This document shows, in pieces, positions 1-64,000 of a DNA stretch of 64,000 nucleotides; the first letter of the stretch is position 1; each line of letters begins with the position of its first letter. The notes beneath the pieces are model-generated. The model had not been told where the DNA came from. It worked only from the letters and a program-made list of their open reading frames with translations, and did not search any database. A program made the position numbers and the translations under genes. This stretch comes from Thermaerobacter sp. FW80 (GTDB lineage: Bacteria; Bacillota; Sulfobacillia; Thermaerobacterales; Thermaerobacteraceae). The stretch is from positions 2,393,245 to 2,457,244 of the forward strand of contig NZ_CP037895.1 in NCBI RefSeq assembly GCF_004634385.1. Reading direction: 5' to 3'.

Positions 1-476
1 TGCCACACGTAGACGGCGTACGCCTCGTGCACCGCCACCCGGCCGTCGGGCAGCACGGAGATGACGAACTTGACCTCCGGGATGTTGTCGTGCTCGATGT
101 TCTCGAACAGGATCTGCTTGATCGAGTTGGCCAGCGGCGGGACCTGCTCGGCCGACGGCACGTCGAACACGTAGCGGATCTCGACGTCGACCGTCAGGTC
201 CGGCTCCGTCTCCTTGTGGGTGCAGTCGTCCTCCTCTGCATGATACAGCCCGCAACTGCCCCCGTAGACCGTCTCCGCCGTCAGCACCGAGTCCCAGGTG
301 AAGCTGATCTCCGCCCGGACCCGGTGCGGCGGCTCGTCCCCTTCGGGGACGCACACGAAAAGGCAGTGGCGGTCCATGGTCTGCGTCTCCACGTGATGCT
401 CGACGCGCCGGATCTCGAGACCGGCCGCCTCCGCCGCGTCGAACAGCACGTCGCACAAATCCTCGTAGCGCAACAT
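1..476 (-). CDS. Uncharacterised acidic protein, C-terminus beyond window edge
   Basis: About 158 residues are visible, starting at an ATG at 474-476 with a purine-rich GGGAAGGGG ribosome-binding site about 9 bases upstream. The protein begins MLRYEDLCDVLFDAAEAAGL and is rich in Asp and Glu, with several Cys and His residues (for example CGLYHAEEDDC) that could bind a metal. No signal peptide or membrane segment is visible. It runs off the left edge, so its length is unknown. It lies downstream of the ECF transporter genes on the same strand but is separated by about 175 bases, so it may have its own promoter. I do not recognise the family. The frame is trusted because it keeps the strong third-position G+C bias and has a good start. 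Confidence 0.6.
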   Translation of the reverse strand, partial: MLRYEDLCDVLFDAAEAAGLEIRRVEHHVETQTMDRHCLFVCVPEGDEPPHRVRAEISFTWDSVLTAETVYGGSCGLYHAEEDDCTHKETEPDLTVDVEIRYVFDVPSAEQVPPLANSIKQILFENIEHDNIPEVKFVISVLPDGRVAVHEAYAVYVW

Positions 477-554
477 CGGCGGTGCCCCTTCCCGAGTTGG
501 CGACTCCCCAAGGCACGAAGCCCCGGGCGGCGCCCCGCCCCGGGCTCCATCAAC

Positions 555-572
555 CAACTATAATAGATCAGC
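555..572 (-). promoter_or_regulatory. Possible -10 element for the left-edge gene
   Basis: A short A+T-rich island in very G+C-rich DNA contains TATTAT on the minus strand (560-565), about 85 bases upstream of the ATG at 476. No convincing -35 is seen. The same bases read TATAAT on the plus strand, but no plus-strand gene follows. Confidence 0.3.
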
Positions 573-651
573 GCGGATGGGGGCAGCTAGGCCTGGAAGC
601 GGCAGGCCGCGCCGCGGGCCGTGGACCCCGTGCCCTCCCGGGACCCGCGCG

Positions 652-1499
652 TCAACGGCCCGCCGGGGGCCGCCAGGGCCTCCCGGCGAGGGGGAGCAGC
701 GCCAGCAGCACGAGGAAGGGCGCGCAGCCCCACAGCAGCAGGGGGTTGCCGACGAGCCGCGGGTCCCCCGCGCTGGCGGCGCCGGCGCCAAAGGCCGGCA
801 CGTCCAGCACGCCGAGGGAGACGGCATTCCCCACGACGAAGGCGCCCAGCGCGCCGACGACGGCGAGCGCGGCCCCGAGGAAGCCCCGCCCCCGGGACAG
901 GTCCTCCTCCGGCAGGACGTCCGTCCAGAGCAGCCCCCACCGCTTGACGCGCTCGTAGAGGAAGCGCAGCAGCACCGGGCCCAGCACCGCCGGGAAGAGG
1001 AAGTTGTTGAGGGTGATCACGTTCCCCAGGACCGCGAAGGGCAGGAGGCGGAGGACCTCCAGGCCCCAGGCGATGACCGTGGCGCAGGCGATGGCGCTGA
1101 TCAGGGTCAGCACGATGAACTCCACCACCTGCCGGGGATTGCGCATGGTGGGCTCTTCCCGGCTGCTGAGGGGGCCGAGCCAGCCCCAGAGGGCCCACGG
1201 GATGAGTCCGAGGAAGAAGTTGCCGACGAACCCGAACAGACTGCCGGGACCGAAGGTGCCGCCCACCATGTCCCCGATCAGGTTGCCCACGGCGGTCCCC
1301 CACGCCGCCGCGGGGCCGAAGAGCAGCGAGAGGACGGGCGGCAACACCTGGGCCACCCGGATCTCGGTGATGCCGGGGATCAGCGGGAAGGGCTTGAAGG
1401 GGATGAGCACGGCCGCGTAGAGGCCGGCGGAGAGCGCCGCGCCGTCAAGGCGATCATCCGCGAGTGCCGCCACATGGTGACCAGTTCCCTCACCGCCAT
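652..1499 (-). CDS. ECF transporter S component (QueT-like), apparent N-terminal frameshift
   Basis: A membrane protein of the substrate-binding S-component type. The core motif around EIRVAQVLPPVLSLLFGP, followed by a Gly-rich helix with GNLIGD, resembles QueT-type S components thought to import queuosine precursors. About six hydrophobic segments are present. The best start is the ATG at 1497-1499, because a strong GGAAGGAGGG site precedes it and the peptide MWRHSRMIALTA reads like a normal S-component N-terminus. That frame is connected to the main frame only if two extra bases in the GC-repeat near 1436-1443 are discounted. Without correction, translation could start at GTG 1471-1473. It lies just downstream of ecfT in the same operon, and QueG is also encoded in this window. 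Substrate is inference. Confidence 0.65.
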
Positions 1500-1580
1500 C
1501 GCCCTCCTTCCGGCCGGGGAACGGGCTGGGCCGCTGGGTCGCCGCCGGTTCCCGGCCCCTCTCGGTCTTGGGGGCGCCCC

Positions 1581-2347
1581 TCAGTCCAGCGGACTGCCGC
1601 CCCCGACGAGCCCATAGAGCGCCGCCAGGATCGCCACCAGCGAGAGGACGGTGCCGACCCAGTCGGCCGGGCGGTAGCGCAGCTCCAGGTACTGGGTGCG
1701 CCGCGGCCGCGCCCCGAAGCCGCGGGCCTCCAAGGCCATGGCGAGCTGGTTGGTCGACCGCAGCGAACCCGCCAGCAGGGCACGACCAGCGGGAGGTGCT
1801 TGCGCATCCGCTGCAGCGGGTTGCCGGCGTCCAGGTCGTGGCCGCGGGCCCGCTGCGCCTCGGCGACCGCCACGGCGGAGGCCACGAAGGTGGGGACCAG
1901 GCGCAGGGCCGCCGACAGCGCGAAGGCGAAGGGGTACGGCAGACCCCAACGGAGCAGGCCGGCGACCAGCTCCTCGTTGCGGGTCGTCGCCAGGAAGAGG
2001 GCGGACGCGATCACCATGCTGCAGAGCCGGAGGCCGGCGGCCAACCCGAAGAGCCCGGCCTCACCCGCGCCGGCCCCCCACCCGTCCGCGCGGCCGACGC
2101 CGACGAGGGACCAGAGGACCGGCGGGAAGAGCAGCACGGTGACGGCCAGGAAGCGCACGCGCCGCAGGGCGGGCCCCGTCCGCGAGGCCACGGCGAGCCC
2201 CAGCAGCAGGACGAGCAGGCCCGCCAGCACACCCGGGCTGGCCGCGGCCACGGCCACGAGCAACACGGCCACCAGCGCCAGCAGCTTCGTCCGCGGGTCG
2301 AGCCGGTGCAGCAGGCTGTCGCCGGGCACGTACAGGTACGGGCTCAC
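1581..2347 (-). pseudogene. ecfT: EcfT transmembrane component, one-base frameshift
   Basis: This is the T component that couples the ATPases to S components. It starts with a GTG at 2345-2347 that overlaps the ecfA stop by four bases (GTGA). The frame begins VSPYLYVPGDSLLHRLDPRT, the usual EcfT N-terminus, and continues with several membrane helices to about 1780. There it leaves frame. The conserved C-terminal part, with the ALEARGFGAR coupling motif, is in another frame and ends at 1581. Adding one base to the C run at 1778-1780 would restore VVPLLAGSLRS and a full-length protein of about 255 residues. It is either a sequencing error in a homopolymer or a real mutation. Confidence 0.7.
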
Positions 2348-4068
2348 CGGTTGCCCACCTCCTGGGCGGCCGGCCGCGGGCCGCGCGGGCGCAGGGCGAG
2401 CATCCACTCGTCCACCGTCAGCAGGGGGACGCCCAATCGGTTGGCCATCCGCACCAGCTGGGGGGGCCGCAGGTCGGCGCGGCCCAGCTCCGCCTCCCGG
2501 GCGAGGACCGCGCGGGTCGGGCCGTCCAGGAGGATGCGCCCGTCCTGGACCACCACCGTGCGGTGCGCGTAGCGGGCCACCACGTCCATGGCGTGGGTGA
2601 CCATGATCACCGTGTGCCCGGCGTCGTTGAGGCGCTGGACCAGGTCCATCATCCGCTCCCGCTCCAGGTGATCCAGGCCGGTGGTCGGTTCGTCCAGGAT
2701 CAAGACGGGCGGGCGCAGGGCCAACACCGAGGCCACCGCCACCCGCTGGCGCTCGCCGCGGGTCATGCGGAAGGGGTCGTCGCCCTCGCGGCCCTCGAGC
2801 CCGACGGCCGCCAGGGCCTCGGCCACGCGCGTCCGCACCTCGCGCTCGGACAGTCCCTGGTTGCGCAGCCCGAAGGCCACCTCGTCGAAGACCGTCTCCG
2901 CGAAGAGCTGGTGATCGGGGTTCTGGAACACGTAGCCGACCGTGCGCGAGAGCTCCCGCAGGCTGCGCTGCGCGACGGACGAACCGGCCACCCGCACCTC
3001 GCCGGCCGTCGGTCGCAACAGACCGGCCAGGTGCTTGACCAGGGTGGTCTTGCCGCTGCCATTGGGGCCGACGACGGCCACGAACTCCCCCGCCCGCACG
3101 GTGAGGTTCACGCCGCGCAGGGCCGTGCGGCCGCCCGGGTAGCGATGCTCGAGATCGCGCACCTCGAGGATGACGGGACCGTAGCGGCTGGCGCGCTCCG
3201 CGTCCCGCTGCCGGAGACGCTCCAGGGCCTCCGGCTCCACGCACCAGCCTGCCGCGGTGAGCGCCTCCACCGCGGCCCGTTCGTCCAGCTCGGGGCGCAG
3301 CCCGAGCCGTTCCAGCAGGACGGCGGCGCCCGGCGGTTGCACCCCCATCCCCTCGAGCCACGCGGCCCGGGTGAGCACCTGGTCGGGCGGTCCGTCGGCC
3401 ACCACGCGCCCCTCCTGCAGCACGACGACGCGATCGGCGGTGAGCGCCTGCTCCACCTCGTGTTCGGCCACCAGCACCGTCACGTCGCCCGCCCGCAGGC
3501 GCCGCGCCACGGCCAGCACCTCCTGCTTGCCCACCGGGTCCAGGTCCGTGATGGGTTCGTCCATCACCAGCAGCCGCGGCTGCAGGGCGAGGGCGGCCGC
3601 GACGGCGAGTCGCTGCTTCTGCCCGCCGGACAGGCTCGCCGGCTCCCGGTCCTCGTAGCCGGCCAGCCCGACCGCCTCCAGGGCTTCCGCCACCCGCCGG
3701 CGGAGCTCCGCGGCCGGCACGCAGAAGCTCTCGGGTCCGAAGGCGACTTCCAGGGCCACACTCGTTGCGAACAGCTGTCCTTCGAAGTCCTGGAAGACGA
3801 AGCCGACGTCTTCCGCCCACTCGCAGACCCGCCGGCGACGGGTGGAGACGCCGTCGATCCGCACCTCCCCGCGCATCTCGCCACGGAAGAAGTGGGGCAC
3901 CAGGCCGTTGAGGCAGTAGCAGAGGGTGGACTTGCCGGCGCCGCTGGCACCGAGGACGACGGTGAACTCACCGGGACGCAACCCGAGGTCGACGTCGACC
4001 AGCGCCGGCCGGCTCTGGCCCCGATAGGTGAACGTCACACCCCGCAGCTGAGCGGTGGCTGCCGCCAT
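2344..4068 (-). CDS. ecfA: Fused double ATP-binding subunit of an ECF transporter (EcfA1-EcfA2)
   Basis: A 574-residue protein with two ABC ATPase domains in one chain, so it can supply both nucleotide sites of an energy-coupling-factor vitamin transporter. Domain 1 has Walker A GASGAGKST, signature LSGGQKQR and Walker B LLVMDEPITDLD. Domain 2, from about residue 290, has GPNGSGKTT and VLILDEPTTGLD. Its signature is MTRGERQR instead of LSGGQ, an odd departure that could make the two sites unequal. I chose the ATG at 4066-4068 because the open frame further upstream crosses an A+T-rich regulatory region and does not resemble an ABC protein. It overlaps ecfT by four bases, so the two are translationally coupled. 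Confidence 0.85.
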   Translation of the reverse strand: MAAATAQLRGVTFTYRGQSRPALVDVDLGLRPGEFTVVLGASGAGKSTLCYCLNGLVPHFFRGEMRGEVRIDGVSTRRRRVCEWAEDVGFVFQDFEGQLFATSVALEVAFGPESFCVPAAELRRRVAEALEAVGLAGYEDREPASLSGGQKQRLAVAAALALQPRLLVMDEPITDLDPVGKQEVLAVARRLRAGDVTVLVAEHEVEQALTADRVVVLQEGRVVADGPPDQVLTRAAWLEGMGVQPPGAAVLLERLGLRPELDERAAVEALTAAGWCVEPEALERLRQRDAERASRYGPVILEVRDLEHRYPGGRTALRGVNLTVRAGEFVAVVGPNGSGKTTLVKHLAGLLRPTAGEVRVAGSSVAQRSLRELSRTVGYVFQNPDHQLFAETVFDEVAFGLRNQGLSEREVRTRVAEALAAVGLEGREGDDPFRMTRGERQRVAVASVLALRPPVLILDEPTTGLDHLERERMMDLVQRLNDAGHTVIMVTHAMDVVARYAHRTVVVQDGRILLDGPTRAVLAREAELGRADLRPPQLVRMANRLGVPLLTVDEWMLALRPRGPRPAAQEVGNR

Positions 4069-4194
4069 TCGGATGACCGCCCCCGTCCGGCCGTCCGCGT
4101 CGTCCGGCGGATCCCTGGGGACGCCGGGAGGTCGGCGATGCCGGCCCCTCGATCGCCCCCATCTATGAATGAATACCCTCCCGTGAAGGGAGTC

Positions 4195-4245
4195 AACGGG
4201 AGAAATGCCGAACTTTTTGAGACAATTGTCAAAATAATATTCGAT
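4195..4245 (-). promoter_or_regulatory. A+T-rich regulatory region with dyad and TTGACA box
   Basis: Within an A+T-rich island (about 4160-4330) upstream of ecfA lies the perfect palindrome GACAATTGTC (4221-4230). On the minus strand it overlaps TTGACA, a consensus -35 box. Further downstream an inverted pair CTCCCGT/ACGGGAG flanks a second TTGACT. No good -10 at standard spacing was found, so the promoter call is tentative. The dyad could be a repressor site for the transporter operon. Confidence 0.35.
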
Positions 4246-4489
4246 CCTGCGTTCCACAAGTGCGAGATGCCGTCCCATCCGCGAAATGTGTCCAATTTGA
4301 TCGTGTTAGTGTGGATTTGGTCCCGAGCATAGCGCGGGGCCTGCGCGCCGTCAACGGCGGCCCCGAAGGCCGCGACGGGGCCGGCCCGCCCCGCCCGGGG
4401 ACCCCGGCCGGGTGTCGAGGCCGGCCGACCCCGGCGGGTCGGCCGGTTCGTCCCGAGGAGCGCGGCGTGGCCCACGGGAGGCGGGTCGA

Positions 4490-4495
4490 TATAAT
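4490..4495 (+). promoter_or_regulatory. -10 box (TATAAT) of the cysteine desulfurase gene
   Basis: A perfect TATAAT lies 58 bases before the iscS/nifS start codon, in otherwise G+C-rich DNA. The -35 region at standard spacing (about 4467-4472, GTGGCC) is poor, so the promoter may be weak or activator-dependent. The dispersed 12-mer GCCGGTTCGTCC lies just upstream at 4442-4453. Confidence 0.5.
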
Positions 4496-4552
4496 ACAAC
4501 TGCTGGCAGGGGGCGCCCAGGTCGTGCCGCCCTGGCGGCAAGGAGGGTTCCC

Positions 4553-5752
4553 ATGGCCACCGCAACCGAAGGGGACGCCCGTCGGCCCGTGTACCTGGAC
4601 AACGCCGCCACCACCCGGGCGCGGCCCGAGGTGGTCGACGCCGTCGTCACCGCCCTCCAGGAGCGGTTCGGCAACCCCGCGTCGATCCACACCGCCGGCC
4701 TCGAGGCGGAGCGGCTGGTCAAGGAGGCCCGCTCCGTGCTGGCAGCGGCCCTGGAGGTGCCCGCCGACGACCTCTACTTCACCTCCGGCGGCACCGAGGC
4801 CAACAACTGGGCGCTGCGGGGCGTCCTGGCCGCCTACGCCCGCCGCGGGCGGCACCTGGTGACCACGGCCATCGAGCACTCGTCGATCCTGAGCACGGCG
4901 CGCCGGCTGGAGGCGGAAGGCCATCGCGTCACCATCGTGCCCGTGGACCGGCAGGGCCGCGTGGACCCGGAACGGGTCGCCGCGGCGGTCGCCGACGACA
5001 CCGTCCTGGTCAGCATCATGCTGGTCAACAACGAGATCGGGTCGATCCAGCCCGTCGCCGACATCGTCCGGGCGGTGCGGGCCCGACGGCCCGACGTGCT
5101 GGTCCACGTCGACGCGGTCCAGGCCTTCGGCAAGCTGCCCGTGAAGCCCAGGGCATGGGGTGTGGACCTCGTCACCGTCAGCGCCCACAAGATCCATGGT
5201 CCCAAGGGCACGGGTGCCCTCTACGTGCGGCGCGGCGTCCGCATCCAGCCCCTGCTGGTGGGCGGCGAGCAGGAGGGCGGCCTGCGCCCCGGGACCCACA
5301 ACGTCCCCGGCATCGCGGGATTCGGCGTGGCGGCGCGGCTGATCCTCGCCGAACAGCCGGAGCTGAGCCGCCGGATGCACGCGCTCAAGCTGCGGCTGGT
5401 CCAGCGGGTGCAGGCCGAGATCCCCGACGTGTACGTCAACGGTCCCGATCCGGACGAGGGCGCGCCCCACATCGTCAACCTCTCCGTGGTGGGGGCACGG
5501 GGCGAGGTGCTGGTCCACGCCCTGGCACAGCGGGGGGTGTACGTCTCGACGGGCTCGGCGTGCACGTCCCGGCGCACGGCCCCCAGTCACGTCCTGCAGG
5601 CGCTGGGACTCCCCCCCGAGCGGCTGGACTCCGCCCTGCGCATCAGCCTCAGCCGCGAGACCACGGAGGAGGACGTGGAACGGTTCGTCGCCGCCCTGAA
5701 GGAGGCGGCGGCGGAGGTCCGGGCCGTGGCCGCCGTCCGCGGCCGGCGCTGA
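4553..5752 (+). CDS. Cysteine desulfurase (IscS/NifS family)
   Basis: A 399-residue PLP enzyme that removes sulfur from cysteine and passes a persulfide to acceptors. The N-terminus VYLDNAATTRARPEV, the lysine motif SAHKIHGPKG (PLP Schiff base) and the loop GSACTSRRTAPSHVL with the active-site Cys are all present. The ATG at 4553 follows AAGGAGGG with ideal spacing. The next gene on the same strand is thiI, whose product takes persulfide sulfur for 4-thiouridine in tRNA, so this desulfurase is probably its donor. That pairing is common in Gram-positive bacteria. A 300-base gap separates them, so co-transcription is likely but not proven. IscS-like and NifS-like members cannot be separated here. 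Confidence 0.92.
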   Translation: MATATEGDARRPVYLDNAATTRARPEVVDAVVTALQERFGNPASIHTAGLEAERLVKEARSVLAAALEVPADDLYFTSGGTEANNWALRGVLAAYARRGRHLVTTAIEHSSILSTARRLEAEGHRVTIVPVDRQGRVDPERVAAAVADDTVLVSIMLVNNEIGSIQPVADIVRAVRARRPDVLVHVDAVQAFGKLPVKPRAWGVDLVTVSAHKIHGPKGTGALYVRRGVRIQPLLVGGEQEGGLRPGTHNVPGIAGFGVAARLILAEQPELSRRMHALKLRLVQRVQAEIPDVYVNGPDPDEGAPHIVNLSVVGARGEVLVHALAQRGVYVSTGSACTSRRTAPSHVLQALGLPPERLDSALRISLSRETTEEDVERFVAALKEAAAEVRAVAAVRGRR

Positions 5753-6052
5753 CGGTCCCCGACGCCCCCGGGGCCCGCGGCGTGCTGGGGGATCGGCCCC
5801 GTCCTTCGGCGGCCGGGAGGCGACCGGGGAAGGCGCCGCCGGGGATCGGGGCGGGCGGGGCCGCGGGGCCAGGCCCGGGGCCGGCTGCACGCGGGGCTGC
5901 GCCTGCCGGGTCCGGCCCGTCGGCGAGGGGGCGGCGCGGACGGCCCTGGCCGTCCGGTGCGCCGTCGAGGCGGGCGCGGTGCCAGTCCGGTCCGCCGTCC
6001 AGGGAGGCGGGGCGACCGTGGGGCAGACGACGAATCCGTGAGGAGGCGGACC
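5753..6052 (+). other. Non-coding gap between desulfurase gene and thiI
   Basis: Three hundred bases of extremely G+C-rich DNA with no conserved frame, no clear hairpin terminator and no recognisable promoter. The only functional element I can support is the AGGAGG ribosome-binding site at 6041-6046 that serves thiI. Confidence 0.5.
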
Positions 6053-7396
6053 TTGAACCAGCGCGTGCTTTTGGTCCGGTACGGCGAGATCGGTCTCAAG
6101 GGTCGCAACCGGCCCCGGTTCGAGCAGGCCCTGGTGCGCCAGATCCGGCGCGCCCTGGCGCCGTGGCCCGGGGTATCGGTCTACCGCACGCCGGGACGGG
6201 TCTGGGTCGAACCGCCGGCCGACCTCGGTCCCGAGCCCCTGCTCGAGGCGCTGCAGCGGGTGTTCGGCGTCGTCGCCGTCTCGCCGGCGGAACGGGCGCC
6301 CCTGGACCTGGAGGCCATCGGCGATGCCGCCCGACGGGTGCTGGAGGACGCCTTGGCGGACGCGACGCGGGCCGGCACCCCGCTCGGCCCCGCCGGCGCG
6401 CCGGGGCGTGCCGCGGGCGGTCGGGAAGGCGGCGCCGCCGCGCCCTCCACGACCATGACGGCGGGCGGTGCCCCGGCCCCCGCCACCGGGGGAGGCCCCG
6501 CAGCGGCCCACGCCCCCGTGACCTTCAAGGTCGAGGCGCGCCGGTCCAACAAGCGGTTCCCCCTGACGTCCATCGAGATCAACCGCGAACTGGGGAGCCG
6601 CCTGTTGACTGCCCACCCCGAGCTCCGGGTGGACGTCCAGCGGCCCCAGATCACGGTCCACGTCGAGGTCCGCCACGATGGGGCCTACGTCTACGCCCGC
6701 TCGGTGCCCGGCCCGGGGGGTCTGCCGGTGGGCGTGACGGGTCGGGCGTGCGCCCTCCTGTCCGGCGGGATCGACAGCCCGGTGGCGGTCTGGATGGCCA
6801 TGAAGCGCGGCCTGTCCGTCATCCCCGTCCACTTCCACAGTCCCCCGTTCACCAGCGAGCGGGCGCGGGAGAAGGTGGTCGACGTGACCCGGGTGCTGGC
6901 GCGGTGGGGCGGCCCGCTGCCGCTCTGGGTCGTCCACTTCACCGAGGTGCAGCGGGCCATCCAGCTGGAGTGCCCGCCCGAGTTGACCATCACCCTGATG
7001 CGCCGCATGATGTTCCGCATCGCCGAGCGCATCGCCGCCCGCGAGCGGGCTCTGGCGCTGGTGACGGGCGAGAGCCTGGGTCAGGTGGCCAGCCAGACCC
7101 TGGAGAGCATCCGCACCATCGCGGCGGTGACCACGTTGCCGGTCCTGCGCCCGCTGATCGGCATGGACAAGGCGGAGATCGTCGACCGCGCGCGGGCCAT
7201 CGGCACGTACGAGATCTCGATCCTGCCCTACGAGGACTGCTGCACGCTGTTCGTCCCGGCCCATCCGGCCACGCGGCCCCGTCCCGAGCAGGCGGAGGCC
7301 GCGGAGGCCGTGCGTGACTGGGAGCCGCTTCTGGCGGAGGCGTTGGAGCGCAGCGAGCGGCTGGTGGTCGAACCGGCCGCCGGGGCCTTGGCCTAG
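6053..7396 (+). CDS. thiI: tRNA 4-thiouridine synthase / thiamine thiazole sulfur carrier enzyme ThiI
   Basis: 447 residues. ThiI adenylates uridine 8 of tRNA and, with a desulfurase, replaces oxygen with sulfur; in some organisms it also serves thiamine thiazole synthesis. The N-terminal part (VRYGEIGLKGRNR) is the ferredoxin-like region, followed by a THUMP domain and the PP-loop ATP site LLSGGIDSPVAVW. The conserved TGESLGQVASQT and the CC pair in EDCCTLF also fit. There is no C-terminal rhodanese domain, as in the shorter Gram-positive forms. I chose TTG at 6053 because AGGAGG lies six bases upstream. A Gly/Ala/Pro-rich insert of about 50 residues (roughly 6359-6520) interrupts the THUMP region and is probably a disordered loop. 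Confidence 0.93.
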   Translation: MNQRVLLVRYGEIGLKGRNRPRFEQALVRQIRRALAPWPGVSVYRTPGRVWVEPPADLGPEPLLEALQRVFGVVAVSPAERAPLDLEAIGDAARRVLEDALADATRAGTPLGPAGAPGRAAGGREGGAAAPSTTMTAGGAPAPATGGGPAAAHAPVTFKVEARRSNKRFPLTSIEINRELGSRLLTAHPELRVDVQRPQITVHVEVRHDGAYVYARSVPGPGGLPVGVTGRACALLSGGIDSPVAVWMAMKRGLSVIPVHFHSPPFTSERAREKVVDVTRVLARWGGPLPLWVVHFTEVQRAIQLECPPELTITLMRRMMFRIAERIAARERALALVTGESLGQVASQTLESIRTIAAVTTLPVLRPLIGMDKAEIVDRARAIGTYEISILPYEDCCTLFVPAHPATRPRPEQAEAAEAVRDWEPLLAEALERSERLVVEPAAGALA

Positions 7397-8048
7397 CAGG
7401 GGGGGCTGGGACGGGTCTGGGGCTGGCCAAGTCAGGGCCAGGGCAGCCCAGGGCCGGGGCAGGGACCGGGACGGGGGCAGCGAGGGATCCGGGGCGGGAT
7501 CGCGGACGGGGAACGGATCCAGGTTCGGCCGAACCGGCGCCATCGCCGCCCACCCCCTTCCCCCGCGCCGCGGGCCCATCTCGGGCGGGGACTGGGCCCG
7601 ACCAGCGGGGAGCGTGCAGGGGCAGGGACAGGGACGCGCCACGCCAGGGACAAGGCGCGGCCAGGACCAACCAGGTGCGGGCGCAGGGGGGCCAGGACAG
7701 GGCGACGGAGGAGAAGAAGGTCAGGGTGGGGGCAGGACCGGGGGCAAGGGCAGGACGCCGGACGAGACGCGGGTCGGGGTTGGGACAGGATCAGGGGCAA
7801 GGGCCAGGGCGGCGGGAGCCAGCGTCAGGGTCAGGGTTCGGGCGGAACCGTGGGCGGGAAGGGCGGGCGGAACCTTGGGTGGGCGGGAAGGGCGGGCGGG
7901 CCGGGGTCGGCTGGACCCCGGCCCGCCCGCCCTACGCCTGGCCCTACGATGTGGCCACGCCGTCCCTGCCGCCCTTGGCGCCTCGGGACTCGACAGCGGC
8001 GCCTGGGGATCGGCCCGCGCCTCGCGGCATCCTCCTGCGACGGGCTTT
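7397..8048 (+). repeat. G-rich non-coding stretch with quadruplex-prone repeats
   Basis: Between thiI and the minus-strand gene ending at 8049, the plus strand has an extreme excess of G over C up to about 7930. It is built of degenerate AGGG/GGGCAGG words. Near its right end a unit of about 29 bp is repeated in tandem (7841-7869 and 7870-7899). Each copy contains GGGCGGGAAGGGCGGG, which has four runs of three G and fits the standard G-quadruplex pattern. No frame on either strand looks like a protein. The rest of the stretch (7930-8048) shows no feature. Confidence 0.6.
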
Positions 8049-8591
8049 CTAGCCCGTGCCGTTCGCCGAGCCGCCGGCCTCGGTGGCGCGGCCGCCCTTG
8101 CCGACCTCCGGGTGGGCTCGCGGGCGGCCGCGCCGGCCCCGCCGCCGGCCGCGGCGACGGCGCCGGCCGTCGCCGCGGCCGGCGGGATGCACCCCGTTGG
8201 CGGCAGCCGCCGCCTCCGCGGCGCCCGCCGGCCCGGCGGCCGGGCCCCCGGCCGGGGCCCGGCCGCCGGGCCGGGCCTCCGTGAGCACCAGGCCGTTGGT
8301 GGACGCCGCCGGCGGCCGCCCGTCGACCTGCCCCCCGGCCACCTCCTGGGTGGCGGCGGGTCGGGCCGGCCCCGGGCGGTACCCGCCGGGACCCTCCACC
8401 GTCAGCCGCAGCCCCTCTTCCAGGGCGCCCCCGAGGCCCAGCCGGTTCCCATGCCGATCGGTGACCACCAGCTTGCCGGCCACCGCGTCCTGGTAGACGG
8501 TCTCAGAATAGCGGAGCAGTGCATGGCGCACGCTGGCGCCGGGATAGACGTCCACCGGATGGTTGTTGACGAACACCCGCACGGCCGTCAT
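8049..8591 (-). CDS. Small protein of unknown function with a basic disordered tail
   Basis: 180 residues. The first 70 residues (VRVFVNNHPVDVYPGASVRH onward) look like a compact alpha/beta domain of beta-grasp character: two short strands, a Gly turn and a helix, then a conserved-looking DRHGNRLGLGGALEEG stretch. There are no Cys residues, so it is not a 2Fe-2S domain. The remaining 110 residues are Ala/Gly/Pro-rich and end in an Arg-rich segment (GRRRRRGRRRGRRGR), which could bind nucleic acid. The ATG at 8589-8591 follows GGAAGGTGG. An upstream open extension of about 60 residues has poor composition and was excluded. I do not recognise the family. Confidence 0.6.
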   Translation of the reverse strand: MTAVRVFVNNHPVDVYPGASVRHALLRYSETVYQDAVAGKLVVTDRHGNRLGLGGALEEGLRLTVEGPGGYRPGPARPAATQEVAGGQVDGRPPAASTNGLVLTEARPGGRAPAGGPAAGPAGAAEAAAAANGVHPAGRGDGRRRRRGRRRGRRGRPRAHPEVGKGGRATEAGGSANGTG

Positions 8592-9024
8592 CACCACCTT
8601 CCCACGGGCCCTCTCGCCCGGGCCGTGCCCTGTCGGAAATAACCTGTTCCGGCAATGCCCCCGGGTATCCGCCGCATCCATGCCGGCCCCGTCGGGCACC
8701 GCGCCGGACGCCGGGCCCCGGACGTCGCGGGTCCCGCAGCCCCCGCGGTCCCCGGCGACGACGCCCCCGGCCATGACGCCCCTCTTTCGACCGGCCGGGC
8801 TCCCTTCGAGCCCCGGCCGGCATCACCGGGCGGAGGCCGTCAGCGGCCGCCCCGCCGCCGGCGGGACCGACCCGGCGGCTGCCCGGCCGCGCGCAGGGTG
8901 ACCGAGGGGTCTGCCCCCAAAACCGCCGGTGGAGGCGGCCGCCGCGGGCGTCGCCCCTCGGGTCGTCCCGTCGCCCGCGCCGGGGCCCAGGGGCCACCCG
9001 GGCATGCCCTCGGCCCGGTTCCGG
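8592..9024 (-). other. Intergenic gap, nothing recognised
   Basis: About 430 G+C-rich bases between queG and the next minus-strand gene. One slightly A+T-richer spot (about 8635-8660) could hold a promoter, but no consensus boxes at proper spacing were found. No hairpin terminator was identified after queG. Confidence 0.4.
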
Positions 9025-10539
9025 TCAAAAGGCCTGCGCTCCATAGGCTTCGGCACGGCCGCCACCACGTCCTGCGCCCGGGGCCGGGCGCAGGGCATCG
9101 GCGATGGCCGCCCGCACCGCGGGGTCGTCCTCGCGCGCTCGCGCCTCGGCCAGTGCCCGCTGCGCGCACTCGCCGCCGATCCGGCCCAGGGCCCACGCCG
9201 CCAGGGCCCGCAGGTCCGGCCGGGGATCGTCCCGCAGCACCCTGACCAGGGCCGGCACGGCCGAACGGGCCGCCGGTCCCCGATTCCCGAGGGCGACCAG
9301 CGCATTCCGCTGCCACGTCTTGCGACCGCGCCACGCCCCGGTCAGCGAGCGGTAGCGCCGGCGGAACTCCGCCCGCCCCATCCGCAGCAGCGCCACCAGG
9401 TCGGGCCGGCCCGTCGCATCGGGCGGCCCATCGTCCGGGGCCGGGTCCCCGGCACGACGGGAGGCGTCGAGCTCGGGGCCTGCGGCCGCCTCCGCTGTCG
9501 GCGCCCGCCCACCACCGGCGCCTCCCGTCCGCGCCTGGGTCGGCGCGCCGGACGGCACCGGCGCGGCCGGGACCGAGGTCGTCCCGTTCCCCGCGCCTCC
9601 CGCCGGTGCCGTGTCGTCGGGCCGCAGCGCCGGGTGACCGGGGCCTGCAGACCGATTGTAGGGGCAGACCACCTGGCAGGCGTCGCAACCGTAGAGGCTC
9701 TGGCCCAGGGCGGCCCGTTCGTCCGGTGCCAGCATGCCCGGTTTCTGGCTGAGGAACGAGACGCACCGCCGCGGATCCAGCTGGCGCGGCCCGATGAAGG
9801 CCTGGGTCGGGCACGCCCGCAGGCACAGGTCGCAGTCCCCACAGGCGTCGGCCACGGGCTGATCGGGGGGCAAGGCGACGTCCGTCACCAACTCGCCGAG
9901 GAACACCCAGGAACCCCGGCCGGGCACGATCAGGCAGGCGTTCTTCCCCACCCAGCCCAGGCCGGCCCGCTCCGCCCAGGCTCGGTCGACCAGGGGTCCG
10001 GTGTCGACCTGCACCGCCCAGCGGCACCCCGGGACCCGGGCCTCGAGCCAGCGCCCCAGCGCCTCCAGCCGCTGACGCATGACGTGCTGGTACGAGCGGG
10101 TCCGGCCGGCCGCCGCCACGTACCCGCGCAAGGGCGGACCGCCGTCCCCGCCATCCCGTGATCCCCCCGCGGCCCGCCCGTCGCGGCGGCGTCCCGTCCC
10201 GCCACCGGCCGCACGATCCCCGCCACCGGCCGCACGATCCTGGGCGGACGCGGGACGTGACGCCGTCCGGCGGCCGGGCGGGTCGTACGCCATGGCGACC
10301 GCCACCACCGAGCGCGCCCCGGGGAGCAACGTGGCTGGATCGGCGCGGCGCGCGGGGTCGGGGTCTTCCCAGGGAGTGGCCATGCCCCGTTCCTGCCGCC
10401 AGCGCAACAGGGCCTCGAGGTCGAGCAGGGGCGCGGCGGCGGCGACGCCCGCCGCCACGAAGCCGAGGCGCCGAGCCTCCGCCAGCAGGGCCGTCTTCAG
10501 CGCCGCCCTCGACTGGGCGGTGGCCTGCGCGTCCGCCAC
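9025..10539 (-). CDS. queG: Epoxyqueuosine reductase with C-terminal HEAT repeats
   Basis: 504 residues. QueG is a cobalamin and iron-sulfur enzyme that performs the last step of queuosine synthesis in tRNA. The catalytic part includes the motif around RAGLGWVGKNACLIVPGRG and two 4Fe-4S clusters, CGDCDLCLRACP with a later Cys, and CDACQVVCPYN. The last 80 residues (NALVALGNRG, WALGRIGGE) form HEAT-like repeats used by this family for tRNA binding. Two low-complexity inserts break the conserved body, one built from a 21-bp tandem repeat (10201-10240) giving DRAAGGG twice. The GTG start at 10537-10539 is preferred, because the only longer start lies inside the terminator of the upstream gene. 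It needs B12, and btu uptake genes occur in the same window. Confidence 0.9.
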   Translation of the reverse strand: MADAQATAQSRAALKTALLAEARRLGFVAAGVAAAAPLLDLEALLRWRQERGMATPWEDPDPARRADPATLLPGARSVVAVAMAYDPPGRRTASRPASAQDRAAGGGDRAAGGGTGRRRDGRAAGGSRDGGDGGPPLRGYVAAAGRTRSYQHVMRQRLEALGRWLEARVPGCRWAVQVDTGPLVDRAWAERAGLGWVGKNACLIVPGRGSWVFLGELVTDVALPPDQPVADACGDCDLCLRACPTQAFIGPRQLDPRRCVSFLSQKPGMLAPDERAALGQSLYGCDACQVVCPYNRSAGPGHPALRPDDTAPAGGAGNGTTSVPAAPVPSGAPTQARTGGAGGGRAPTAEAAAGPELDASRRAGDPAPDDGPPDATGRPDLVALLRMGRAEFRRRYRSLTGAWRGRKTWQRNALVALGNRGPAARSAVPALVRVLRDDPRPDLRALAAWALGRIGGECAQRALAEARAREDDPAVRAAIADALRPAPGAGRGGGRAEAYGAQAF

Positions 10540-10596
10540 GGTGCACCGACCCCCCAACGACCATCGCAAGCCCAAGATCGCCCCAGTCGTCGCGCA

Positions 10597-10629
10597 CAAA
10601 AGGGCGGCCACCCACCCGGGTCGCCGCCC
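10597..10629 (-). terminator. Intrinsic terminator after the spore-protein gene
   Basis: On the minus strand a stem of GGGCGGC (10623-10629) and GCCGCCC (10602-10608) is followed at once by TTTTG. It lies 50-80 bases after the stop of the small acid-soluble spore protein gene, so that gene is probably transcribed alone, with queG behind its own promoter. Confidence 0.6.
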
Positions 10630-10677
10630 CGACCCCGTCTTTCTCCCATTGTACCGCCTACCGACTGGGGTGCCGAC

Positions 10678-11025
10678 CTACCAGCGGGGACCGGCCGTGG
10701 GGAGGTCGCCCGCCAGCTGCTGCTCGGCCAGGGCGATCATCCGGCGGACCATCTGGCCGCCCAAGCGGCCGCCCAGGCGGCCGCCGATGGCGCCACAATC
10801 CCGGGTCGTCATCTCGCCCCAGCCCACCCGGCGGATGCGGTCGGCCAGGCCGAGCTCCTCGGCCACCTCCCACTTCTGCCGGTCCAGGGCCTCGTCGTAG
10901 GCGCGGGGCGAGATCGCCCCCGCCGGCACCAGCCCGAGCTCCTGGGCGACCTCCAACTTCAAGCGGTCCAGACCGGGCTCGGCCCCGGGGACCACCAGGC
11001 GGCCGGCGCCACGTCGTCTGGCCAT
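10678..11025 (-). CDS. Alpha/beta-type small acid-soluble spore protein
   Basis: 115 residues. These proteins coat spore DNA and are digested at germination by the GPR protease. The signature C-terminal part is visible: GWGEMTTRDCGAIGGRLGGR followed by MVRRMIALAEQQL. The usual KxEIAxEFG-like segment appears twice (KLEVAQELGLVP and KWEVAEELGLAD), giving two candidate GPR cleavage sites and making the protein longer than the usual 60-75 residues. The ATG at 11023-11025 has GAGGTGG eight bases upstream. A sigma-G-like promoter precedes the gene and an intrinsic terminator follows it, which fits forespore-specific monocistronic expression. This is the strongest proof that the organism forms spores. 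Confidence 0.88.
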   Translation of the reverse strand: MARRRGAGRLVVPGAEPGLDRLKLEVAQELGLVPAGAISPRAYDEALDRQKWEVAEELGLADRIRRVGWGEMTTRDCGAIGGRLGGRLGGQMVRRMIALAEQQLAGDLPTAGPRW

Positions 11026-11074
11026 GCGGGCACCACCTCGGCATCGGTTTCGGCCGCGAAAGACGGGCCATCCC

Positions 11075-11103
11075 TAGTTTGGGAGCCCTCGGCGCGGCGA
11101 TGC
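11075..11103 (-). promoter_or_regulatory. Sigma-G-like promoter of the spore-protein gene
   Basis: On the minus strand GCATC (11099-11103) and CAAACTA (11075-11081) are separated by 17 bases. The Bacillus sigma-G consensus is GNATR and CATNNTA with 17-18 bases between, so six of seven -10 bases and the core of the -35 fit. It lies about 50 bases before the start of an alpha/beta-type spore protein, the classic sigma-G target. Confidence 0.6.
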
Positions 11104-11422
11104 CCGCGATATCTGGTGCCGTTGGGCGGGGCGGCCGGCCTGGGCGTCGCCGCCCCCCACTCCCCTCGGGCCGGCCGCCCCTACTCGTCGTCCCCTCGCG
11201 CCCGTTCGCTGCCGTCGCGCGCGGTGGCGGCGCCCTCTCCCCGCGACGCGCGCCGCGGTGCCACCCTCTCCCCGCCTCGACTCACCCGGCCCCACCCTCG
11301 CCCCGCCCGGCTCGCCGTCGCGCGGGGAGACCACCGCCCGGCCCGTCCGCAGCCCGTCCTTCGCCGCGGCGCAGCGCCGGTTCGCGTCGCGCGCCGTGCG
11401 CGCCCGGCCTCCCAGAGCCCTT
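11104..11422 (-). other. Intergenic gap upstream of the spore-protein promoter
   Basis: About 320 bases between the dacF-like stop and the sigma-G-like promoter. The plus strand is pyrimidine-rich here (many CCCC and CCTC words). No gene, terminator or other signal was recognised. Confidence 0.4.
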
Positions 11423-13015
11423 CTAGTCCGCCCCTGGGTCGCGGGGACGGAAGGCATACCACATCATCGGGTCGAAGGCGGCCACCCGCCGGCGCCAGCG
11501 ACGTCGCGCCATCACGTGCCGGCGCCAGCGCACGCCGACCAAGAGCCCCAGCACCGCCGCCACGGCCAGGAGCGCCGGTTCCGCCCACCCCGCCAGCGCG
11601 TGCCGCGCCGCCGCCCAGGCGGGAGCGGCGGCGACGGAGGCGCCGCTGAGCAGTGGGATGCGGTCCACCACCTGATCGTCCACCCGCACCACTAGCGTGC
11701 CCACCCGCGTCCCCGCCGCCAGCGGCGCTCGCAGGGGCTCCGCGAGCTGCACCGCACGCTCCACCGCCGGAGCCGGTTCGTCCCGCGGCACCAGCCACCG
11801 CGATCCGTAGGCAGCCACCACGGGCACCCGGTCCCGCCGGCCGCCGTCCACCGGGACGCTGCCCACCGTCTCCCCACCCCGGACCAGCTGGAGCGGCTCG
11901 AAGTGGGCGAAGCCCCAGTCCATCAGGCGGGCCATGTCGCGGTACATGCCGGTCGGGTGGGCGCCCAGGAGCACGCCGATCAGCTCGACGCCGTCCCGCC
12001 GCGCCGAGGCCACCAGGGCGCCGCGGGCTGCGCGGGTGTAGCCGTTCTTGACCCCGGTGGCGCCCTCGTAGCGCCAGAGGAAGCGATTGTGGTTCTGCAG
12101 CACGCGCTCGGCCCGCTTCTCCGGCCAGGGCATGCGGTACTCGCGGGTGCCGACGATCCGCCGGAAGGTGGGGTTGGCCATGGCCACGCGGGCCAGGGTG
12201 GCCAGATCCCGGGCCGACGTGTAGTGATCACGGCTGGACAGGCCGTGGGGGTCGGCGAAGCGGGTGTGCCGAAGCCCCAGATCCCACGCCCGCTGGTTCA
12301 TCCACCCGACGAACGTCTCCACCGACCCCGCCAGGCCCTCGGCGATGGCGACGGCGGCGTCGTTGGCCGAACGCAGCATCAGCCCGTAGAGCAGCTCCTC
12401 CAGCGTGCGGCGCTCCCCCAGGGCCAGGTACAGGCTCGAGCCCTCGACCCCGAAGGCGCGCTCCCCCGTGACGATCTCCTGCTCGAGGTCGCCCCGCTCG
12501 ATGGCCAGCAGCGCGGTCATGATCTTCGTCGTGCTGGCCATGGGCATCGCCACGTCGGCGTTCCGCGCGTAGAGAACCTGTCCCGTCGCCCCGTCGACCA
12601 GGATCGCCGCCCGCGCGTCCTGGGGCGGGGGCGCGGGGACGGCGGACGATGGCGCCGCCGCCGTCTCCGCACGGCCGGTCGAGCCGCCCGCTTCGGTCCC
12701 CTGGACCGTCGCCGCGGCCGCCGCCGCGGCCCCAGCTTGACCGCGGCCCGGCGCCCCAGCCCCCTGCGCCACCGGGGTACCCCCCGGCAACGCCGCGACC
12801 AAGGGCGCCAGCGCCAGCGCGACCACCAGGGCCCACACCCCCAGCCGCCACGGTCCCTTCCCGGGGTCCCCCTCCCGTCCTGCGCCGCGGCTGCGACCGG
12901 AACCCGTCCAGGTCGCGCGGCGCCCGCCCCTGCCCGCACCCGACGACCGGCGCGGGCGGATCCCGGCCCTCCCCCCGATCGGGATCCGCCGGCGCCGGTG
13001 GCTTCGACCCGGCAC
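11423..13015 (-). CDS. D-alanyl-D-alanine carboxypeptidase (DacF-like, peptidase family S11)
   Basis: About 530 residues. It trims D-Ala from peptidoglycan stem peptides outside the membrane. The three penicillin-binding motifs are present: STTK in MASTTKIMTA (catalytic Ser and Lys), SAN in LRSANDAAV, and KNG in GVKNGYT in place of the usual KTG. After an Arg-rich start a hydrophobic segment (VWALVVALALAPLVAALPGG) serves as signal anchor. An Ala/Pro-rich linker, the S11 catalytic domain, the C-terminal beta domain and a second membrane helix follow. GTG at 13013-13015 is chosen because AAGGAGGT lies upstream, but the start is uncertain. Location next to sporulation genes suggests the DacF role in cortex modification, which is inference. 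Confidence 0.8.
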   Translation of the reverse strand: MPGRSHRRRRIPIGGRAGIRPRRSSGAGRGGRRATWTGSGRSRGAGREGDPGKGPWRLGVWALVVALALAPLVAALPGGTPVAQGAGAPGRGQAGAAAAAAATVQGTEAGGSTGRAETAAAPSSAVPAPPPQDARAAILVDGATGQVLYARNADVAMPMASTTKIMTALLAIERGDLEQEIVTGERAFGVEGSSLYLALGERRTLEELLYGLMLRSANDAAVAIAEGLAGSVETFVGWMNQRAWDLGLRHTRFADPHGLSSRDHYTSARDLATLARVAMANPTFRRIVGTREYRMPWPEKRAERVLQNHNRFLWRYEGATGVKNGYTRAARGALVASARRDGVELIGVLLGAHPTGMYRDMARLMDWGFAHFEPLQLVRGGETVGSVPVDGGRRDRVPVVAAYGSRWLVPRDEPAPAVERAVQLAEPLRAPLAAGTRVGTLVVRVDDQVVDRIPLLSGASVAAAPAWAAARHALAGWAEPALLAVAAVLGLLVGVRWRRHVMARRRWRRRVAAFDPMMWYAFRPRDPGAD

Positions 13016-13653
13016 CTCCCACGACACCTCCTTCGGCGAATCGCGCCCATCCGCTGCCCGGCGAGCCGTCGTGATCCGGCCCACCCTTCGCCGCGCTCCG
13101 GCGCATCCTTCGACACACTTCGGCGAACCCGGCACCGGGCGCCCCATGGGGCGGCCCATCCGCGGGATGGTTGGGCGGACGGGCCGCGGGTTCCTGCTGC
13201 GCAACGGCACCATCGACGTGGCGAGCGCCGGCGCGCCGGACCCGCCGGCGCGGCGGGCGCCCCCGCCCGCCGCGGGGCGATGGCGTGCTCGAGATCCCGT
13301 GGGGGCGCTCGAGGTACCCCGAGGCAGCGGCGCGAGGAGAGGGACCGATGGCGGGGGCTCGGGCAACGCCGGTCCTCCGGCGCGGGCGGGCTCCCGGGGC
13401 GGGCTCCCGGGCCGGACGCCCGGGTGGCAGCCACGGGACCCGGCGGCTAGCGATTCGTCCGGCTTCGCCAGGGGCTGGCAGGAAGCGACGGGCCGGCCCG
13501 CATAGACTAAGGGATAACCGGCCCGGATCCCGTCCCGCCTGCCACGGGTCCGGGCGCCGACCCCGGATCCCCCACGCCGGCGGGGTTCGGGCCGCGGCCT
13601 CGGACCCCATGACGCCGCCAGGGGTCCGGGTCCCGTCGCGGGAGGTTGGCCCC
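13016..13653. other. Divergent intergenic region between dacF-like gene and ytxC
   Basis: About 640 bases with strong G+C bias. Ribosome-binding sites for both flanking genes lie at its ends (GGGAGGTT at 13640-13647 for ytxC). A sequence near 13500-13520 (GCATAGACTAAGGGATAACC) is locally A+T-richer and could contain a sporulation promoter for ytxC, but boxes at consensus spacing were not found. No gene is supported. Confidence 0.4.
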
Positions 13654-14493
13654 ATGGGCGGGCAGGGACAGCTGGCCATCTCGGTCGAGACCCATCCCAC
13701 GGAGTTCCAACGCGTGCTGGATCAGGAGCGTCTGGTCTACACGGTGTTCCGTTCCCGCCAGCGCTGGGTGTTCCTGACGGACTTCGTGCCCCATCCGGCG
13801 GCCCAGGCGGCGTCCCGGTTCCTCCACACGGTGTTGCTCCCGGAGATGCTCCTGGAGCACCTGGACGCGCGCTACGGCACCGTCGACCCGGACGATCGCC
13901 TGACGGTGTGGCGGCAGAGCCTGCCCCTGCTGGAGCAGCCGCCCCTGGCCCGCGGCACGGCGGCCCTGCTGTTGCCCGAACTGGTGCAACACCGCCGGCT
14001 CAGCATCCTGGGCTGGCTGCGCTTCCGGGGGGAGCGGTTCCTGCGCGCGTTGGTGGCCGAACTGGCGCGGACGGGCCTGCAACAGCTGTGGCTGGAGCGG
14101 GCGTTGCGTCAATACCTGGGCGCCCTGCGCCCGGGCGAAGGGCCGCGGGAGCTGTGGGTCGAGGGCGTCGGTGCGCGGCTGGTGATCCGCGAGCCCGACG
14201 GCCCGCCCCTGTACCGCGAGTTCCTGCAGGGCCACCTGGATCCCCGCGTCCAGCTGGAGCGGGAGGACCTGGCCGTCGGCCTGTTGCGCGCCCTGGCGCC
14301 CCAGCGCATCCGCCTGCGCGGAACGCGGCGCGAGCTGGCGGAGAAGCTGCGCCAGGTGGGATTGACGGTCGAGGTGGAACCCGGCTCCGGCGGCGGCCCC
14401 CGGGGCTCCGGCGACGGCCGCCCCCACCCGGTCCAGCGCCGACGCCCGGCGCGCCCCGGCGCCGAGGGCGGCGGGGGATCCGCCGGGCGCTAA
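13654..14493 (+). CDS. ytxC: YtxC-like putative sporulation protein
   Basis: 279 residues, close to the family's usual length of about 280. The recognisable parts are the central RRLSILGWLRFRGERFLRAL block (family pattern: helix with FRxxxY and Leu) and the C-terminal EREDLAVGLLRALAPQRIRL, which matches the YtxC ending in which an acidic helix is followed by LxxLAPxxI. The function is unknown; the family is restricted to endospore formers. The ATG at 13654 follows GGGAGGTT with six-base spacing. The last 35 residues are Gly/Arg/Pro-rich and probably disordered. It is divergent from the dacF-like gene. The match was made by eye, so the family call is moderate. Confidence 0.65.
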   Translation: MGGQGQLAISVETHPTEFQRVLDQERLVYTVFRSRQRWVFLTDFVPHPAAQAASRFLHTVLLPEMLLEHLDARYGTVDPDDRLTVWRQSLPLLEQPPLARGTAALLLPELVQHRRLSILGWLRFRGERFLRALVAELARTGLQQLWLERALRQYLGALRPGEGPRELWVEGVGARLVIREPDGPPLYREFLQGHLDPRVQLEREDLAVGLLRALAPQRIRLRGTRRELAEKLRQVGLTVEVEPGSGGGPRGSGDGRPHPVQRRRPARPGAEGGGGSAGR

Positions 14494-15129
14494 CCGGCCC
14501 CTCGGCCGTGCCAGGCTGCTCCCGGGCAAGGTCCAGCCCGCCCCTCCACTGCAGCATACCGATCCCAGGCAAGGCCCCGATCCCGGGCCACGCCCCGATC
14601 GGCCATGGGCGGCGCCCATCCCCCGACAAGGCCTAGGATAAGGCCTCGACCGACCCGCGGCGGCGCCCGCCCCCGTCAAGGCCCCTCCCCCGGCAAGGCC
14701 TAGCCCGCCCCTTGGCCGCACCAGCCTCGGGCAAGGCGATGCACGGCCGCCCCCGGGGCCGCCTCAACCACCATCGCGCCCGCCGCTGGTTAGGCGCTGC
14801 CAAGGCCGGTTGGGCGCTGGAAAGCCGGTCGGGCACTGCCAAGCCGGTTGGGTGCTGCCAAGCCGCCTTCGCCCACACCAGGAGGTCACCGAGGAACCGG
14901 GACCCGCCGCCGGCGGCGTCCGGGTCCGCCATGGCGCCCCTCCTCCCCCCACAGCGCCCCGCCCCCGCGGCGGCGGCGAACCGACCGCCACCCATCGGCG
15001 GGACGGGCCCGGGAGCACGGACCCGCCGAGCCCACCCACCGACCCGCCGATGCACGACCCGCCCGCCTGCCCCCGGATGCGCGGCGCTCGCCCCGACGCG
15101 GCTGCAGCCCCCGGCGGCCGGGGCTATCG
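14494..15129. repeat. Non-coding region with short repeats, including a four-copy tandem
   Basis: The left half contains scattered variants of CCGGGCAAGGCC, several followed by TAG (for example near 14625, 14692 and 14733). At 14793-14869 a 19-20 bp unit related to GCTGCCAAGCCGGTTGGG is repeated four times in tandem with small differences. No frame resembles a known protein and no promoter was seen. Confidence 0.5.
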
Positions 15130-15576
15130 TCAGGCGGCCTCGTCACGGCGGTTCCAGATCCATGCCGCGCCCACCAGGTAGACCAGCCACTCCACGGGCG
15201 CCGGGCCGGCGGCCATCTGATCCCAGACGACGCGGGCGGCGCTGGCGGCGGCGACCACGGCCAGCAGCCGCAGCGGCTGGTGCCAGCGCCGCCAGCGCCA
15301 GTCGCGGCCCCACCGCCCGCCCCACGGCCATGCGCCGCGCCGCCCACCGGCCCGCAGCCAGACGGGACCCCGCGTCGACCGCCTCCCGGCCGTGCCCCGG
15401 CTCGCAGGTCGCGGCTCGATCACCAGCCGGCCGTATCGAGGATCGCGGCCGCCCGGCAGCACCCGAAAGCGGCGCCGCTGCTCCCGCTCGCACTCCGGGC
15501 AGTACCGGGCCCCCCGGTGCTCGGCCTCGAAGGTGCGACGGCACCGATAGCACTGGGCGAGATGCCTGGGGCCCAT
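15130..15576 (-). CDS. Zinc-ribbon protein with two C-terminal hydrophobic segments
   Basis: 148 residues. It begins MGPRHLAQCYRCRRTFEAEH and continues to YCPECEREQ, so four Cys in a CxxC and CxxC arrangement form a zinc ribbon in the first 35 residues. An Arg- and Trp-rich middle is followed by a hydrophobic helix (LRLLAVVAAASAARVVW) and another near the C-terminus (VEWLVYLVGAAWIW), which probably anchor it in the membrane. The ATG at 15574-15576 follows GGGGGGAG by five bases. It lies downstream of hom on the same strand but about 105 bases away. No specific function can be assigned. Confidence 0.65.
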   Translation of the reverse strand: MGPRHLAQCYRCRRTFEAEHRGARYCPECEREQRRRFRVLPGGRDPRYGRLVIEPRPASRGTAGRRSTRGPVWLRAGGRRGAWPWGGRWGRDWRWRRWHQPLRLLAVVAAASAARVVWDQMAAGPAPVEWLVYLVGAAWIWNRRDEAA

Positions 15577-15681
15577 GGCGCTCCCCCCTGGCGCAACCCG
15601 GCGGATCGCGGACGGCACCGCGCCGGCCGCCCCGCCGCCCGACCGGCGCCACCCGTCCCGCACCCGTCCGTCACCTTCAGT

Positions 15682-16791
15682 TTAACCGCTGCCGCCGCGG
15701 GATCCTGCCACCGCGCCGTGCCCCTCGCCCGCCGCAGCCGCTACCGGCGGCCCCTCGGGCGCGGCCGCGATCCCCACGCGGTCCAGCGCGCCCCGATTCA
15801 GGTCGGGCAAGGGTAGGCGGTCGCCCCGCCAGACGGCGATGAGGTCGGCCAGCACGGCGCTGGCGGTGGCGTCGCCGCCGGCCCCCGGGCCGGCGAATCG
15901 GACCGTGCCCACGGGATCCGCTTCGATCAGGATCATGTTCTCGACCCCGGCGGCCTGCAGCAGCGGGTCGTCGGGGGGCAGCAGCTCCGGTTGGACGGTG
16001 AGGCTCGGCACCGCTCCCCGCCAGTCGGCGGTGGCGACCAACCGCCAACGGGACCGACTCTGGGCGCCGGACGCCGTCGCCTCCAGGGCCCGCCGGAAGG
16101 CCGGATCGTCCAGGCCGGTGCGGCGGACGCGGTTCCAGTCCACGGCTTCGCCCGTCACCAGCATCGCCAGGATCGCCAGCTTGCGGGCCGCGTCGCGGCC
16201 GGACAGGTCGTCGCTCGGGTCCGCCTCGGCATAGCCCGCCTCCTGGGCCGCCCGCACCGCCGCCTCCAGGGTGGCCCCCTGCGCCACCCGGGTCAGCACG
16301 TAGTTGCAGGTCCCGTTGAGCACCGCCCGCAGGCGCCGTACGCGGTTGGCCGCCAGGCACCGCAGCAGCGGGCGGATGATGGGCACGCCCCCGGCCACGG
16401 CGCCCTCGAAGGCCAGCTCCACCCCTCGGCGCCGGGCCAGGGCGGCCAGCTCCGCCAGGGATTCGGCCAGCAGCGCCTTGTTGGCCGTGATCACCGGGCG
16501 GCCGGCCTCCAGGGCGCGGCTCACGTACCGGCGGGCCGGCTCGACCCCGCCGATCAGCTCGATGACCACGTCCACCTCGGGATCGCGCAGCACCCGCTCG
16601 GGATCGGTGGTCAGCAGGGAGCGGTCGACCCGGATCGCTCGCGGCTTCTCCGGGTGGCGGACCAGCACCCACTTCAGCCGCGGCACGCCGCCGAGGCGCG
16701 CCACCAGCCACGGGGGTGGGCTGAGCAGCCGCCGCGCCACGGCGCTCCCGACCGTCCCCAGCCCCAGCAGGGCCACCGTCGGTCCCTTCAC
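15682..16791 (-). CDS. hom: Homoserine dehydrogenase without ACT domain
   Basis: 369 residues. It reduces aspartate semialdehyde to homoserine for methionine and threonine synthesis. The dinucleotide-binding GLGTVGSAVARRL, the NKALL segment, GTCNYVL, and the catalytic loop GYAEADPSDDLSGRDAARKL are all in place. At this length the protein stops after the catalytic domain, so the C-terminal ACT regulatory domain seen in many homologues is missing and threonine feedback is unlikely. The GTG start overlaps the metX stop by four bases (GTGA), so translation is coupled. Both genes therefore fall under the upstream SAM riboswitch, meaning that here homoserine synthesis is controlled by methionine supply. 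Confidence 0.92.
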   Translation of the reverse strand: MKGPTVALLGLGTVGSAVARRLLSPPPWLVARLGGVPRLKWVLVRHPEKPRAIRVDRSLLTTDPERVLRDPEVDVVIELIGGVEPARRYVSRALEAGRPVITANKALLAESLAELAALARRRGVELAFEGAVAGGVPIIRPLLRCLAANRVRRLRAVLNGTCNYVLTRVAQGATLEAAVRAAQEAGYAEADPSDDLSGRDAARKLAILAMLVTGEAVDWNRVRRTGLDDPAFRRALEATASGAQSRSRWRLVATADWRGAVPSLTVQPELLPPDDPLLQAAGVENMILIEADPVGTVRFAGPGAGGDATASAVLADLIAVWRGDRLPLPDLNRGALDRVGIAAAPEGPPVAAAAGEGHGAVAGSRGGSG

Positions 16792-17984
16792 GGGCGCCCC
16801 TCCCCCACGGCCACGGCCGCCCCCTCTTCGAGACCGGCGGCGTCCTGGCCGGGTTCGTCCAACCAGTCCATGACCCGCTGGGCGACGCCCGCGGCGTCCA
16901 CCAGGAAGCTGTCGTGGCCCCAGGGCGCCCGCCACACGTGCCAGGTGACGTCCTTGCCGGCCCGCCGCAGCGCGCGCACCAGCCGGCGCTGCTCCTCCAC
17001 CGGGTACAGCAGGTCCGAGGCGATGCTGAGCACGTAGACGCGTCCCCGCACGCGGGCCACGGCCTGGTCCAGCCCCCCGCGGTCGCGGCCCACGTCGTGC
17101 AGGTCCATGGCCCGGGTCAACGTCACGTAGCTGGCGGCGTCGAACCGGCGCACCAGCTTCTCCCCCTGGTAGTGCAGGTAGCTCTCGATCTGGAAGCGGA
17201 AGCGCTCCGCCTCGTTGCGGGGCGCGGTGGCGTAGAGGCCGATCCGCGCCGCCACCGGGTCGTCGTCCGGCGGCACCGCGTCGCGGCCGAAGCGGGCCGC
17301 CCACTCGTCCCGGCCCCGATAGGTGGCCATGGCGATCATCCGGGCCAGGGCCAGCCCGCGCCGGGGCGGCCGCTCGGGCGGGTAGTCGCCGCCCTGCCAC
17401 GCGGGATCGGCGAAGATCGCCTGGCGCTGCGCCTCGTTCCAGGCGATGGCGTGGGGCGACGAGGCGGGCGGTGCCGCCAGCACGGCCACGGCGTCGACCC
17501 GGTCCGGGTACGAAACCGCCCACTCCAGGGCCTGCATGCCCCCCAGCGAACCGCCGACCACCAGGGCCAGGCGATCGATGCCCAGGGCATCCAGCAGCCG
17601 GCGCTGGGCGTGGACCATGTCCCGCACCGTGACGGTCGGGAAGCGACCGCCCCAGCGCGCCTCCGGCACCTTCGGGTCCACCGGGCTGCTCGGGCCCGTC
17701 GAGCCGTAGCAGCTGCCGAGGACGTTGCTGCAGAGGACGAACCAGCGACGGGTGTCGATGGGGCGTCCGGGTCCCACGGCCGCCTCCCACCACCCCGGTC
17801 GATCCTGCGGGTCGTGGGCGGCGACGTGGGCGTCCCCGGTGAGGGCGTGACAGACGAGGATGGCGTTCTTCCGCTGGGGATCCCACCGGCCCCAGGTCTC
17901 GAAGGCCAGCTCGACCCGGGGCAGGCTGCCGCCCTGTTCCAGCGGCAGCGGACCCACCTCCAATCGGCCGCGACAGGGAATCAC
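16788..17984 (-). CDS. metX: Homoserine O-acetyltransferase (MetX family)
   Basis: 398 residues, alpha/beta-hydrolase fold. It acylates homoserine as the first committed step to methionine. The motifs are LAFETWGRWD near the N-terminus, NVLGSCYGSTGPSS, the nucleophile elbow VVGGSLGGMQALEW with the catalytic Ser, the Asp in SIASDLLYPV and the His in GHDSFLVD. I chose GTG at 17982-17984, preceded by GGGAGGGG. The longer open frame upstream runs through the riboswitch terminator and aptamer, so it cannot be coding. Acetyl versus succinyl specificity cannot be read with certainty; MetX enzymes usually use acetyl-CoA. It is followed by coupled hom. Confidence 0.92.
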   Translation of the reverse strand: MIPCRGRLEVGPLPLEQGGSLPRVELAFETWGRWDPQRKNAILVCHALTGDAHVAAHDPQDRPGWWEAAVGPGRPIDTRRWFVLCSNVLGSCYGSTGPSSPVDPKVPEARWGGRFPTVTVRDMVHAQRRLLDALGIDRLALVVGGSLGGMQALEWAVSYPDRVDAVAVLAAPPASSPHAIAWNEAQRQAIFADPAWQGGDYPPERPPRRGLALARMIAMATYRGRDEWAARFGRDAVPPDDDPVAARIGLYATAPRNEAERFRFQIESYLHYQGEKLVRRFDAASYVTLTRAMDLHDVGRDRGGLDQAVARVRGRVYVLSIASDLLYPVEEQRRLVRALRRAGKDVTWHVWRAPWGHDSFLVDAAGVAQRVMDWLDEPGQDAAGLEEGAAVAVGEGRP

Positions 17985-18027
17985 CGCGTCCCCCTCCCTC
18001 CCGCGCCCGCTCCCTGAAGGGGTTCCG

Positions 18028-18058
18028 GATAACAAATACCCCTCCCGAGAGGGAAGGG
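18028..18058 (-). terminator. Terminator of the SAM riboswitch expression platform
   Basis: On the minus strand CCCTC (18049-18053), a TCGG loop and GAGGG (18040-18044) form a short stable hairpin, followed by a T-rich run (TATTTGTT). It lies between the aptamer and the metX start, the usual place for SAM-triggered termination. Confidence 0.65.
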
Positions 18059-18077
18059 CCGAAAGGATCTCCGGCGC

Positions 18078-18200
18078 CCTCTCATCTCTCAGGACCCGTG
18101 CGGATCCTGCAGGAATTGGCACCTTACCGGCCGCCAAGGCACGGCCGGCGGTTGCCGGGCTTCATTGGGCCAGTCCCTCCGCCACTCTGGATAAGAGAGC
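18078..18200 (-). ncRNA. SAM-I (S-box) riboswitch
   Basis: Reading the minus strand from 18200, the S-box landmarks appear in order: CTCTTATCCAGAGTGGCGGA, GGGACTGGCCC, the AATGAAGCCCGGCAACC core, AAGGTGCCAATTCCTGCAG, and the closing strand GAGAGATGAGAG. The first and last elements pair to form P1. SAM binding normally stabilises the terminator form and shuts off the operon. Here it controls metX and hom. Confidence 0.95.
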
Positions 18201-18236
18201 AGACGCGCTCGGTTGTCATGACTGTTGAAAGTGATG

Positions 18237-19184
18237 CTACCACGGGCGCCCGGGCGGGTCAATCACCTGGAGCCTCCTCGGCACCCCGGGCCGATCCGGT
18301 TCGTCCGCAATGCAGCGGAGGTACCCCTCCACCGGCCCCGGCTCCACCGGTGCCGCCGCGGGATGGGGACGTCGCCGGGCCAGGAGCCGCAACACCTGCA
18401 GGCGACCCTGGCCGGCCCGGGCCGGTTCGTCCCGCCGGCCGGTCACGACGAACCGGCGGCGCAACCGCTCGAGGGCGGGATCGCCGGGGGGCAGGCAGAG
18501 CTCCCAGACCCAGCCCGCCGCCCAGGCCGCCAGTTGACTCGGCGTCCCCAGGAACCGCACGGTGCCCCGCTTCAAGACCAGCACGCGGTCGGCGACCTCC
18601 GTCAGCTCCCGCAACCCGTGCCCGCCCACGATCACGACCCGCTCCCGCGCCAGCAGGCGGAGGCGGCGAAACAGCTGCTGGCGGCCGCATTCGTCGAGGG
18701 CCACCGCCGGTTCGTCCAGGATCAGGATGTCGGGGTCGGCGAGCAGCGCCTGGGCCAGGAAGAAGCGCTGGCGCCAGCCGCGGGAGAGGGTCGCCAGCGG
18801 ACGGGAGGCGACGGAGGCCAGACCCCACTCCTCGGCCACTTCGGTGACCCGCTCGTCCACCAGGGCGTCCGGGATCCCCTTGAGCCGGGCGAGGTAGCGC
18901 AGGGCCGCCGCCACCGTCTGGCCGGGATACACGCTCAGGTCCTGGGGCTTGTACCCCATCTGCCACCGGTAGGCAGCAGGGTCGTCCGCGATCTCCCGCC
19001 CCTGCCAGCGCACGCAGCCGCGGGAGGGCGGAAGGACGCCCGCGAGGACGCGCAGCAGGGTGGTCTTGCCCGCGCCGTTGGGCCCCACCACGGCCAGGAT
19101 GCCGGGGCCTGCGCCCAGGCTGACGTTCCGCAGCACCGGCCGCCATCCGTAGCGCTTCTCCAGCCGGATCGCTTCCAGGTACAC
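18237..19184 (-). CDS. ABC transporter ATP-binding protein
   Basis: 315 residues. Walker A is GPNGAGKTT, the Q-loop region is MGYKPQDLSVYPGQTV, and Walker B is ILILDEPAVALD. The signature reads LSRGWRQR rather than LSGGQ, an unusual variant. Pattern and length fit ATPases of ABC-2 type exporters. After residue 230 an Arg/Pro-rich tail replaces any regulatory domain. The start is GTG at 19182-19184. It is the last gene of a cluster with two permeases, a second ATPase, a sigma factor and a membrane protein; the gap of 93 bases before it is the only sizeable gap in the group. It may pair with the membrane protein at 19278-20207. Two copies of the dispersed 12-mer lie within it. Confidence 0.85.
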   Translation of the reverse strand: MYLEAIRLEKRYGWRPVLRNVSLGAGPGILAVVGPNGAGKTTLLRVLAGVLPPSRGCVRWQGREIADDPAAYRWQMGYKPQDLSVYPGQTVAAALRYLARLKGIPDALVDERVTEVAEEWGLASVASRPLATLSRGWRQRFFLAQALLADPDILILDEPAVALDECGRQQLFRRLRLLARERVVIVGGHGLRELTEVADRVLVLKRGTVRFLGTPSQLAAWAAGWVWELCLPPGDPALERLRRRFVVTGRRDEPARAGQGRLQVLRLLARRRPHPAAAPVEPGPVEGYLRCIADEPDRPGVPRRLQVIDPPGRPW

Positions 19185-19277
19185 GCCACCCAGCTCCCGG
19201 GTCGGGGGCCACCAGCCCCGATGCCTTTCCGTCGGCGATGGCGATCCTTCAGCCCGGTTGGGCGGGAGTGGACACCG

Positions 19278-20207
19278 TCAGTCCCTTGGCGCGGGGGTGG
19301 TGGCAGGACGCGCCCCCGTCCGCACCCAAAGGAACGCCCAGACGACCGCCGTGACGGCCAGCAGCAGGACCTTGCCCTGCCACCAGGCGCCCGTTCCCGG
19401 CGGCGCCGCCAGGGCCCACACCAGCCCGCTCCCCGCGCCCGGCGGCGCCAGCTGCCGCCAGACCATCGCGGCCCAGAGGGTCATGGCCGCCGCCGGGCCG
19501 GTCACCCCGCCCCAGCGCAGGGACAGGACGAAGGCCACCGTGCCCAGGAACAGGAACGGGGCCAGCCAGGCCAACAGCAGGGCCGCGATGTGGACGCCAC
19601 CGGCAGCGGCCGGTCCCCCCAGGTGCAACGCCAGGGTCGCCAGCGCCAGGAGGATCGCGTCGTAGAGGGTCACCAGGACGAACCGGCCCAACGCCAAGGC
19701 CAGCGGATCCACGGGACAGGCCCGTTCCGCCTCCCCCAGGCCGGTGCCCGACCCCCGGAACGCCACCGCCACCCCGCCCACGGCCAGCAGGGGTGCCACC
19801 CAGAGGAAGAACGGCACGGACTGGCGCGCCGCGGCCACCAGCAGCAAGGTGGCCGCGAGGGCGGCCGAGCCGAGCCAGAAGGACCGCCCCAGCAACGTGA
19901 CCTGCGGGCGCAGGACGGCCAAGAGGCCCATCGCGCCGGGCATGCCCGAGCCACCGGTGGCCACCAGGCGCCGGCGGAAGCGCGGGCGGTCCCCGTGGGC
20001 CAGGACGGGGCGAAGGCTGTCCAGCAGCCGCTCCGTCATGGCCGGCGTGGGATGGGGGACCGCGTCCTGCGCCAGCCAGGCCAGCACGGTCTCCAGCTGC
20101 TCCGGGGACAACCCCCCGGGGACGTCGCCCAGCTCTGCGACGATGGCGTCCCGCAGGCGCCGGATCTGCTCGCCATCGACGGTCCGATCCCGCAGCCGGT
20201 CGCTCAT
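19278..20207 (-). CDS. Six-helix membrane protein encoded directly after an ECF sigma factor
   Basis: 309 residues. The first 90 residues are soluble and helical (SDRLRDRTVDGEQIRRLRDAI, LSPEQLETVLAWLAQ), followed by about six hydrophobic helices and a charged C-terminus. The ATG at 20205-20207 overlaps the sigma-factor stop (ATGA), so the two are translated together. That position and layout are typical for an anti-sigma factor or sensor, with the cytoplasmic N-terminus binding sigma. The zinc anti-sigma motif HxxxCxxC is absent. Alternatively it is the permease partner of the ATPase encoded next. Its residues do not decide between these. Confidence 0.65.
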   Translation of the reverse strand: MSDRLRDRTVDGEQIRRLRDAIVAELGDVPGGLSPEQLETVLAWLAQDAVPHPTPAMTERLLDSLRPVLAHGDRPRFRRRLVATGGSGMPGAMGLLAVLRPQVTLLGRSFWLGSAALAATLLLVAAARQSVPFFLWVAPLLAVGGVAVAFRGSGTGLGEAERACPVDPLALALGRFVLVTLYDAILLALATLALHLGGPAAAGGVHIAALLLAWLAPFLFLGTVAFVLSLRWGGVTGPAAAMTLWAAMVWRQLAPPGAGSGLVWALAAPPGTGAWWQGKVLLLAVTAVVWAFLWVRTGARPATTPAPRD

Positions 20208-20893
20208 CGCGGCCCGACCCCCTCGCGCCAACCGGTCCGGGAGCGCCGGCCATCTCCCGCCGCTCGGCCTCGCCCGCCCGTCTCCGACGGCCTCCGGTGG
20301 GGTCGATCGGGCCGGCCGGCCGGGGCGGCTCCCTGCAGCCGGGCGTGCAGGGCCCGCAGGCCGTAGTGCAGCCGCGACTTGACGGTGCCCACCGGCGTAC
20401 CCAGGATGTCCGCGATCTCCGGCAGCGACAGGTCATGGTAGAAGCGCAGGACGATCACGGCGCGCTGGGCGGGCGGCAGCTCTTGGAGTGCCACCCAGAC
20501 CCGCTGGCGCTGTTCCTTGCCCTCCAGGACCTCGGCGAGGGAGATGACCCGTCCCCGCGGCGCCTCGGACTCGGCCGACGGGATGCCGGTGTCGCCCCCC
20601 GCCACCTCCCGCCGGCAGGCGGCCTTTTGCCAATCGAGGATGCGCCGGGTCAGCACGCGGAAGAGCCACTGCTTCAGCGCACCGGGCTGCTGCACCGTAT
20701 GCCCCTTCTCCAGGAGCGTCACGAAGGTCTCCTGCACCAGGTCCTGGGCGGCGTGGTAGTCCCGGGTGCACCGCCAGGCGTAGGCCCAGAGCGGCCCGTG
20801 ATAGCGGCGGACCAGCGCCTCCAGCGAGCTTTGGCTCCCTTCCTGCAGTTGCCGCCAGAGCTCCCCGTCCGTGGGCTGCGCTTCTCGCGTCAC
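20204..20893 (-). CDS. ECF-type RNA polymerase sigma factor
   Basis: 229 residues. Region 2 (SLEALVRRYHGPLWAYAWRC through DLVQETFVTLLEKG) binds core polymerase and the -10, and region 4 (LPPAQRAVIVLRFYHDLSLP, then GTPVGTVKSRLHYGLRAL) carries the -35 helix-turn-helix. Regions 1 and 3 are missing, as in extracytoplasmic-function sigmas. A basic tail of about 45 residues follows region 4 and is unusual. The GTG start (20891-20893) overlaps the upstream permease stop by four bases, and its own stop overlaps the next start. It is thus embedded inside an ABC transporter operon. It probably drives this operon or related targets, but no sequence here proves the regulon. Confidence 0.88.
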   Translation of the reverse strand: MTREAQPTDGELWRQLQEGSQSSLEALVRRYHGPLWAYAWRCTRDYHAAQDLVQETFVTLLEKGHTVQQPGALKQWLFRVLTRRILDWQKAACRREVAGGDTGIPSAESEAPRGRVISLAEVLEGKEQRQRVWVALQELPPAQRAVIVLRFYHDLSLPEIADILGTPVGTVKSRLHYGLRALHARLQGAAPAGRPDRPHRRPSETGGRGRAAGDGRRSRTGWREGVGPR

Positions 20894-21609
20894 CGCAGCC
20901 AGCGCTCCTCTCTGCGGAAGCCCAGCGAGGTAAGGACCGCCACCGCCACGGCACCCCCGACCAGCCATCGGCGGTTGGCCGCGTAGTCCAGCGCCAGCGG
21001 TCCCGCACGCAGGTACAGGACGCTCAGCGGGTCGACCAGCGTGCCGCTGGAGGCCAGGTCGGCAAGCCAGAAGGCGCTGGCCGCCATGATCCCCCATAGG
21101 CTCGCCCGTCCCAGCAACGTCCCCGCCAGGCTCAGCGCGGCCAGCCACAGGGCCGGTGGCACCAGCAGCACCAGCACGTCCGACGCTTGCCAGCGAATCC
21201 CCGCCGGCGCGACCGCCGCCGGGTGGGCCGGGTGCCAAGTCGCGGCGGCCGTTGCCGCCCAGGCCCCCACCGCCACCAGCCAGACGACACCGGCCGTGAT
21301 CGTGCGCACGAGCAGCAGCCGCGTGGCGCCCCCGGGCAGCGAGAGCCGCCACGGGATGGTGCCCTCCTCCCAGTCGCGGCCGGTCACCGTCGCCGTGATG
21401 GCGGCGCCCAGCAGCGGGAGAACGAGTTCCATCCCACCCAGGACGAAAGGGGCCGTCAACGGCCCGTTGCGCTCCCGCCAGGCGAGGACCGCCGTCCAGG
21501 TGGCCCAGCTCAGGACGACGAGCACCGGCACATCCCGGTCCACGGCCACCCGCAGTTCGTAGAACCAGCGGCGGCGGTAGGGCCGCGAAGGACTTCGCGA
21601 ACCGATCAC
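20890..21609 (-). CDS. ABC-2 type permease subunit, small
   Basis: 239 residues with about six membrane helices. The layout (short N-terminus YELRVAVDRDVPVLVV, a glycine-rich turn TVTGRDWEEGTIPW after helix 2, then paired helices) is typical of ABC-2 family permeases. There GRDWEEGT-like motifs mark the coupling helix contacting the ATPase. GTG at 21607-21609 overlaps the stop of the large permease gene (GTGA). It probably forms one exporter with the large permease and the ATPase at 24011-24922. The substrate is unknown. Confidence 0.75.
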   Translation of the reverse strand: MIGSRSPSRPYRRRWFYELRVAVDRDVPVLVVLSWATWTAVLAWRERNGPLTAPFVLGGMELVLPLLGAAITATVTGRDWEEGTIPWRLSLPGGATRLLLVRTITAGVVWLVAVGAWAATAAATWHPAHPAAVAPAGIRWQASDVLVLLVPPALWLAALSLAGTLLGRASLWGIMAASAFWLADLASSGTLVDPLSVLYLRAGPLALDYAANRRWLVGGAVAVAVLTSLGFRREERWLR

Positions 21610-24014
21610 CGCCGCTCCTCCTCCCCATGGAGCCGACCGGGTGCGACGCTCCGGCTCAAGCGTTCCCGTGCCTTGGCGGTGATGGCCTCGGCCCCCGGCA
21701 ACGCCTCCACGGCCTGCAGGAAGCGCTCGATCCGGCTCTGCAACGCATTCGCCAGCGCAGGTCCCGGATCGGCCTCGGGCCCGGCGGGCTCCCGCACCGT
21801 CCGCAGGGCGGCCAGACCGGCCTCGACGAAGTGGCGATGGACCGCCCCCACGATCCGGCGCGCCGCGTCTTCGCCCACGCGGGCGGCGACCTCGTCCAGG
21901 GTGAGGAACACGGTCGCAGCCACCGGATCCACCACGTCCAGACCCTGCCGCACGCGGTCTCGCACATCGGGGAACGGCCCGGACCGCGGCGTCCCCTCCG
22001 CCGCCTCCTGCACCAAGGCCAACGCCTTGGCCCGGATGGCACGGGGGTCTCGAGCCTGGACCATGTGATACCGGACGTTGAGGAACTGGACCGTCCCCAG
22101 CTCCACCGACGTGAAGACCACCCGCGTACGGCCGCCTGGACCCGAGACCACCCGGACCGATTCCGCCAGCGGGGCGGCACCCAGCTGGCCGTCGCCTCCC
22201 CACCTAAGGGCCAAGGCTAGGGCGTCGGCCAGCCGCTGGCGGCCAGGATCGTCCGTCCCCCGATCCGCCGACGCGAACGACAACAGCTCGTGCTCCCGGA
22301 CGACCAGCACACCGGGCACCACGAAGGGCTCGGGCACCTCCACCACCACCGGCCGGGGTGTGAGATCGGGGTGCCACCGCGGGGGACCGAGCCAACGGCG
22401 ATGGTGGTCGACGCGCTGGGCGACCGCCTCCAGCAGCGGGTCCAGCGCGCGGACGTGGTACGGGTGGGCGTAACCTTGGAAGGAGCCGTGCTTCCTGCGG
22501 ACATAGGTCGCCCCGAAGATCCGCAATTCCCCTGCCCGACCTGCCAGCTGCACCTTCCGGCGCCCGCCGGGAGCCACCGCCTCCGCGACGGACGGCACGT
22601 TGCCGATCACCGTGAAGCCGGCAGGCATGGTGACCGTCACGTCCCACCGGGTGCCGTCGGGCGGAGCGGCGAGATCCGGGTAGTAGAGGTGCTCCAGGAC
22701 CGGCGGGCCGCCTGGGGTGAGCCGCCATGGGCGGTCCGGCCGGTAGTGACAGGTGTAGCGGACCCGGCCGCCGAAGGTCTCGCCCGGGGCCAGGGGAGCC
22801 GGCGGGATGAGCTCCGTTCGGCTGCCGGCCAGGGGGCGAACCGGATCCGGGGACGTGGCCCTGGGCGCCGCTCCTTCCACGACGCAGGTCGGTCCGAGGT
22901 GGACCGGGATGGACCGGAGCGGTGCCGCGCCAACATTGCGGACGAGCACGTCGGCCTGCGCCCGGTAGCGGGAGCGGTCCTCCTCCAGCTGGACCTGGAG
23001 CGTGAGGTGCTCCGCCACCACGGGGGCACGGTCCGCGGCGGGCGCTCCCTGTTGACCCCCGGCTGCCTGAGCCTGGGCGGGCTGCGGCACGTTCCGGAAG
23101 CCTGGCCCGATCACCTGTTGCCAGTCCAGATACGCGCGGCCCGCGAGGCCCGCAGCCAGGAGAAGCAGACCCGCGGCTCCGGCCAGCATCCACCGGCGGC
23201 GCGGCAAGCCGGCAGTCCCCGCCTCCCGGCGCGGGTGGTAGGTCAGGGCGGCCAGCACGAGCCCCAGCACGGCGAGATCCAACTGGACGAAGCGGCGCCA
23301 GAAGTTCAGCGGCTCGTAGGGATAGAGCCCGCTGACCGCCGACGGCTGCAGGAAGATCCCTCGCGGGGGTACGCCCGCCGGCAGGGCCGCCGCCGCGGCC
23401 GGCAGGTACGACGTCACCGGCGATGTGGGCATGGCCGTCAACGCCCACAGAACGGGCACGAGTCCATAGGTCAGCAGGGAGGACAGGGGCAAGGCGCCCA
23501 GCAGGGTACCGAGGGTGTGGAGCAGGCTGACGCCCGGCAGGAAGTGGCCCCCGTAAAAGGTGGCCAATATCGCGGCCTGCACCGGGGCGTCTCCCTGCGC
23601 CGCCTGGAAGAGCGTCGCCACCACGAAGAGCTCCAGGCCGGCCAGACCCCAGGCGAGAAGGCCACCCAGCCAACGGGCCGTCACCCACTCCGCGTTGGAG
23701 ACGGGCAGACTGTCCACCCACTCCCTATCCTGGGATCCCCGGTCACGCCCCATGGCCGCCGCGGAGGCGAAGAGGACGATGAGGCCGCCAAAGGACAGGC
23801 CGTCCCTCAGCAGTTGCCAGGACACGTCCTGGCTGGTCAGGATCGGCGGGACGGGCGCTCTCAAGGGCAACCCCCAGAGATGCATGGCGGCCAGCGCCAG
23901 CCAGAAGCCGCCGCTGCGCAACCAGAGGCAGAGCTCCTTCCCCGCCAGAGCCAGGAAGCGGCGCCAGCGTCGGCCGCCCGGATGGATCGTCGGCGCCGCT
24001 GCGGATCCCCTCAT
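21606..24014 (-). CDS. ABC-2 permease fused to a large M1-peptidase-like extracytoplasmic domain
   Basis: 802 residues. Residues 1-310 hold six to eight membrane helices, with a coupling motif MGRDRGSQDREWVDSLPV like other ABC-2 permeases. From about residue 330 a large soluble part follows. A beta-rich region (YYPDLAAPPDGTRWDVTVTM) resembles the N-terminal domain of M1 aminopeptidases, and a later stretch (VVVEVPEPFVVPGVLVVREH) resembles the segment before the M1 active site. The zinc motif HExxH was not found, so enzymatic activity is doubtful; the domain may only bind peptide or wall. Start and stop overlap the neighbours by four bases. Related permease/peptidase fusions exist in other bacteria, usually with intact zinc sites. 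Confidence 0.7.
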   Translation of the reverse strand: MRGSAAAPTIHPGGRRWRRFLALAGKELCLWLRSGGFWLALAAMHLWGLPLRAPVPPILTSQDVSWQLLRDGLSFGGLIVLFASAAAMGRDRGSQDREWVDSLPVSNAEWVTARWLGGLLAWGLAGLELFVVATLFQAAQGDAPVQAAILATFYGGHFLPGVSLLHTLGTLLGALPLSSLLTYGLVPVLWALTAMPTSPVTSYLPAAAAALPAGVPPRGIFLQPSAVSGLYPYEPLNFWRRFVQLDLAVLGLVLAALTYHPRREAGTAGLPRRRWMLAGAAGLLLLAAGLAGRAYLDWQQVIGPGFRNVPQPAQAQAAGGQQGAPAADRAPVVAEHLTLQVQLEEDRSRYRAQADVLVRNVGAAPLRSIPVHLGPTCVVEGAAPRATSPDPVRPLAGSRTELIPPAPLAPGETFGGRVRYTCHYRPDRPWRLTPGGPPVLEHLYYPDLAAPPDGTRWDVTVTMPAGFTVIGNVPSVAEAVAPGGRRKVQLAGRAGELRIFGATYVRRKHGSFQGYAHPYHVRALDPLLEAVAQRVDHHRRWLGPPRWHPDLTPRPVVVEVPEPFVVPGVLVVREHELLSFASADRGTDDPGRQRLADALALALRWGGDGQLGAAPLAESVRVVSGPGGRTRVVFTSVELGTVQFLNVRYHMVQARDPRAIRAKALALVQEAAEGTPRSGPFPDVRDRVRQGLDVVDPVAATVFLTLDEVAARVGEDAARRIVGAVHRHFVEAGLAALRTVREPAGPEADPGPALANALQSRIERFLQAVEALPGAEAITAKARERLSRSVAPGRLHGEEERR

Positions 24015-24922
24015 CCCTCACCCTCCGCCAAGACACCGGACACCAGCCCCACGTAGGCGTCCTCCAGCGTCGGTTCGGCGGGAACGCCAAGGCCGCCGGG
24101 ATTCTGTCCGGCCACCACCCGGGCGGCCACGCCTGCGCCCGCGGGCCGGACCTTGACCACCGCCATCTCGCCCGGAAGCCGCTGCAGCTCCGTCTCCGAC
24201 GCCCGGACTTCCCATACGCGGCCCCGCACCCGGGACACCAGCTCCGCGGCGGAGCCGGCAAACAGGAGCCGGCCCTCCCTCAGCACCGCCAGCCGGCTGC
24301 AGGTGGCGGCCACGTCGGCCACCACGTGGGTGGAGAACACGATGGTCCGGGTCCGGCCGAGCTCCGCCAGCAGGTCCAGGAACCGCAGGTGTTCCTCCGG
24401 ATCGAGGCCGGCCGTCGGTTCGTCCACCACGAGGAAGGGAGGGTCGGCCAGCAACGCCTGGGCGACGGCCAGGCGCCGGCGCATGCCGCCGGAATAGGTG
24501 CCGCAGAGGCGGTGGGCCGCGTCCAGCAGGTTGACCCGTTCCAGTACCTCCTGGACGCGCCGCCGCCGCACCGCAGGATCCTCGAGGCCGCGCAAGAGGG
24601 CCACGTAGTCCAGGAACTCCCGTCCCGTCAACCGGCGATAGACGGCGAACTCCTGGGGGACGTACCCCAGGAGCCGGCGTACGGCCTCCTTTCCACGGGG
24701 CAGGCGGTGACCGGCGATGGCGAGGGTGCCCTCGCTGGGATCGAGCACCGTGGCCAGGATGCGCAGCAGGGTGGTCTTCCCGGCCCCGTTGGGTCCCAGC
24801 AGGCCGAAGATCCCCGGCCCGATGGTGAGGTCCACCTTCTCCAGCGCGGTGACCCGGCCGAACCGTTTCGCCAGCCCTCTCGCCTCGACCACGACGCCTC
24901 CAGTCCCTGGCTCACCGGCCAT
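24011..24922 (-). CDS. ABC exporter ATP-binding protein
   Basis: 303 residues. Walker A GPNGAGKTT, signature YSGGMRRRLAVAQALL, and Walker B FLVVDEPTAGLD followed by a switch His in FSTHVVADV are complete. The C-terminal 80 residues (EVRASETELQRLPGEMAVVK) form the small domain common in CcmA/NatA-type drug or peptide exporters. The ATG at 24920-24922 has GAGGGAGG eight bases before it. It is the first gene of the coupled operon running to about 18237, and is divergent from the SdpI-like gene at 25211. Confidence 0.88.
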   Translation of the reverse strand: MAGEPGTGGVVVEARGLAKRFGRVTALEKVDLTIGPGIFGLLGPNGAGKTTLLRILATVLDPSEGTLAIAGHRLPRGKEAVRRLLGYVPQEFAVYRRLTGREFLDYVALLRGLEDPAVRRRRVQEVLERVNLLDAAHRLCGTYSGGMRRRLAVAQALLADPPFLVVDEPTAGLDPEEHLRFLDLLAELGRTRTIVFSTHVVADVAATCSRLAVLREGRLLFAGSAAELVSRVRGRVWEVRASETELQRLPGEMAVVKVRPAGAGVAARVVAGQNPGGLGVPAEPTLEDAYVGLVSGVLAEGEG

Positions 24923-25210
24923 GGACGCACCTCCCTCCGCCGCACCTGCCGAATCATCGGACCGTTCCAAGGACGAGACGGGGCACCCATCGGTTCAAAC
25001 GAGACAAGGGGGCAGGGCCCCGGGGGTCGGCACCGCGGTGGGAGAACGGCGCGTCCGACCGGGAATGGGGGGGACGACGCGGCGTGATCTACGATTTCGC
25101 TGTTGGATTGCCCATGTTACGTTGTCCATGGGGTTCGCTGGCTTTCACGGAACCCGTCGCACGAAGCCGGACGCTGGGTGAGGGAACCCCCATGGGAGGG
25201 GATCGGTCCC

Positions 25211-26221
25211 GTGGACCCAAAGTCCCAAGCCCAACTCCTCAAGGAGGCCTTCAGGAAGCCCCCGGGCCCGTGGGAGTGGTTGCTGGAGGGGTTAGCCTTT
25301 CTGGCGATGGCGGCCACCTGGGCCGTTGTTCTGGTGGCGTGGTCCCACCTACCCGACCAGATCCCCACCCACTTCGGCCTCGGCGGCGAACCCGACGCCT
25401 ACGGCCCGCGTCGCTCGCTGTTCCTCCTGGTGGGCGTCCAGCTGGCCATCTGGGTCGGGATGACGCTGCTCATCCTCCTGGTACCCCGCGGAACCATCAA
25501 CTGGCCTGGGGAGATCACGGAAACCAATGCGCAGCGCGTGGCCACGTCGATACGCGGCATGTTGCGGGGTATGAAGGCCTTCGTGGTCGTACTCCTCGGC
25601 TTCCTCGCGCTGGAGACGGTGCTCATCGGCCTTGGACGCCAAGCGAGGCTGGCCGATTGGCTCCTGCCAGTCGCGTTGATCTTGCCGCCCTTCATGCTGG
25701 CGGTCGGTCTGGCCTACGGCCTGTCGGGTCCGGAACCCGGCTACGGGCAGGGCACCGGGGGCAAGGGCGGAACTTCGGGGAACGCCGGGCGTCGATCCCC
25801 GGCGGTAGGCCAGCCCCGTCGAGGACGCCAGACCCTGTTCTGGAGCTTGGTGCTCCTGGCCCTGCTGGCGCTGGCCTCGTGGGCTCCCATCTGGATCGTG
25901 CAGGAGTGGGGATGGGCACCCGACCGATCCACCGCCCTGGCCGTCGGCACGATGATGGTGCTGGTGGGCCTTACCATGCCCTTCGTTCCGCCGAACCCGT
26001 GGATCGGGATCCGCACGTCGAGGACGCTCTCCGACAGGCGGGTGTGGGCGGAGACGCACCGGTTGAGCTCCCTGGTGTGGGTGGCCGGCGGGGTGCTGCT
26101 CGCAGCCATGGGAGTGGCCGGCTGGAACCCGCTGGTGGCCCTCATCGTCATCGTGGCGGCGGTCGTAGCCGTCTCGGCGGCCGTCTCCTACGCCGTGACC
26201 AAGCGGGTCCAGAGGCAGTGA
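25211..26221 (+). CDS. SdpI/DUF1648-family membrane protein
   Basis: 336 residues. The N-terminal half has the DUF1648 pattern HLPDQIPTHFGLGGEPDAYG after the first helix. The C-terminal half has the SdpI-type helix pair with NPWIGIRTSRTLSDRRVWAETHR. About eight membrane helices in all, with a Gly-rich cytoplasmic loop near the middle. In Bacillus subtilis SdpI gives immunity to the toxin SdpC and signals to a repressor. Other family members have no known role. GTG at 25211 is preferred, after GGGAGGGG, because the upstream extension is unlike the family. It is divergent from the ABC/ECF-sigma operon, so a shared envelope-stress or immunity role is possible but inferred. Confidence 0.8.
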   Translation: MDPKSQAQLLKEAFRKPPGPWEWLLEGLAFLAMAATWAVVLVAWSHLPDQIPTHFGLGGEPDAYGPRRSLFLLVGVQLAIWVGMTLLILLVPRGTINWPGEITETNAQRVATSIRGMLRGMKAFVVVLLGFLALETVLIGLGRQARLADWLLPVALILPPFMLAVGLAYGLSGPEPGYGQGTGGKGGTSGNAGRRSPAVGQPRRGRQTLFWSLVLLALLALASWAPIWIVQEWGWAPDRSTALAVGTMMVLVGLTMPFVPPNPWIGIRTSRTLSDRRVWAETHRLSSLVWVAGGVLLAAMGVAGWNPLVALIVIVAAVVAVSAAVSYAVTKRVQRQ

Positions 26222-26526
26222 CATCCCGGCCCGCGGAGGCTGGAGTGCACGCCACCAGCTGCCCCCGCGAGGCTTGCCTGAAGCGGCGGCCGGCCGCCAT
26301 TCCGACGACGGGTCCAGCACCGGGACGCATCCCCTCGCCGGGTCATCCCGTTCCCCGCGCACGTCCCCCAGGGAGACGGGGCGCCCGCCGGCTGAGCCAC
26401 CGCTGGGTGCCCTCGGACGGATCCATGCCCTGGTGCTGCGCGGCGGATCGATCCACCGCCTCCCCCGGGCCGGCCCATGGCGCAGGGCGGCGCCCTGCCG
26501 GCGCGCCCGTCCGGCCGCGGCCACGC
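26222..26526. other. Intergenic gap, nothing recognised
   Basis: About 305 bases between convergent genes (SdpI-like on plus, YgjP-like on minus). No clear hairpin with a T tract and no conserved frame was seen. Confidence 0.4.
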
Positions 26527-27450
26527 CTAGGGGAGAGGTCGCCCCATTCCCCGGTCGGCCGCCGAGGGCCCGATGGACCGGGCGGGCCGCAGCCACCCGG
26601 GCACGTAGCTCCACGCGCCGCGCAGTCGGCGCCGGTGCTCGGCGGCCCGGGGGTCGTGGCGGTGGACCAGCCGCCAGAAGGCCGGTCCGTGGTGGAGGTG
26701 CACCGTGTGGCAGAGTTCGTGGATCAGCACGTGCTCCACCAGCTCCGGCGGCAGGAACAGCAGCTTGAGGCTGAGCCGCACGTGGCCCGCGGCCGAGCAG
26801 CTCCCCCACCGGGTCTTGGGACATCCGACGGACGAACCGGCCAGCCGGAACCCGCGTTCCCGCGCCAGCCGCTCCAGCCAGGGCAGGAGGCCCGCCCGCG
26901 CCCGACCGGCCAGCCAGCGCCGCAGGAACGGGGCCCACCCCACCGGCCCCCGGCGCACCAGGGGTGCCGGGATCCAGACCTGGCCGGCCAGCGTCAGGCC
27001 GGCCGGCACCGACCGGGCGTCGGCGAGCCCGTCCGTCGCGGCCGGCCGTCCGCGGGCGGCGTCCACGCCCACCGCCCAAGCCTCGCCCAGGGCTCGCAGC
27101 AGCAGCCAGCGCGGCAGGCCGTCGTCCGCGTCGAGGGCCGCGTCGGGCAGGGCCCCGGCGCGCCGCGCCTGCTGCTCGAGCCGACGCCGCGCCCGCCGGA
27201 TCCAGGCCGCATGCTCGGCCACCACCTGGGGGATCCGCGGCAGGGCAAAGCCTCGCGGCACCACGACCACCAGGCCCTCGGCGGGGGACATCACCAGGCG
27301 CACCCGTCGGGCCCGGGCACTGACCCGCACCGTGTAGGGCGGGAGCGGGTCGACCCCCTGCCGCCGCAGCCCGTCGCCCTCCCCCGGCGGCCCGTCGCCC
27401 TCCCGCCGGGGCCTGCCACCGCACCGTCGGTCCCGCTGGGAAGCCTCCAT
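26527..27450 (-). CDS. YgjP-like zinc metallopeptidase (DUF45)
   Basis: 307 residues. The C-terminal domain carries the family signature: PKTRWGSCSAAGHVRLSLKL, then HVLIHELCHTVHLHHGPAFW, with the HExxH-type HELCH zinc site and a third His ten residues later. Members are small cytoplasmic proteases of uncertain role. In some species they sit beside restriction genes, but here the neighbours are a cupredoxin and an SdpI-like gene. The N-terminal 40 residues are Arg/Gly-rich, and the ATG at 27448-27450 has only a weak ribosome-binding site. A later GTG (at VRVSARARR) is possible. A dispersed 12-mer copy lies inside the gene and encodes Gly-Ser-Ser. Confidence 0.8.
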   Translation of the reverse strand: MEASQRDRRCGGRPRREGDGPPGEGDGLRRQGVDPLPPYTVRVSARARRVRLVMSPAEGLVVVVPRGFALPRIPQVVAEHAAWIRRARRRLEQQARRAGALPDAALDADDGLPRWLLLRALGEAWAVGVDAARGRPAATDGLADARSVPAGLTLAGQVWIPAPLVRRGPVGWAPFLRRWLAGRARAGLLPWLERLARERGFRLAGSSVGCPKTRWGSCSAAGHVRLSLKLLFLPPELVEHVLIHELCHTVHLHHGPAFWRLVHRHDPRAAEHRRRLRGAWSYVPGWLRPARSIGPSAADRGMGRPLP

Positions 27451-27654
27451 CCCCTGGATCGCCCCCTTGCCCGGGCCGGGCGGGGCGCCCCACCCGGCCC
27501 GCGGGCACCCCGCCCGGGCAGGCGGCGGCGCCGTCGGCCATCGCCTCGGTCCCCTGGTTCGCGCCCTGCCTCTCCCCTCCTTGTGGACAACCGGCTGCCC
27601 GGGGGGCCCGCGGGCCCGGGAGGACGCCGCAGCCGCCGGTGCGGACGAACGACG

Positions 27655-27700
27655 CGGGTCCGGGGGCGTCGGCTCGCGGGAGCCGACGCCCCCGGACCCG
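27655..27700. other. Perfect 20-bp-stem hairpin between divergent genes
   Basis: Arms 27655-27674 and 27681-27700 are exact reverse complements around the loop CGCGGG. The flanking genes diverge, so this is not a normal end-of-gene terminator. It lies 120 bases upstream of the cupredoxin start and could be an upstream terminator, an operator or a leader structure. Confidence 0.6.
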
Positions 27701-27822
27701 GCGCATGGGACGGGACGGCGGTGGCATACATTGGTCGCGGGATGGGGCGGGCGGGGAGCGCCGGGGAAATCGCGGTCGACGGTCGTGGAGCCGCCCGCCG
27801 TCCGTCCCCGGGAGGTGCCACC

Positions 27823-28272
27823 GTGTCCGAGGGGTCCCCCGGTGCGGCCGCCCGCTCGGTCCTCGCCCTGCTGGTCTCGGCCGCCCTGCTGGCCGGCGCC
27901 CTGGGACTGCGCGCCCGCCCTGCGGAGCGGGGGGAGCGAGGAGCCGTGGCGGGCGTCGCCGCGATGTCCGGCCGACCCGTGGCCGATCGCGTCATCCGCC
28001 TGACCGAATACGCCTACGAGCCGGCGGTCATCGAGGTCCGGCAGGGCACGCGCTTGCGCCTGACCCTCATCAACGCCGGTCGGGAGGAGCACGAGCTGGA
28101 GATCGCGGGCTACGGCCTCGAGGTGGCGGGGCTGCGGCCCGGCACCCGCGTGCGCCTGATCTTCAACGCCGACCGTCCAGGCCGGTTCGAGCTCGCCTGC
28201 CACATGCCCGGCCACTACGAGAAGGGGATGCGCGGCGTGCTGGTGGTGCACCCCGTCGAGGGGACGCGGTGA
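27823..28272 (+). CDS. Exported cupredoxin (plastocyanin-like blue copper protein)
   Basis: 149 residues. GTG at 27823 follows GGGAGGTGCCACC. Residues 10-35 (ARSVLALLVSAALLAGALGL) are a signal anchor, and the rest is a single cupredoxin domain. The type-1 copper ligands are visible as His in REEHELEIAGYG and the cluster ACHMPGHYEKGM, giving Cys, His and Met. It should carry electrons or buffer copper outside the membrane. No terminal oxidase genes are adjacent, so the partner is unknown. The C-terminus ends right after the fold (GVLVVHPVEGTR). Confidence 0.85.
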   Translation: MSEGSPGAAARSVLALLVSAALLAGALGLRARPAERGERGAVAGVAAMSGRPVADRVIRLTEYAYEPAVIEVRQGTRLRLTLINAGREEHELEIAGYGLEVAGLRPGTRVRLIFNADRPGRFELACHMPGHYEKGMRGVLVVHPVEGTR

Positions 28273-28573
28273 GAACGGGCGCCCCGGGCCGGCCGGCGCC
28301 TCGCCGGGCCGGCGGACCCGGCCGCGGGAGGCCGCCGACGCGGCGGTGCTGCGACCCGGGAAGCGGTACGTGGCGGGCCGGGCGGGGAGCGAGGTCCGAA
28401 GGAGGCCCGGGGATGGTCGTCCCGCAGCGGCCGGGCCCCGCGGCGAGGACCCGCGGGCGCGCCGGAGGGGGCGGGGCTGCGCGGAGCGTCGCCATGGCCG
28501 GCCCCTTGCGCAGGCGGCGGGGACGAGCCAGGCGACGCCGCAGCGTGGTATGGTGTTCCCGGGAGGAACGCCC
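28273..28573 (+). other. Gap between cupredoxin gene and birA
   Basis: About 300 very G+C-rich bases. Near the right end GGTATGGTG (about 28546-28554) is a weak -10-like sequence, and GGGAGGAACG at 28561 is the birA ribosome-binding site. No terminator or gene was recognised. Confidence 0.35.
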
Positions 28574-29749
28574 ATGCACGCTGCCGAGCCCCTGTCCCAG
28601 GCCCGGGCCCGCACCCGCGTCCTGGCCGCCCTGCTGGCCGCCGGCGGCCGGCCCGTCTCCGGCGCGGCCCTGGCGGAATCCCTGGGGGTGACCCGCACCG
28701 CGCTCTGGAAGCACATCGAGGCCCTGCGCCGGCTGGGTTGGCCCATCGCCGCCCGGCCCCATCGGGGCTACACCCTCGATCCCCAGGCCGCGTCGCGGAT
28801 GACGGCCCACCGGTTCGTCCCGGAGCTGCTGGAGGCCCGGCGCCTGGGCTGCCGCCTCGGGCACACCGTCCACTGGCTGGAGGAGGTCGGGTCGACCAAC
28901 GACGTGGCCCGCCGCCTGGCGGAGGCGGGCGCCGCGGAGGGCACGGTGGTCCTGGCCGGGCGCCAGCGGGCCGGGCGCGGCCGGTTGCGCCGGTGGTGGT
29001 GGAGCCCGCTGGGCGGGCTGTGGATGTCGGTGATCCTGCGGCCGACCCTGCCCCCGGAGCGACTGTCCCTGCTCACCCTCGCCGCGGCCGCTGCCGTCGC
29101 CGAGGCCGTGGAAGGCCAGGCGGAGCGCCCGGTGGCCCTGAAGTGGCCCAACGACGTGCTGATCGACAACCGCAAGGTCGCGGGCATCCTGCTGGAGAGC
29201 GTCGCCCACCCCGACGGGGCGGAGTACGTGGTGGCGGGCATCGGCGTCAACCTGGACGTCGAGGGGGAGCCCGTGCCCGCCGAGCTGGAGGGCCGTCTCA
29301 CGTGGCTCGCCCGGGAGGCGCCGCGACCCGTCAGCCGCAACGACCTGGCCGAGGCCATCCTCGAGCGCCTCGAAGCGCGGTACGGGCAGCTGCACCAGGA
29401 GGGGGCCGAGCCCGTGCTGGCCGCCTGGCGCGCCCGGGCCGCCTGGCTCGGCGAGCCCGTCCGCGTCACGCTGCCGACCGGCGAGGTGGTGGGCATCGCC
29501 CTGGACGTCGCCGCCGACGGCGCCCTGGTGGTCGAGCAGGCCGACGGCCGGCGTCGGCGGGTGCTGGCGGGGGACGTCCAGCGCCTGCGGCCCGCGGAGG
29601 CCGCAGGCGTGCGGCCCGTGGAGGCGGGCGCGCGGCCCGCGGAGGCGGGCGTGCGGCCGGCGGAGGCCGCGGGCGTGCGGCCCGCGGAGGGCGCGGGCGG
29701 CAGCACCGCGACCTCGCCGGGTGCGCCGCGGGGGGACGGGGCGCCGTGA
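28574..29749 (+). CDS. birA: Bifunctional biotin-protein ligase / biotin repressor
   Basis: 391 residues. An N-terminal winged helix (SGAALAESLGVTRTALWKHI) allows operator binding. The ligase domain has the biotinyl-AMP loop GRQRAGRGRLRRWWWSP, the KWPNDVLIDNRKVAGILLE core and the GIGVNLD strand. An SH3-like C-terminal domain (GEVVGIALDVAADGALVVE) follows. It joins biotin to carboxylase carrier proteins and, as group II BirA, can repress biotin genes. No biotin genes are adjacent. After the SH3 domain comes a tail of about 60 residues made of tandem RPAEAGV-like repeats, encoded by a minisatellite. The ATG at 28574 follows GGGAGG. The stop overlaps the sfsA start by four bases. Confidence 0.92.
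   Translation: MHAAEPLSQARARTRVLAALLAAGGRPVSGAALAESLGVTRTALWKHIEALRRLGWPIAARPHRGYTLDPQAASRMTAHRFVPELLEARRLGCRLGHTVHWLEEVGSTNDVARRLAEAGAAEGTVVLAGRQRAGRGRLRRWWWSPLGGLWMSVILRPTLPPERLSLLTLAAAAAVAEAVEGQAERPVALKWPNDVLIDNRKVAGILLESVAHPDGAEYVVAGIGVNLDVEGEPVPAELEGRLTWLAREAPRPVSRNDLAEAILERLEARYGQLHQEGAEPVLAAWRARAAWLGEPVRVTLPTGEVVGIALDVAADGALVVEQADGRRRRVLAGDVQRLRPAEAAGVRPVEAGARPAEAGVRPAEAAGVRPAEGAGGSTATSPGAPRGDGAP
29587..29700 (+). repeat. Minisatellite in the 3' end of birA
   Basis: Five imperfect tandem copies of a 21-24 bp unit (consensus GTGCGGCCCGCGGAGGCGG) encode (A)GVRPAEA-type repeats beyond the conserved SH3-like domain. The unit length is a multiple of three, so copy-number change would keep the frame. 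Confidence 0.75.
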
Positions 29750-30684
29750 CCGGCGGGCAGCCGGGGGTGTCGGCATCGTCGCCCCCGGCGCCGGTGACGG
29801 TGGCCTGGCCCCAGCCGCTGGTGCCGGTGATCGTCCTCGGCCGGCTGAACCGCTTCGCCGTCGCCGCCCTGCCGGAGGCGGAGGTGCCCGACCGCGCTCC
29901 CGCGCCGGTCCCGCCGGCCGGCGGGACCGGCGCGCCGGCCGCCTCCGAGGCGGTGGGGGGCCGCGACGGCGCGGACCGGGACCGGCCGCTGCGCCTGCAC
30001 CTGCCCAATTCGGGCCGCATGGCCGAACTGCTCGCACCGGGCACCCGCGGCCTCGCCCGGCTGGCGGCCGGCGACCCGCACCGGCGCACGGCCGGCGAGC
30101 TCCTCCTCGTCGCCTACCGCGGCCGCTGGGTCTCCGTGGACGCCCGCATGCCGAACCGGCTCTTCCTCGCGGCCCTGCGCGCCCGCGCCCTGCCGCCCTT
30201 CGCCGCCTACCGCCGTTGGCAGGCGGAGGTCCCCTGGGGCCGCGGCCGCCTGGACTTCCGCCTCGAGGACGCGGACCCGCCCGCCCCGCCCTGCCTGGTG
30301 GAGACCAAGTCCTGCAACCTGGTGGAGGGCGGCACCGCCCTCTTCCCCGACGCACCCACCGCCCGCGGCAGCCGGCACCTCGACGCGATGGCGGCCGCCG
30401 TCCGCCAGGGCTGGCGGGCGGCGGTGGTCTGGTTCGTCCAGCGGGACGACGCGGTGCGCCTCGCCCCCCACTCCACGGCCGATCCGGCCTTCGCCGCCGC
30501 CCTGGCCCGGGCCCGGGCGGCCGGCGTCGAGGCCTACGCCTACCGCTGCCGCGTGACCCCGGCGGCCATCGCGGTGCTCGACGCCATCCCGGTGCTCACC
30601 GCGCCGGTCGTTCAGGGCGACCCCTCGCCCTCGGCGTCGCCCGGTGCGGCGATGCGGTCGGAGCGGCGTTCCTCCTTGAGATAG
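29746..30684 (+). CDS. sfsA: SfsA family protein (sugar fermentation stimulation, nuclease-like)
   Basis: 312 residues, longer than the usual 230-240. The family motifs are present: HLPNSGRMAELLAPG, the VDARMPNRL segment, GRGRLDFRL followed by LVETKSCNLVEGGTALFPDA (PD-(D/E)xK-like core), and GSRHLDAMAAAVRQGW. The role is unsettled: E. coli SfsA was described as a maltose-gene activator, while the fold suggests DNA cleavage or binding. The extra length comes from an Ala/Gly/Pro-rich insert (about 29880-29990) and about 25 residues at the C-terminus. GTG at 29746 overlaps the birA stop. The 3' end overlaps the convergent rpiR-type gene by 73 bases. Confidence 0.88.
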   Translation: MTGGQPGVSASSPPAPVTVAWPQPLVPVIVLGRLNRFAVAALPEAEVPDRAPAPVPPAGGTGAPAASEAVGGRDGADRDRPLRLHLPNSGRMAELLAPGTRGLARLAAGDPHRRTAGELLLVAYRGRWVSVDARMPNRLFLAALRARALPPFAAYRRWQAEVPWGRGRLDFRLEDADPPAPPCLVETKSCNLVEGGTALFPDAPTARGSRHLDAMAAAVRQGWRAAVVWFVQRDDAVRLAPHSTADPAFAAALARARAAGVEAYAYRCRVTPAAIAVLDAIPVLTAPVVQGDPSPSASPGAAMRSERRSSLR

Positions 30685-31520
30685 GTGCCCTGACGGTCCC
30701 AGATGTCCTCGAGTTCCCGCAAGGCCGCCCGGACCCGGTCGGGCTGGGCCAGGGCCACCGCCGTGATCAGGGCGTTGATCAGGCTCAGGGGCGCCACCAG
30801 CGAGTCGGCGAAGGACGGCGACTCCGACCGCGCGGGGAGGACGATGCGGGCGTCTTCCACCAGCGGCGAGACCACGCTGTCGGTGATCAGGATGGTGCGG
30901 GCACCCCGCCGGGCCGCCAGGCGGAAGGCGTCGGCCGTCGCCCGGGCGTACCGCGGGAAGGTGATGCCCACCACCACGTCCTCGGGTCCGACGGCCATCA
31001 GCTCCTCCAGCACCGTGCCCGCCTGGGTGAGGGTGCGGGCGTTGCGCAGCATCAGCTGCAGGTAGTAGCCCAGGTAGTGGGCCAGGGCGGCGGCGCTGCG
31101 GTGGCCGACCACGTAGATCGTCCGGGCCCCCTGCAGCGCGGTCACCGCCTCGCCGAAGCGGTCCCGCGGCAGGGAGGCCAGGGCCGCCCGGATGTTCTCC
31201 ATGTCGGTGCGCAACACGGTGTCGAGGATGGTCTCGGCCCGTTCGCCGCGTTCCTCCGCCAGCACGAGGCGATCGGCGGCCGAGAGGCGGGCCCGCAGCT
31301 CCTCCTGCAGGTCCCGCTGCAGCTCGGGGTAGCCACTGTAGCCCAGGGCGATGGCGAACCGCACCACCGTGGACTCGCTGACGCCCACGGCCGCCCCCAG
31401 CCGCGCCGCCGTCATGAAGGCCGCCCGGGGCTCGTTCTGCAGGATGAACTCGGCCAGCTGGCGCTGGGCTCGGCTCAACCGGCCAGCCTGCTTGCGCAGC
31501 CGTTCGGCAAAGCTTGCCAT
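30612..31520 (-). CDS. RpiR-family transcriptional regulator (HTH + SIS domains)
   Basis: 302 residues. Residues 1-80 form the RpiR helix-turn-helix (GAAVGVSESTVVRFAIALGY). A SIS sugar-phosphate-binding domain follows from about residue 130 (TIYVVGHRSAAALAHYLGYY, later VVVGITFPRYARATADAFRL). Such proteins sense phosphosugars or related metabolites and control catabolic genes. The ATG at 31518-31520 follows GGGAGGCGG. It lies just downstream of glutamate dehydrogenase on the same strand with a 77-base gap, so it may be co-transcribed and could regulate that gene or a sugar locus outside the window. Its last 24 codons overlap sfsA on the other strand. Confidence 0.88.
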   Translation of the reverse strand: MASFAERLRKQAGRLSRAQRQLAEFILQNEPRAAFMTAARLGAAVGVSESTVVRFAIALGYSGYPELQRDLQEELRARLSAADRLVLAEERGERAETILDTVLRTDMENIRAALASLPRDRFGEAVTALQGARTIYVVGHRSAAALAHYLGYYLQLMLRNARTLTQAGTVLEELMAVGPEDVVVGITFPRYARATADAFRLAARRGARTILITDSVVSPLVEDARIVLPARSESPSFADSLVAPLSLINALITAVALAQPDRVRAALRELEDIWDRQGTYLKEERRSDRIAAPGDAEGEGSP

Positions 31521-31597
31521 GACCGCCTCCCAACGCGGCGGGGCCGGCCCGGAGCGGGCCGGCCCCGCCCGATTCCCGTCCGTCCCCTCCCCCGACC

Positions 31598-32932
31598 TTA
31601 CACCGACGCCGCCGGCTCGCCGAAGACGTCGACGGCGGCCTCCGCCGGCTCCGGCTGCGGCACGTGGTGGTAGTCGGTGGCGGGAACCCAGCCGCGGGCG
31701 ATCATCGCCTCGGCCAACCGGTCGACGGCCACCATGTAGGCGGCCAGCCGCATCGGCACCGACTCCTCCACGTGGCAGCGGTACACCGCCTTGAACGCGC
31801 CCACCATCAGCCGCTCCAGCTGGCGGACCACCTGTTCCTCCGACCAGTAGTACTGCATCAGGTTCTGGACCCATTCGAAGTACGAGACCGTCACGCCGCC
31901 GGCGTTGGCCAGGATGTCGGGCAGGACGAACACGCCGCGCCGGTAGAGGATCTCGTCGGCTTCCGGGGTGGTGGGGCCGTTGGCGCCCTCCGCCACGATG
32001 CGGGCCCGGATGTGGGGCGCGTTCTCCTCGGTGATCACGTTCTCCAGGGCCGCGGGGACCAGCACGTCCACCGGCAGGCGGAAGAGGGCCTCGTTGTCGA
32101 TGGGCTGGCCGCCCGGGAAGCCGCGCACCGTGCCGTTCTGGCGTCCGTAGGCGAACAGGGCCTCGACGTCGAGCCCGTCGGGGTTGTACACGCCGCCATA
32201 GGCGTCCACCACCGCCACCACGCGCGTGCCGGCGCGGTGCAGGTGGCGGGCCACCCAGCTGCCCACCTTGCCGAACCCCTGGATGGCGGCGGTCATGCGG
32301 TGCATGTCCAGCCCCAGGACGCGCGCAGCCTCGCGGATGACGATGACCACGCCCCGGCCCGTGGCCTCCCCGCGCCCGCGGGAGCCGCCCAGCACCACGG
32401 GCTTGCCGGTGATCACCGCCGGGTTCGGATGGCCGGTGAGGCGGGAGAACTCGTCCAGCATCCAGCCCATGACCTGGTCGGACGTGTTGACGTCCGGCGC
32501 CGGGATGTCGCGGTCCGGCCCGATGAACCCGGCCAGCGCCCGGATGTAGCCGCGGCTGAGTTCCTCCAGCTCGCGGCGGGACAGCTCCCGGGGGTCGCAG
32601 ACCACGCCCCCCTTGGCACCGCCATAGGGCAGACCGAGGAGCGCACACTTGCAGGTCATCCAGATGGCCAGCGCCTTGATCTCGTCCAGGTCGACGCGGG
32701 GGTGGAAGCGGATGCCTCCCTTGGTGGGACCCAGGACGTCGCAATGCTGGGCGCGGTAGCCCTTGAACAGCTTGAGCCGGCCGTTGTCCATCCGCACCGG
32801 GATGGAGACCTCGATCACGCGGGCCGGCTCCTTGAGCAGCTCGTAGACGTCGGGACCCAGTCCCAGCCGGTCGACGACGGCGGCCAGCTGGCGCTGGGCA
32901 GCCCGAAGGGGCGAGTGGTTCGCCTCCGGCAT
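31598..32932 (-). CDS. gdhA: Glutamate dehydrogenase (Glu/Leu/Phe/Val dehydrogenase family)
   Basis: 444 residues. It interconverts glutamate and 2-oxoglutarate plus ammonia. The catalytic lysines are in GPTKGGIRFHP and LPYGGAKGGVVCDP, with the Asp loop DIPAPDVNTSDQVMGWM. The Rossmann motif is IQGFGKVGSWVARHL and the C-terminus has DILANAGGVTVSYFEWVQN. Length and motifs fit hexameric bacterial GDH; coenzyme preference cannot be stated safely. The ATG at 32930-32932 follows GAGGGGG. A TATAAT-containing promoter lies about 320 bases upstream, which gives a long 5' leader. A GTG-type start further upstream was rejected because the extra residues are not family-like. Confidence 0.93.
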   Translation of the reverse strand: MPEANHSPLRAAQRQLAAVVDRLGLGPDVYELLKEPARVIEVSIPVRMDNGRLKLFKGYRAQHCDVLGPTKGGIRFHPRVDLDEIKALAIWMTCKCALLGLPYGGAKGGVVCDPRELSRRELEELSRGYIRALAGFIGPDRDIPAPDVNTSDQVMGWMLDEFSRLTGHPNPAVITGKPVVLGGSRGRGEATGRGVVIVIREAARVLGLDMHRMTAAIQGFGKVGSWVARHLHRAGTRVVAVVDAYGGVYNPDGLDVEALFAYGRQNGTVRGFPGGQPIDNEALFRLPVDVLVPAALENVITEENAPHIRARIVAEGANGPTTPEADEILYRRGVFVLPDILANAGGVTVSYFEWVQNLMQYYWSEEQVVRQLERLMVGAFKAVYRCHVEESVPMRLAAYMVAVDRLAEAMIARGWVPATDYHHVPQPEPAEAAVDVFGEPAASV

Positions 32933-33358
32933 GGCGCGTCGTTCCCCCTCGCGGGCGTCGGGCCTCGACCGGCCAGGGCGCCGGCGGGGAGCCCGGGCCT
33001 GCGCGACGGGTCCCGTCGGCGTCGACCGCCCTCGCCCGGCCCTACCCGGGCGAAGCCAGCTGGCGCCCGACCACCGCCGCACCCCGTCGCCATCCCCGCC
33101 GCCCTCCGGTCGACGGGAAGCGCCCCCGTTGCGGCCCGCCACCCGCCCAAGCCGTGGTGGGAACCGCTGCCCTCGACACCACCGGTATGCCGGTGGCCTG
33201 CAGACCGGTTCGTACGGGCAGCAACGTGGAGCAAGTCTTCCGTCCAGCATTATACGTCGTTGCAGGATCGCCGTCACGACGGCGGATCGATCTCCCGCGA
33301 GCCCGCCGGCGGCGGCCAGGAGATCGCGTCCGGGCCGCCGAACCAGGGAGCGGAATCC
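32933..33358. other. Divergent control region between gdhA and the acyl-CoA synthetase gene
   Basis: About 425 bases holding the minus-strand gdhA promoter and a perfect 18-bp palindrome, CCACCGGTATGCCGGTGG (33179-33196), in the gdhA leader. No known riboswitch consensus was recognised in the leader. No clear plus-strand promoter was found, although GGGAG at 33347-33351 is a plausible ribosome-binding site for the synthetase gene. Confidence 0.5.
33249..33277 (-). promoter_or_regulatory. Sigma-A-type promoter reading towards gdhA
   Basis: Minus strand: GTGACG (33272-33277, four of six matches to TTGACA), 17 bases, then a perfect TATAAT (33249-33254). It stands out in an A+T-richer spot of about 25 bases. 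Confidence 0.6.
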
Positions 33359-35035
33359 ATGCGCGAGGGGGATGCGGCCATGGGGAGCCTGCGCATCGAG
33401 GTGCCCGAGCGGTACAACTTCGCCCGCGACACCGTGGACCGCTGGGCCCAGGACGCCGACCGCCGCGCCATGCTCTGGGTCGACGACGACGGCACCGGTC
33501 ACCCCTTCACCTTCCGCCACTTCGCCCAGCGCTCGCGCCGGGTGGCGGGCCTGTTACGGTCCCTGGGCGTGGGCCGGGGGGACCGGGTGGTGGTCGTGCT
33601 CGGCCGGGAGGTGGCGTGGTGGGAGGTCATGCTGGGGCTCATCCGCCTGGGCGCCATCCCCGCGCCGGGCACCACCCTGCTGACCGCCCGCGACCTGCTC
33701 TACCGCATCCAGCGTACCGAGGCGGTGGCGGTGATCACCGACGCCGAGGGGGCCGCCCGCGTCGACGCGGTCCGCGACCAGTGCCCGTCCCTGCGGGTGG
33801 GCATCGTGGTGGGCGGGACGCGGCCGGGCTGGATCGGCTACGAGGAGGCGGTGGCCGCCGCGCCGGCCGACGAGGGCGAGGTCACCCGGGCCGACGATCC
33901 CATGTTGATCTACTTCACCTCGGGCACGACCGGGTATCCGAAGATGGTGCTGCACGACCACAGCTACCCCCTCGGCCATCGCGTGACGGGCGAGCTGTGG
34001 TGCGACCTCAAGCCCGGGGATCTGCACTGGAACGTATCCGACACCGGTTGGGCCAAGGCGGCCTGGTCCAGCCTGTGCGGCCCGTGGGTGGCGGGGGCCG
34101 CGGTGATGGTGGACCGCAAGCCGGGGAAGTTCGACCCGCAGCGCACCCTGGCCCTGATCCAGCGGCACCGGCCCACCAGCCTCTGCGCGCCGCCCACCGT
34201 CTACCGGCTCCTGGTGCTGGAGCCCCTGGACCGGTACGACCTCTCGAGCCTGCGTTCGTGCGTCTCCGCCGGCGAACCCCTGAACCCCGAGGTCATCCAC
34301 ACCTGGCGGGAGGCGACGGGCGTCACCATCCGCGACGGGTACGGCCAGACGGAGACGGTCTGCATGGTCGCCAACTGGCCCGGCCTGCCGGTCAAGCCGG
34401 GTTCCATGGGCACGCCGGCCCCCCACGCCGAGGTGGCCATCGTCGACGAGCAGGGTCGGGTGCTGCCGCCGGGGCGGGAGGGCGACATCGCCATCCGGGT
34501 GGAGCCCGAGCGCCCGGTGGGCCTCTTCCGCGAGTACTGGAAGGACCCCGAGGGCACCGCGGCGCGGCGCGTGGGGCCGTGGTACATCACCGGCGACCGC
34601 GGCATCGTCGACGAGGACGGCTACTTCTGGTTCGTGGGCCGGGCCGACGACGTGATCATCAGCGCCGGCTACCGCATCGGCCCCTTCGAGGTGGAGAGCG
34701 CCCTGGTCGAGCACCCCGCGGTGGCCGAGGCGGCCGTGGTGGCCAGCCCCGATCCCGTGCGGGGCAGCATCGTCAAGGCCTTCGTCGTCCTGGCGCCCGG
34801 CTACGAGCCCAGCGACGCCCTGGCCGTCGAGCTGCAGGAGCACGTCAAGCGGGCCACCGCCCCCTACAAGTACCCGCGCGAGATCGAGTTCGTGCCCGAC
34901 CTGCCCAAGACCATCTCCGGCAAGATCCGCCGGGTCGAACTCCGGGAGCGGGAGCGCCGGCGCAAGGCGCAGGCGGCGGCCGGCGGCCCTGCGAGGGCGG
35001 GCCAGCCCGCGGACGAGCCCGGCGCGCAGGGCTAG
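33359..35035 (+). CDS. AMP-forming acyl-CoA synthetase (medium-chain / AcsM-like)
   Basis: 558 residues. It activates a carboxylic acid as acyl-AMP and transfers it to CoA. The ATP loop YFTSGTTGYPKMV, the GYGQTETVCMVANWPGLPVK motif, the hinge region GDRGIVDEDGYFWFVGRADD and IISAGYRIGPFEVE, and the catalytic Lys in PKTISGKIRR are intact. The overall pattern (LHWNVSDTGWAKAAWSSLCG) fits the medium-chain acyl-CoA synthetase branch rather than acetyl-CoA synthetase, but the substrate is inferred. ATG at 33359 follows GGGAG. A second ATG seven codons later also has a good site, so the exact start is open. It is divergent from gdhA and ends before a 40-bp palindrome. Confidence 0.88.
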   Translation: MREGDAAMGSLRIEVPERYNFARDTVDRWAQDADRRAMLWVDDDGTGHPFTFRHFAQRSRRVAGLLRSLGVGRGDRVVVVLGREVAWWEVMLGLIRLGAIPAPGTTLLTARDLLYRIQRTEAVAVITDAEGAARVDAVRDQCPSLRVGIVVGGTRPGWIGYEEAVAAAPADEGEVTRADDPMLIYFTSGTTGYPKMVLHDHSYPLGHRVTGELWCDLKPGDLHWNVSDTGWAKAAWSSLCGPWVAGAAVMVDRKPGKFDPQRTLALIQRHRPTSLCAPPTVYRLLVLEPLDRYDLSSLRSCVSAGEPLNPEVIHTWREATGVTIRDGYGQTETVCMVANWPGLPVKPGSMGTPAPHAEVAIVDEQGRVLPPGREGDIAIRVEPERPVGLFREYWKDPEGTAARRVGPWYITGDRGIVDEDGYFWFVGRADDVIISAGYRIGPFEVESALVEHPAVAEAAVVASPDPVRGSIVKAFVVLAPGYEPSDALAVELQEHVKRATAPYKYPREIEFVPDLPKTISGKIRRVELRERERRRKAQAAAGGPARAGQPADEPGAQG

Positions 35036-35165
35036 GGCGGCCGGCCCGCTCCCCTGTGCGCCCCTCCCCGGGCAGGACGCCGCGTGGGGACCGCTGTCGC
35101 CGGGGGCCGCGGCGGCGGGTCGTGGGCGCCCGCCGCCGCGGCCCTTCGCCCGATGCCGTGTCCCG

Positions 35166-35205
35166 GGCCGGGGGCCGGTTCGTCCGGACGAACCGGCCCC
35201 CGGCC
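35166..35205. terminator. Perfect 40-bp palindrome between convergent genes, built on two inverted 12-mers
   Basis: Arms 35166-35185 and 35186-35205 are exact reverse complements. The inner 12 bases of each arm are the dispersed word GCCGGTTCGTCC. The palindrome lies between the stops of the acyl-CoA synthetase (35035) and patatin (35226) genes, the position of a bidirectional terminator, though no T tract follows on either strand. Confidence 0.6.
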
Positions 35206-35225
35206 TCGGCCCATCGGCGTCCCCC

Positions 35226-36194
35226 TCAGACGGCCAGCGGCCCGGCCTGGCCCCGGAACGCCTGCTTGTACCGCCCGAAGTCCCACCGCCGGAAGAACCG
35301 GGTGGCCGCCTCCCGGCCGGCCTCGTAGAGCCGGCGCCGCGTGGTCAGGTCCAGCTCGAAGTCGGTGGTCCGCACCCCCAGGGTGGGGACCGCGATGGTG
35401 CGGGCGGCCGTGTGGGCGTTGGCCAGCTCCTCCCGGGCCTCCAGGGCGGTGCTGATCAGCGCCACCAGGTAGCCGAGGGGTCCGTCGAAGGGCACGGCCT
35501 GGTCGACCGGGTCGGCGAGGCGAAAGCCGAAGGTCGGCCAGGGCGGCACGCCCTCCACGTCGAACAGCCACACCGGGAAGTTGGCCACCAGCCCGCCGTC
35601 CACCAGCAGGCTGGTCGCCGGTCCCGTCGGCGTCGGGTAGACCAGCGGGACCGGCTCGTAGAAGTAGGGCAGCGCCGCGCTCATGCGCACGGCCCGGGCC
35701 ACGGGGAAGTCGCCGGGCTCGAGCCCGTACGCGGGGAGGTCCCGCGGCAGCACCACCATGCGCCGGCGGGTGACGTCCGCCGCCACCACCTGGAGGCGGT
35801 AGCGGAAGCGCGGGTCCTCGCCGGCCAGGGCGGGCGGCAGCTCCAGGTCGCGGAAGACCCGGACCCCCTTGCGCGCCAGCAGGTCCTCCAGCCACGCCTC
35901 CAGCGCCTTGCCCTCGTAGATCCCGTTCTCCAAGAGCAGGCTCAGCAGGCCGCCGGCCAGCGGGATGCGGTCCAGGGCGTCCCGGTCGCGGAACCGGCGG
36001 AAGTCGACGGTCTCCATCAGCTGGCGCATCTCCGCCGGCGTGTAGCCCGCAGCCCGCAGGGCGGCGACGATGGCGCCGGCGGAGGTCCCGCCCAGGTTGA
36101 CCCAGCGATAGCCGCGCTCCTCGGCCACCTCCAACGCCCCCACCAGGGCGATGACCCGCACCCCGCCCCCGGAGAGGACGGCATCGGCATTCAC
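35226..36194 (-). CDS. Patatin-like phospholipase / acyl hydrolase
   Basis: 322 residues. The N-terminus VNADAVLSGGGVRVIALVGA gives the oxyanion loop (GGGxR). The nucleophile motif is GGTSAGAIVAALRAAG and the dyad Asp lies in LLVDGGLVANFPVWLF. These three together define bacterial patatins. No signal peptide is visible, so it is probably a cytoplasmic or membrane-associated lipid hydrolase. GTG at 36192-36194 is chosen, after a GGGGGG ribosome-binding site. The longer ATG frame adds an Arg-rich, non-family segment. The gene stands alone on its strand. Confidence 0.88.
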   Translation of the reverse strand: MNADAVLSGGGVRVIALVGALEVAEERGYRWVNLGGTSAGAIVAALRAAGYTPAEMRQLMETVDFRRFRDRDALDRIPLAGGLLSLLLENGIYEGKALEAWLEDLLARKGVRVFRDLELPPALAGEDPRFRYRLQVVAADVTRRRMVVLPRDLPAYGLEPGDFPVARAVRMSAALPYFYEPVPLVYPTPTGPATSLLVDGGLVANFPVWLFDVEGVPPWPTFGFRLADPVDQAVPFDGPLGYLVALISTALEAREELANAHTAARTIAVPTLGVRTTDFELDLTTRRRLYEAGREAATRFFRRWDFGRYKQAFRGQAGPLAV

Positions 36195-36865
36195 GGGCAA
36201 CCCCCCTCGCGTCGCGCTGCGCTCCCACCCGTCCCGCCGCCGTCGCGACCGCGGCACCGCGACGGGGGGCGGGACCCCTGGGCCACCCTATGCCGGAGCC
36301 GGCCGAGCCGGTGACCCCACCGGTGCAGGCCACCGCAGGGGCGCTCGCGCCGTCCAGCCTCGGGCCACCGCGGGCGCGCTCGTGCAGTCCAGCCCCAGGC
36401 CGCCGGGGGCACGCGCGCAGTCCAGTCCCGGGCCGCCGACGGACCCCGCCTCCACCGATGCAGGCCGCCGCCAGGATCGCCCCCGCAGGTGCAGGCCGCC
36501 GCGGACGCCCGCCACCCGCGGTGCACGCCGCCGGGATCACCCCCGATGGGGCAGGCCGCCACCGGGACCGCGCTCCCGCCGGTGCGCGCCGCCGCAGGGA
36601 CCGCCCCCGCCGGTCCAGCCGGCCGCCGGGATCGCCCCTGCCGGTGCAGGCCGCCGTCCGGACCGCTCCCCGCTGGTCCACGCCACCGCCGCCGGGATCC
36701 CCGCTGCCGGCACCGCCCCCGCCGGTGCACGGCACCGCAGGGATCGCGCCTCCGCCGGTCGGCCCATGCCCGCCGGCCGGGGGGCGAACCCGGCCCGCCG
36801 GCCCGCGGGCCGGGTGAACGGCCCACGGGCCGGAAAAGCTAACCCACGGCCAGGAGGTGACCGCG
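36195..36865. repeat. Non-coding region with two minisatellite families upstream of gerA
   Basis: From 36352 to about 36445 a unit of about 34 bp beginning GTCCAGCC(C/T)CGGGCC is present three times. From about 36456 to 36765 a looser unit related to CCGGTGCAGGCCGCCG followed by GGATCGCCCC recurs about nine or ten times with variable length (30-40 bp). All six frames give only low-complexity Gly/Ala/Pro/Arg peptides. The gerA ribosome-binding site AGGAGG is at 36852-36857. Confidence 0.65.
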
Positions 36866-38806
36866 TTGGGGCTCTGGTCGGCGTTGCGCACGCGGCTCGG
36901 CCGCCGCGACCCGGGCGAGGGGTCCTCGTCCGCGGCCCGCGCCCGTCGCGGCGGAACCGGCGAGGGGTCCGGGCGACGGCGCCCCTTCCCTGCCACCGCC
37001 GGGGAGATCCGGTTCGACGGCCCGGCGGGCTGGTGGGCCGTGGCCAACATGACGCGACCGCCGGACCCGGCCGCCGCGCCGCGGCGGGACGCGCCCCCGA
37101 CCCGGTCCGACCCGGCGTCCCCTCGCGCCCTCAAGCTGCTGCGGCGCCACACCCGCCGCACCCTGGCCGCCATCGACGCGCTGCTGGACCATGCCCGGGG
37201 GGCGCCCGGGGCCACGCGGCATCCCCGTGCCGCCACCCGCGACGACCTGCGCCATGCCCGTCGACAGCTCGCCTACTACATCGGTCCCAGCGATGACATC
37301 ATTTACCGGCCGTTCCGCTTCGGGCCGTTGGCGGGGCTGGTGGTCTACGCCGACGGCGTCGTCGACCCCAAGTTCGTCAGCGAGGCCGTGCTGGAACCCC
37401 TGCAGCGCCTGGCCGCCGTCCGCGGGGCGGCCGCCCGGCCCCCTGCGGGGGCTGCCGACCCCGCGGCGGCCGAGCCGTCGGCATCGCGGGCGCCGGGATG
37501 GCGTCCCCCGGCCCGCCGGCCCGGGCGCCCCCGTGGCGGCGCGGCCGGGGCGGCCCGCGGGCCAGCCGGGCCGCCGACCCCGGCGGCCCGGCTGGCCCGG
37601 GAGCTGCGCCAGTCCATCACCATCGCCACCGAGGTGCGCCGCACCCGCTCCTACCGCCGCGCGGCCCAGGCCGTGGTGGAGGGCAAGGCGGCCCTGGTGG
37701 TGGCGGGCGTCCCGGACATCCTGACCTTCGGCGCCGAGGGCTGGCCCAAGCGTCAGCCCGACGAGCCCGAGTCCGAGCGCACCATCCGCGGGCCGCGGGA
37801 GGGCCTGGTGGAGACCCTGTCGGACAACCTGGCCCTGATCCGCCGCTGGATCCGCGACCCCTCCCTGCGGGTGCGGAAGCTCAAGCTGGGCCGCCGGACC
37901 CGCACACCGGTGGCCATGGTCTACATCGAGGACGTGGCGCCCCAGGCCCTGGTGGACGAGGTGTGGGAGCGCCTGCAGAGCATCGACGCCGACGCCGTCA
38001 TCGAGAGCGGCACCATCGAGGAGTACCTCACGGGGCGGAAAGGGTCGATCTTCCCGTTGGTACAGGCCACCGAGCGCACCGACAAGGTGGCCGCGGCGCT
38101 GCTGGAGGGCCGCGTCGTGGTCCTGGTCGATCGCAGCCCCTTCGGCCTGTTCCTCCCCACCTCTCTGAACGAGCTGTATCAAAGCCCAGACGAATATTAC
38201 GTCAACTTCTGGCAGGGCTCCGCCGTCCGCTTGCTACGGGTGGTGGGCCTATTCATCTCGCTGGCCTTCCCGGGGCTTTACATCGCATTGGTGGGGTTCC
38301 ACCCCGAACTCGTCCCCACGAAGCTGGCCCTGGCCACCGCCGGGATCCGCCAAGGGGCACCGATGCCCGCCGCGGTCGAGCTGGTGGTGATGGAGCTGCT
38401 CTTCGAGCTGTTCCGCGAGGGCGGCCTCCGCCTGCCCGCGGCGGTCGGGCAGACGGTGGGCATCGCAGGCGGCGTCGTGCTGGGCACCGCCGCCGCCCAG
38501 GCCGGGTTCGTCTCCGGGATCGTCATCGTGGTGACGGCAGGCACGGGGATCGCGTCCTTTGCCATCCCCAACTACTTCCTGGGGTTGACGTGGCGCATCC
38601 TGAAGTTCGTCTTGATCGGCCTCAGCTCCACCTTTGGCCTGACGGGGCTGATGGCCGGTCTCCTGCTGATCGCGGCACACCTGGCCGCCGCCGAATCGGC
38701 TGGCGCACCGTACACCACGCCCTTCGGTCCCTTACGGCCACGTCGGCTCCTCAGTGCGGCCCTGCGCCCGCCGCACTGGGAGAAGGACGCCTCCCAGCGT
38801 CCCTGA
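36866..38806 (+). CDS. gerAA: Spore germination receptor subunit A (GerA family)
   Basis: 646 residues. GerAA-type proteins form the channel part of the germinant receptor in the spore inner membrane. The soluble part ends with ERTDKVAAALLEGRVVVLVD and DRSPFGLFLPTSLNELYQSP, and is followed by the membrane half starting VRLLRVVGLFISLAFPGLYI. The latter contains the conserved segments PMPAAVELVVMELLFELFRE, LPAAVGQTVGIAGGVVLGTA and the terminal helices. I chose TTG at 36866, eight bases after AGGAGG. The N-terminal 60 residues and an insert at about 37420-37590 are Ala/Arg/Pro-rich, unlike relatives. It heads a three-gene operon, normally made in the forespore under sigma G. Confidence 0.92.
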   Translation: MGLWSALRTRLGRRDPGEGSSSAARARRGGTGEGSGRRRPFPATAGEIRFDGPAGWWAVANMTRPPDPAAAPRRDAPPTRSDPASPRALKLLRRHTRRTLAAIDALLDHARGAPGATRHPRAATRDDLRHARRQLAYYIGPSDDIIYRPFRFGPLAGLVVYADGVVDPKFVSEAVLEPLQRLAAVRGAAARPPAGAADPAAAEPSASRAPGWRPPARRPGRPRGGAAGAARGPAGPPTPAARLARELRQSITIATEVRRTRSYRRAAQAVVEGKAALVVAGVPDILTFGAEGWPKRQPDEPESERTIRGPREGLVETLSDNLALIRRWIRDPSLRVRKLKLGRRTRTPVAMVYIEDVAPQALVDEVWERLQSIDADAVIESGTIEEYLTGRKGSIFPLVQATERTDKVAAALLEGRVVVLVDRSPFGLFLPTSLNELYQSPDEYYVNFWQGSAVRLLRVVGLFISLAFPGLYIALVGFHPELVPTKLALATAGIRQGAPMPAAVELVVMELLFELFREGGLRLPAAVGQTVGIAGGVVLGTAAAQAGFVSGIVIVVTAGTGIASFAIPNYFLGLTWRILKFVLIGLSSTFGLTGLMAGLLLIAAHLAAAESAGAPYTTPFGPLRPRRLLSAALRPPHWEKDASQRP

Positions 38807-39043
38807 CCCCATGCGGGGGCGCGGCCTCGCGGCAGGCAGGGCAGGCGGCTGACGGTGCTCCCGTAGGTCCCGTACCGCAAGACCCGTTTGACACCCTTTC
38901 CTGGTCCCAGGGGTGGAGGATCGCAGAGGAGGTGTGCTCGACTGGTGCCGCGCAGGCAACGCGAGCGGGATGGGCAGCCCATCCGGCCGCCGGTCCGAGC
39001 CGGCGCCCCGCGCCGTGCCCGGCCGTCGGCCAAGCACCACGGC
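38807..39043 (+). other. Gap between gerAA and gerAB with uncertain start signals
   Basis: A strong AGGAGG (38929-38934) is followed 10-12 bases later by an in-frame GTG at 38945. Starting there would add an Arg-rich extension of 33 residues to GerAB. TTGACA at 38888 has no matching -10. Otherwise nothing was recognised. Confidence 0.4.
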
Positions 39044-40132
39044 ATGTGGATGTCCTCGCGCGGCCTGGCCGCCCTCCTATTCTTCACCCTGTTCCAGTTC
39101 TCCCTCCTGGATGGCCCGATGTGGCTCGCCCGAGCCGCCGATCGCTTCGGGTGGCTTGCACAAGTCCTCGGTGCCCTATTGGGCTTGGTCGTCGTCCTCG
39201 CGATCCTCGACCTGGCCGCACGGTTTCCGGGCCAGACGGTCTACCAGTACGCAGGTGCGATCCTCCCGCGCCCGGTAGCCTTCGCAGCCAACGGTGCCTT
39301 GCTGTCGTACAGCCTCCTCTTCCTCGGCTACTTCCTGCGCCAGTTCGTCGACGTGGTGCAGACCTACCTCCTCCCGCGGACGCCGTCGTGGGCCATCGCG
39401 ACCCTGGTGGTGGCGGGGATCGTGCTGGTGGTGGGCCTGGGGCCGCTGGCGTTGAACCGGCTGGCGCAGATGCTCCTGGTGCCGGTGTTGGCCGCAGCCG
39501 GGACCATGTTCCTCTTGTCTCTGCGCAATGTGGATCCCCTGCACCTCCTGCCGCTGTGGCCGGTGCCGGCGACCGTCCTCGCCGCCGCCCCCACCGCGGG
39601 GTTCGCGCCCTTCATCCCAATCAAGCACCTGACGGTCCAGCTGGCGACGGTGCGCGATCCCCGGCGCCAGGTGCGCACCGTGGTGGGCGTCTACCTCGGG
39701 GTGGCGGCCTTCAAGGTGGCGGTCACCGCCGCGACCCTGGCCACGTTCAGCCCCCGGGCGGTGGCGCTGATGGGGTGGCCGACGCTGGAGGCCTTGCGCA
39801 TCGTCCAGGTGCCGCTGGCGCTGCTCGAGGAACTCGGCCTGCCCGGCCTGGTGGTCTACCAGGTCGTGCTGTTCGTCTCCAGCGCCGTGTACTTCGTCAC
39901 CGACTACATCGGGCTGCCGGTGTGGCTGGGTCTGGGTCCCCGGGCGATGCCCTACCTCCTGCCGGCCCTGGCCGTGGGCGCGCTGGCCGTGGGCCTCTGG
40001 CCCCAGGACCAGTCCCAGATGGACGCCCTGCGGCGCGTCGTGGTCTACGGCGGCCTGTACGCCGCGGCGGCCTACCCCTTGCTGCTGTGGGCGGTGGCCC
40101 GCCTGCGGCGCCTGGGGGTGGCGCCGCCATGA
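39044..40132 (+). CDS. gerAB: Spore germination receptor permease subunit B (GerAB family)
   Basis: 362 residues, equal to the usual family length. It belongs to the APC superfamily and is the germinant-sensing, amino-acid-permease-like subunit. Ten hydrophobic helices can be marked out; helix 1 begins SSRGLAALLFFTLFQFSLLD and later FAPFIPIKHLTVQLATVRD and VYFVTDYIGLPVWLG fit spore-permease patterns. The ATG at 39044 gives the normal length but lacks a ribosome-binding site, whereas a GTG at 38945 has one, so the start is uncertain. The stop overlaps the gerAC ATG by four bases. Confidence 0.88.
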   Translation: MWMSSRGLAALLFFTLFQFSLLDGPMWLARAADRFGWLAQVLGALLGLVVVLAILDLAARFPGQTVYQYAGAILPRPVAFAANGALLSYSLLFLGYFLRQFVDVVQTYLLPRTPSWAIATLVVAGIVLVVGLGPLALNRLAQMLLVPVLAAAGTMFLLSLRNVDPLHLLPLWPVPATVLAAAPTAGFAPFIPIKHLTVQLATVRDPRRQVRTVVGVYLGVAAFKVAVTAATLATFSPRAVALMGWPTLEALRIVQVPLALLEELGLPGLVVYQVVLFVSSAVYFVTDYIGLPVWLGLGPRAMPYLLPALAVGALAVGLWPQDQSQMDALRRVVVYGGLYAAAAYPLLLWAVARLRRLGVAPP

Positions 40133-41478
40133 GGCCCCATCCCGGGGGTGGCCGGCCATCTCAGGGAGCCCCTTGGAGGTCCGGTGGCCGCAGGGCGCCG
40201 GCCTGGGACCGCCCCGGGGGAGGCCTGCTGCTGAGGCCCGGGCCCAGGCGGCCTGGCGGGCGGGGCGGGGCCGCGGCCCGTGCGGGGGCGGCCCCGCCGC
40301 CGACGCCTTGCCGGGCGGAGGTCGACCCCGACGGCCTGGCGGGCCGGGTCCGTGGCCGGCGGGCGGCGCGCCGGCGGGCGGCGGCCCTGCTCCTGCTGGC
40401 CGCGTTCCTCCTCGCGGGTTGCTGGGACCTGGAGGAGATCGACCGGCGGACCGTGGTGCTCGGCCTGGTCTTCGACCTGGCACCCGGCGGCGGCTGGCGG
40501 ATGCTGGCCACCGTCCCCGATCCCCGCGCCCTGGTGCCCTCGGGCGGCACCGCCATCGGACCCCAACCGGAGGAGCCGGCCTACGTGGTCCTGGAGACCC
40601 GCGGGCACACGGCGACGGAGACCCTGGCGGCGCTGCGCGACGTCACCAGCCGGGATCTGTTCCTGGGGCAGCTCATGGTGGTCGGCGTCAGCGACCGGCT
40701 GGCCCGCCGGGGCATCGGCCCCCTGCTGGAGTTCCTCATGAACGACACCGACATCCCCCGCGCGGCGTGGTTCGTGGTCGGCCGGGGCGATCCCAAGCGG
40801 GTGATGACCATCAAGCCGCCGCAGCAGACCTTCCCCGAGTTCTACCTGGACGACGTGTTGCGTGCCCGCAGCAAACCCGCAGGGGTGCTGGGGCTGCCCT
40901 ACTGGCGGCTGTGGGTGACGACCCTCAACCCGGGGCGGGACGCGGTGGTGCCGCTGGTGGAGGGGGGCCCCGAGGGCCAGATGCGCGTGGCCCGGGCCGC
41001 CGTCTTCCGCGGCCAGCGCATGGTGGGCGTCCTGAGCGCCGAGGAGACGCGCCTGCTGGCGCTGACCCGCGACGCCCGCAACACCGCCTGGCAAGTCCCC
41101 ATGGGGCGGGGCCGCAGCATCAGCCTCCGTCCGCTGGGCGTCTGCGCCGACATCGTGCCCCTCTCGCCGGCGGCGGACGGCTCCCCCCGCTTCCGCTTCG
41201 ACGTCGAGGTGAACGCCATCCTGATGGAGGCCCACGGCTTCTCGGGCCCCCATCACCGCCTCTTCGAGCGTCACGCCACCACGGCCCTGACCCGGTCCGT
41301 CCGGCGGCTGATCGACCGGCTGCAGCGCCTGGGCGCCGACCCGTGGGGCTTCGGGGAGCGGTGGCGGATCGCCCACCCGGATGCCTTCGCCCGGCAGCCC
41401 TGGCACAGCCAGTGGCCCCGCGCCGAGGTGGACGTCCAAGTCCGGGTCAACATCAGCCGGGGCGGCGCGTTCCACTGA
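40129..41478 (+). CDS. gerAC: Spore germination lipoprotein subunit C (GerAC family)
   Basis: 449 residues as drawn. The lipobox region LLLLAAFLLAGCWDLEEIDR is typical: GerAC lipoproteins begin with C-W-D-x-x-E-I-(D/N)-R after the modified Cys. Downstream are the family segments VVLGLVFDLAP, SRDLFLGQLMVVGVSDRLAR and the C-terminal VQVRVNISRGG. In this sequence the signal peptide is preceded by about 80 low-complexity residues if translation begins at the coupled ATG (40129, overlapping the gerAB stop). No in-frame ATG, GTG or TTG nearer the signal peptide was found. Either the extension is real, a CTG is used, or an indel hides the true start. Confidence 0.88.
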   Translation: MRPHPGGGRPSQGAPWRSGGRRAPAWDRPGGGLLLRPGPRRPGGRGGAAARAGAAPPPTPCRAEVDPDGLAGRVRGRRAARRRAAALLLLAAFLLAGCWDLEEIDRRTVVLGLVFDLAPGGGWRMLATVPDPRALVPSGGTAIGPQPEEPAYVVLETRGHTATETLAALRDVTSRDLFLGQLMVVGVSDRLARRGIGPLLEFLMNDTDIPRAAWFVVGRGDPKRVMTIKPPQQTFPEFYLDDVLRARSKPAGVLGLPYWRLWVTTLNPGRDAVVPLVEGGPEGQMRVARAAVFRGQRMVGVLSAEETRLLALTRDARNTAWQVPMGRGRSISLRPLGVCADIVPLSPAADGSPRFRFDVEVNAILMEAHGFSGPHHRLFERHATTALTRSVRRLIDRLQRLGADPWGFGERWRIAHPDAFARQPWHSQWPRAEVDVQVRVNISRGGAFH

Positions 41479-42002
41479 CCACTGAAGCCCCCCGATTGGC
41501 CCGGCTCGGTCGGACCTCTTTGCCCGGCTCGGTCGGACCTCTTTGCCCGGCTCGGTCGGACCTCGGGCACCCCACGGGTCAGCCGGACGCCCGGGCAGCC
41601 GGACGCCCGGGTCGGCCCGCCGTGCCCCTGCATCGCACCTGCCGCCTCCGCCCACCTTTCCCGGGCGGGGCCGATGTGCTATGCCGGTATCGGAATTGGT
41701 TCGTTCCCCGAAGGATCGGTGGCCGCCCGCGGACCGCCCCGGTGGGACGTCGCCGTCGCCGTGGTCGGGCGTGGCGGCGTCGGCCAGACGGTGCGGCGAC
41801 ATCGGGGTCAGGCTCGACTGGCGCCGGGCGCGGGCGGTGAGGGGTCGGAGGCAGTCGGCGGCCCGCCGCGCCCGTCGGCGTCCTCGGCAGGTCGACCCGC
41901 CGGTGCGCTGGCCGTCGGGCGGGTCGGCGGCGCGCCGCGCCCGTCGGGTACGCACGCAGCCCTCGGACCGGGTGAGGTCGACACCGGAGGAGCGCGATCG
42001 CC
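41479..42002 (+). repeat. Gap after gerA operon with exact tandem repeats
   Basis: A 23-bp unit (GCCCGGCTCGGTCGGACCTC plus TTT) is repeated exactly at 41499-41521 and 41522-41544, and its first 20 bases again at 41545-41564. Directly after, a 16-bp unit, CAGCCGGACGCCCGGG, occurs twice in tandem (41580-41611). Each 23-bp unit ends in a mini-hairpin GGTC-G-GACC followed by CTCTTT. The rest of the gap up to the MFS start shows only the ribosome-binding site GGAGGAG near 41986-41992. Confidence 0.7.
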
Positions 42003-43463
42003 ATGGAGCGGCGCGGGTCGTGGACAACCCACCGCGGGGAGGCCGGCGTCGGGGCGGCGCAGCCGGACGCCGCCGAAGGAGCCAGCGGGGGCGCACCGCC
42101 GGTGGCGCCGGCGCGGGCCTCGGGCCGTGCCGGTCTCCCAGCGCGGCGGCCCGGGTCCTGGGAGGGGCGGCCCCCCTTGACCCGCCGGCAGCTGCGCGAC
42201 ACCCTCTGGCGGGTCAACGTCCTGGCCGCCCTGACCTTCGCCGTGGTCACCATGTCGCGGCCGCTGTTCTCGGTGTTCGCCGCCCGAGAACTGGGAGCCG
42301 GCGCCACGGGGCTCGGGGTGGTGGCCGGGACGTATGCCCTCGTGCCCCTGTTCCTCTCCATGCCGGTGGGCGGCCTGGTGGGTCGCTGGGGCGAGCGGCC
42401 CTTGCTGGTGGCGGGAGCGGCCGGCCTGGCGGCAGGGCTCCTGGTGGCCGCGGCCAGTCCCGCGCTGCCCTGGCTGGTAGCAGCCGCCCTGGTGGCGGGC
42501 ATGTCCCAGATGCTCCTGGTGGTCTGCACCCAGACCCTGGTCACCAGCCTGGGCGAGCCCCGGGAGCGCGAGCAGCAGCTGGCCTGGTTCACCACCGCCA
42601 CCTCCGCCGGCCAGCTGGTCGGTCCCCTGGGGGGCGGACTGCTGGCGGATCGGGTCGGCTTCCGGGCCACCTTCGCCGTGGCGGCGGCGCTCTGCCTGGC
42701 CGGCGTCCTGCTGGCGCGGCGCGTGTACGCGCCGCCGGCGGCCGCGGCCCCCATGGACCTGCGCACCCAGGCGGGCCGGGCCCGCGAGCTGCTGGCCCTG
42801 CCCGAGATGCGGCTGGCCATCCTGGCCGCCTTCTCGTTGATCTTCTCCCTGGGCGTCAACCAGTCGTTCTACGCGGTGTACGTCACCCAGGTCTTGGGGT
42901 TCAGCACGTCCACCCTGGGGATGCTGCTGGCGGTGCGCGCGGTCACGGCCCTGGCCGTCCGCGCCTACATGCGGCCCCTGGTCGCGTGGGCGGGCGGTCG
43001 CTTCCGCGTGCTGTTCCTGGCCATGGTCGCCGGGGCGGCGGCCCTCGGCGTCACACCGCTCCTGCGCGACGTGGCGTCGCTGACCGTGGCCGCCGCCCTG
43101 CTGGGGATCGCCACCGGGCTGACGATGCCCCTCAGCATGCTGGCGGCGGCCAACTCCGTCCCCACCGCGGAGCGCGGCCTGGCCATGGGGGTGCGTCTGA
43201 CGGGCAACCGGCTGGCGGAGCTGACGAGCCCGCTGCTCTTCGGGCCGGTGGCGGATTGGGTCGGCCTGGGTCCCGCGTTCCACGCCGCCGGGGTCCTGCT
43301 CCTGGCGGCCGCCCTCCTCTCCCTGCGCTGGCGCCACGGGCTGGACGACGCCGACCGGCTGGCCGGCGCGGCCTCTCCGTCCGGCGCCGACGAGGACCTC
43401 GCCGGCGGCGGCCCCCTGGAGGGCCGCGGGGCGCGACCGCCCGTCCACCGCGCGGGAGACTGA
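42003..43463 (+). CDS. Major facilitator superfamily transporter
   Basis: 486 residues. A disordered N-terminus of about 60 residues precedes twelve predicted helices. The loop after helix 2 reads GGLVGRWGERPLLVAG, the MFS motif A (GxxxDxxGRR type). Helix 5 contains TSAGQLVGPLGGGLLADRVG, like drug/metabolite exporters of the DHA1 group. A central cytoplasmic loop (PMDLRTQAGRARELLALPEM) separates the halves. The ATG at 42003 has GGAGGAG ten bases upstream. No regulator is adjacent. The substrate cannot be read from the sequence. Confidence 0.85.
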   Translation: MERRGSWTTHRGEAGVGAAQPDAAEGASGGAPPVAPARASGRAGLPARRPGSWEGRPPLTRRQLRDTLWRVNVLAALTFAVVTMSRPLFSVFAARELGAGATGLGVVAGTYALVPLFLSMPVGGLVGRWGERPLLVAGAAGLAAGLLVAAASPALPWLVAAALVAGMSQMLLVVCTQTLVTSLGEPREREQQLAWFTTATSAGQLVGPLGGGLLADRVGFRATFAVAAALCLAGVLLARRVYAPPAAAAPMDLRTQAGRARELLALPEMRLAILAAFSLIFSLGVNQSFYAVYVTQVLGFSTSTLGMLLAVRAVTALAVRAYMRPLVAWAGGRFRVLFLAMVAGAAALGVTPLLRDVASLTVAAALLGIATGLTMPLSMLAAANSVPTAERGLAMGVRLTGNRLAELTSPLLFGPVADWVGLGPAFHAAGVLLLAAALLSLRWRHGLDDADRLAGAASPSGADEDLAGGGPLEGRGARPPVHRAGD

Positions 43464-43655
43464 GGGGGCGGGCGGGAGACTAGGCAGGGGAGGACTGCCG
43501 CCCCGCAAAACCGAAATTGGCCCGACGGGGCCGGGCGGACGGGACCATCGTCACCGCCGCGTCCGCGGGACGGCGGGCGGACGGCCCGGTCCGGTGTCCC
43601 CACGCGGCGCCGCCGGAAACCGATGTCCGACTTCGCGGCAGGAAGGGGATGTGGC

Positions 43656-44780
<1,125 letters not shown>

Positions 44781-44891
44781 GCCGCGGGCCCGGGCGACCG
44801 GCCGCCCTCCCCGCGGGGCGCGCCTCCCCGCACCGCACGGGAGGCCGCGGGGGGCGGCAGGGCGGCGGATCGCGGCGGGGGACGATCCACT

Positions 44892-44933
44892 GCGGCGGAT
44901 GCGGGCGGCCGCCAGGCCGCCCGCATCCGCCGC
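44892..44933. terminator. Bidirectional hairpin between citrate synthase and btuD
   Basis: Perfect 19-bp arms (44892-44910 and 44915-44933) around the loop GCCA, followed on the plus strand by CGTTT. The flanking genes converge, so the structure can stop both transcripts. Confidence 0.65.
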
Positions 44934-44959
44934 CGCGTTTCCCGCGGGCGCGTCGTCCC

Positions 44960-45814
44960 TCAGGCGCCGGCCGCCGCCGGTTCGTCCGCCCGCTCCGCAG
45001 GGGACGAGCCGGCTCCCGGCCCCGACGACCCGCCCGGGAGCAGCGCCACCTGGGGCACGCCGAGGCGCGGATGGGGCACCACCAGCACCGGGCAACCGTA
45101 GACCCGGCCGAGCACGTCGGGCCGCATCACCTGGGCCGGCGGCCCCGCCGCCACCACCCGGCCGGCCTCCATGAGTACCAGGCGCTGGCAGTAGAGGGCG
45201 GCCAGGTTGAGGTCGTGGAGGACGGCGACCAGCGTCAGGCCCAGGCGGCGGCGAAGGCCATCCAAGAGGTCCATGATCTCCACCTGGTGGCGCAGATCCA
45301 GGTGGTTGGTCGGCTCGTCCAGCAGCAGCACCGCCGGCTCCTGGGCCAGCGCGCGGGCCAGGAGCGCCTTCTGCCGCTGGCCGGCGCTCAGCACGTCCAG
45401 GGGCCGATGGGCCTGGTCGGCGAGTCCGACCCAGGCCAGCGCGCGGGCCACCGCCTCGCGGTCCCGGGGTCCCTCCCAGCCCCAGAGCCCCTCCAGGTGC
45501 GGCGTCCGCCCCAGCGCCACGTACTCCGCCACGGTGAGCCCGGACCCCGGCCCCGACTCCACGCCGGCCACGGCCAGCCGTCGCGCCCGGGCGGTCGGCC
45601 GCCACGCCGCCAGGTCCGTGCCCTCCAGGCGCACCCACCCCGCCTGGGGGCGGAGGTAGCCCGAGAGGGTGCGCAGCAGCGTGGTCTTGCCCGACCCGTT
45701 GGGGCCGGCCACCGCCAACCACTCCCCGGCACCGACCTCCAGGGTCACCCCGTCCAGCACCGGGGTCGCCGCGTAGCCGACGCGCACGTCCCGCACCTCC
45801 AGGGCGAATCCCAT
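44960..45814 (-). CDS. btuD: Cobalamin-type ABC transporter ATP-binding protein
   Basis: 284 residues. Walker A GPNGSGKTT, signature LSAGQRQKALLARALAQEP, Walker B VLLLDEPTNHLDLRH and the switch His in VAVLHDLNLAALYC are complete and of the BtuD/FecE/FhuC type. The ATG at 45812-45814 follows GGGGAGG. It is the last gene of a btuF-btuC-btuD set headed by a cobalamin riboswitch, so B12 or a cobinamide is the likely cargo. A gap of about 130 bases separates it from btuC. The C-terminal 25 residues are low-complexity and include a copy of the dispersed 12-mer (Asp-Glu-Pro-Ala). Confidence 0.88.
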   Translation of the reverse strand: MGFALEVRDVRVGYAATPVLDGVTLEVGAGEWLAVAGPNGSGKTTLLRTLSGYLRPQAGWVRLEGTDLAAWRPTARARRLAVAGVESGPGSGLTVAEYVALGRTPHLEGLWGWEGPRDREAVARALAWVGLADQAHRPLDVLSAGQRQKALLARALAQEPAVLLLDEPTNHLDLRHQVEIMDLLDGLRRRLGLTLVAVLHDLNLAALYCQRLVLMEAGRVVAAGPPAQVMRPDVLGRVYGCPVLVVPHPRLGVPQVALLPGGSSGPGAGSSPAERADEPAAAGA

Positions 45815-45942
45815 CCGCCCACCTCCCCACCCTCGGGGACCGTCGCCGGCACCGGCCCGCCGTCCCGGTCCGTCCGGCGGAGCGCAGGTCGCCGCGAGCC
45901 CCGCCCCGCGCCCCCTCACCGCGGCCCGGACGCGACCCTCCC

Positions 45943-47232
45943 TCATCCCAGTCCCACGTCCCGTCCCGTGGCATGGCGCCGCAGCAGCCAGAGGAACCAG
46001 GGCGCCCCGGCCAGGGCCGTGACGACGCCCACCGGCAGCTCGGCCGGCGCCAGGGCCAGCCGCGCCACGGTGTCGCACAGGATCATCACCGTCGCCCCGG
46101 CCAGGACGGCACCGGGCAACAGCCGCCGGTGGTCGGCGCCCACCAGCAGCCGCACCGCATGGGGGACGATCAGCCCCACGAAGCCGATGACGCCGCTGAC
46201 GCTGACCGCCGTGGCGGCCAGCAGCGAACCGGCCACCAGCAGGCGCCGCTTCACCGCCTCCACGTCGACCCCCAGGTGGTGGGCGGGTTCCTCGCCGAGC
46301 CAGAGGGCGTTAAGCGCCCGCACCTGGCTGGCCAGGATCCCGAGGCCCAGCGCCGCCGCCACGGCCAGGGCCTCCACGTCCCGCCAGCCCGCGCCCGACA
46401 GGCTGCCCAGCAGCCAGAACACGATGGGTCGCAATCGCTCGCCGCTGAGGAAGACCAGCAAGGACACCAGCGCGCCCAGCAGCGACGCCACCGCCACCCC
46501 GGCCAGCAGCAGGGTGCCGACGGCCAGGCGGCCGCCGACCCGGGCCAGGCGGCTGACCGCCACCACCGCACCCAGGGCGCCGACGAAGGCGCCGGCGGGG
46601 ACCAGCCCGAAGCCGATGACCCGCACCAGCGCGCCCGCCACGCCACCGAGCCCTCCGGCCGCCGGCCCGGCCGCGCCGCCGGGCGGCCCCTCCGCCGCGC
46701 CCGCCGCGCCGGTGGACAGCCCGAGGAGCACCAGGTAGGCGAGGGCCGCGCCCAGCGCGCCGCCGCTGGAGACGCCCAGCACGTAGGGGTCCGCCATGGG
46801 ATTGCGGAAGAGGGTTTGGAAGGCGCTGCCCGCGGCGGCCAGGGACGCCCCGACGAGGGCCGCCAGGAGCACCCGCGGCAGCCGGATGTCCACCAGGATC
46901 CGTGCCGCCGGGGCCACCTCCCCGCCCGCGTCCCCCGCGAGGGCGCGGGCCGCCGCGTCCAGCAGCACGCGCACCACCTCGGCCGGCGGCACCGCGACGG
47001 CCCCGAGCCCCGTCGCCAGCAGCAGCGAGACCACCAAGGCCAGGGCCAGGCCGGCGAAGACGCCGGCCCCCCGGCCGGGAGGGCGCCCCGCGCCCGGCAG
47101 GCGGGCCGGACCCGGCCCTCCCGGCCCTCGTCCAGGACCCGTCCCGTCGGCCTCGGCCCTCGCCCCGCCCTGCGGCATCGCCGATCGTGCGGCCCGGCCC
47201 AGGGGCCGCTGCCTTCTCCCCTGAAGCCGCAT
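45943..47232 (-). CDS. btuC: Cobalamin-type ABC transporter permease (BtuC/FecCD family)
   Basis: 429 residues with about ten helices. Landmarks of the family are IRLPRVLLAALVGASLAAAG, GSAFQTLFRNPMADPYVLGV with SSGGALGAAL, the coupling region HHLGVDVEAVKRRLLVAGSL, and SGVIGFVGLIVPHAVRLLVG. The first 40 residues are Gly/Pro/Arg-rich, and a second start at MPQGGARAE is possible. An insert with GAAGAAEGPPGGAAGPAAGG widens one loop. The ATG at 47230-47232 follows a G-rich site. It lies 62 bases after btuF. Binding protein, permease and ATPase together make a type II importer under B12 control. Confidence 0.9.
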   Translation of the reverse strand: MRLQGRRQRPLGRAARSAMPQGGARAEADGTGPGRGPGGPGPARLPGAGRPPGRGAGVFAGLALALVVSLLLATGLGAVAVPPAEVVRVLLDAAARALAGDAGGEVAPAARILVDIRLPRVLLAALVGASLAAAGSAFQTLFRNPMADPYVLGVSSGGALGAALAYLVLLGLSTGAAGAAEGPPGGAAGPAAGGLGGVAGALVRVIGFGLVPAGAFVGALGAVVAVSRLARVGGRLAVGTLLLAGVAVASLLGALVSLLVFLSGERLRPIVFWLLGSLSGAGWRDVEALAVAAALGLGILASQVRALNALWLGEEPAHHLGVDVEAVKRRLLVAGSLLAATAVSVSGVIGFVGLIVPHAVRLLVGADHRRLLPGAVLAGATVMILCDTVARLALAPAELPVGVVTALAGAPWFLWLLRRHATGRDVGLG

Positions 47233-47294
47233 GCCCCCCGCCCCCACCGGACCCCACCGGCGCGGCCGGCACCCCCCTGGCGCGTCCTCGGCCG

Positions 47295-48368
47295 TCACTC
47301 GCCTCCCTGGAAGCGGTCGGGGTAGAACCAGCGAGCCAGCTGCTCCAGCCCCTCGACCAGGCGCGGCCCCGGCCGGCTGATCACCGCGTCGTCGATGGCG
47401 TACACGCGGCCCTGCTCGACCGCGGTGATGCCCTCCCACCCGCGGCGGCGCTTGGCCTTGAGCTCCTCGTAGGAGGTCTTGAGCGAGGCCGGCACCACGA
47501 TGACCCGGGGGTCCTGCCGCACGACCTCCTCGAGGCTGATCTGGGGCCAGGGCTGACCGGTCCCCTTGGCGACGTTGATGCCGCCGGCGGCCACGATGAC
47601 GTCGTGGATGAACCCGCCCGGCCCCACGGTCATCAGCGGGTCGTTCCAGACCTCGTAGAACACGCGCACCCGCTGGTCCTCCGGGATGTCCGCCACGCGC
47701 TGGCGCACCGCCTCGATGCGGGACCGCATGTCCTCCACCACCCGGCGCGCGCCCGCCTGGGCGTCCACCAGCTCGCCGATGCGCAGGATGCGGTCCAGCA
47801 CGTCGTCCAGGGTGGCCGGCTGGATGACCACCACCGGGATGTCGAGCTCCTCCAGCTTCGCGACCTGCTCCTCGGTCCCGCCGATGGTCAGGGCCAGGTC
47901 CGGCTCCAGGGCCACGATCTGCTCGTAGTTGGTGTCCGTCAGGCCCCCGACCTTGGGCAGCTCCTGGACCTCCGCGGGGTAGTCGCTGAAGGAGTCGACC
48001 CCCACCACCCGGTCCCCGGCGCCGATGGCGAAGAGGATCTCGGTGTTGCTCGGCGCCAGCGAGACGATGCGCTCGGGCCGCCGCTCCAGGGTCACCTGCC
48101 GCCCGGCGTCGTCGGTGAGGGTGTAGGGGTAGCTCGTCCGCGGCGCCTGCTCCGTCGACGCCTGCCCCTCGCCGGCAGCGGCCGGGGACGAACCGGCCCC
48201 GGAGCCGCCGGCCCCTGCGCCGTCCGGCGTCGCCCCGCCGCCACCGCCGCAGGCGGTCACCAGCAGGGCGACCAGCAGGAGCAGCGCCACCAGGGCCCCA
48301 CCGCGTCGCGGCCCGCCGCCTCGCCGCGTTCGTCCCGCCCAGAGCCCTCGTACGAACCGTGCCATCAT
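47295..48368 (-). CDS. btuF: Cobalamin-type ABC transporter substrate-binding lipoprotein
   Basis: 357 residues. The signal peptide and lipobox (VALLLLVALLVTACGGGGG) anchor it outside the membrane. After a Gly/Ser linker the class III binding-protein fold is evident: RIVSLAPSNTEILFAIGAGD, VVGVDSFSDYPAEV, LEPDLALTIGGTEEQVAKLE and the long bridging helix near VVEDMRSRIEAVRQRV. These match BtuF. The cobalamin riboswitch directly upstream supports B12 as ligand. The start is ATG at 48366-48368, and the next codon is also ATG. A 12-mer copy lies in the linker and encodes Gly-Ser-Ser. Confidence 0.9.
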   Translation of the reverse strand: MMARFVRGLWAGRTRRGGGPRRGGALVALLLLVALLVTACGGGGGATPDGAGAGGSGAGSSPAAAGEGQASTEQAPRTSYPYTLTDDAGRQVTLERRPERIVSLAPSNTEILFAIGAGDRVVGVDSFSDYPAEVQELPKVGGLTDTNYEQIVALEPDLALTIGGTEEQVAKLEELDIPVVVIQPATLDDVLDRILRIGELVDAQAGARRVVEDMRSRIEAVRQRVADIPEDQRVRVFYEVWNDPLMTVGPGGFIHDVIVAAGGINVAKGTGQPWPQISLEEVVRQDPRVIVVPASLKTSYEELKAKRRRGWEGITAVEQGRVYAIDDAVISRPGPRLVEGLEQLARWFYPDRFQGGE

Positions 48369-48492
48369 CCGGTCCCTCTCCCCTCGTCCCCGTCTCCGTC
48401 GGCACCCGCCCGGGGCGCCGACCCGGCCGCACCCGGGTCGCCCGCGCCCCTCGGCGGCGGGCGGACGGATCCCTCCGCCAACGGCTCCCTGC

Positions 48493-48558
48493 TCAAACGA
48501 AAAGCCCCGGCCTTGGCGTCAGAGCAGGCCGGGGCGACGTCCCCGCACGTGGGCGCAC
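48493..48558 (-). CDS. Possible 21-codon leader peptide overlapping the riboswitch terminator
   Basis: GTG at 48556-48558 is preceded by a near-perfect AAAGGAGGT (48568-48576) with about nine bases between. The frame runs VRPRAGTSPRPALTPRPGLF V to a TGA at 48493-48495, exactly through the terminator stem and its T run. A ribosome on this frame would prevent the terminator from folding. Proline and arginine are strikingly frequent. It may be chance: the strong site could have another role in the anti-terminator. Confidence 0.35.
   Translation of the reverse strand: MRPRAGTSPRPALTPRPGLFV
48498..48536 (-). terminator. Intrinsic terminator of the cobalamin riboswitch
   Basis: On the minus strand CCCCGGCC (48527-48534) and GGCCGGGG (48505-48512) form an 8-bp stem with a 14-base loop, followed by CTTTTCG. 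It lies between the aptamer and btuF, as expected for B12-dependent attenuation. Confidence 0.8.
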
Positions 48559-48597
48559 CCGGTACGTACCTCCTTTCCGCCGAAGGCGTACGTACTC

Positions 48598-48818
48598 GGT
48601 CCAGGCAGGTCTCCTGGCTCCCGGATCACCGCCGGGCGCCCGGCCTTCCCGCAGCCCTGCCCGCTGGGGCAGCGGGCCGCAGTGGCGCACGAGGGGCGCC
48701 GGCTCCCCGGTCACAGTGGCGGGACCGCGCCGGATTCGCACCGGACTTCCCTATTCTCCCTCGCCCGCGGCCGCGTCGCGCCGCACCCTGGGCCGCCGCG
48801 GGACGGGGCACCTGGACC
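48598..48818 (-). ncRNA. Cobalamin riboswitch
   Basis: Minus strand from 48818: GGTCCAGG opens the P1 stem and pairs with CCTGGACC at 48598-48605. In order follow GGTGCCCC, GAATAGGGAAGTCCGGTGCG, AATCCGGCGCGG, the B12 core CCCGCCACTGTGACC, a variable arm, and the 3' element GCCAGGAGACCTGCC. These are the landmark sequences of the AdoCbl-type aptamer. It controls btuFCD through the terminator just downstream. Confidence 0.95.
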
Positions 48819-49000
48819 GCCACGGGATTCGGTTGTCCGCACCCATTCTACCCCATCGCGGGGGCACGAGGTAGCGGCCGGTCGCCGCGGATGGGCGGCG
48901 GTGACGCGCCCTTCCGGACGCGGGACGGGCGGGGGCCCACCCGCGCCCCGGCGTGGCCGCGGCCGCGGGCGCCCCCGGCTCGGCCCAACGCGGGCGTCGG

Positions 49001-50050
<1,050 letters not shown>

Positions 50051-50264
50051 TCACCTCGACGGCGCCATTATCGGCTCGCCGCGAGCCGGCCTCAACCCCC
50101 GGCGTTCGGGGCGGCTCCACCGGGGCCCCGAGGCTCCGCGCCGCCGGCACCGGGGGCCGGCGGCCGCCGGCGGTGCGGCCGCCGTCGCCGGCCCGGCGCG
50201 GTGGCCGGAAGGGGCCCGGGAGGGAATCCGCGCCCGACGGCCAAAGTAGGGGGACGGAAGCGAG

Positions 50265-51569
50265 GTGTCGCCGGTGTCGGACGAACCGGGAACCGCCCCG
50301 GAACCTCCCTCGGGCGACGCCGCCGGTCCGGCGCCCGCCGCCCCGGCGCCCTACCTGCCCCGCGGGGCCCGGGGCCCCGGGATCGACCGGCCGGTCCTGC
50401 CCGAGGCCACCTACCGACGGCGGCAGGACGCGCTGCGGGCCGCCGCCGCGGCCGCGGGCCTCGATGCGGTGCTGGCGGTGGGCCGTGCCTTCTACGAACG
50501 CGGCGGGGACGTGGCCTTCCTCTGCGGCCACCACGCCCCCGCCCCCACGGCGGCGGCGGTCCCGGGGTACGAGGGCTGGGGGCAGTCGCTCCTGCTGGTG
50601 CCGCGCCGCGGCCCGGTGGTCCTCATCGCCGACGCGGCCCGTCCCGAGACGGTGGTGGCGGACCGGGTCGATCTCACCCCCGCCCATCCCATGGCCCTCC
50701 GCACGTGGATCCAGCGCCTGGGGCTCACCGCGGGCCGCATCGGCGTCGCGGGGACGGACCTGTGGTCCTGGGCCGCCTTCCGGGCGGCCGCCCAGGCCCT
50801 GCCGGGCGTGGAGTGGGTCCCCGCCGACGCGCTGGTTCGCCGGGCGCGCCGCGTCAAGGACCCGGAGGAACAGGAGCTGCTCGCCCGAGCCGCGGCGGTG
50901 GCCGATGTGGGGCTGGCCGCGGCCCTCGAGGTCCTGCGCCCCGGCCTCTCGGAGCAGCAGCTGGGCGCCGCGGGGACCGCGGCCGCGCTGGCCGCCGGCG
51001 CCGACTTCGTGCGCTACTTCCGGGTGCACGCCGGCGCCTGGTCCCTGCTGAGCTTCCGCTGGCCCCAGGCCACGGACCGGCGGGTGCAGCCGGGCGAGGC
51101 GGTCGCCTTCGACATCATCGGCGCCTGCCGGGGCTACCAGTTCGACGTGCTGCGCACCGCGCTGCTCGAGCCGGTTCGTCCCGAGCTGGAGCGGCTGGCC
51201 GCCGCCACCGCGGCCTGCCTGGAGGCGGTCCTCGCGCGGTGCCGGCCCGGCACGCCGGTGGCGGCCCTGCTGGCGGCGGCGGAAGAGGCAGCCGCGTCCT
51301 TCGGGCTCGCCGGCCACCTGGCGCCGCTGCTCGGCCACGGCATCGGCCTCGAGACCGTGGAGGAGCCGCTGCTGATGCCCGGGGTGGACGATCGCCTGGA
51401 GGCGGGGATGGTCCTCTGCATCGAGCCGGCCCTGCGCGTGCCGGGGCTGGGTGGCTACAGCATCGAGGAGATGGTGGTGGTCGAGGCCGCGGGGCCCCGC
51501 ATCCTGACGCGGACGCCGCGACGCCCCCGCGCGGGCGGATCGCCGGGGGCGGCGGCCGCCGGCTCGTGA
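50265..51569 (+). CDS. M24-family metallopeptidase (Xaa-Pro peptidase-like)
   Basis: 434 residues. It has an N-terminal creatinase-like domain and a C-terminal pita-bread domain. Metal ligands can be placed: first Asp in VAFDIIGACRG, second Asp in YQFDVLRTALL, His in LLGHGIGLETVEEP, Glu in CIEPALRV and Glu in SIEEMVVVEA. The set is that of dimetal aminopeptidase P or prolidase. Two GTG codons nine bases apart (50265 and 50274) could be the start, and the second has GAGG at better distance. The first 45 residues are Pro/Ala-rich. The natural substrate is not defined by sequence. Confidence 0.85.
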   Translation: MSPVSDEPGTAPEPPSGDAAGPAPAAPAPYLPRGARGPGIDRPVLPEATYRRRQDALRAAAAAAGLDAVLAVGRAFYERGGDVAFLCGHHAPAPTAAAVPGYEGWGQSLLLVPRRGPVVLIADAARPETVVADRVDLTPAHPMALRTWIQRLGLTAGRIGVAGTDLWSWAAFRAAAQALPGVEWVPADALVRRARRVKDPEEQELLARAAAVADVGLAAALEVLRPGLSEQQLGAAGTAAALAAGADFVRYFRVHAGAWSLLSFRWPQATDRRVQPGEAVAFDIIGACRGYQFDVLRTALLEPVRPELERLAAATAACLEAVLARCRPGTPVAALLAAAEEAAASFGLAGHLAPLLGHGIGLETVEEPLLMPGVDDRLEAGMVLCIEPALRVPGLGGYSIEEMVVVEAAGPRILTRTPRRPRAGGSPGAAAAGS

Positions 51570-51795
51570 AGGGGACCGACGGCCGCCCGGCCGGCCGCGC
51601 ACCCAGCGCCTGCCGCCGCCGAGCGCCCGAGAGCACCCAGCCCGAGGGGGTCCGCCCGCGGGGTTCGGCGAGGCCGCGGCGGCGACGGTGGTCGGTTCGG
51701 CCGGCCCTTGGACCGTCGGTTCGACCTTGGCCGCCGCCGCGACGGGAACGGCCATCGGCTGGGCTTCCACAGCGACGGGAAAGGGTGACGATTCC

Positions 51796-52584
51796 GTGGC
51801 GACGACGGTTCCCGCCGGCCTCCTGGAAGGCAAGCGGGCCCTGGTCTTCGGGGTGGCCAACAAGCACAGCATCGCCTGGGCCATCGCCCGCGCCCTGGAT
51901 GCGGCGGGGGCGGAGCTGGCCATCGCCTACCAGGACCAGCGGCTGGGCGAGCGGGTCCAGAAGCTGGTTCCCGAGCTCCGGCGCCCGCCCCTGCTCCTGG
52001 AGTGCGACGTCGCGTTCGACCCGCAGATCGACGCGGCCTTCGCCACCGTGGCCCGGCACTGGGACCGGCTGGACGTGCTGGTCCACAGCCTGGCCTATGC
52101 TCCCAAGCAGGCCCTGGAGAACCCCTTCGTGGAGACCACGCGCGAGGACTTCCGCATCGCCCTCGACGTGAGCGCCTACTCGCTGGTGGCGCTGGCCCGG
52201 GCGGCGCGGCCGCTGATGAAGGAGGGCGGCTCCATCCTGACCATGACCTACTACGGCGCCCAGAAGGCGGTGCCCAACTACAACGTGATGGGCGTCGCCA
52301 AGGCGGCGCTGGAGGCGTGCGTCCGCTACCTGGCGGCGGACCTGGGTCCGGCGGGCATCCGGGTCAACGCCATCTCGGCCGGCCCCATCAACACCCTGGC
52401 CGCCCGCGGCGTGCGCAACCTGACGGACTTCATCAAGACCCACGCGGAACGCTCGGCCCTGCGGCGCAACGTCACCCAGGAGGACGTCGCCCACGCCGCC
52501 CTGTTCCTGGCCAGCGACCTGGCGGCCAGCATCACCGGCGAGGTGCTGTTCGTCGACGCGGGGTACAACGTGATGGGCGTGTGA
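51796..52584 (+). CDS. fabI: Enoyl-[acyl-carrier-protein] reductase (FabI)
   Basis: 262 residues, the usual FabI length. It reduces trans-2-enoyl-ACP in the last step of each fatty-acid elongation round. The SDR N-terminus is ALVFGVANKHSIAWAIARAL, and the FabI-specific Tyr and Lys are in TMTYYGAQKAVPNYNVMGVA followed by K. The segment HSLAYAPKQALENPF and the ending ITGEVLFVDAGYNVMG also match. GTG at 51796 is preferred, since AAAGGGTGA lies eight bases upstream and the longer frame adds low-complexity residues. FabI is the triclosan target; no resistance change can be judged here. No other fab genes are adjacent. Confidence 0.93.
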   Translation: MATTVPAGLLEGKRALVFGVANKHSIAWAIARALDAAGAELAIAYQDQRLGERVQKLVPELRRPPLLLECDVAFDPQIDAAFATVARHWDRLDVLVHSLAYAPKQALENPFVETTREDFRIALDVSAYSLVALARAARPLMKEGGSILTMTYYGAQKAVPNYNVMGVAKAALEACVRYLAADLGPAGIRVNAISAGPINTLAARGVRNLTDFIKTHAERSALRRNVTQEDVAHAALFLASDLAASITGEVLFVDAGYNVMGV

Positions 52585-52702
52585 GGGGGTCGGACGGGCG
52601 CGTGAGGCGGGACGGACGGGCATGGGCGGCGGGACGGCGCCCGCTGACGCCCGGGCGGGAGCTCGGCGTGCCGGGGGCCGTCGGCGCCGGAGCCCGTCCC
52701 TT

Positions 52703-52734
52703 GGCGGCCGGTGGGCCCAGCGCCACCGGCCGCC
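52703..52734. terminator. Hairpin between convergent fabI and RND genes
   Basis: Perfect 12-bp arms (52703-52714 and 52723-52734) with an 8-base loop lie 120 bases after fabI and 105 bases after the RND gene stop. No T tract is present on either side. Confidence 0.45.
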
Positions 52735-52838
52735 GGCGTTCGGGCGACCTCGGGCCGCGGCCGGGGCCGCGACGACGTGGGTGGCCGGCTTGGCTGGCCC
52801 GTGCCGGTTGCCGCCGCCGCTGCCGGCTCCCGGCGCCC

Positions 52839-55800
52839 CTATCGCCCCGCTTGGGCCAGGCCGGTCCCCGGTTCCGCAGCCTCCCGCGGCCGCCCGCGCC
52901 GGACGAACCGGCCCAGCCGGCGCAAGCCGTCGTCCAGCAGGCTGTAGGCCACCGGCACCAGCACCAGGGTGACCAGCGTGGAGAGCAAGAGCCCGTAGAT
53001 CACCACCACCGCCAGCGGCCGCAGCAGCTCCGACGAGGCCCCGGGCAGGTAGGCGAAGGGCACCAGCCCCAGGTTGGTGGTCAGCATGGTCATCAGGATC
53101 GGCCGCAGGCGCACAGGGCCCGCCTCCAGCAGGGCGGCGTCCCGGGCGAGGCCGCGCCGCCGCAACACGTTGGTGTAGTCCACCAGGACGATGGCGTTGT
53201 TCATCACCACGCCCACCAGCATCAAGAAGCCCAGCAGCGCGGTGACGCCGATGGGGAGCCGGTGCACCGCCAGGCCGGCCACGGCGCCCACCACCGTGGG
53301 CGGCAGGCAGAACAGGATCACCAGCGGGTGGAAGAAGGACTCGAACTGGGCCGCCATGATCAGGTAGACCAGGAGCACCGCGAGCACGATGGAGAGCCCC
53401 AGCGAGCGGAAGGTCTCGGCCATCTGCTCGGCCTCGCCGGCGACCTCCCACGTCATGCCCCCCGGCCAGTCCATGGCGGCCAGCTCGCGCCGCAGGTCCG
53501 CGGAGACCACCCCCAGCGGTCGGCTCCCGTCCAGGTGGACCGCCACCGTCACCTGGCGGCGACCGTCCTGCCGGGTGATGGCCAGGGGCGCCCGTTCCTC
53601 GGTCACCGCGGCCACGTCGCCCAGGCGCACCACCTGCCCCGTCGCCGAGCGCAGCGGCAGGTGCTCCAGGGAGCCGTAGCGCGCCTGCGCCTCGTCGGCC
53701 AGCATCAGGCGCACGTCCCACTGGTCTTGCCCCGTGCGCACCCGGGCCACCGTCATGCCCCCCAGCGCCGCGCGCAGCGCGACCTCCACCTCCTGGACGG
53801 AGAGCCCGGCCCGTGCCAGGGCGTCGCGGTCGGGGCGGATCACCACCTCGGGTCGGGTCTCCCGCAGGCTGCTCTCGGCGCCGGCCACGCCGGGCACCCG
53901 GCGGACCCTTTCCACCACCTGGTCGGCGACCCGGGCCAGGACGTCGGGGTCGTCGCCCGCGATCTGGATCTCCAGCTGGCTCAAGCCGGCGCCCATGACC
54001 GACGACTGCACCGTGGCCTGGATCTCGGCGCCGGGGATCGCGTCGAGGTCCGCCCGCACCGCCCGCAGCACGTCGAACACCGAGCGATCCCGCTGCTCGA
54101 CGGGCACCAGCACCGCCACCACCGTCGCCTCGTTGCCTGCGGCCGCCGCGGTGCTGAAGGCGCCACCGGTGGCGCCGACGGTGGTCACCACCCGGTCGAC
54201 CTCCGGCACGGCCAGCAACCGCTCCTCGACCCGCCGCGCCACCGCGGCCGTCTCCTCCAGGCGCGTCCCCGGCGGGGTGCGGACGGCGACCTGGATCTCG
54301 CCGCTGTCCGCCTGGGGGAGGAACTCCGAGCCGAGCTGCGGCGCCCCGACCAGGCTCGCCGCGAACGCCGCCAGGGCCACCGCCATGACCAGGCCGCGGC
54401 GCCGCAAGCTGGCCGCCAGCAGCCGGCGGTAGGCCGCCTCCATCCGCTCGATGGCGCGGTGGAAGCCGCGCAGGAAGCCCACGGGCTCGTAATGGGCCCC
54501 CAGCACCCGGGCCGCCAGCATCGGCACGAAGGTCACGGCCCCGAAGAGGGCGGCGGCATGGGAGAAGATCACGGCCAGCGCCAGGGGCGTGAACAGCTCG
54601 GCCGCCAGGCCGCCGATCAACAACATGGGGAAGAACACCGCTCCCTGGGCGATGGCGGACGCCGTGACCGCTGCGGCCACCTCGGCCGTCCCCTGCTCGG
54701 CCCCCGCGGCGGGCGGCGTGCCGCGGAGGCGATAGCGGTGGATGCTCTCGATGACGACGATGGCGAAGTCCACCAGCGACCCGATGCCGATCAGCAGGCC
54801 GCCGAGGGAGACGATGTTCAGCGTCTGGCCGGCGGCGGCCAGCATGGCGAAGGAGCCGATCACCGACACGGGCAGCATCAGGCCGACCACCAAGGTGGTC
54901 CGGCCGTTGCCCAGGAACAGGTAGAGCACGGCCACGGCGATGACGGCGCCCAGCAGGCCGTGCTCGGCGACGGTGCGCACCGACTCCTCGATGAAGTCCC
55001 CCTGGTCGAGGATGGGGCGCAGCTCCACGCCGGGCGGCAGCTGCGGGGCCAGCCGCTCCAGCGCCCGCTCCACCCCGCGGGAGACCGCCAGGGTGTTGCC
55101 GTCGGTGGCCTTGAGGACCTGGAGCTGCACCACCGGCTTGCCATCCAGGTAGGCCAGCTGCGTCGGATCGGCCAGGGCCTCCTCGACCTGGGCGACGTCG
55201 GCCAGCCGCACCGCGGCCCCGCCGGGCGTCGGGATCACGGCCGCGGCCACGTCGCGGGCGCTGGTGTACTGCGCGTCGAGGCGCACCGCCAGCTCCGCGC
55301 GGCCGCGGTCGACGGCGCCCGCCGTCACCAGCGCGGCACCGCCCCCCAGGGCGCGCGCCACCAGGGCGGGGTTGAGCCCGTAGGCCTCGAGCCGGGCGGG
55401 ATCCAACCGCACCCGGACCTCCCGCTGGCGGACGCCGACCACGGCCACCGAGGCCACCCCGTCCACCTGCTCCAGGGCGGGGGCGATGCGGTCTTCCGCC
55501 AGCGCCTGCAGCTGGCCGGCGGGCAGGTCGCCGGTGACGCCCACGGTGACCACGGGGGCGGCGGCCGGATCCAGCGTCAGGACGCGGGGGCTGTCGGCGT
55601 CCTCCGGCAGCACGCCGCGAACGGCGTCGATCCGCTTCTGCACCTCGAGGACCGTGAAGTCCAGGTCGACGCCCCAGTCCAGTTCCAGGATCACCAGGGC
55701 GGATCCGGGCTGGGCGATGGATCGCACGCCCTTGACCCCGTTGACGGTGCTGACCGCCTGCTCCAGGGGCTCCACCACCCGCGCCTCCAGCTCGGCCGGG

Positions 55801-55964
55801 GCCGCGCCCGGGTACGAGGTGGCGACCACCACCACCGGCAGCTCGAACTGGGGCAACAGGTCGACGGGCATGGCCGGCAGCAGGAAGGCGCCCAGCAGGA
55901 CCAGGGCGATGACCAGGACCGAGACGAACACCGGCCGGTGCACGGAGAAGCGTGCGATGCTCAA
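52839..55964 (-). CDS. RND efflux pump inner-membrane subunit (AcrB/HAE1-like)
   Basis: 1041 residues, full length. The N-terminal helix and motif SVHRPVFVSVLVIALVLLGA with LPQFELPVVVVATSYPGAAP is typical. The proton relay Asp lies in helix 4 (IGIGSLVDFAIVVIESIHRY), although the usual double Asp is reduced to one Asp preceded by Val. The two large periplasmic-type loops and twelve helices follow the AcrB plan. In a Gram-positive cell it would act without an outer-membrane channel, as SwrC does in Bacillus. TTG at 55962-55964 is used, after AAAGGA. It is the last gene of tetR-MFP-RND and comes after a 41-base hairpin that may lower its expression. Confidence 0.9.
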   Translation of the reverse strand: MSIARFSVHRPVFVSVLVIALVLLGAFLLPAMPVDLLPQFELPVVVVATSYPGAAPAELEARVVEPLEQAVSTVNGVKGVRSIAQPGSALVILELDWGVDLDFTVLEVQKRIDAVRGVLPEDADSPRVLTLDPAAAPVVTVGVTGDLPAGQLQALAEDRIAPALEQVDGVASVAVVGVRQREVRVRLDPARLEAYGLNPALVARALGGGAALVTAGAVDRGRAELAVRLDAQYTSARDVAAAVIPTPGGAAVRLADVAQVEEALADPTQLAYLDGKPVVQLQVLKATDGNTLAVSRGVERALERLAPQLPPGVELRPILDQGDFIEESVRTVAEHGLLGAVIAVAVLYLFLGNGRTTLVVGLMLPVSVIGSFAMLAAAGQTLNIVSLGGLLIGIGSLVDFAIVVIESIHRYRLRGTPPAAGAEQGTAEVAAAVTASAIAQGAVFFPMLLIGGLAAELFTPLALAVIFSHAAALFGAVTFVPMLAARVLGAHYEPVGFLRGFHRAIERMEAAYRRLLAASLRRRGLVMAVALAAFAASLVGAPQLGSEFLPQADSGEIQVAVRTPPGTRLEETAAVARRVEERLLAVPEVDRVVTTVGATGGAFSTAAAAGNEATVVAVLVPVEQRDRSVFDVLRAVRADLDAIPGAEIQATVQSSVMGAGLSQLEIQIAGDDPDVLARVADQVVERVRRVPGVAGAESSLRETRPEVVIRPDRDALARAGLSVQEVEVALRAALGGMTVARVRTGQDQWDVRLMLADEAQARYGSLEHLPLRSATGQVVRLGDVAAVTEERAPLAITRQDGRRQVTVAVHLDGSRPLGVVSADLRRELAAMDWPGGMTWEVAGEAEQMAETFRSLGLSIVLAVLLVYLIMAAQFESFFHPLVILFCLPPTVVGAVAGLAVHRLPIGVTALLGFLMLVGVVMNNAIVLVDYTNVLRRRGLARDAALLEAGPVRLRPILMTMLTTNLGLVPFAYLPGASSELLRPLAVVVIYGLLLSTLVTLVLVPVAYSLLDDGLRRLGRFVRRGRPREAAEPGTGLAQAGR

Positions 55965-56025
55965 AGGCGACCGTCCTTTCGTCGCGGCTTGGCGGCGCCG
56001 CGGGCATCCGGCGCCTGGGGCGGGC

Positions 56026-56066
56026 GCCGGCCGACGCCGGCGACGACGTCGCCGGCGTCGGCCGGC
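56026..56066 (-). other. Long perfect intercistronic hairpin between MFP and RND genes
   Basis: Arms 56026-56044 and 56048-56066 are exact 19-base complements with a three-base loop. There is no T run. It begins five bases after the MFP stop codon, as expected for a structure that protects the upstream message or thins out transcripts entering the RND gene. Confidence 0.6.
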
Positions 56067-56070
56067 CGGC

Positions 56071-57522
56071 TCACGAGGGCGGCACCACCCGCACCCGCTC
56101 GCCGCCGGCGAGGCCGTCGGCGCCGCGGGTGATCACCCGCTCCCCGGGCTGCAGCCCCTCCAGGATCAGGGCCCGTTCGGCGGTGACGGTCCCGTACCGC
56201 ACCTCGCGCCGCTCGGCGCGACCCCCCTCGACGACGAAGACCGTGCCGCGGCCGGGTTCGTCCCCCTCCTGCAGCGCGTCGACGGGGATCAGCAGGCCGC
56301 GGGTGCCGCCCTCCATGGACAGCCGCACGGTGGCGGGCTGCCCGGGGGCGGGCCACCGGGCGCCGCTGGCCGGTTCCAGGTCGACGGTCAGGGTGTAGGC
56401 GCCGGTGCGGGCGTCGGGGACCCGCGTCTTGCTGCGCACCCGGCCCGGCCAGGTCTGCTGGCCCACGACCACCTCGACCCTGGCGCCGTCGTCCACCGCG
56501 TCGTAGAGGCCGACCGGCAGCTCGGCCGCCACCTGCACCGGGCCGGGGTCCACCAGGATCACCAGCGGCTCCGGGGCCTGGGGGGAGGCGAGGGTGCCCA
56601 CCTCCGCCGCCACCGCCGCCACCACGCCGTCGACGGGCGCCGTGACCCGGGTCCGCTCCAGCTGCTGGCGGGCCAGGGCCAGGGCGGCCTCCGCCTGGTC
56701 GACCTGCGCCCGGGCCGCGGCGGCGGGATCGCCGCGGCGCGCCAGCTCGCGGGCGCGACGGGCCGCGTCGAGGCGGACCTTGGCCGCCTCCAGGTCGAAC
56801 TCGGCTTGCCGCACCGCCGCCCGCGCCTCGGCCAGGGATGCGGCCAGCTGGCCGCACCCCGTCGCGGCGCCGTGGGGCCCGGCCGCGCCGGGTGCGCCGG
56901 CCGGCGCGCCGCCCGCGGCCGCTGCGCCGGCCGGGGGCGCCGTGGGTGTCCCCGGGGCGGCCCCGCCGGCGCCGTCACAGCCCAGGGCCTGCCACTGCCG
57001 CTCCAACGCCGCCAGCGCCTGCCGCGCCCCGTCCAGCTGGGCGGCCGCGCCCTGGTGGGCGAGCTGCGCCTGGCGGTATTCGGCGTCGGCCTGCAGTCGC
57101 TGCCCCTCCGCGCCTTGCTCCGCCTGGCGGACGGCGGCCCGGGCGGCGGCCAGGGCCGCCTCGGCCTGGCGCACCTGGGCCTCGGCCGCGGCGGCGTCGA
57201 GCTCCACCAACACCTGGCCCTTGCGCACCCGTTGGCCCACCTCGACGTGGACGGCGGTGATCGGCCCCGCCACCTGGGGCCGGACCGGCACCTCGGCCCG
57301 GGCCCGCACCCGGCCGGGCAGCTCCACCGGCTGGGCCAGGGTCCCGGGGACGGCCTCGGCCACCTCCACGGGCACCGCCGCGGGCGGTTCGGATCCGCCC
57401 GTGCCGGCCGCGCCGTTCCCCGCCCGGGTCCCGCAGGCGCCCAGCACCAGGGCGGCGATCACCAGGGCCGCCGCCAGGTTCCCCCGACGGCGCAGGGTTG
57501 GGGACGCGTGGTGCGCGGTCAT
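56071..57522 (-). CDS. RND efflux periplasmic-adaptor-like lipoprotein (MFP)
   Basis: 483 residues. The start MTAHHASPTLRRRGNLAAAL leads into a lipobox (VIAALVLGACGTRAG), so it is a membrane-anchored lipoprotein. The lipoyl/biotinyl half-motifs (VEVGQRVRKGQVLVELDAAA and RTRVTAPVDGVVAAVAAEVG) flank a long coiled coil (QVRQAEAALAAARAAVRQAE and more). The coil is split by a Gly/Ala/Pro insert at about 56870-56990. Beta-barrel and membrane-proximal domains end with LQPGERVITRGADGLAGGER. It links the RND pump to the outside. The ATG at 57520-57522 overlaps the tetR stop (ATGA). Confidence 0.88.
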   Translation of the reverse strand: MTAHHASPTLRRRGNLAAALVIAALVLGACGTRAGNGAAGTGGSEPPAAVPVEVAEAVPGTLAQPVELPGRVRARAEVPVRPQVAGPITAVHVEVGQRVRKGQVLVELDAAAAEAQVRQAEAALAAARAAVRQAEQGAEGQRLQADAEYRQAQLAHQGAAAQLDGARQALAALERQWQALGCDGAGGAAPGTPTAPPAGAAAAGGAPAGAPGAAGPHGAATGCGQLAASLAEARAAVRQAEFDLEAAKVRLDAARRARELARRGDPAAAARAQVDQAEAALALARQQLERTRVTAPVDGVVAAVAAEVGTLASPQAPEPLVILVDPGPVQVAAELPVGLYDAVDDGARVEVVVGQQTWPGRVRSKTRVPDARTGAYTLTVDLEPASGARWPAPGQPATVRLSMEGGTRGLLIPVDALQEGDEPGRGTVFVVEGGRAERREVRYGTVTAERALILEGLQPGERVITRGADGLAGGERVRVVPPS

Positions 57523-58178
57523 CGCCCTCCGGTCTCCTTTCCCATGGCCTCCGTCCGGCGCAAGGCGCCGGCGCCCGTCCGCTCGGCATCGCCCGCCGGG
57601 TCGCCGGCCCTCGCCCCGGCCAGGTAGGTGTCGACGGCCGCCAGGAGCCGTGGCAGCAGGCCCGGCGGCGCCCCGCTGTGGTACCAGGCGGCCAGCCGCG
57701 CCAGCACGATCCCCTCGATGTCCAGCGCCACCTCCTCCGCCGGCCGCCGGTCCGTGATCTCGCCCCGCCGCTGGCCGCGGGCGCAGAGGTCGGTCACCAG
57801 GCGGTGGAGCAGCTGGGAGGCCCGCTCGGCCCCGCCCCGCCGCAGGTTCTCGATGCACCACAGCCAGATCACGTCGGGGTGGATCTGTTGCGTCCACTCC
57901 GCCAGGCGGGTGAGCAGGCGGTGGAGCGCGGCGCGCAGGGGGAGCCCCTCCGCCCCGGCCAGCTCGCGACGCAGGGCCTCCAGGCGCGGCGGGAGGGCGG
58001 CCAGGGCCAGGTCCTCCTTGGTGGCGAAGTAGTTGTAGAAGGTCCCCTTGGCGACCCCGGCGGCGCTGGCGATCTGGTCCACCGTGGTGGCGGCGAAGCC
58101 CTGGGCGGCCAGCAGCCGCATGCCCTCCCGCAGCAGGGCCTGGCGCACGGCCTCCCGCTGGTGCTGGCGCAGGCTCAA
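57519..58178 (-). CDS. TetR-family transcriptional repressor of the efflux operon
   Basis: 219 residues. The N-terminal helix-turn-helix LLAAQGFAATTVDQIASAAG with VAKGTFYNYFATKEDLALAA is standard TetR. The rest is an all-helical ligand domain without recognisable specificity. It starts at TTG 58176-58178, seven bases after GAGGGG, and is the first gene of the operon. Two perfect TGACC-NN-GGTCA dyads lie 45-75 bases upstream of the start, so autoregulation of the whole operon is likely, with derepression by pump substrates. Confidence 0.9.
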   Translation of the reverse strand: MSLRQHQREAVRQALLREGMRLLAAQGFAATTVDQIASAAGVAKGTFYNYFATKEDLALAALPPRLEALRRELAGAEGLPLRAALHRLLTRLAEWTQQIHPDVIWLWCIENLRRGGAERASQLLHRLVTDLCARGQRRGEITDRRPAEEVALDIEGIVLARLAAWYHSGAPPGLLPRLLAAVDTYLAGARAGDPAGDAERTGAGALRRTEAMGKETGGR

Positions 58179-58222
58179 CGGGATCCCCTCCCCCGCGGGG
58201 ATCGGCGGTGCTTCTCCCGGGA

Positions 58223-58252
58223 ATGACCGCGGTCATGATCTGACCCGGGTCA
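58223..58252 (-). promoter_or_regulatory. Tandem operators for the TetR-type repressor
   Basis: ATGACCGCGGTCAT (58223-58236) and TGACCCGGGTCA (58241-58252) share the dyad TGACC-NN-GGTCA and are spaced 17 bases centre to centre. They sit directly upstream of the tetR gene, where cooperative repressor dimers would block transcription. Confidence 0.65.
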
Positions 58253-58480
58253 TCTCGACGGACCCAGCGTACGGATCCGCCGCCCCGCCGTCAAGGGGGG
58301 GACGCCGGCCGCCAGGCGGTGGGCGGTGGGTCAGGCGAGGGTTGAGAACAGCTAGTGCGTTTCTTATCTTTCTCGTCCAATATCATCAAATCTTCGCATC
58401 CCCTTCCCTCCTCGGCCGGCTCGTTGTCTGAGAACAGATGTTCTGGTACGATGTCCTTGGATGATCTTGGGGGCTTCCCC

Positions 58481-59749
58481 ATGCGTGTGTTGCAGGCGTA
58501 CCGCTTCGCCCTAGACCCCACACCCCGCCAGGAACGGGCGTTGGCCTCCCACGTGGGCGCCCGCCGCTTCGCCTTCAACTGGGGTCTGGCGCTGGTGAAG
58601 GAGCGCCTGGAAGCCCGCGCCCGGGGTGAAGACGTGGAAGTGCCATGGACCCTCGCCGCCTTGCGGCGGGAGTGGAACCGGCAAAAGCACCTCGTCGCCC
58701 CCTGGTGGCGGGAGAACTCGAAGGAAGCCTACTCCTCCGGTCTGGACGGACTCGCCCGGGCCCTGCAGAACTGGTCGAAGAGCCGCCAGGGCGAACGCAA
58801 GGGCCGCCGGGTGGGGTTCCCCCGGTTCCGGAAAAAGGGCCGGGGCCGGGAGTCGGTGCGGTTCACCACCGGCGCGATCCGGGTGGACGACCAAAGCCAC
58901 GTCGTCCTGCCCCGGATCGGGCGCGTGAAGACCCACGAGCCGACCATGGCCCTGCTCCGGCGCATCGAAGCGGGAACGGCCCGCATCCTGTCCGCCACGG
59001 TCGCCCGGGAAGGGGGCCGGTGGTTCGTCAGCTTCACCTGCGAGGTGGAGCGGCAACCGGGCCGCCCCCGGTTCCCCGGGCGGGTGGTGGGCGTGGACGC
59101 GGGGGTGAAGCACCTGGCGGTCCTTTCGACGGGTGAGAAGTGGCCGAACCCCCGGTCCCTTGAAAAAGTGCTCCGGAAGATCGCCCGGTCCAGCCGCGCC
59201 CTGGCCCGGCGTCAGAGGGGCAGCCGGGGGTGGCACAAGGCCCGCCGCCGGCTGGCCCGGCTCCATGCGCGAGCCCGAAACCTCCGCCAGGATGCCCTTC
59301 ACAAGCTGACGCACCATCTGGCGACCACCTATGGCGTGGTGGTGGTCGAACGGCTGCACGTGGCGGGCATGTTGAAGAACCGGCGGCTCGCCCGGGTGCT
59401 GGCCGATGCGGCCCTGGCGGAGATCCGCCGCCAGCTCCGCTACAAGTGCCCCTGGTACGGGGCGGTCCTGGTCGAAGCGCCGCTGTTCTATCCCAGCAGC
59501 AAGCGTTGCTCGCTGTGCGGTGCGGTCAAGCTGTCGCTGCCGCTTTCGGAGCGCATCTTCCGCTGCGAGGAATGCGGCTTCGTGCTCGACCGGGACGAAA
59601 ACGCGGCCCGGAATCTCGCGGCCCTGGCGGCCGCCGTCGCCGGGAGTGGCCCGGAGACGAAAAACGCCCGTGGACGGGATGGAAGACCTGCCGCAAGGCA
59701 GGCGGTCCCGGAGGAAGCGGGAAGCCGGCACCGGCGCATCGCTGGGTAA
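58481..59749 (+). CDS. tnpB: RNA-guided endonuclease TnpB
   Basis: 422 residues. It starts MRVLQAYRFALDPTPRQERA, the usual TnpB N-terminus. The RuvC residues are all visible: Asp in VVGVDAGVKHLAVLS, Glu in GVVVVERLHVAGM, and Asp in FVLDRDENAARNLAAL. The zinc finger has CSLCG and CEECG. The protein is thus probably active as an omega-RNA-guided nuclease. The C-terminal 35 residues (ETKNARGRDGRPAARQAVPE onward) lie where the guide RNA is usually encoded. ATG at 58481 has a G-rich site. Upstream codons in frame belong to the A+T-rich left end and are not coding. Confidence 0.92.
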   Translation: MRVLQAYRFALDPTPRQERALASHVGARRFAFNWGLALVKERLEARARGEDVEVPWTLAALRREWNRQKHLVAPWWRENSKEAYSSGLDGLARALQNWSKSRQGERKGRRVGFPRFRKKGRGRESVRFTTGAIRVDDQSHVVLPRIGRVKTHEPTMALLRRIEAGTARILSATVAREGGRWFVSFTCEVERQPGRPRFPGRVVGVDAGVKHLAVLSTGEKWPNPRSLEKVLRKIARSSRALARRQRGSRGWHKARRRLARLHARARNLRQDALHKLTHHLATTYGVVVVERLHVAGMLKNRRLARVLADAALAEIRRQLRYKCPWYGAVLVEAPLFYPSSKRCSLCGAVKLSLPLSERIFRCEECGFVLDRDENAARNLAALAAAVAGSGPETKNARGRDGRPAARQAVPEEAGSRHRRIAG

Positions 59750-59810
59750 GACCGGCACCGCCGATCCGCAAGGATCGGCTGCCTGAAACAGATGACGATG
59801 TTTCAGGTAA
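59640..59810 (+). ncRNA. Candidate omega RNA / right-end structures of the TnpB element
   Basis: By analogy with ISDra2 and relatives the guide-scaffold RNA overlaps the 3' end of tnpB and runs to the right end of the element. Two hairpins are visible: a stem of CCGATCC/GGATCGG with loop GCAA (59760-59779), and a stem of CCTGAAACA/TGTTTCAGG with an 8-base loop (59782-59807). The guide would be the bases just beyond the right end. The 5' limit given is a guess. Confidence 0.4.
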
Positions 59811-60183
59811 CGGCCTGGGTCGAGTCGATGACCGCCGGCGCCGGCTGCCCCCGGAGGGCCTGCCCCGGAGGCCGGTTCGTCCGTCCCCGGGGAGGCGGGG
59901 ACGGGAGGCTGGCGGGCCGAGGGCGACGGGCCTCGAGCCGGCCCGCCGGACCTTGCGGGGGAAGGCCCCGCTGTGGCCTCTTCGCGCCGGGGCCGCTGGA
60001 GCAGGGCTGGCGACCCGCTCGACCGGAGCCTCAGGCCCCCGACCCACCGAGAGCGCCAAGGCCCGACCCTCCCCGGCCCCCGGGGCCGGGGGCGCGGGCC
60101 CGCGGCGGCCCAGGACCCGGCGCGAGGCCCGGTGCGGGGCCGGGCGGCGGGCTCGGGCCGCGTGCCGAGGGCGGGGGCGCGCG
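59811..60183. other. Gap between the TnpB element and nuoD
   Basis: About 370 bases without a supportable gene. It contains one dispersed 12-mer copy (59871-59882) and, in its right half, a stretch of GGGCC/CCCGG words. No terminator for nuoD was identified. Confidence 0.4.
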
Positions 60184-61395
60184 CTAGCGGTCGACCTCGC
60201 ACAGGACGATGTCGAGGCTGCCGATGATGGCCGTCATGTCCGCCACCAGGTGGCCGCGCGCCATCAACGGCAGCAATTGCAGGTGCACGAAGCAGGGCGA
60301 TCGCCAGTGGGCGCGGTAGGGCATCACGTCGCCGCTGGCCGCCAGGTAGAGGCCGATGATGCCGCGCGGCGACTCGACCTCGTGGTAGACCTCGCCCACC
60401 GGGCGCAGGGCCCGCGGGAGCTTGGCGATGACGGGCCCGTCCGGCAGCCGGTGCAACGCCTCCCGGGCCAGGCGGATGCTGGCCCGCACCTCCTGGACCC
60501 GCACCTGGTTGCGCGCGTAGACGTCCCCGCCCTCGGCCACCACGGGGCGGAAGCCCAGCTCGTCGTAGGGGACGCCGCGGTCCTGGGTGCGCAGGTCGCG
60601 GGCGACGCCACAGCCGCGCAGGACGGGCCCGCTGGCCTGCCAGGCCACGGCCTGCTGCGGGGTGATGACGCCCACGCCCCGGGTGCGGCGCACGTAGAAC
60701 TCGTTGGCGAAGAGCAGGTCGACGTACTCCGGCCACGCCTGGCGCTCCATGTGGTCCAGCCACCGGAGGGCGGCCTCCACCCAGCCGTCGGGGACGTCGT
60801 TGCGCAGCCCGCCGATGCGCATGAACTGGGGGAAGAGCCGGCCGCCCGAGAGCTGCTGGACCAGCATGTAGTACATCTCCCGGTCGCGCCACGCGTAGAG
60901 GAAGGGGGTGACCGCGCCGAGATCCAGGCCCATGGTGCCGATCCAGAGGACGTGGCTGGCGATGCGTTCCATCTCGCACAGGGCGAGCCGCAGCCACCGC
61001 GCCCGCTCGGGCACCTCGACGCCCACCAGCCGCTCGATGGCCTCGCAGATCAGCCGCTCGTTGTGGAACGGCGCCAGGTAGTCGTTGCGATCGGCGAAGG
61101 GGACGTTCATCGCGTACGTCCGGTACTCGGCCTGCTTCTCCCAGTTGCGGTGCATGAAGCCGATGTCGGGCTCGGCGTGGACGACGGTCTCCCCCTCCAG
61201 CGTCAGCACCACCCGCAGGACGCCGTGGGTGCTGGGGTGCTGGGGTCCCATGCTGAGGACCATGTGGCGGCCCTCGTCGTCCAGGTAGCGGAGCTCGACG
61301 CTGGCGTCGCCCCGCGGATCGGGCAGGGCCGCGGTGTACGCGGGGTCGCGGGCGAGGATGGTGCTGCCGGAGCCCCCTGGTCTGCCCTGCGGCAT
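60184..61395 (-). CDS. nuoD: NADH-quinone oxidoreductase subunit D
   Basis: 403 residues. NuoD is the 49-kDa-type subunit of complex I that helps form the quinone pocket. Typical segments: MGPQHPSTHGVLRVVLTLEG, DIGFMHRNWEKQAEYRTYAM, DYLAPFHNERLICEAIERLV, the SHVLWIGTMGLDLGAVTPFL helix, and the C-terminal MTAIIGSLDIVLCEVDR. The ATG at 61393-61395 follows GGGAGG by eight bases. No other nuo gene is adjacent on either side: a TnpB element is downstream and a glycosylase gene diverges upstream. The subunit is therefore isolated, although the protein looks intact. Confidence 0.93.
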   Translation of the reverse strand: MPQGRPGGSGSTILARDPAYTAALPDPRGDASVELRYLDDEGRHMVLSMGPQHPSTHGVLRVVLTLEGETVVHAEPDIGFMHRNWEKQAEYRTYAMNVPFADRNDYLAPFHNERLICEAIERLVGVEVPERARWLRLALCEMERIASHVLWIGTMGLDLGAVTPFLYAWRDREMYYMLVQQLSGGRLFPQFMRIGGLRNDVPDGWVEAALRWLDHMERQAWPEYVDLLFANEFYVRRTRGVGVITPQQAVAWQASGPVLRGCGVARDLRTQDRGVPYDELGFRPVVAEGGDVYARNQVRVQEVRASIRLAREALHRLPDGPVIAKLPRALRPVGEVYHEVESPRGIIGLYLAASGDVMPYRAHWRSPCFVHLQLLPLMARGHLVADMTAIIGSLDIVLCEVDR

Positions 61396-61704
61396 CGCGG
61401 CGGCCTCCCTCCCTGGCAGGCGAGGGCCGGGGGGCACTCCCCCCTGCCCCCCGCCATGGCGCCCTGGCACCGGGCCGGGTCCGGCCGTTAGCCTTTCCCG
61501 GTCACCAGGCGGCCATGCCGGGCGGCGCAGGGCGGCGGCCGGTCGGTCCGGCCCGCCGCGGGCTGGATGCGCTAGACTGGTGCCCGTGGGGCGGGACCCG
61601 GGCGGCTGGGGGCTCCCCCGACCCCCCGGGCCCGCAAGACCCCAGGACCCGCAAGCCCCCCGGGACCCGCAACGCCGGGTCCCCGGCCCGCGGAGGGTGC
61701 GCCC
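61396..61704. other. Divergent gap between nuoD and the glycosylase gene
   Basis: About 309 bases, C-rich on the plus strand, with a short direct-repeat stretch around 61630-61665 (GACCCGCAAG-type words). No promoter or structure could be supported besides the GGAGGG ribosome-binding site before 61705. Confidence 0.4.
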
Positions 61705-62379
61705 GTGACCGCCGACGTCCCGACCGCCGACGCCGCCGACCCCCTGGCCGCCGTCCCCCTGGGGCCGGTGGTCGAGGCCGCGTTCTTCCGCCGACCGGCC
61801 CCGGAGCTGGCCCCCGCGCTCCTCGGCCTCGAGCTGGTCCACGAGACGCCCCAGGGGTTGGCCAGCGGCATCATCGTCGAGGTGGAGGCGTACGCGGGGC
61901 CGGAGGACAAGGGCGCCCACTCCTACGGCGGACGCCGCACCGCCCGCACCGAGGTGATGTTCGGGCCAGGGGGCCACGCCTACGTCTTCTCGATCTACGG
62001 CATGCACTTCTGCTTCAACGTCGTCGCCGCCGAGCCCGGTCGGCCCCACGCGGTCCTGGTGCGCGCGCTGGAGCCCCGCCGGGGCCTGGCGCTGATGGCC
62101 CGTCGGCGCGGCCAGGCCGGCGACCCCCGCCGCCTGCCCCCGCGGGTCCTGACGGGCGGCCCCGGCCGGCTCTGCCAGGCGCTGGGGATCACCCGCGCCC
62201 AGTACGGGCTCCCCCTCTTCGACCCCGCATCCCCCCTGCGGCTGCACCGGCCCAACCCGCCCTTCCCCGTCGGGACCGTCGCCCGGGGCCCGCGGATCAA
62301 CATCGACTACGCCGGCGAGTGGAGGCACGTGCCCTGGCGGTTCTGGATCGAGGGCAACCCCCACGTGTCGCGACCGTAG
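61705..62379 (+). CDS. 3-methyladenine DNA glycosylase (AAG/MPG family)
   Basis: 224 residues. It removes alkylated purines in base-excision repair. The family core is clear: APALLGLELVHETPQGLASG, the catalytic Glu in IIVEVEAYAGPEDKGAHSYG, GGRRTARTEVMFGPGGHAYV with FSIYGMHFCFNVVA (the aromatic base pocket), and VLVRALEPRRGLALM. The product-strand motif VLTGGPGRLCQALGI also fits. GTG at 61705 follows GGAGGG. The end, PRINIDYAGEWRHVPWRFWI, is conserved. It appears to be a single-gene unit. Confidence 0.92.
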   Translation: MTADVPTADAADPLAAVPLGPVVEAAFFRRPAPELAPALLGLELVHETPQGLASGIIVEVEAYAGPEDKGAHSYGGRRTARTEVMFGPGGHAYVFSIYGMHFCFNVVAAEPGRPHAVLVRALEPRRGLALMARRRGQAGDPRRLPPRVLTGGPGRLCQALGITRAQYGLPLFDPASPLRLHRPNPPFPVGTVARGPRINIDYAGEWRHVPWRFWIEGNPHVSRP

Positions 62380-62737
62380 CCGGTCGGCCCCCGCTCCTCA
62401 CGACCCGGGAGGGCCCGCCGCGGCCCGGGCCGCGGCGCATCCCCCGCTCCCGCCGCCCCCATCGCTCCCCATGGCGACCAGCCGCCGCCGTCGCGTCCAG
62501 GATGTTCTGGGGCCGCAGGCCGGGGCGCCGGCAGGAGTCGGTCCGCCGGCGCGGAACCTGTCCATGGTCTGCGCCTCGGGTCGGGCGGCCGGCAGGCGGG
62601 GTGCGATGGCCAGTCGGCGCGGGGGCCGTGGTCGGGCCCTGGTTCGACGAACCCCGGCGGTCAGGCCCTGGTTCGACGAACCCCGGCCGCGGCACGTCCG
62701 CCCAGGGCACAGCCAAGGTTGCGTAGGGGGTTTGGGC
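62380..62737 (+). other. Leader region of the BMP operon
   Basis: About 360 bases between the glycosylase gene and the BMP lipoprotein gene. It holds the duplicated operator-like element described separately, and the ribosome-binding site AGGGGG at 62726-62731. No -10/-35 pair could be identified confidently and no terminator after the glycosylase gene was seen. Confidence 0.45.
62635..62687 (+). promoter_or_regulatory. Duplicated operator-like element before the BMP operon
   Basis: A 24-bp unit occurs identically at 62635-62658 and 62664-62687, 29 bases apart. Each contains the perfect dyad GGTTCG-A-CGAACC. Two identical dyads about three helical turns apart, 50-100 bases before the start codon, suggest a cooperative DNA-binding site. 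Confidence 0.55.
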
Positions 62738-63814
62738 ATGCGCAGACGACCGCAGGGTCGGACCGCAGGGCTCGCCTTGCTGCTGGCCGGAGCGCTGGTG
62801 CTCGCCGCGTGCGGCGGCGGAGGCGGCGACGGCCCGTCGCAGGGCGAACAGGGCACCGGGGAAGCGGAGCAGCCCCGGATCCGCGTGGGGCTCGTCTACG
62901 ACGTCGGCGGCCGGGGCGACCAATCCTTCAACGACATGGCCTACGCGGGCCTCGAGCAGGCCAAGGAGGAGTTCGGCGACCGCGTCGAGGTCCAGGACGC
63001 CGAACCCGACGCCGGCGGCCAGAACCGGGAGGACCTGCTGCGGACCTTCGCCGACCAGGGCTACGACCTGGTGATCGGCGTGGGGCTGCTCTTCACCGAT
63101 CCCATCACCACCGTCGCCAAGGAGTACCCCGACGTGAAGTTCGCCATCGTCGACTCCTGCCCCGAGGAGCCCCTGGACAACGTGGCCTGCCTGACCTTCA
63201 AGGAGCACGAGGGCTCGTTCCTCGTCGGGGCGGCGGCGGCGTTGAAGACGCGGACGGGCAAGATCGGCTTCGTCGGCGGGATGAAGAGCGCGCTGATCGA
63301 GCGCTTCGAGGCCGGCTACCGGGCGGGGGCGAAGTACGTCAATCCCGACGTGCAGGTGCTGGTCGACTACGCCGGCACCACCGGCGAGGCCTTCAGCAAC
63401 CCGACCAAGGGGCGCGAGCTGGCCCTGGCCCAGATCCGGCAGGGCGCCGACGTGATCTACCACGCGGCGGGCGCCACGGGCAAGGGCGTGTTCGAGGCCG
63501 TCAAGCAGGAGGGCAAGCTGGCCATCGGCGTCGACGCCGACCAGTCGCTGACGGCGCCGGACTACGCCGACGTGATCTTGACGTCGATGGTCAAGCGTGT
63601 CGACGTCGCCGTCCTCGACGTGATCCGCTCCGTCGTCGAGGGCGACTTCCAGCCGGGGCTGCGCCAGTACGGGCTCAAGGAGGGCGGCGTGGGCTACGCC
63701 CTCAACGACAAGAACCGGCCGATGATCGAGGACATCACCGCCCAGCTGGACGAGATCAAGCAGAAGATCCTGGAAGGACAGATCCAGGTGCCCGAGCGAC
63801 CCGGCGACGTCTGA
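62738..63814 (+). CDS. BMP-family ABC transporter substrate-binding lipoprotein
   Basis: 358 residues. The signal peptide and lipobox (LALLLAGALVLAACGGGGG) make it a surface lipoprotein. The BMP/PnrA-type fold is shown by RVGLVYDVGGRGDQSFNDMA, DLVIGVGLLFTDPITTVAKE, TGKIGFVGGMKSALIERFEA, GADVIYHAAGATGKGVFEAV and AIGVDADQSLTAPDYADVIL. This family usually binds purine nucleosides. ATG at 62738 follows AGGGGG by seven bases. It is the first gene of an operon whose next gene is an ABC ATPase cut by the window edge, with a 19-bp-stem hairpin between them. The nucleoside substrate is inferred from the family. Confidence 0.9.
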   Translation: MRRRPQGRTAGLALLLAGALVLAACGGGGGDGPSQGEQGTGEAEQPRIRVGLVYDVGGRGDQSFNDMAYAGLEQAKEEFGDRVEVQDAEPDAGGQNREDLLRTFADQGYDLVIGVGLLFTDPITTVAKEYPDVKFAIVDSCPEEPLDNVACLTFKEHEGSFLVGAAAALKTRTGKIGFVGGMKSALIERFEAGYRAGAKYVNPDVQVLVDYAGTTGEAFSNPTKGRELALAQIRQGADVIYHAAGATGKGVFEAVKQEGKLAIGVDADQSLTAPDYADVILTSMVKRVDVAVLDVIRSVVEGDFQPGLRQYGLKEGGVGYALNDKNRPMIEDITAQLDEIKQKILEGQIQVPERPGDV

Positions 63815-63843
63815 GCCCGGACCCGGGCGGGGCAACGGGCGCA

Positions 63844-63887
63844 GGCACGGGCAGGGGACGGCGCGACGGCCGTCCCCTGCCCGTGCC
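63844..63887 (+). other. Long perfect hairpin between BMP lipoprotein and ATPase genes
   Basis: Arms 63844-63862 and 63869-63887 are exact 19-base complements with a six-base loop. No T tract follows. It lies 30 bases after the binding-protein stop and 40 before the ATPase start. Such structures commonly keep binding-protein mRNA more abundant than that of the membrane components. Confidence 0.65.
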
Positions 63888-63926
63888 CGGCGACCCACGG
63901 CAAGGGCAGCGCGGGGAGGTGCAGGG

Positions 63927-64000
63927 GTGGCGGACGCCGAGTGGATGGTGGAAGTGCGCCACATCACCAAGCGATTCCCCGGCCTGGTGGCCAACGACGA
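63927..64000 (+). CDS. ABC transporter ATP-binding protein, N-terminal fragment at window edge
   Basis: Only 24 codons are visible. GTG at 63927 follows GGGGAGGTG. The peptide VADAEWMVEVRHITKRFPGL with VAND is the standard beginning of an ABC ATPase, including the aromatic A-loop position near ITKRFPG. Placed after a BMP lipoprotein gene, it should be the double-domain ATPase of a nucleoside-type importer (as in NupO/YufO), but the rest is outside the window. Confidence 0.75.
   Translation, partial: MADAEWMVEVRHITKRFPGLVAND

Follow-up and report, generated by a model that had tools for sequence, protein, structure and literature searches.

Does a perfect 40-bp palindrome, which joins two inverted copies of an abundant genomic word between two convergent genes, serve to end their transcripts, and would such a role depend on the word itself? 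The palindrome lies in a 64,000-nucleotide stretch of the Thermaerobacter sp. FW80 genome (hereafter the window, always at its full length), and a preliminary description had proposed that such inverted pairs also act as terminators, as in bacteria with DNA uptake sequences. The 3.04-Mb genome of the window (G000) was examined together with those of three congeners, G001, G002 (T. marianensis) and G003. Motifs were counted over the whole genome, gene-context statistics were drawn from 60 evenly spaced 20-kb stretches and hairpin statistics from about 40% of the genome; genes were called with a home-made codon-usage caller.

A perfect palindrome between two convergent genes

The segment 35166-35205 is identical to its reverse complement; its arms measure 20 nt without a spacer (half by half, GGCCGGGGGCCGGTTCGTCC|GGACGAACCGGCCCCCGGCC), and two copies of the dispersed 12-mer GGACGAACCGGC touch head-to-head at its centre, exactly as first described. 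The stop codons of the flanking acyl-CoA synthetase and patatin genes, whose assignment agrees with Pfam, face each other over a 190-bp gap. About 20 bp to the left of the palindrome, this gap also contains another perfect hairpin, which had been overlooked. The features of the junction are the following:

33359-35035, plus strand: acyl-CoA synthetase gene (AMP-binding, Pfam), stop 150 nt left of the palindrome centre
35104-35144, no strand: second perfect GC-rich hairpin lacking T tracts and the word, 16-bp arms with a 9-nt gap between them
35166-35205, no strand: perfect 40-bp palindrome, in RNA form an 18-pair stem with a CCGG loop (RNA fold)
35166-35173, no strand: outer 8 bp of the left arm, beyond the word, perfect complement of 35198-35205
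35174-35185, minus strand: first copy of the word, left arm
35186-35197, plus strand: second copy of the word, right arm
35198-35205, no strand: outer 8 bp of the right arm, beyond the word
35226-36257, minus strand: patatin-like phospholipase gene (Pfam), stop 40 nt right of the palindrome centre

The predicted RNA hairpin is very stable (-42.7 kcal/mol, z -7.3). For independent bases at this GC content, the expected number of 40-bp palindromes is 5.6e-6 per window and 2.7e-4 per genome; across this genome, however, long perfect hairpins are far commoner than under this null. The preliminary description was also right that T tracts are missing: none was found on either side of the palindrome and a terminator scan of the gap gave no match, so that a canonical Rho-independent terminator, for which the GC-rich hairpin but not the T tract is present, was rejected.

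The symmetry does not stop at the edges of the word. Eight further base pairs are complementary past each 12-mer, with a chance of 9.5e-5, and this outer symmetry exceeds that of all 21 other inverted pairs of the word found in the four Thermaerobacter genomes. Since this symmetry extends over 8 bp outside each word, we regard the copies as probably the two arms of a single hairpin rather than separate acquisitions: two independent gains of the word would leave the outer complementarity unexplained, whereas copying from arm to arm would account for it. We infer that the second copy may have been made, or kept identical, through hairpin-templated repair or inverted duplication.

At the equivalent junction, the palindrome is absent from all three congeners examined, in which the gap measures about 50-140 bp; over the genus the gap varies from about 50 to 190 bp and is not alignable. 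A conserved element of the acyl-CoA synthetase/patatin junction was rejected on these grounds. A near-word, CGACGAACCGGCC, found at the G003 junction, was considered as the ancestral single copy, and the alignment is unable to place it. The 18-bp core of the palindrome gave 15 single matches in unrelated organisms (mostly actinobacteria, also Rhizobium, one archaeon and others) among 84,980 species genomes; within this collection, from which near relatives of the window may be left out, its spread is uninformative.

Hairpins without T tracts at gene ends

Perfect hairpins with arms of at least 12 exceed the numbers obtained with shuffles in convergent gaps (18 vs 0.5), tandem gaps (74 vs 2.0), divergent gaps (8 vs 0.6) and well-scored genes (51 vs 7.0). 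Their density falls from 0.58 per kb in convergent gaps to 0.50 in tandem gaps, 0.16 in divergent gaps and 0.06 in genes, and T. marianensis displays the same ranking (0.69, 0.37, 0.18 and 0.03 per kb, respectively). More than half of them (64/113) are located within 150 nt of a stop codon. Hairpins with a T tail are rare, 14 being counted in 1.26 Mb, and a T-rich side occurs in just 3 of the 180 perfect hairpins of the sample. In this genome, gene ends seem to be marked by long hairpins devoid of U tracts, a class into which the palindrome fits by its length, its stability and its position.

We therefore favor, with a probability of roughly 0.55, a reading of the sequence in which the palindrome is one of these genus-wide gene-end hairpins and most likely acts on both convergent transcripts, either by a U-less (I-shaped) ending of transcription or by stabilising the RNA 3' ends. 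The hairpin at 35104-35144 would work together with it.

Two observations speak against a function, namely that perfect hairpins are above chance even within genes and divergent gaps and that the palindrome is not conserved at the junction of the three congeners. The first implies that inverted duplication or repair may have generated some members of the class as by-products. The palindrome itself could then be neutral and roleless, having arisen by inverted duplication or quasi-palindrome repair within a GC-rich gap subject to drift, as the variable length and poor alignability of this gap would also suggest. We hold this to be unlikely, given that in two species the density of such hairpins is far higher at gene ends than inside genes or divergent gaps.

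A gene-end hairpin of the kind we favor has its closest parallel in the I-shaped (U-less) intrinsic terminators proposed for mycobacteria, a shape said to predominate within 50 bp of the stop in M. tuberculosis (PMC12288462); one such terminator, downstream of tsaD, was tested by reporter in mycobacteria (PMC5335608). Such U-less termination is nevertheless disputed, one study cited in these sources finding the U tract to be required (PMC5335608, PMC12288462). Like these terminators, the palindrome is a long and stable GC-rich hairpin devoid of a U tract, situated shortly after stop codons in a GC-rich genome and belonging to a class enriched at gene 3' ends. It differs from them in that Thermaerobacter is of an unrelated phylum and in that it stands between convergent genes, with full symmetry and a dispersed word in its arms. 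Furthermore, its centre is 150 nt from one stop and 40 nt from the other, so that on one side it lies beyond the quoted 50 bp.

A dispersed word resembling DNA uptake sequences

The word GGACGAACCGGC occurs 14 times in the window, where 0.1 copy is expected, at positions 2977, 4442, 11772, 18421, 18706, 19676, 26830, 35174, 35186, 44976, 48186, 51170, 52901 and 59871. Genome-wide, 525 copies are present (267 on the plus and 258 on the minus strand) as compared with 3 for the reversed control, and the three congeners contain 274, 429 and 280 copies. Outside the genus, 33 copies were counted in a sister genus of the family and 0-7 in the 56 other genomes searched; the abundance of the word is restricted to a single genus, Thermaerobacter. 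Small samples of relatives from other genera, too small for exclusion, gave no comparable dominant word.

Among the 12-mers of the 1.2-Mb sample, it is the most strongly over-represented (199 copies vs 3.5 expected), and its single-mismatch forms drop steeply, the commonest having 42 copies and the rest fewer than 20. The copies are spread with a density per 20 kb that is near Poisson. While 137 of the 199 sampled copies are within called genes, 61 are intergenic. Because the window overlaps two of the sampled stretches, a few intergenic copies enter some of the tallies twice. At aligned congener positions, the word is intact in 11 of 29 cases vs 66 of 377 for composition-matched controls (P 0.01). 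With respect to replication, 35 intergenic copies are leading and 27 lagging, and 76 coding copies are leading and 61 lagging; a Chi- or KOPS-like polar word was rejected on account of this weak orientation. A regulator half-site explaining every copy was likewise rejected, the copies being too numerous and over two-thirds of them lying in called genes.

This pattern has the appearance of an uptake sequence. Like DNA uptake sequences (DUS/USS), the word exists in hundreds of near-exact copies on both strands, both genic and intergenic, with little replication polarity, a restriction to one clade and a steep one-mismatch drop. In addition, the genus possesses competence machinery, with open ComEC and ComEA frames, and this genome has a type IV pilus-like cluster (L194 5438-17198, that is G000:C1:1675438-1687198) encoding two PF00437 ATPases and one protein whose N-terminus looks prepilin-like by inspection. 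It differs from the known uptake sequences by its phylum, by its unrelated sequence and by its lower density: 525 copies are present in 3.04 Mb, whereas N. meningitidis MC58 has 1,935 and H. influenzae 1,471 (PMC1852404). No paper connecting Thermaerobacter with an uptake sequence was found in the collection searched.

From these sequence patterns, we consider it possible, at close to an even chance, that GGACGAACCGGC functions as an uptake sequence in a Bacillota, beyond the Neisseriaceae and Pasteurellaceae, and that it would have been hardly co-opted for hairpins because separate T-less gene-end hairpins already exist, the palindrome then being a rare meeting point of the two. In a deep-branching Bacillota, the word is an uptake-sequence candidate that can be tested. 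The small neighbouring genes of the pilus-like cluster could hold minor pilins, and a receptor recognising the word may be sought there.

Inverted pairs of the word

The preliminary description took its idea from bacteria with uptake sequences. In the uptake-sequence terminators of Neisseria and Pasteurellaceae, as in the palindrome, a hairpin between convergent genes is formed by two inverted copies of a word that is both abundant and specific to its clade. Transposed to Thermaerobacter, the idea is that inverted uptake pairs are systematically co-opted as terminators, with the palindrome among them. Pairs were searched with a 9-mer core of the word at spacings within 30 nt. The genome has 7 inverted pairs (5 head-to-head and 2 tail-to-tail) and 11 same-orientation pairs, about 4 of each being expected by chance, and the excess of inverted over same-orientation close pairs that was sought genome-wide is therefore absent. 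In N. meningitidis Z2491, by comparison, pairs within 10 nt number 226 in the +- and 5 in the -+ arrangement, with zero in the same orientation (PMC1852404).

The location of the pairs differs as well. The inverted pairs were to be checked for clustering at gene ends, and 16 of the 22 found in the four Thermaerobacter genomes, some of which are mutually orthologous, are inside called genes, against 3 of 231 in N. meningitidis (PMC1852404). The density of the word in convergent gaps does not exceed that in genes (0.13 vs 0.14 per kb), and the word is carried by just 2 of the 180 perfect hairpins of the sample, or about 1%, whereas in Neisseria 55% of terminators contain an uptake word and in Pasteurellaceae 16-29% (PMC1852404). 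Finally, the palindrome is deprived of the A/T tails of these terminators. On the other side, the word does resemble an uptake word, and all three intergenic inverted pairs of the genome are downstream of a stop, with centres 25-150 nt away, one of them having 18-bp arms. All in all, a terminator of the Neisseria type appears distinctly improbable for the palindrome, and the use of inverted word pairs as terminators fails as a general rule in Thermaerobacter. What stands of the original proposal is that the word behaves in an uptake-like manner and that the palindrome, among the gene-end hairpins, occupies the position of a bidirectional terminator; its generalisation to inverted pairs does not. 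The gene-end hairpin at this junction is most likely built on the genus word incidentally, and it is not evidence for a general recruitment of the word for termination.

That the word is abundant and its pairs rare suggests that a word can become common without automatic co-option. Two traits that are coupled in the well-studied uptake-sequence species, an uptake-like word and inverted-pair terminators, come apart here.

The pair with 18-bp arms is a tail-to-tail pair (L037 1497-1537, also L093 12047-12087) forming a perfect stem just after a stop codon. Of the structures in this genome, it comes nearest to an uptake-word terminator, likewise without a T tract.

The preliminary description would have taken a genome devoid of other inverted pairs as unfavorable. 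A few such pairs do exist, and those that abut exactly head-to-head number 3 vs 0.064 expected, the sole spacing class in excess. T. marianensis has 2 of them, G001 and G003 have none, and 2 of the 5 abutting sites of the genus are inside called genes. Such pairs form a small unexplained excess, compatible with the co-option of uptake pairs discussed above and also with a different proposal, in which the abutting form GGTTCGTCCGGACGAACC would be a symmetric site on double-strand DNA for a dimeric protein, such as an operator, distinct from the single word. The persistence of one abutting pair in the tgt-yajC gap of two species despite diverged flanks would agree with such a site. The palindrome, however, is found between two stops and not at a promoter, a promoter-like sequence having been looked for at the site and not found, and the intragenic sites and the two congeners devoid of any also run counter to it; we regard an operator as very improbable.

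The tgt-yajC palindrome is located at L034 1501-1518 in the genome of the window and at L151 1501-1518 in T. marianensis. Two other repeated sequences were seen in the samples. A second over-represented word, GGAGGAACTGGC, which is two positions off the main word, is present at 8 copies per 200 kb in the G003 sample (L204-L213) and may be a dialect of the main word or simply Glu-Glu-Leu-Ala codons. A CRISPR-like repeat containing GTGAGGATTGAAAC is present in about 26 copies in the 1.2-Mb G000 sample (L065-L124).
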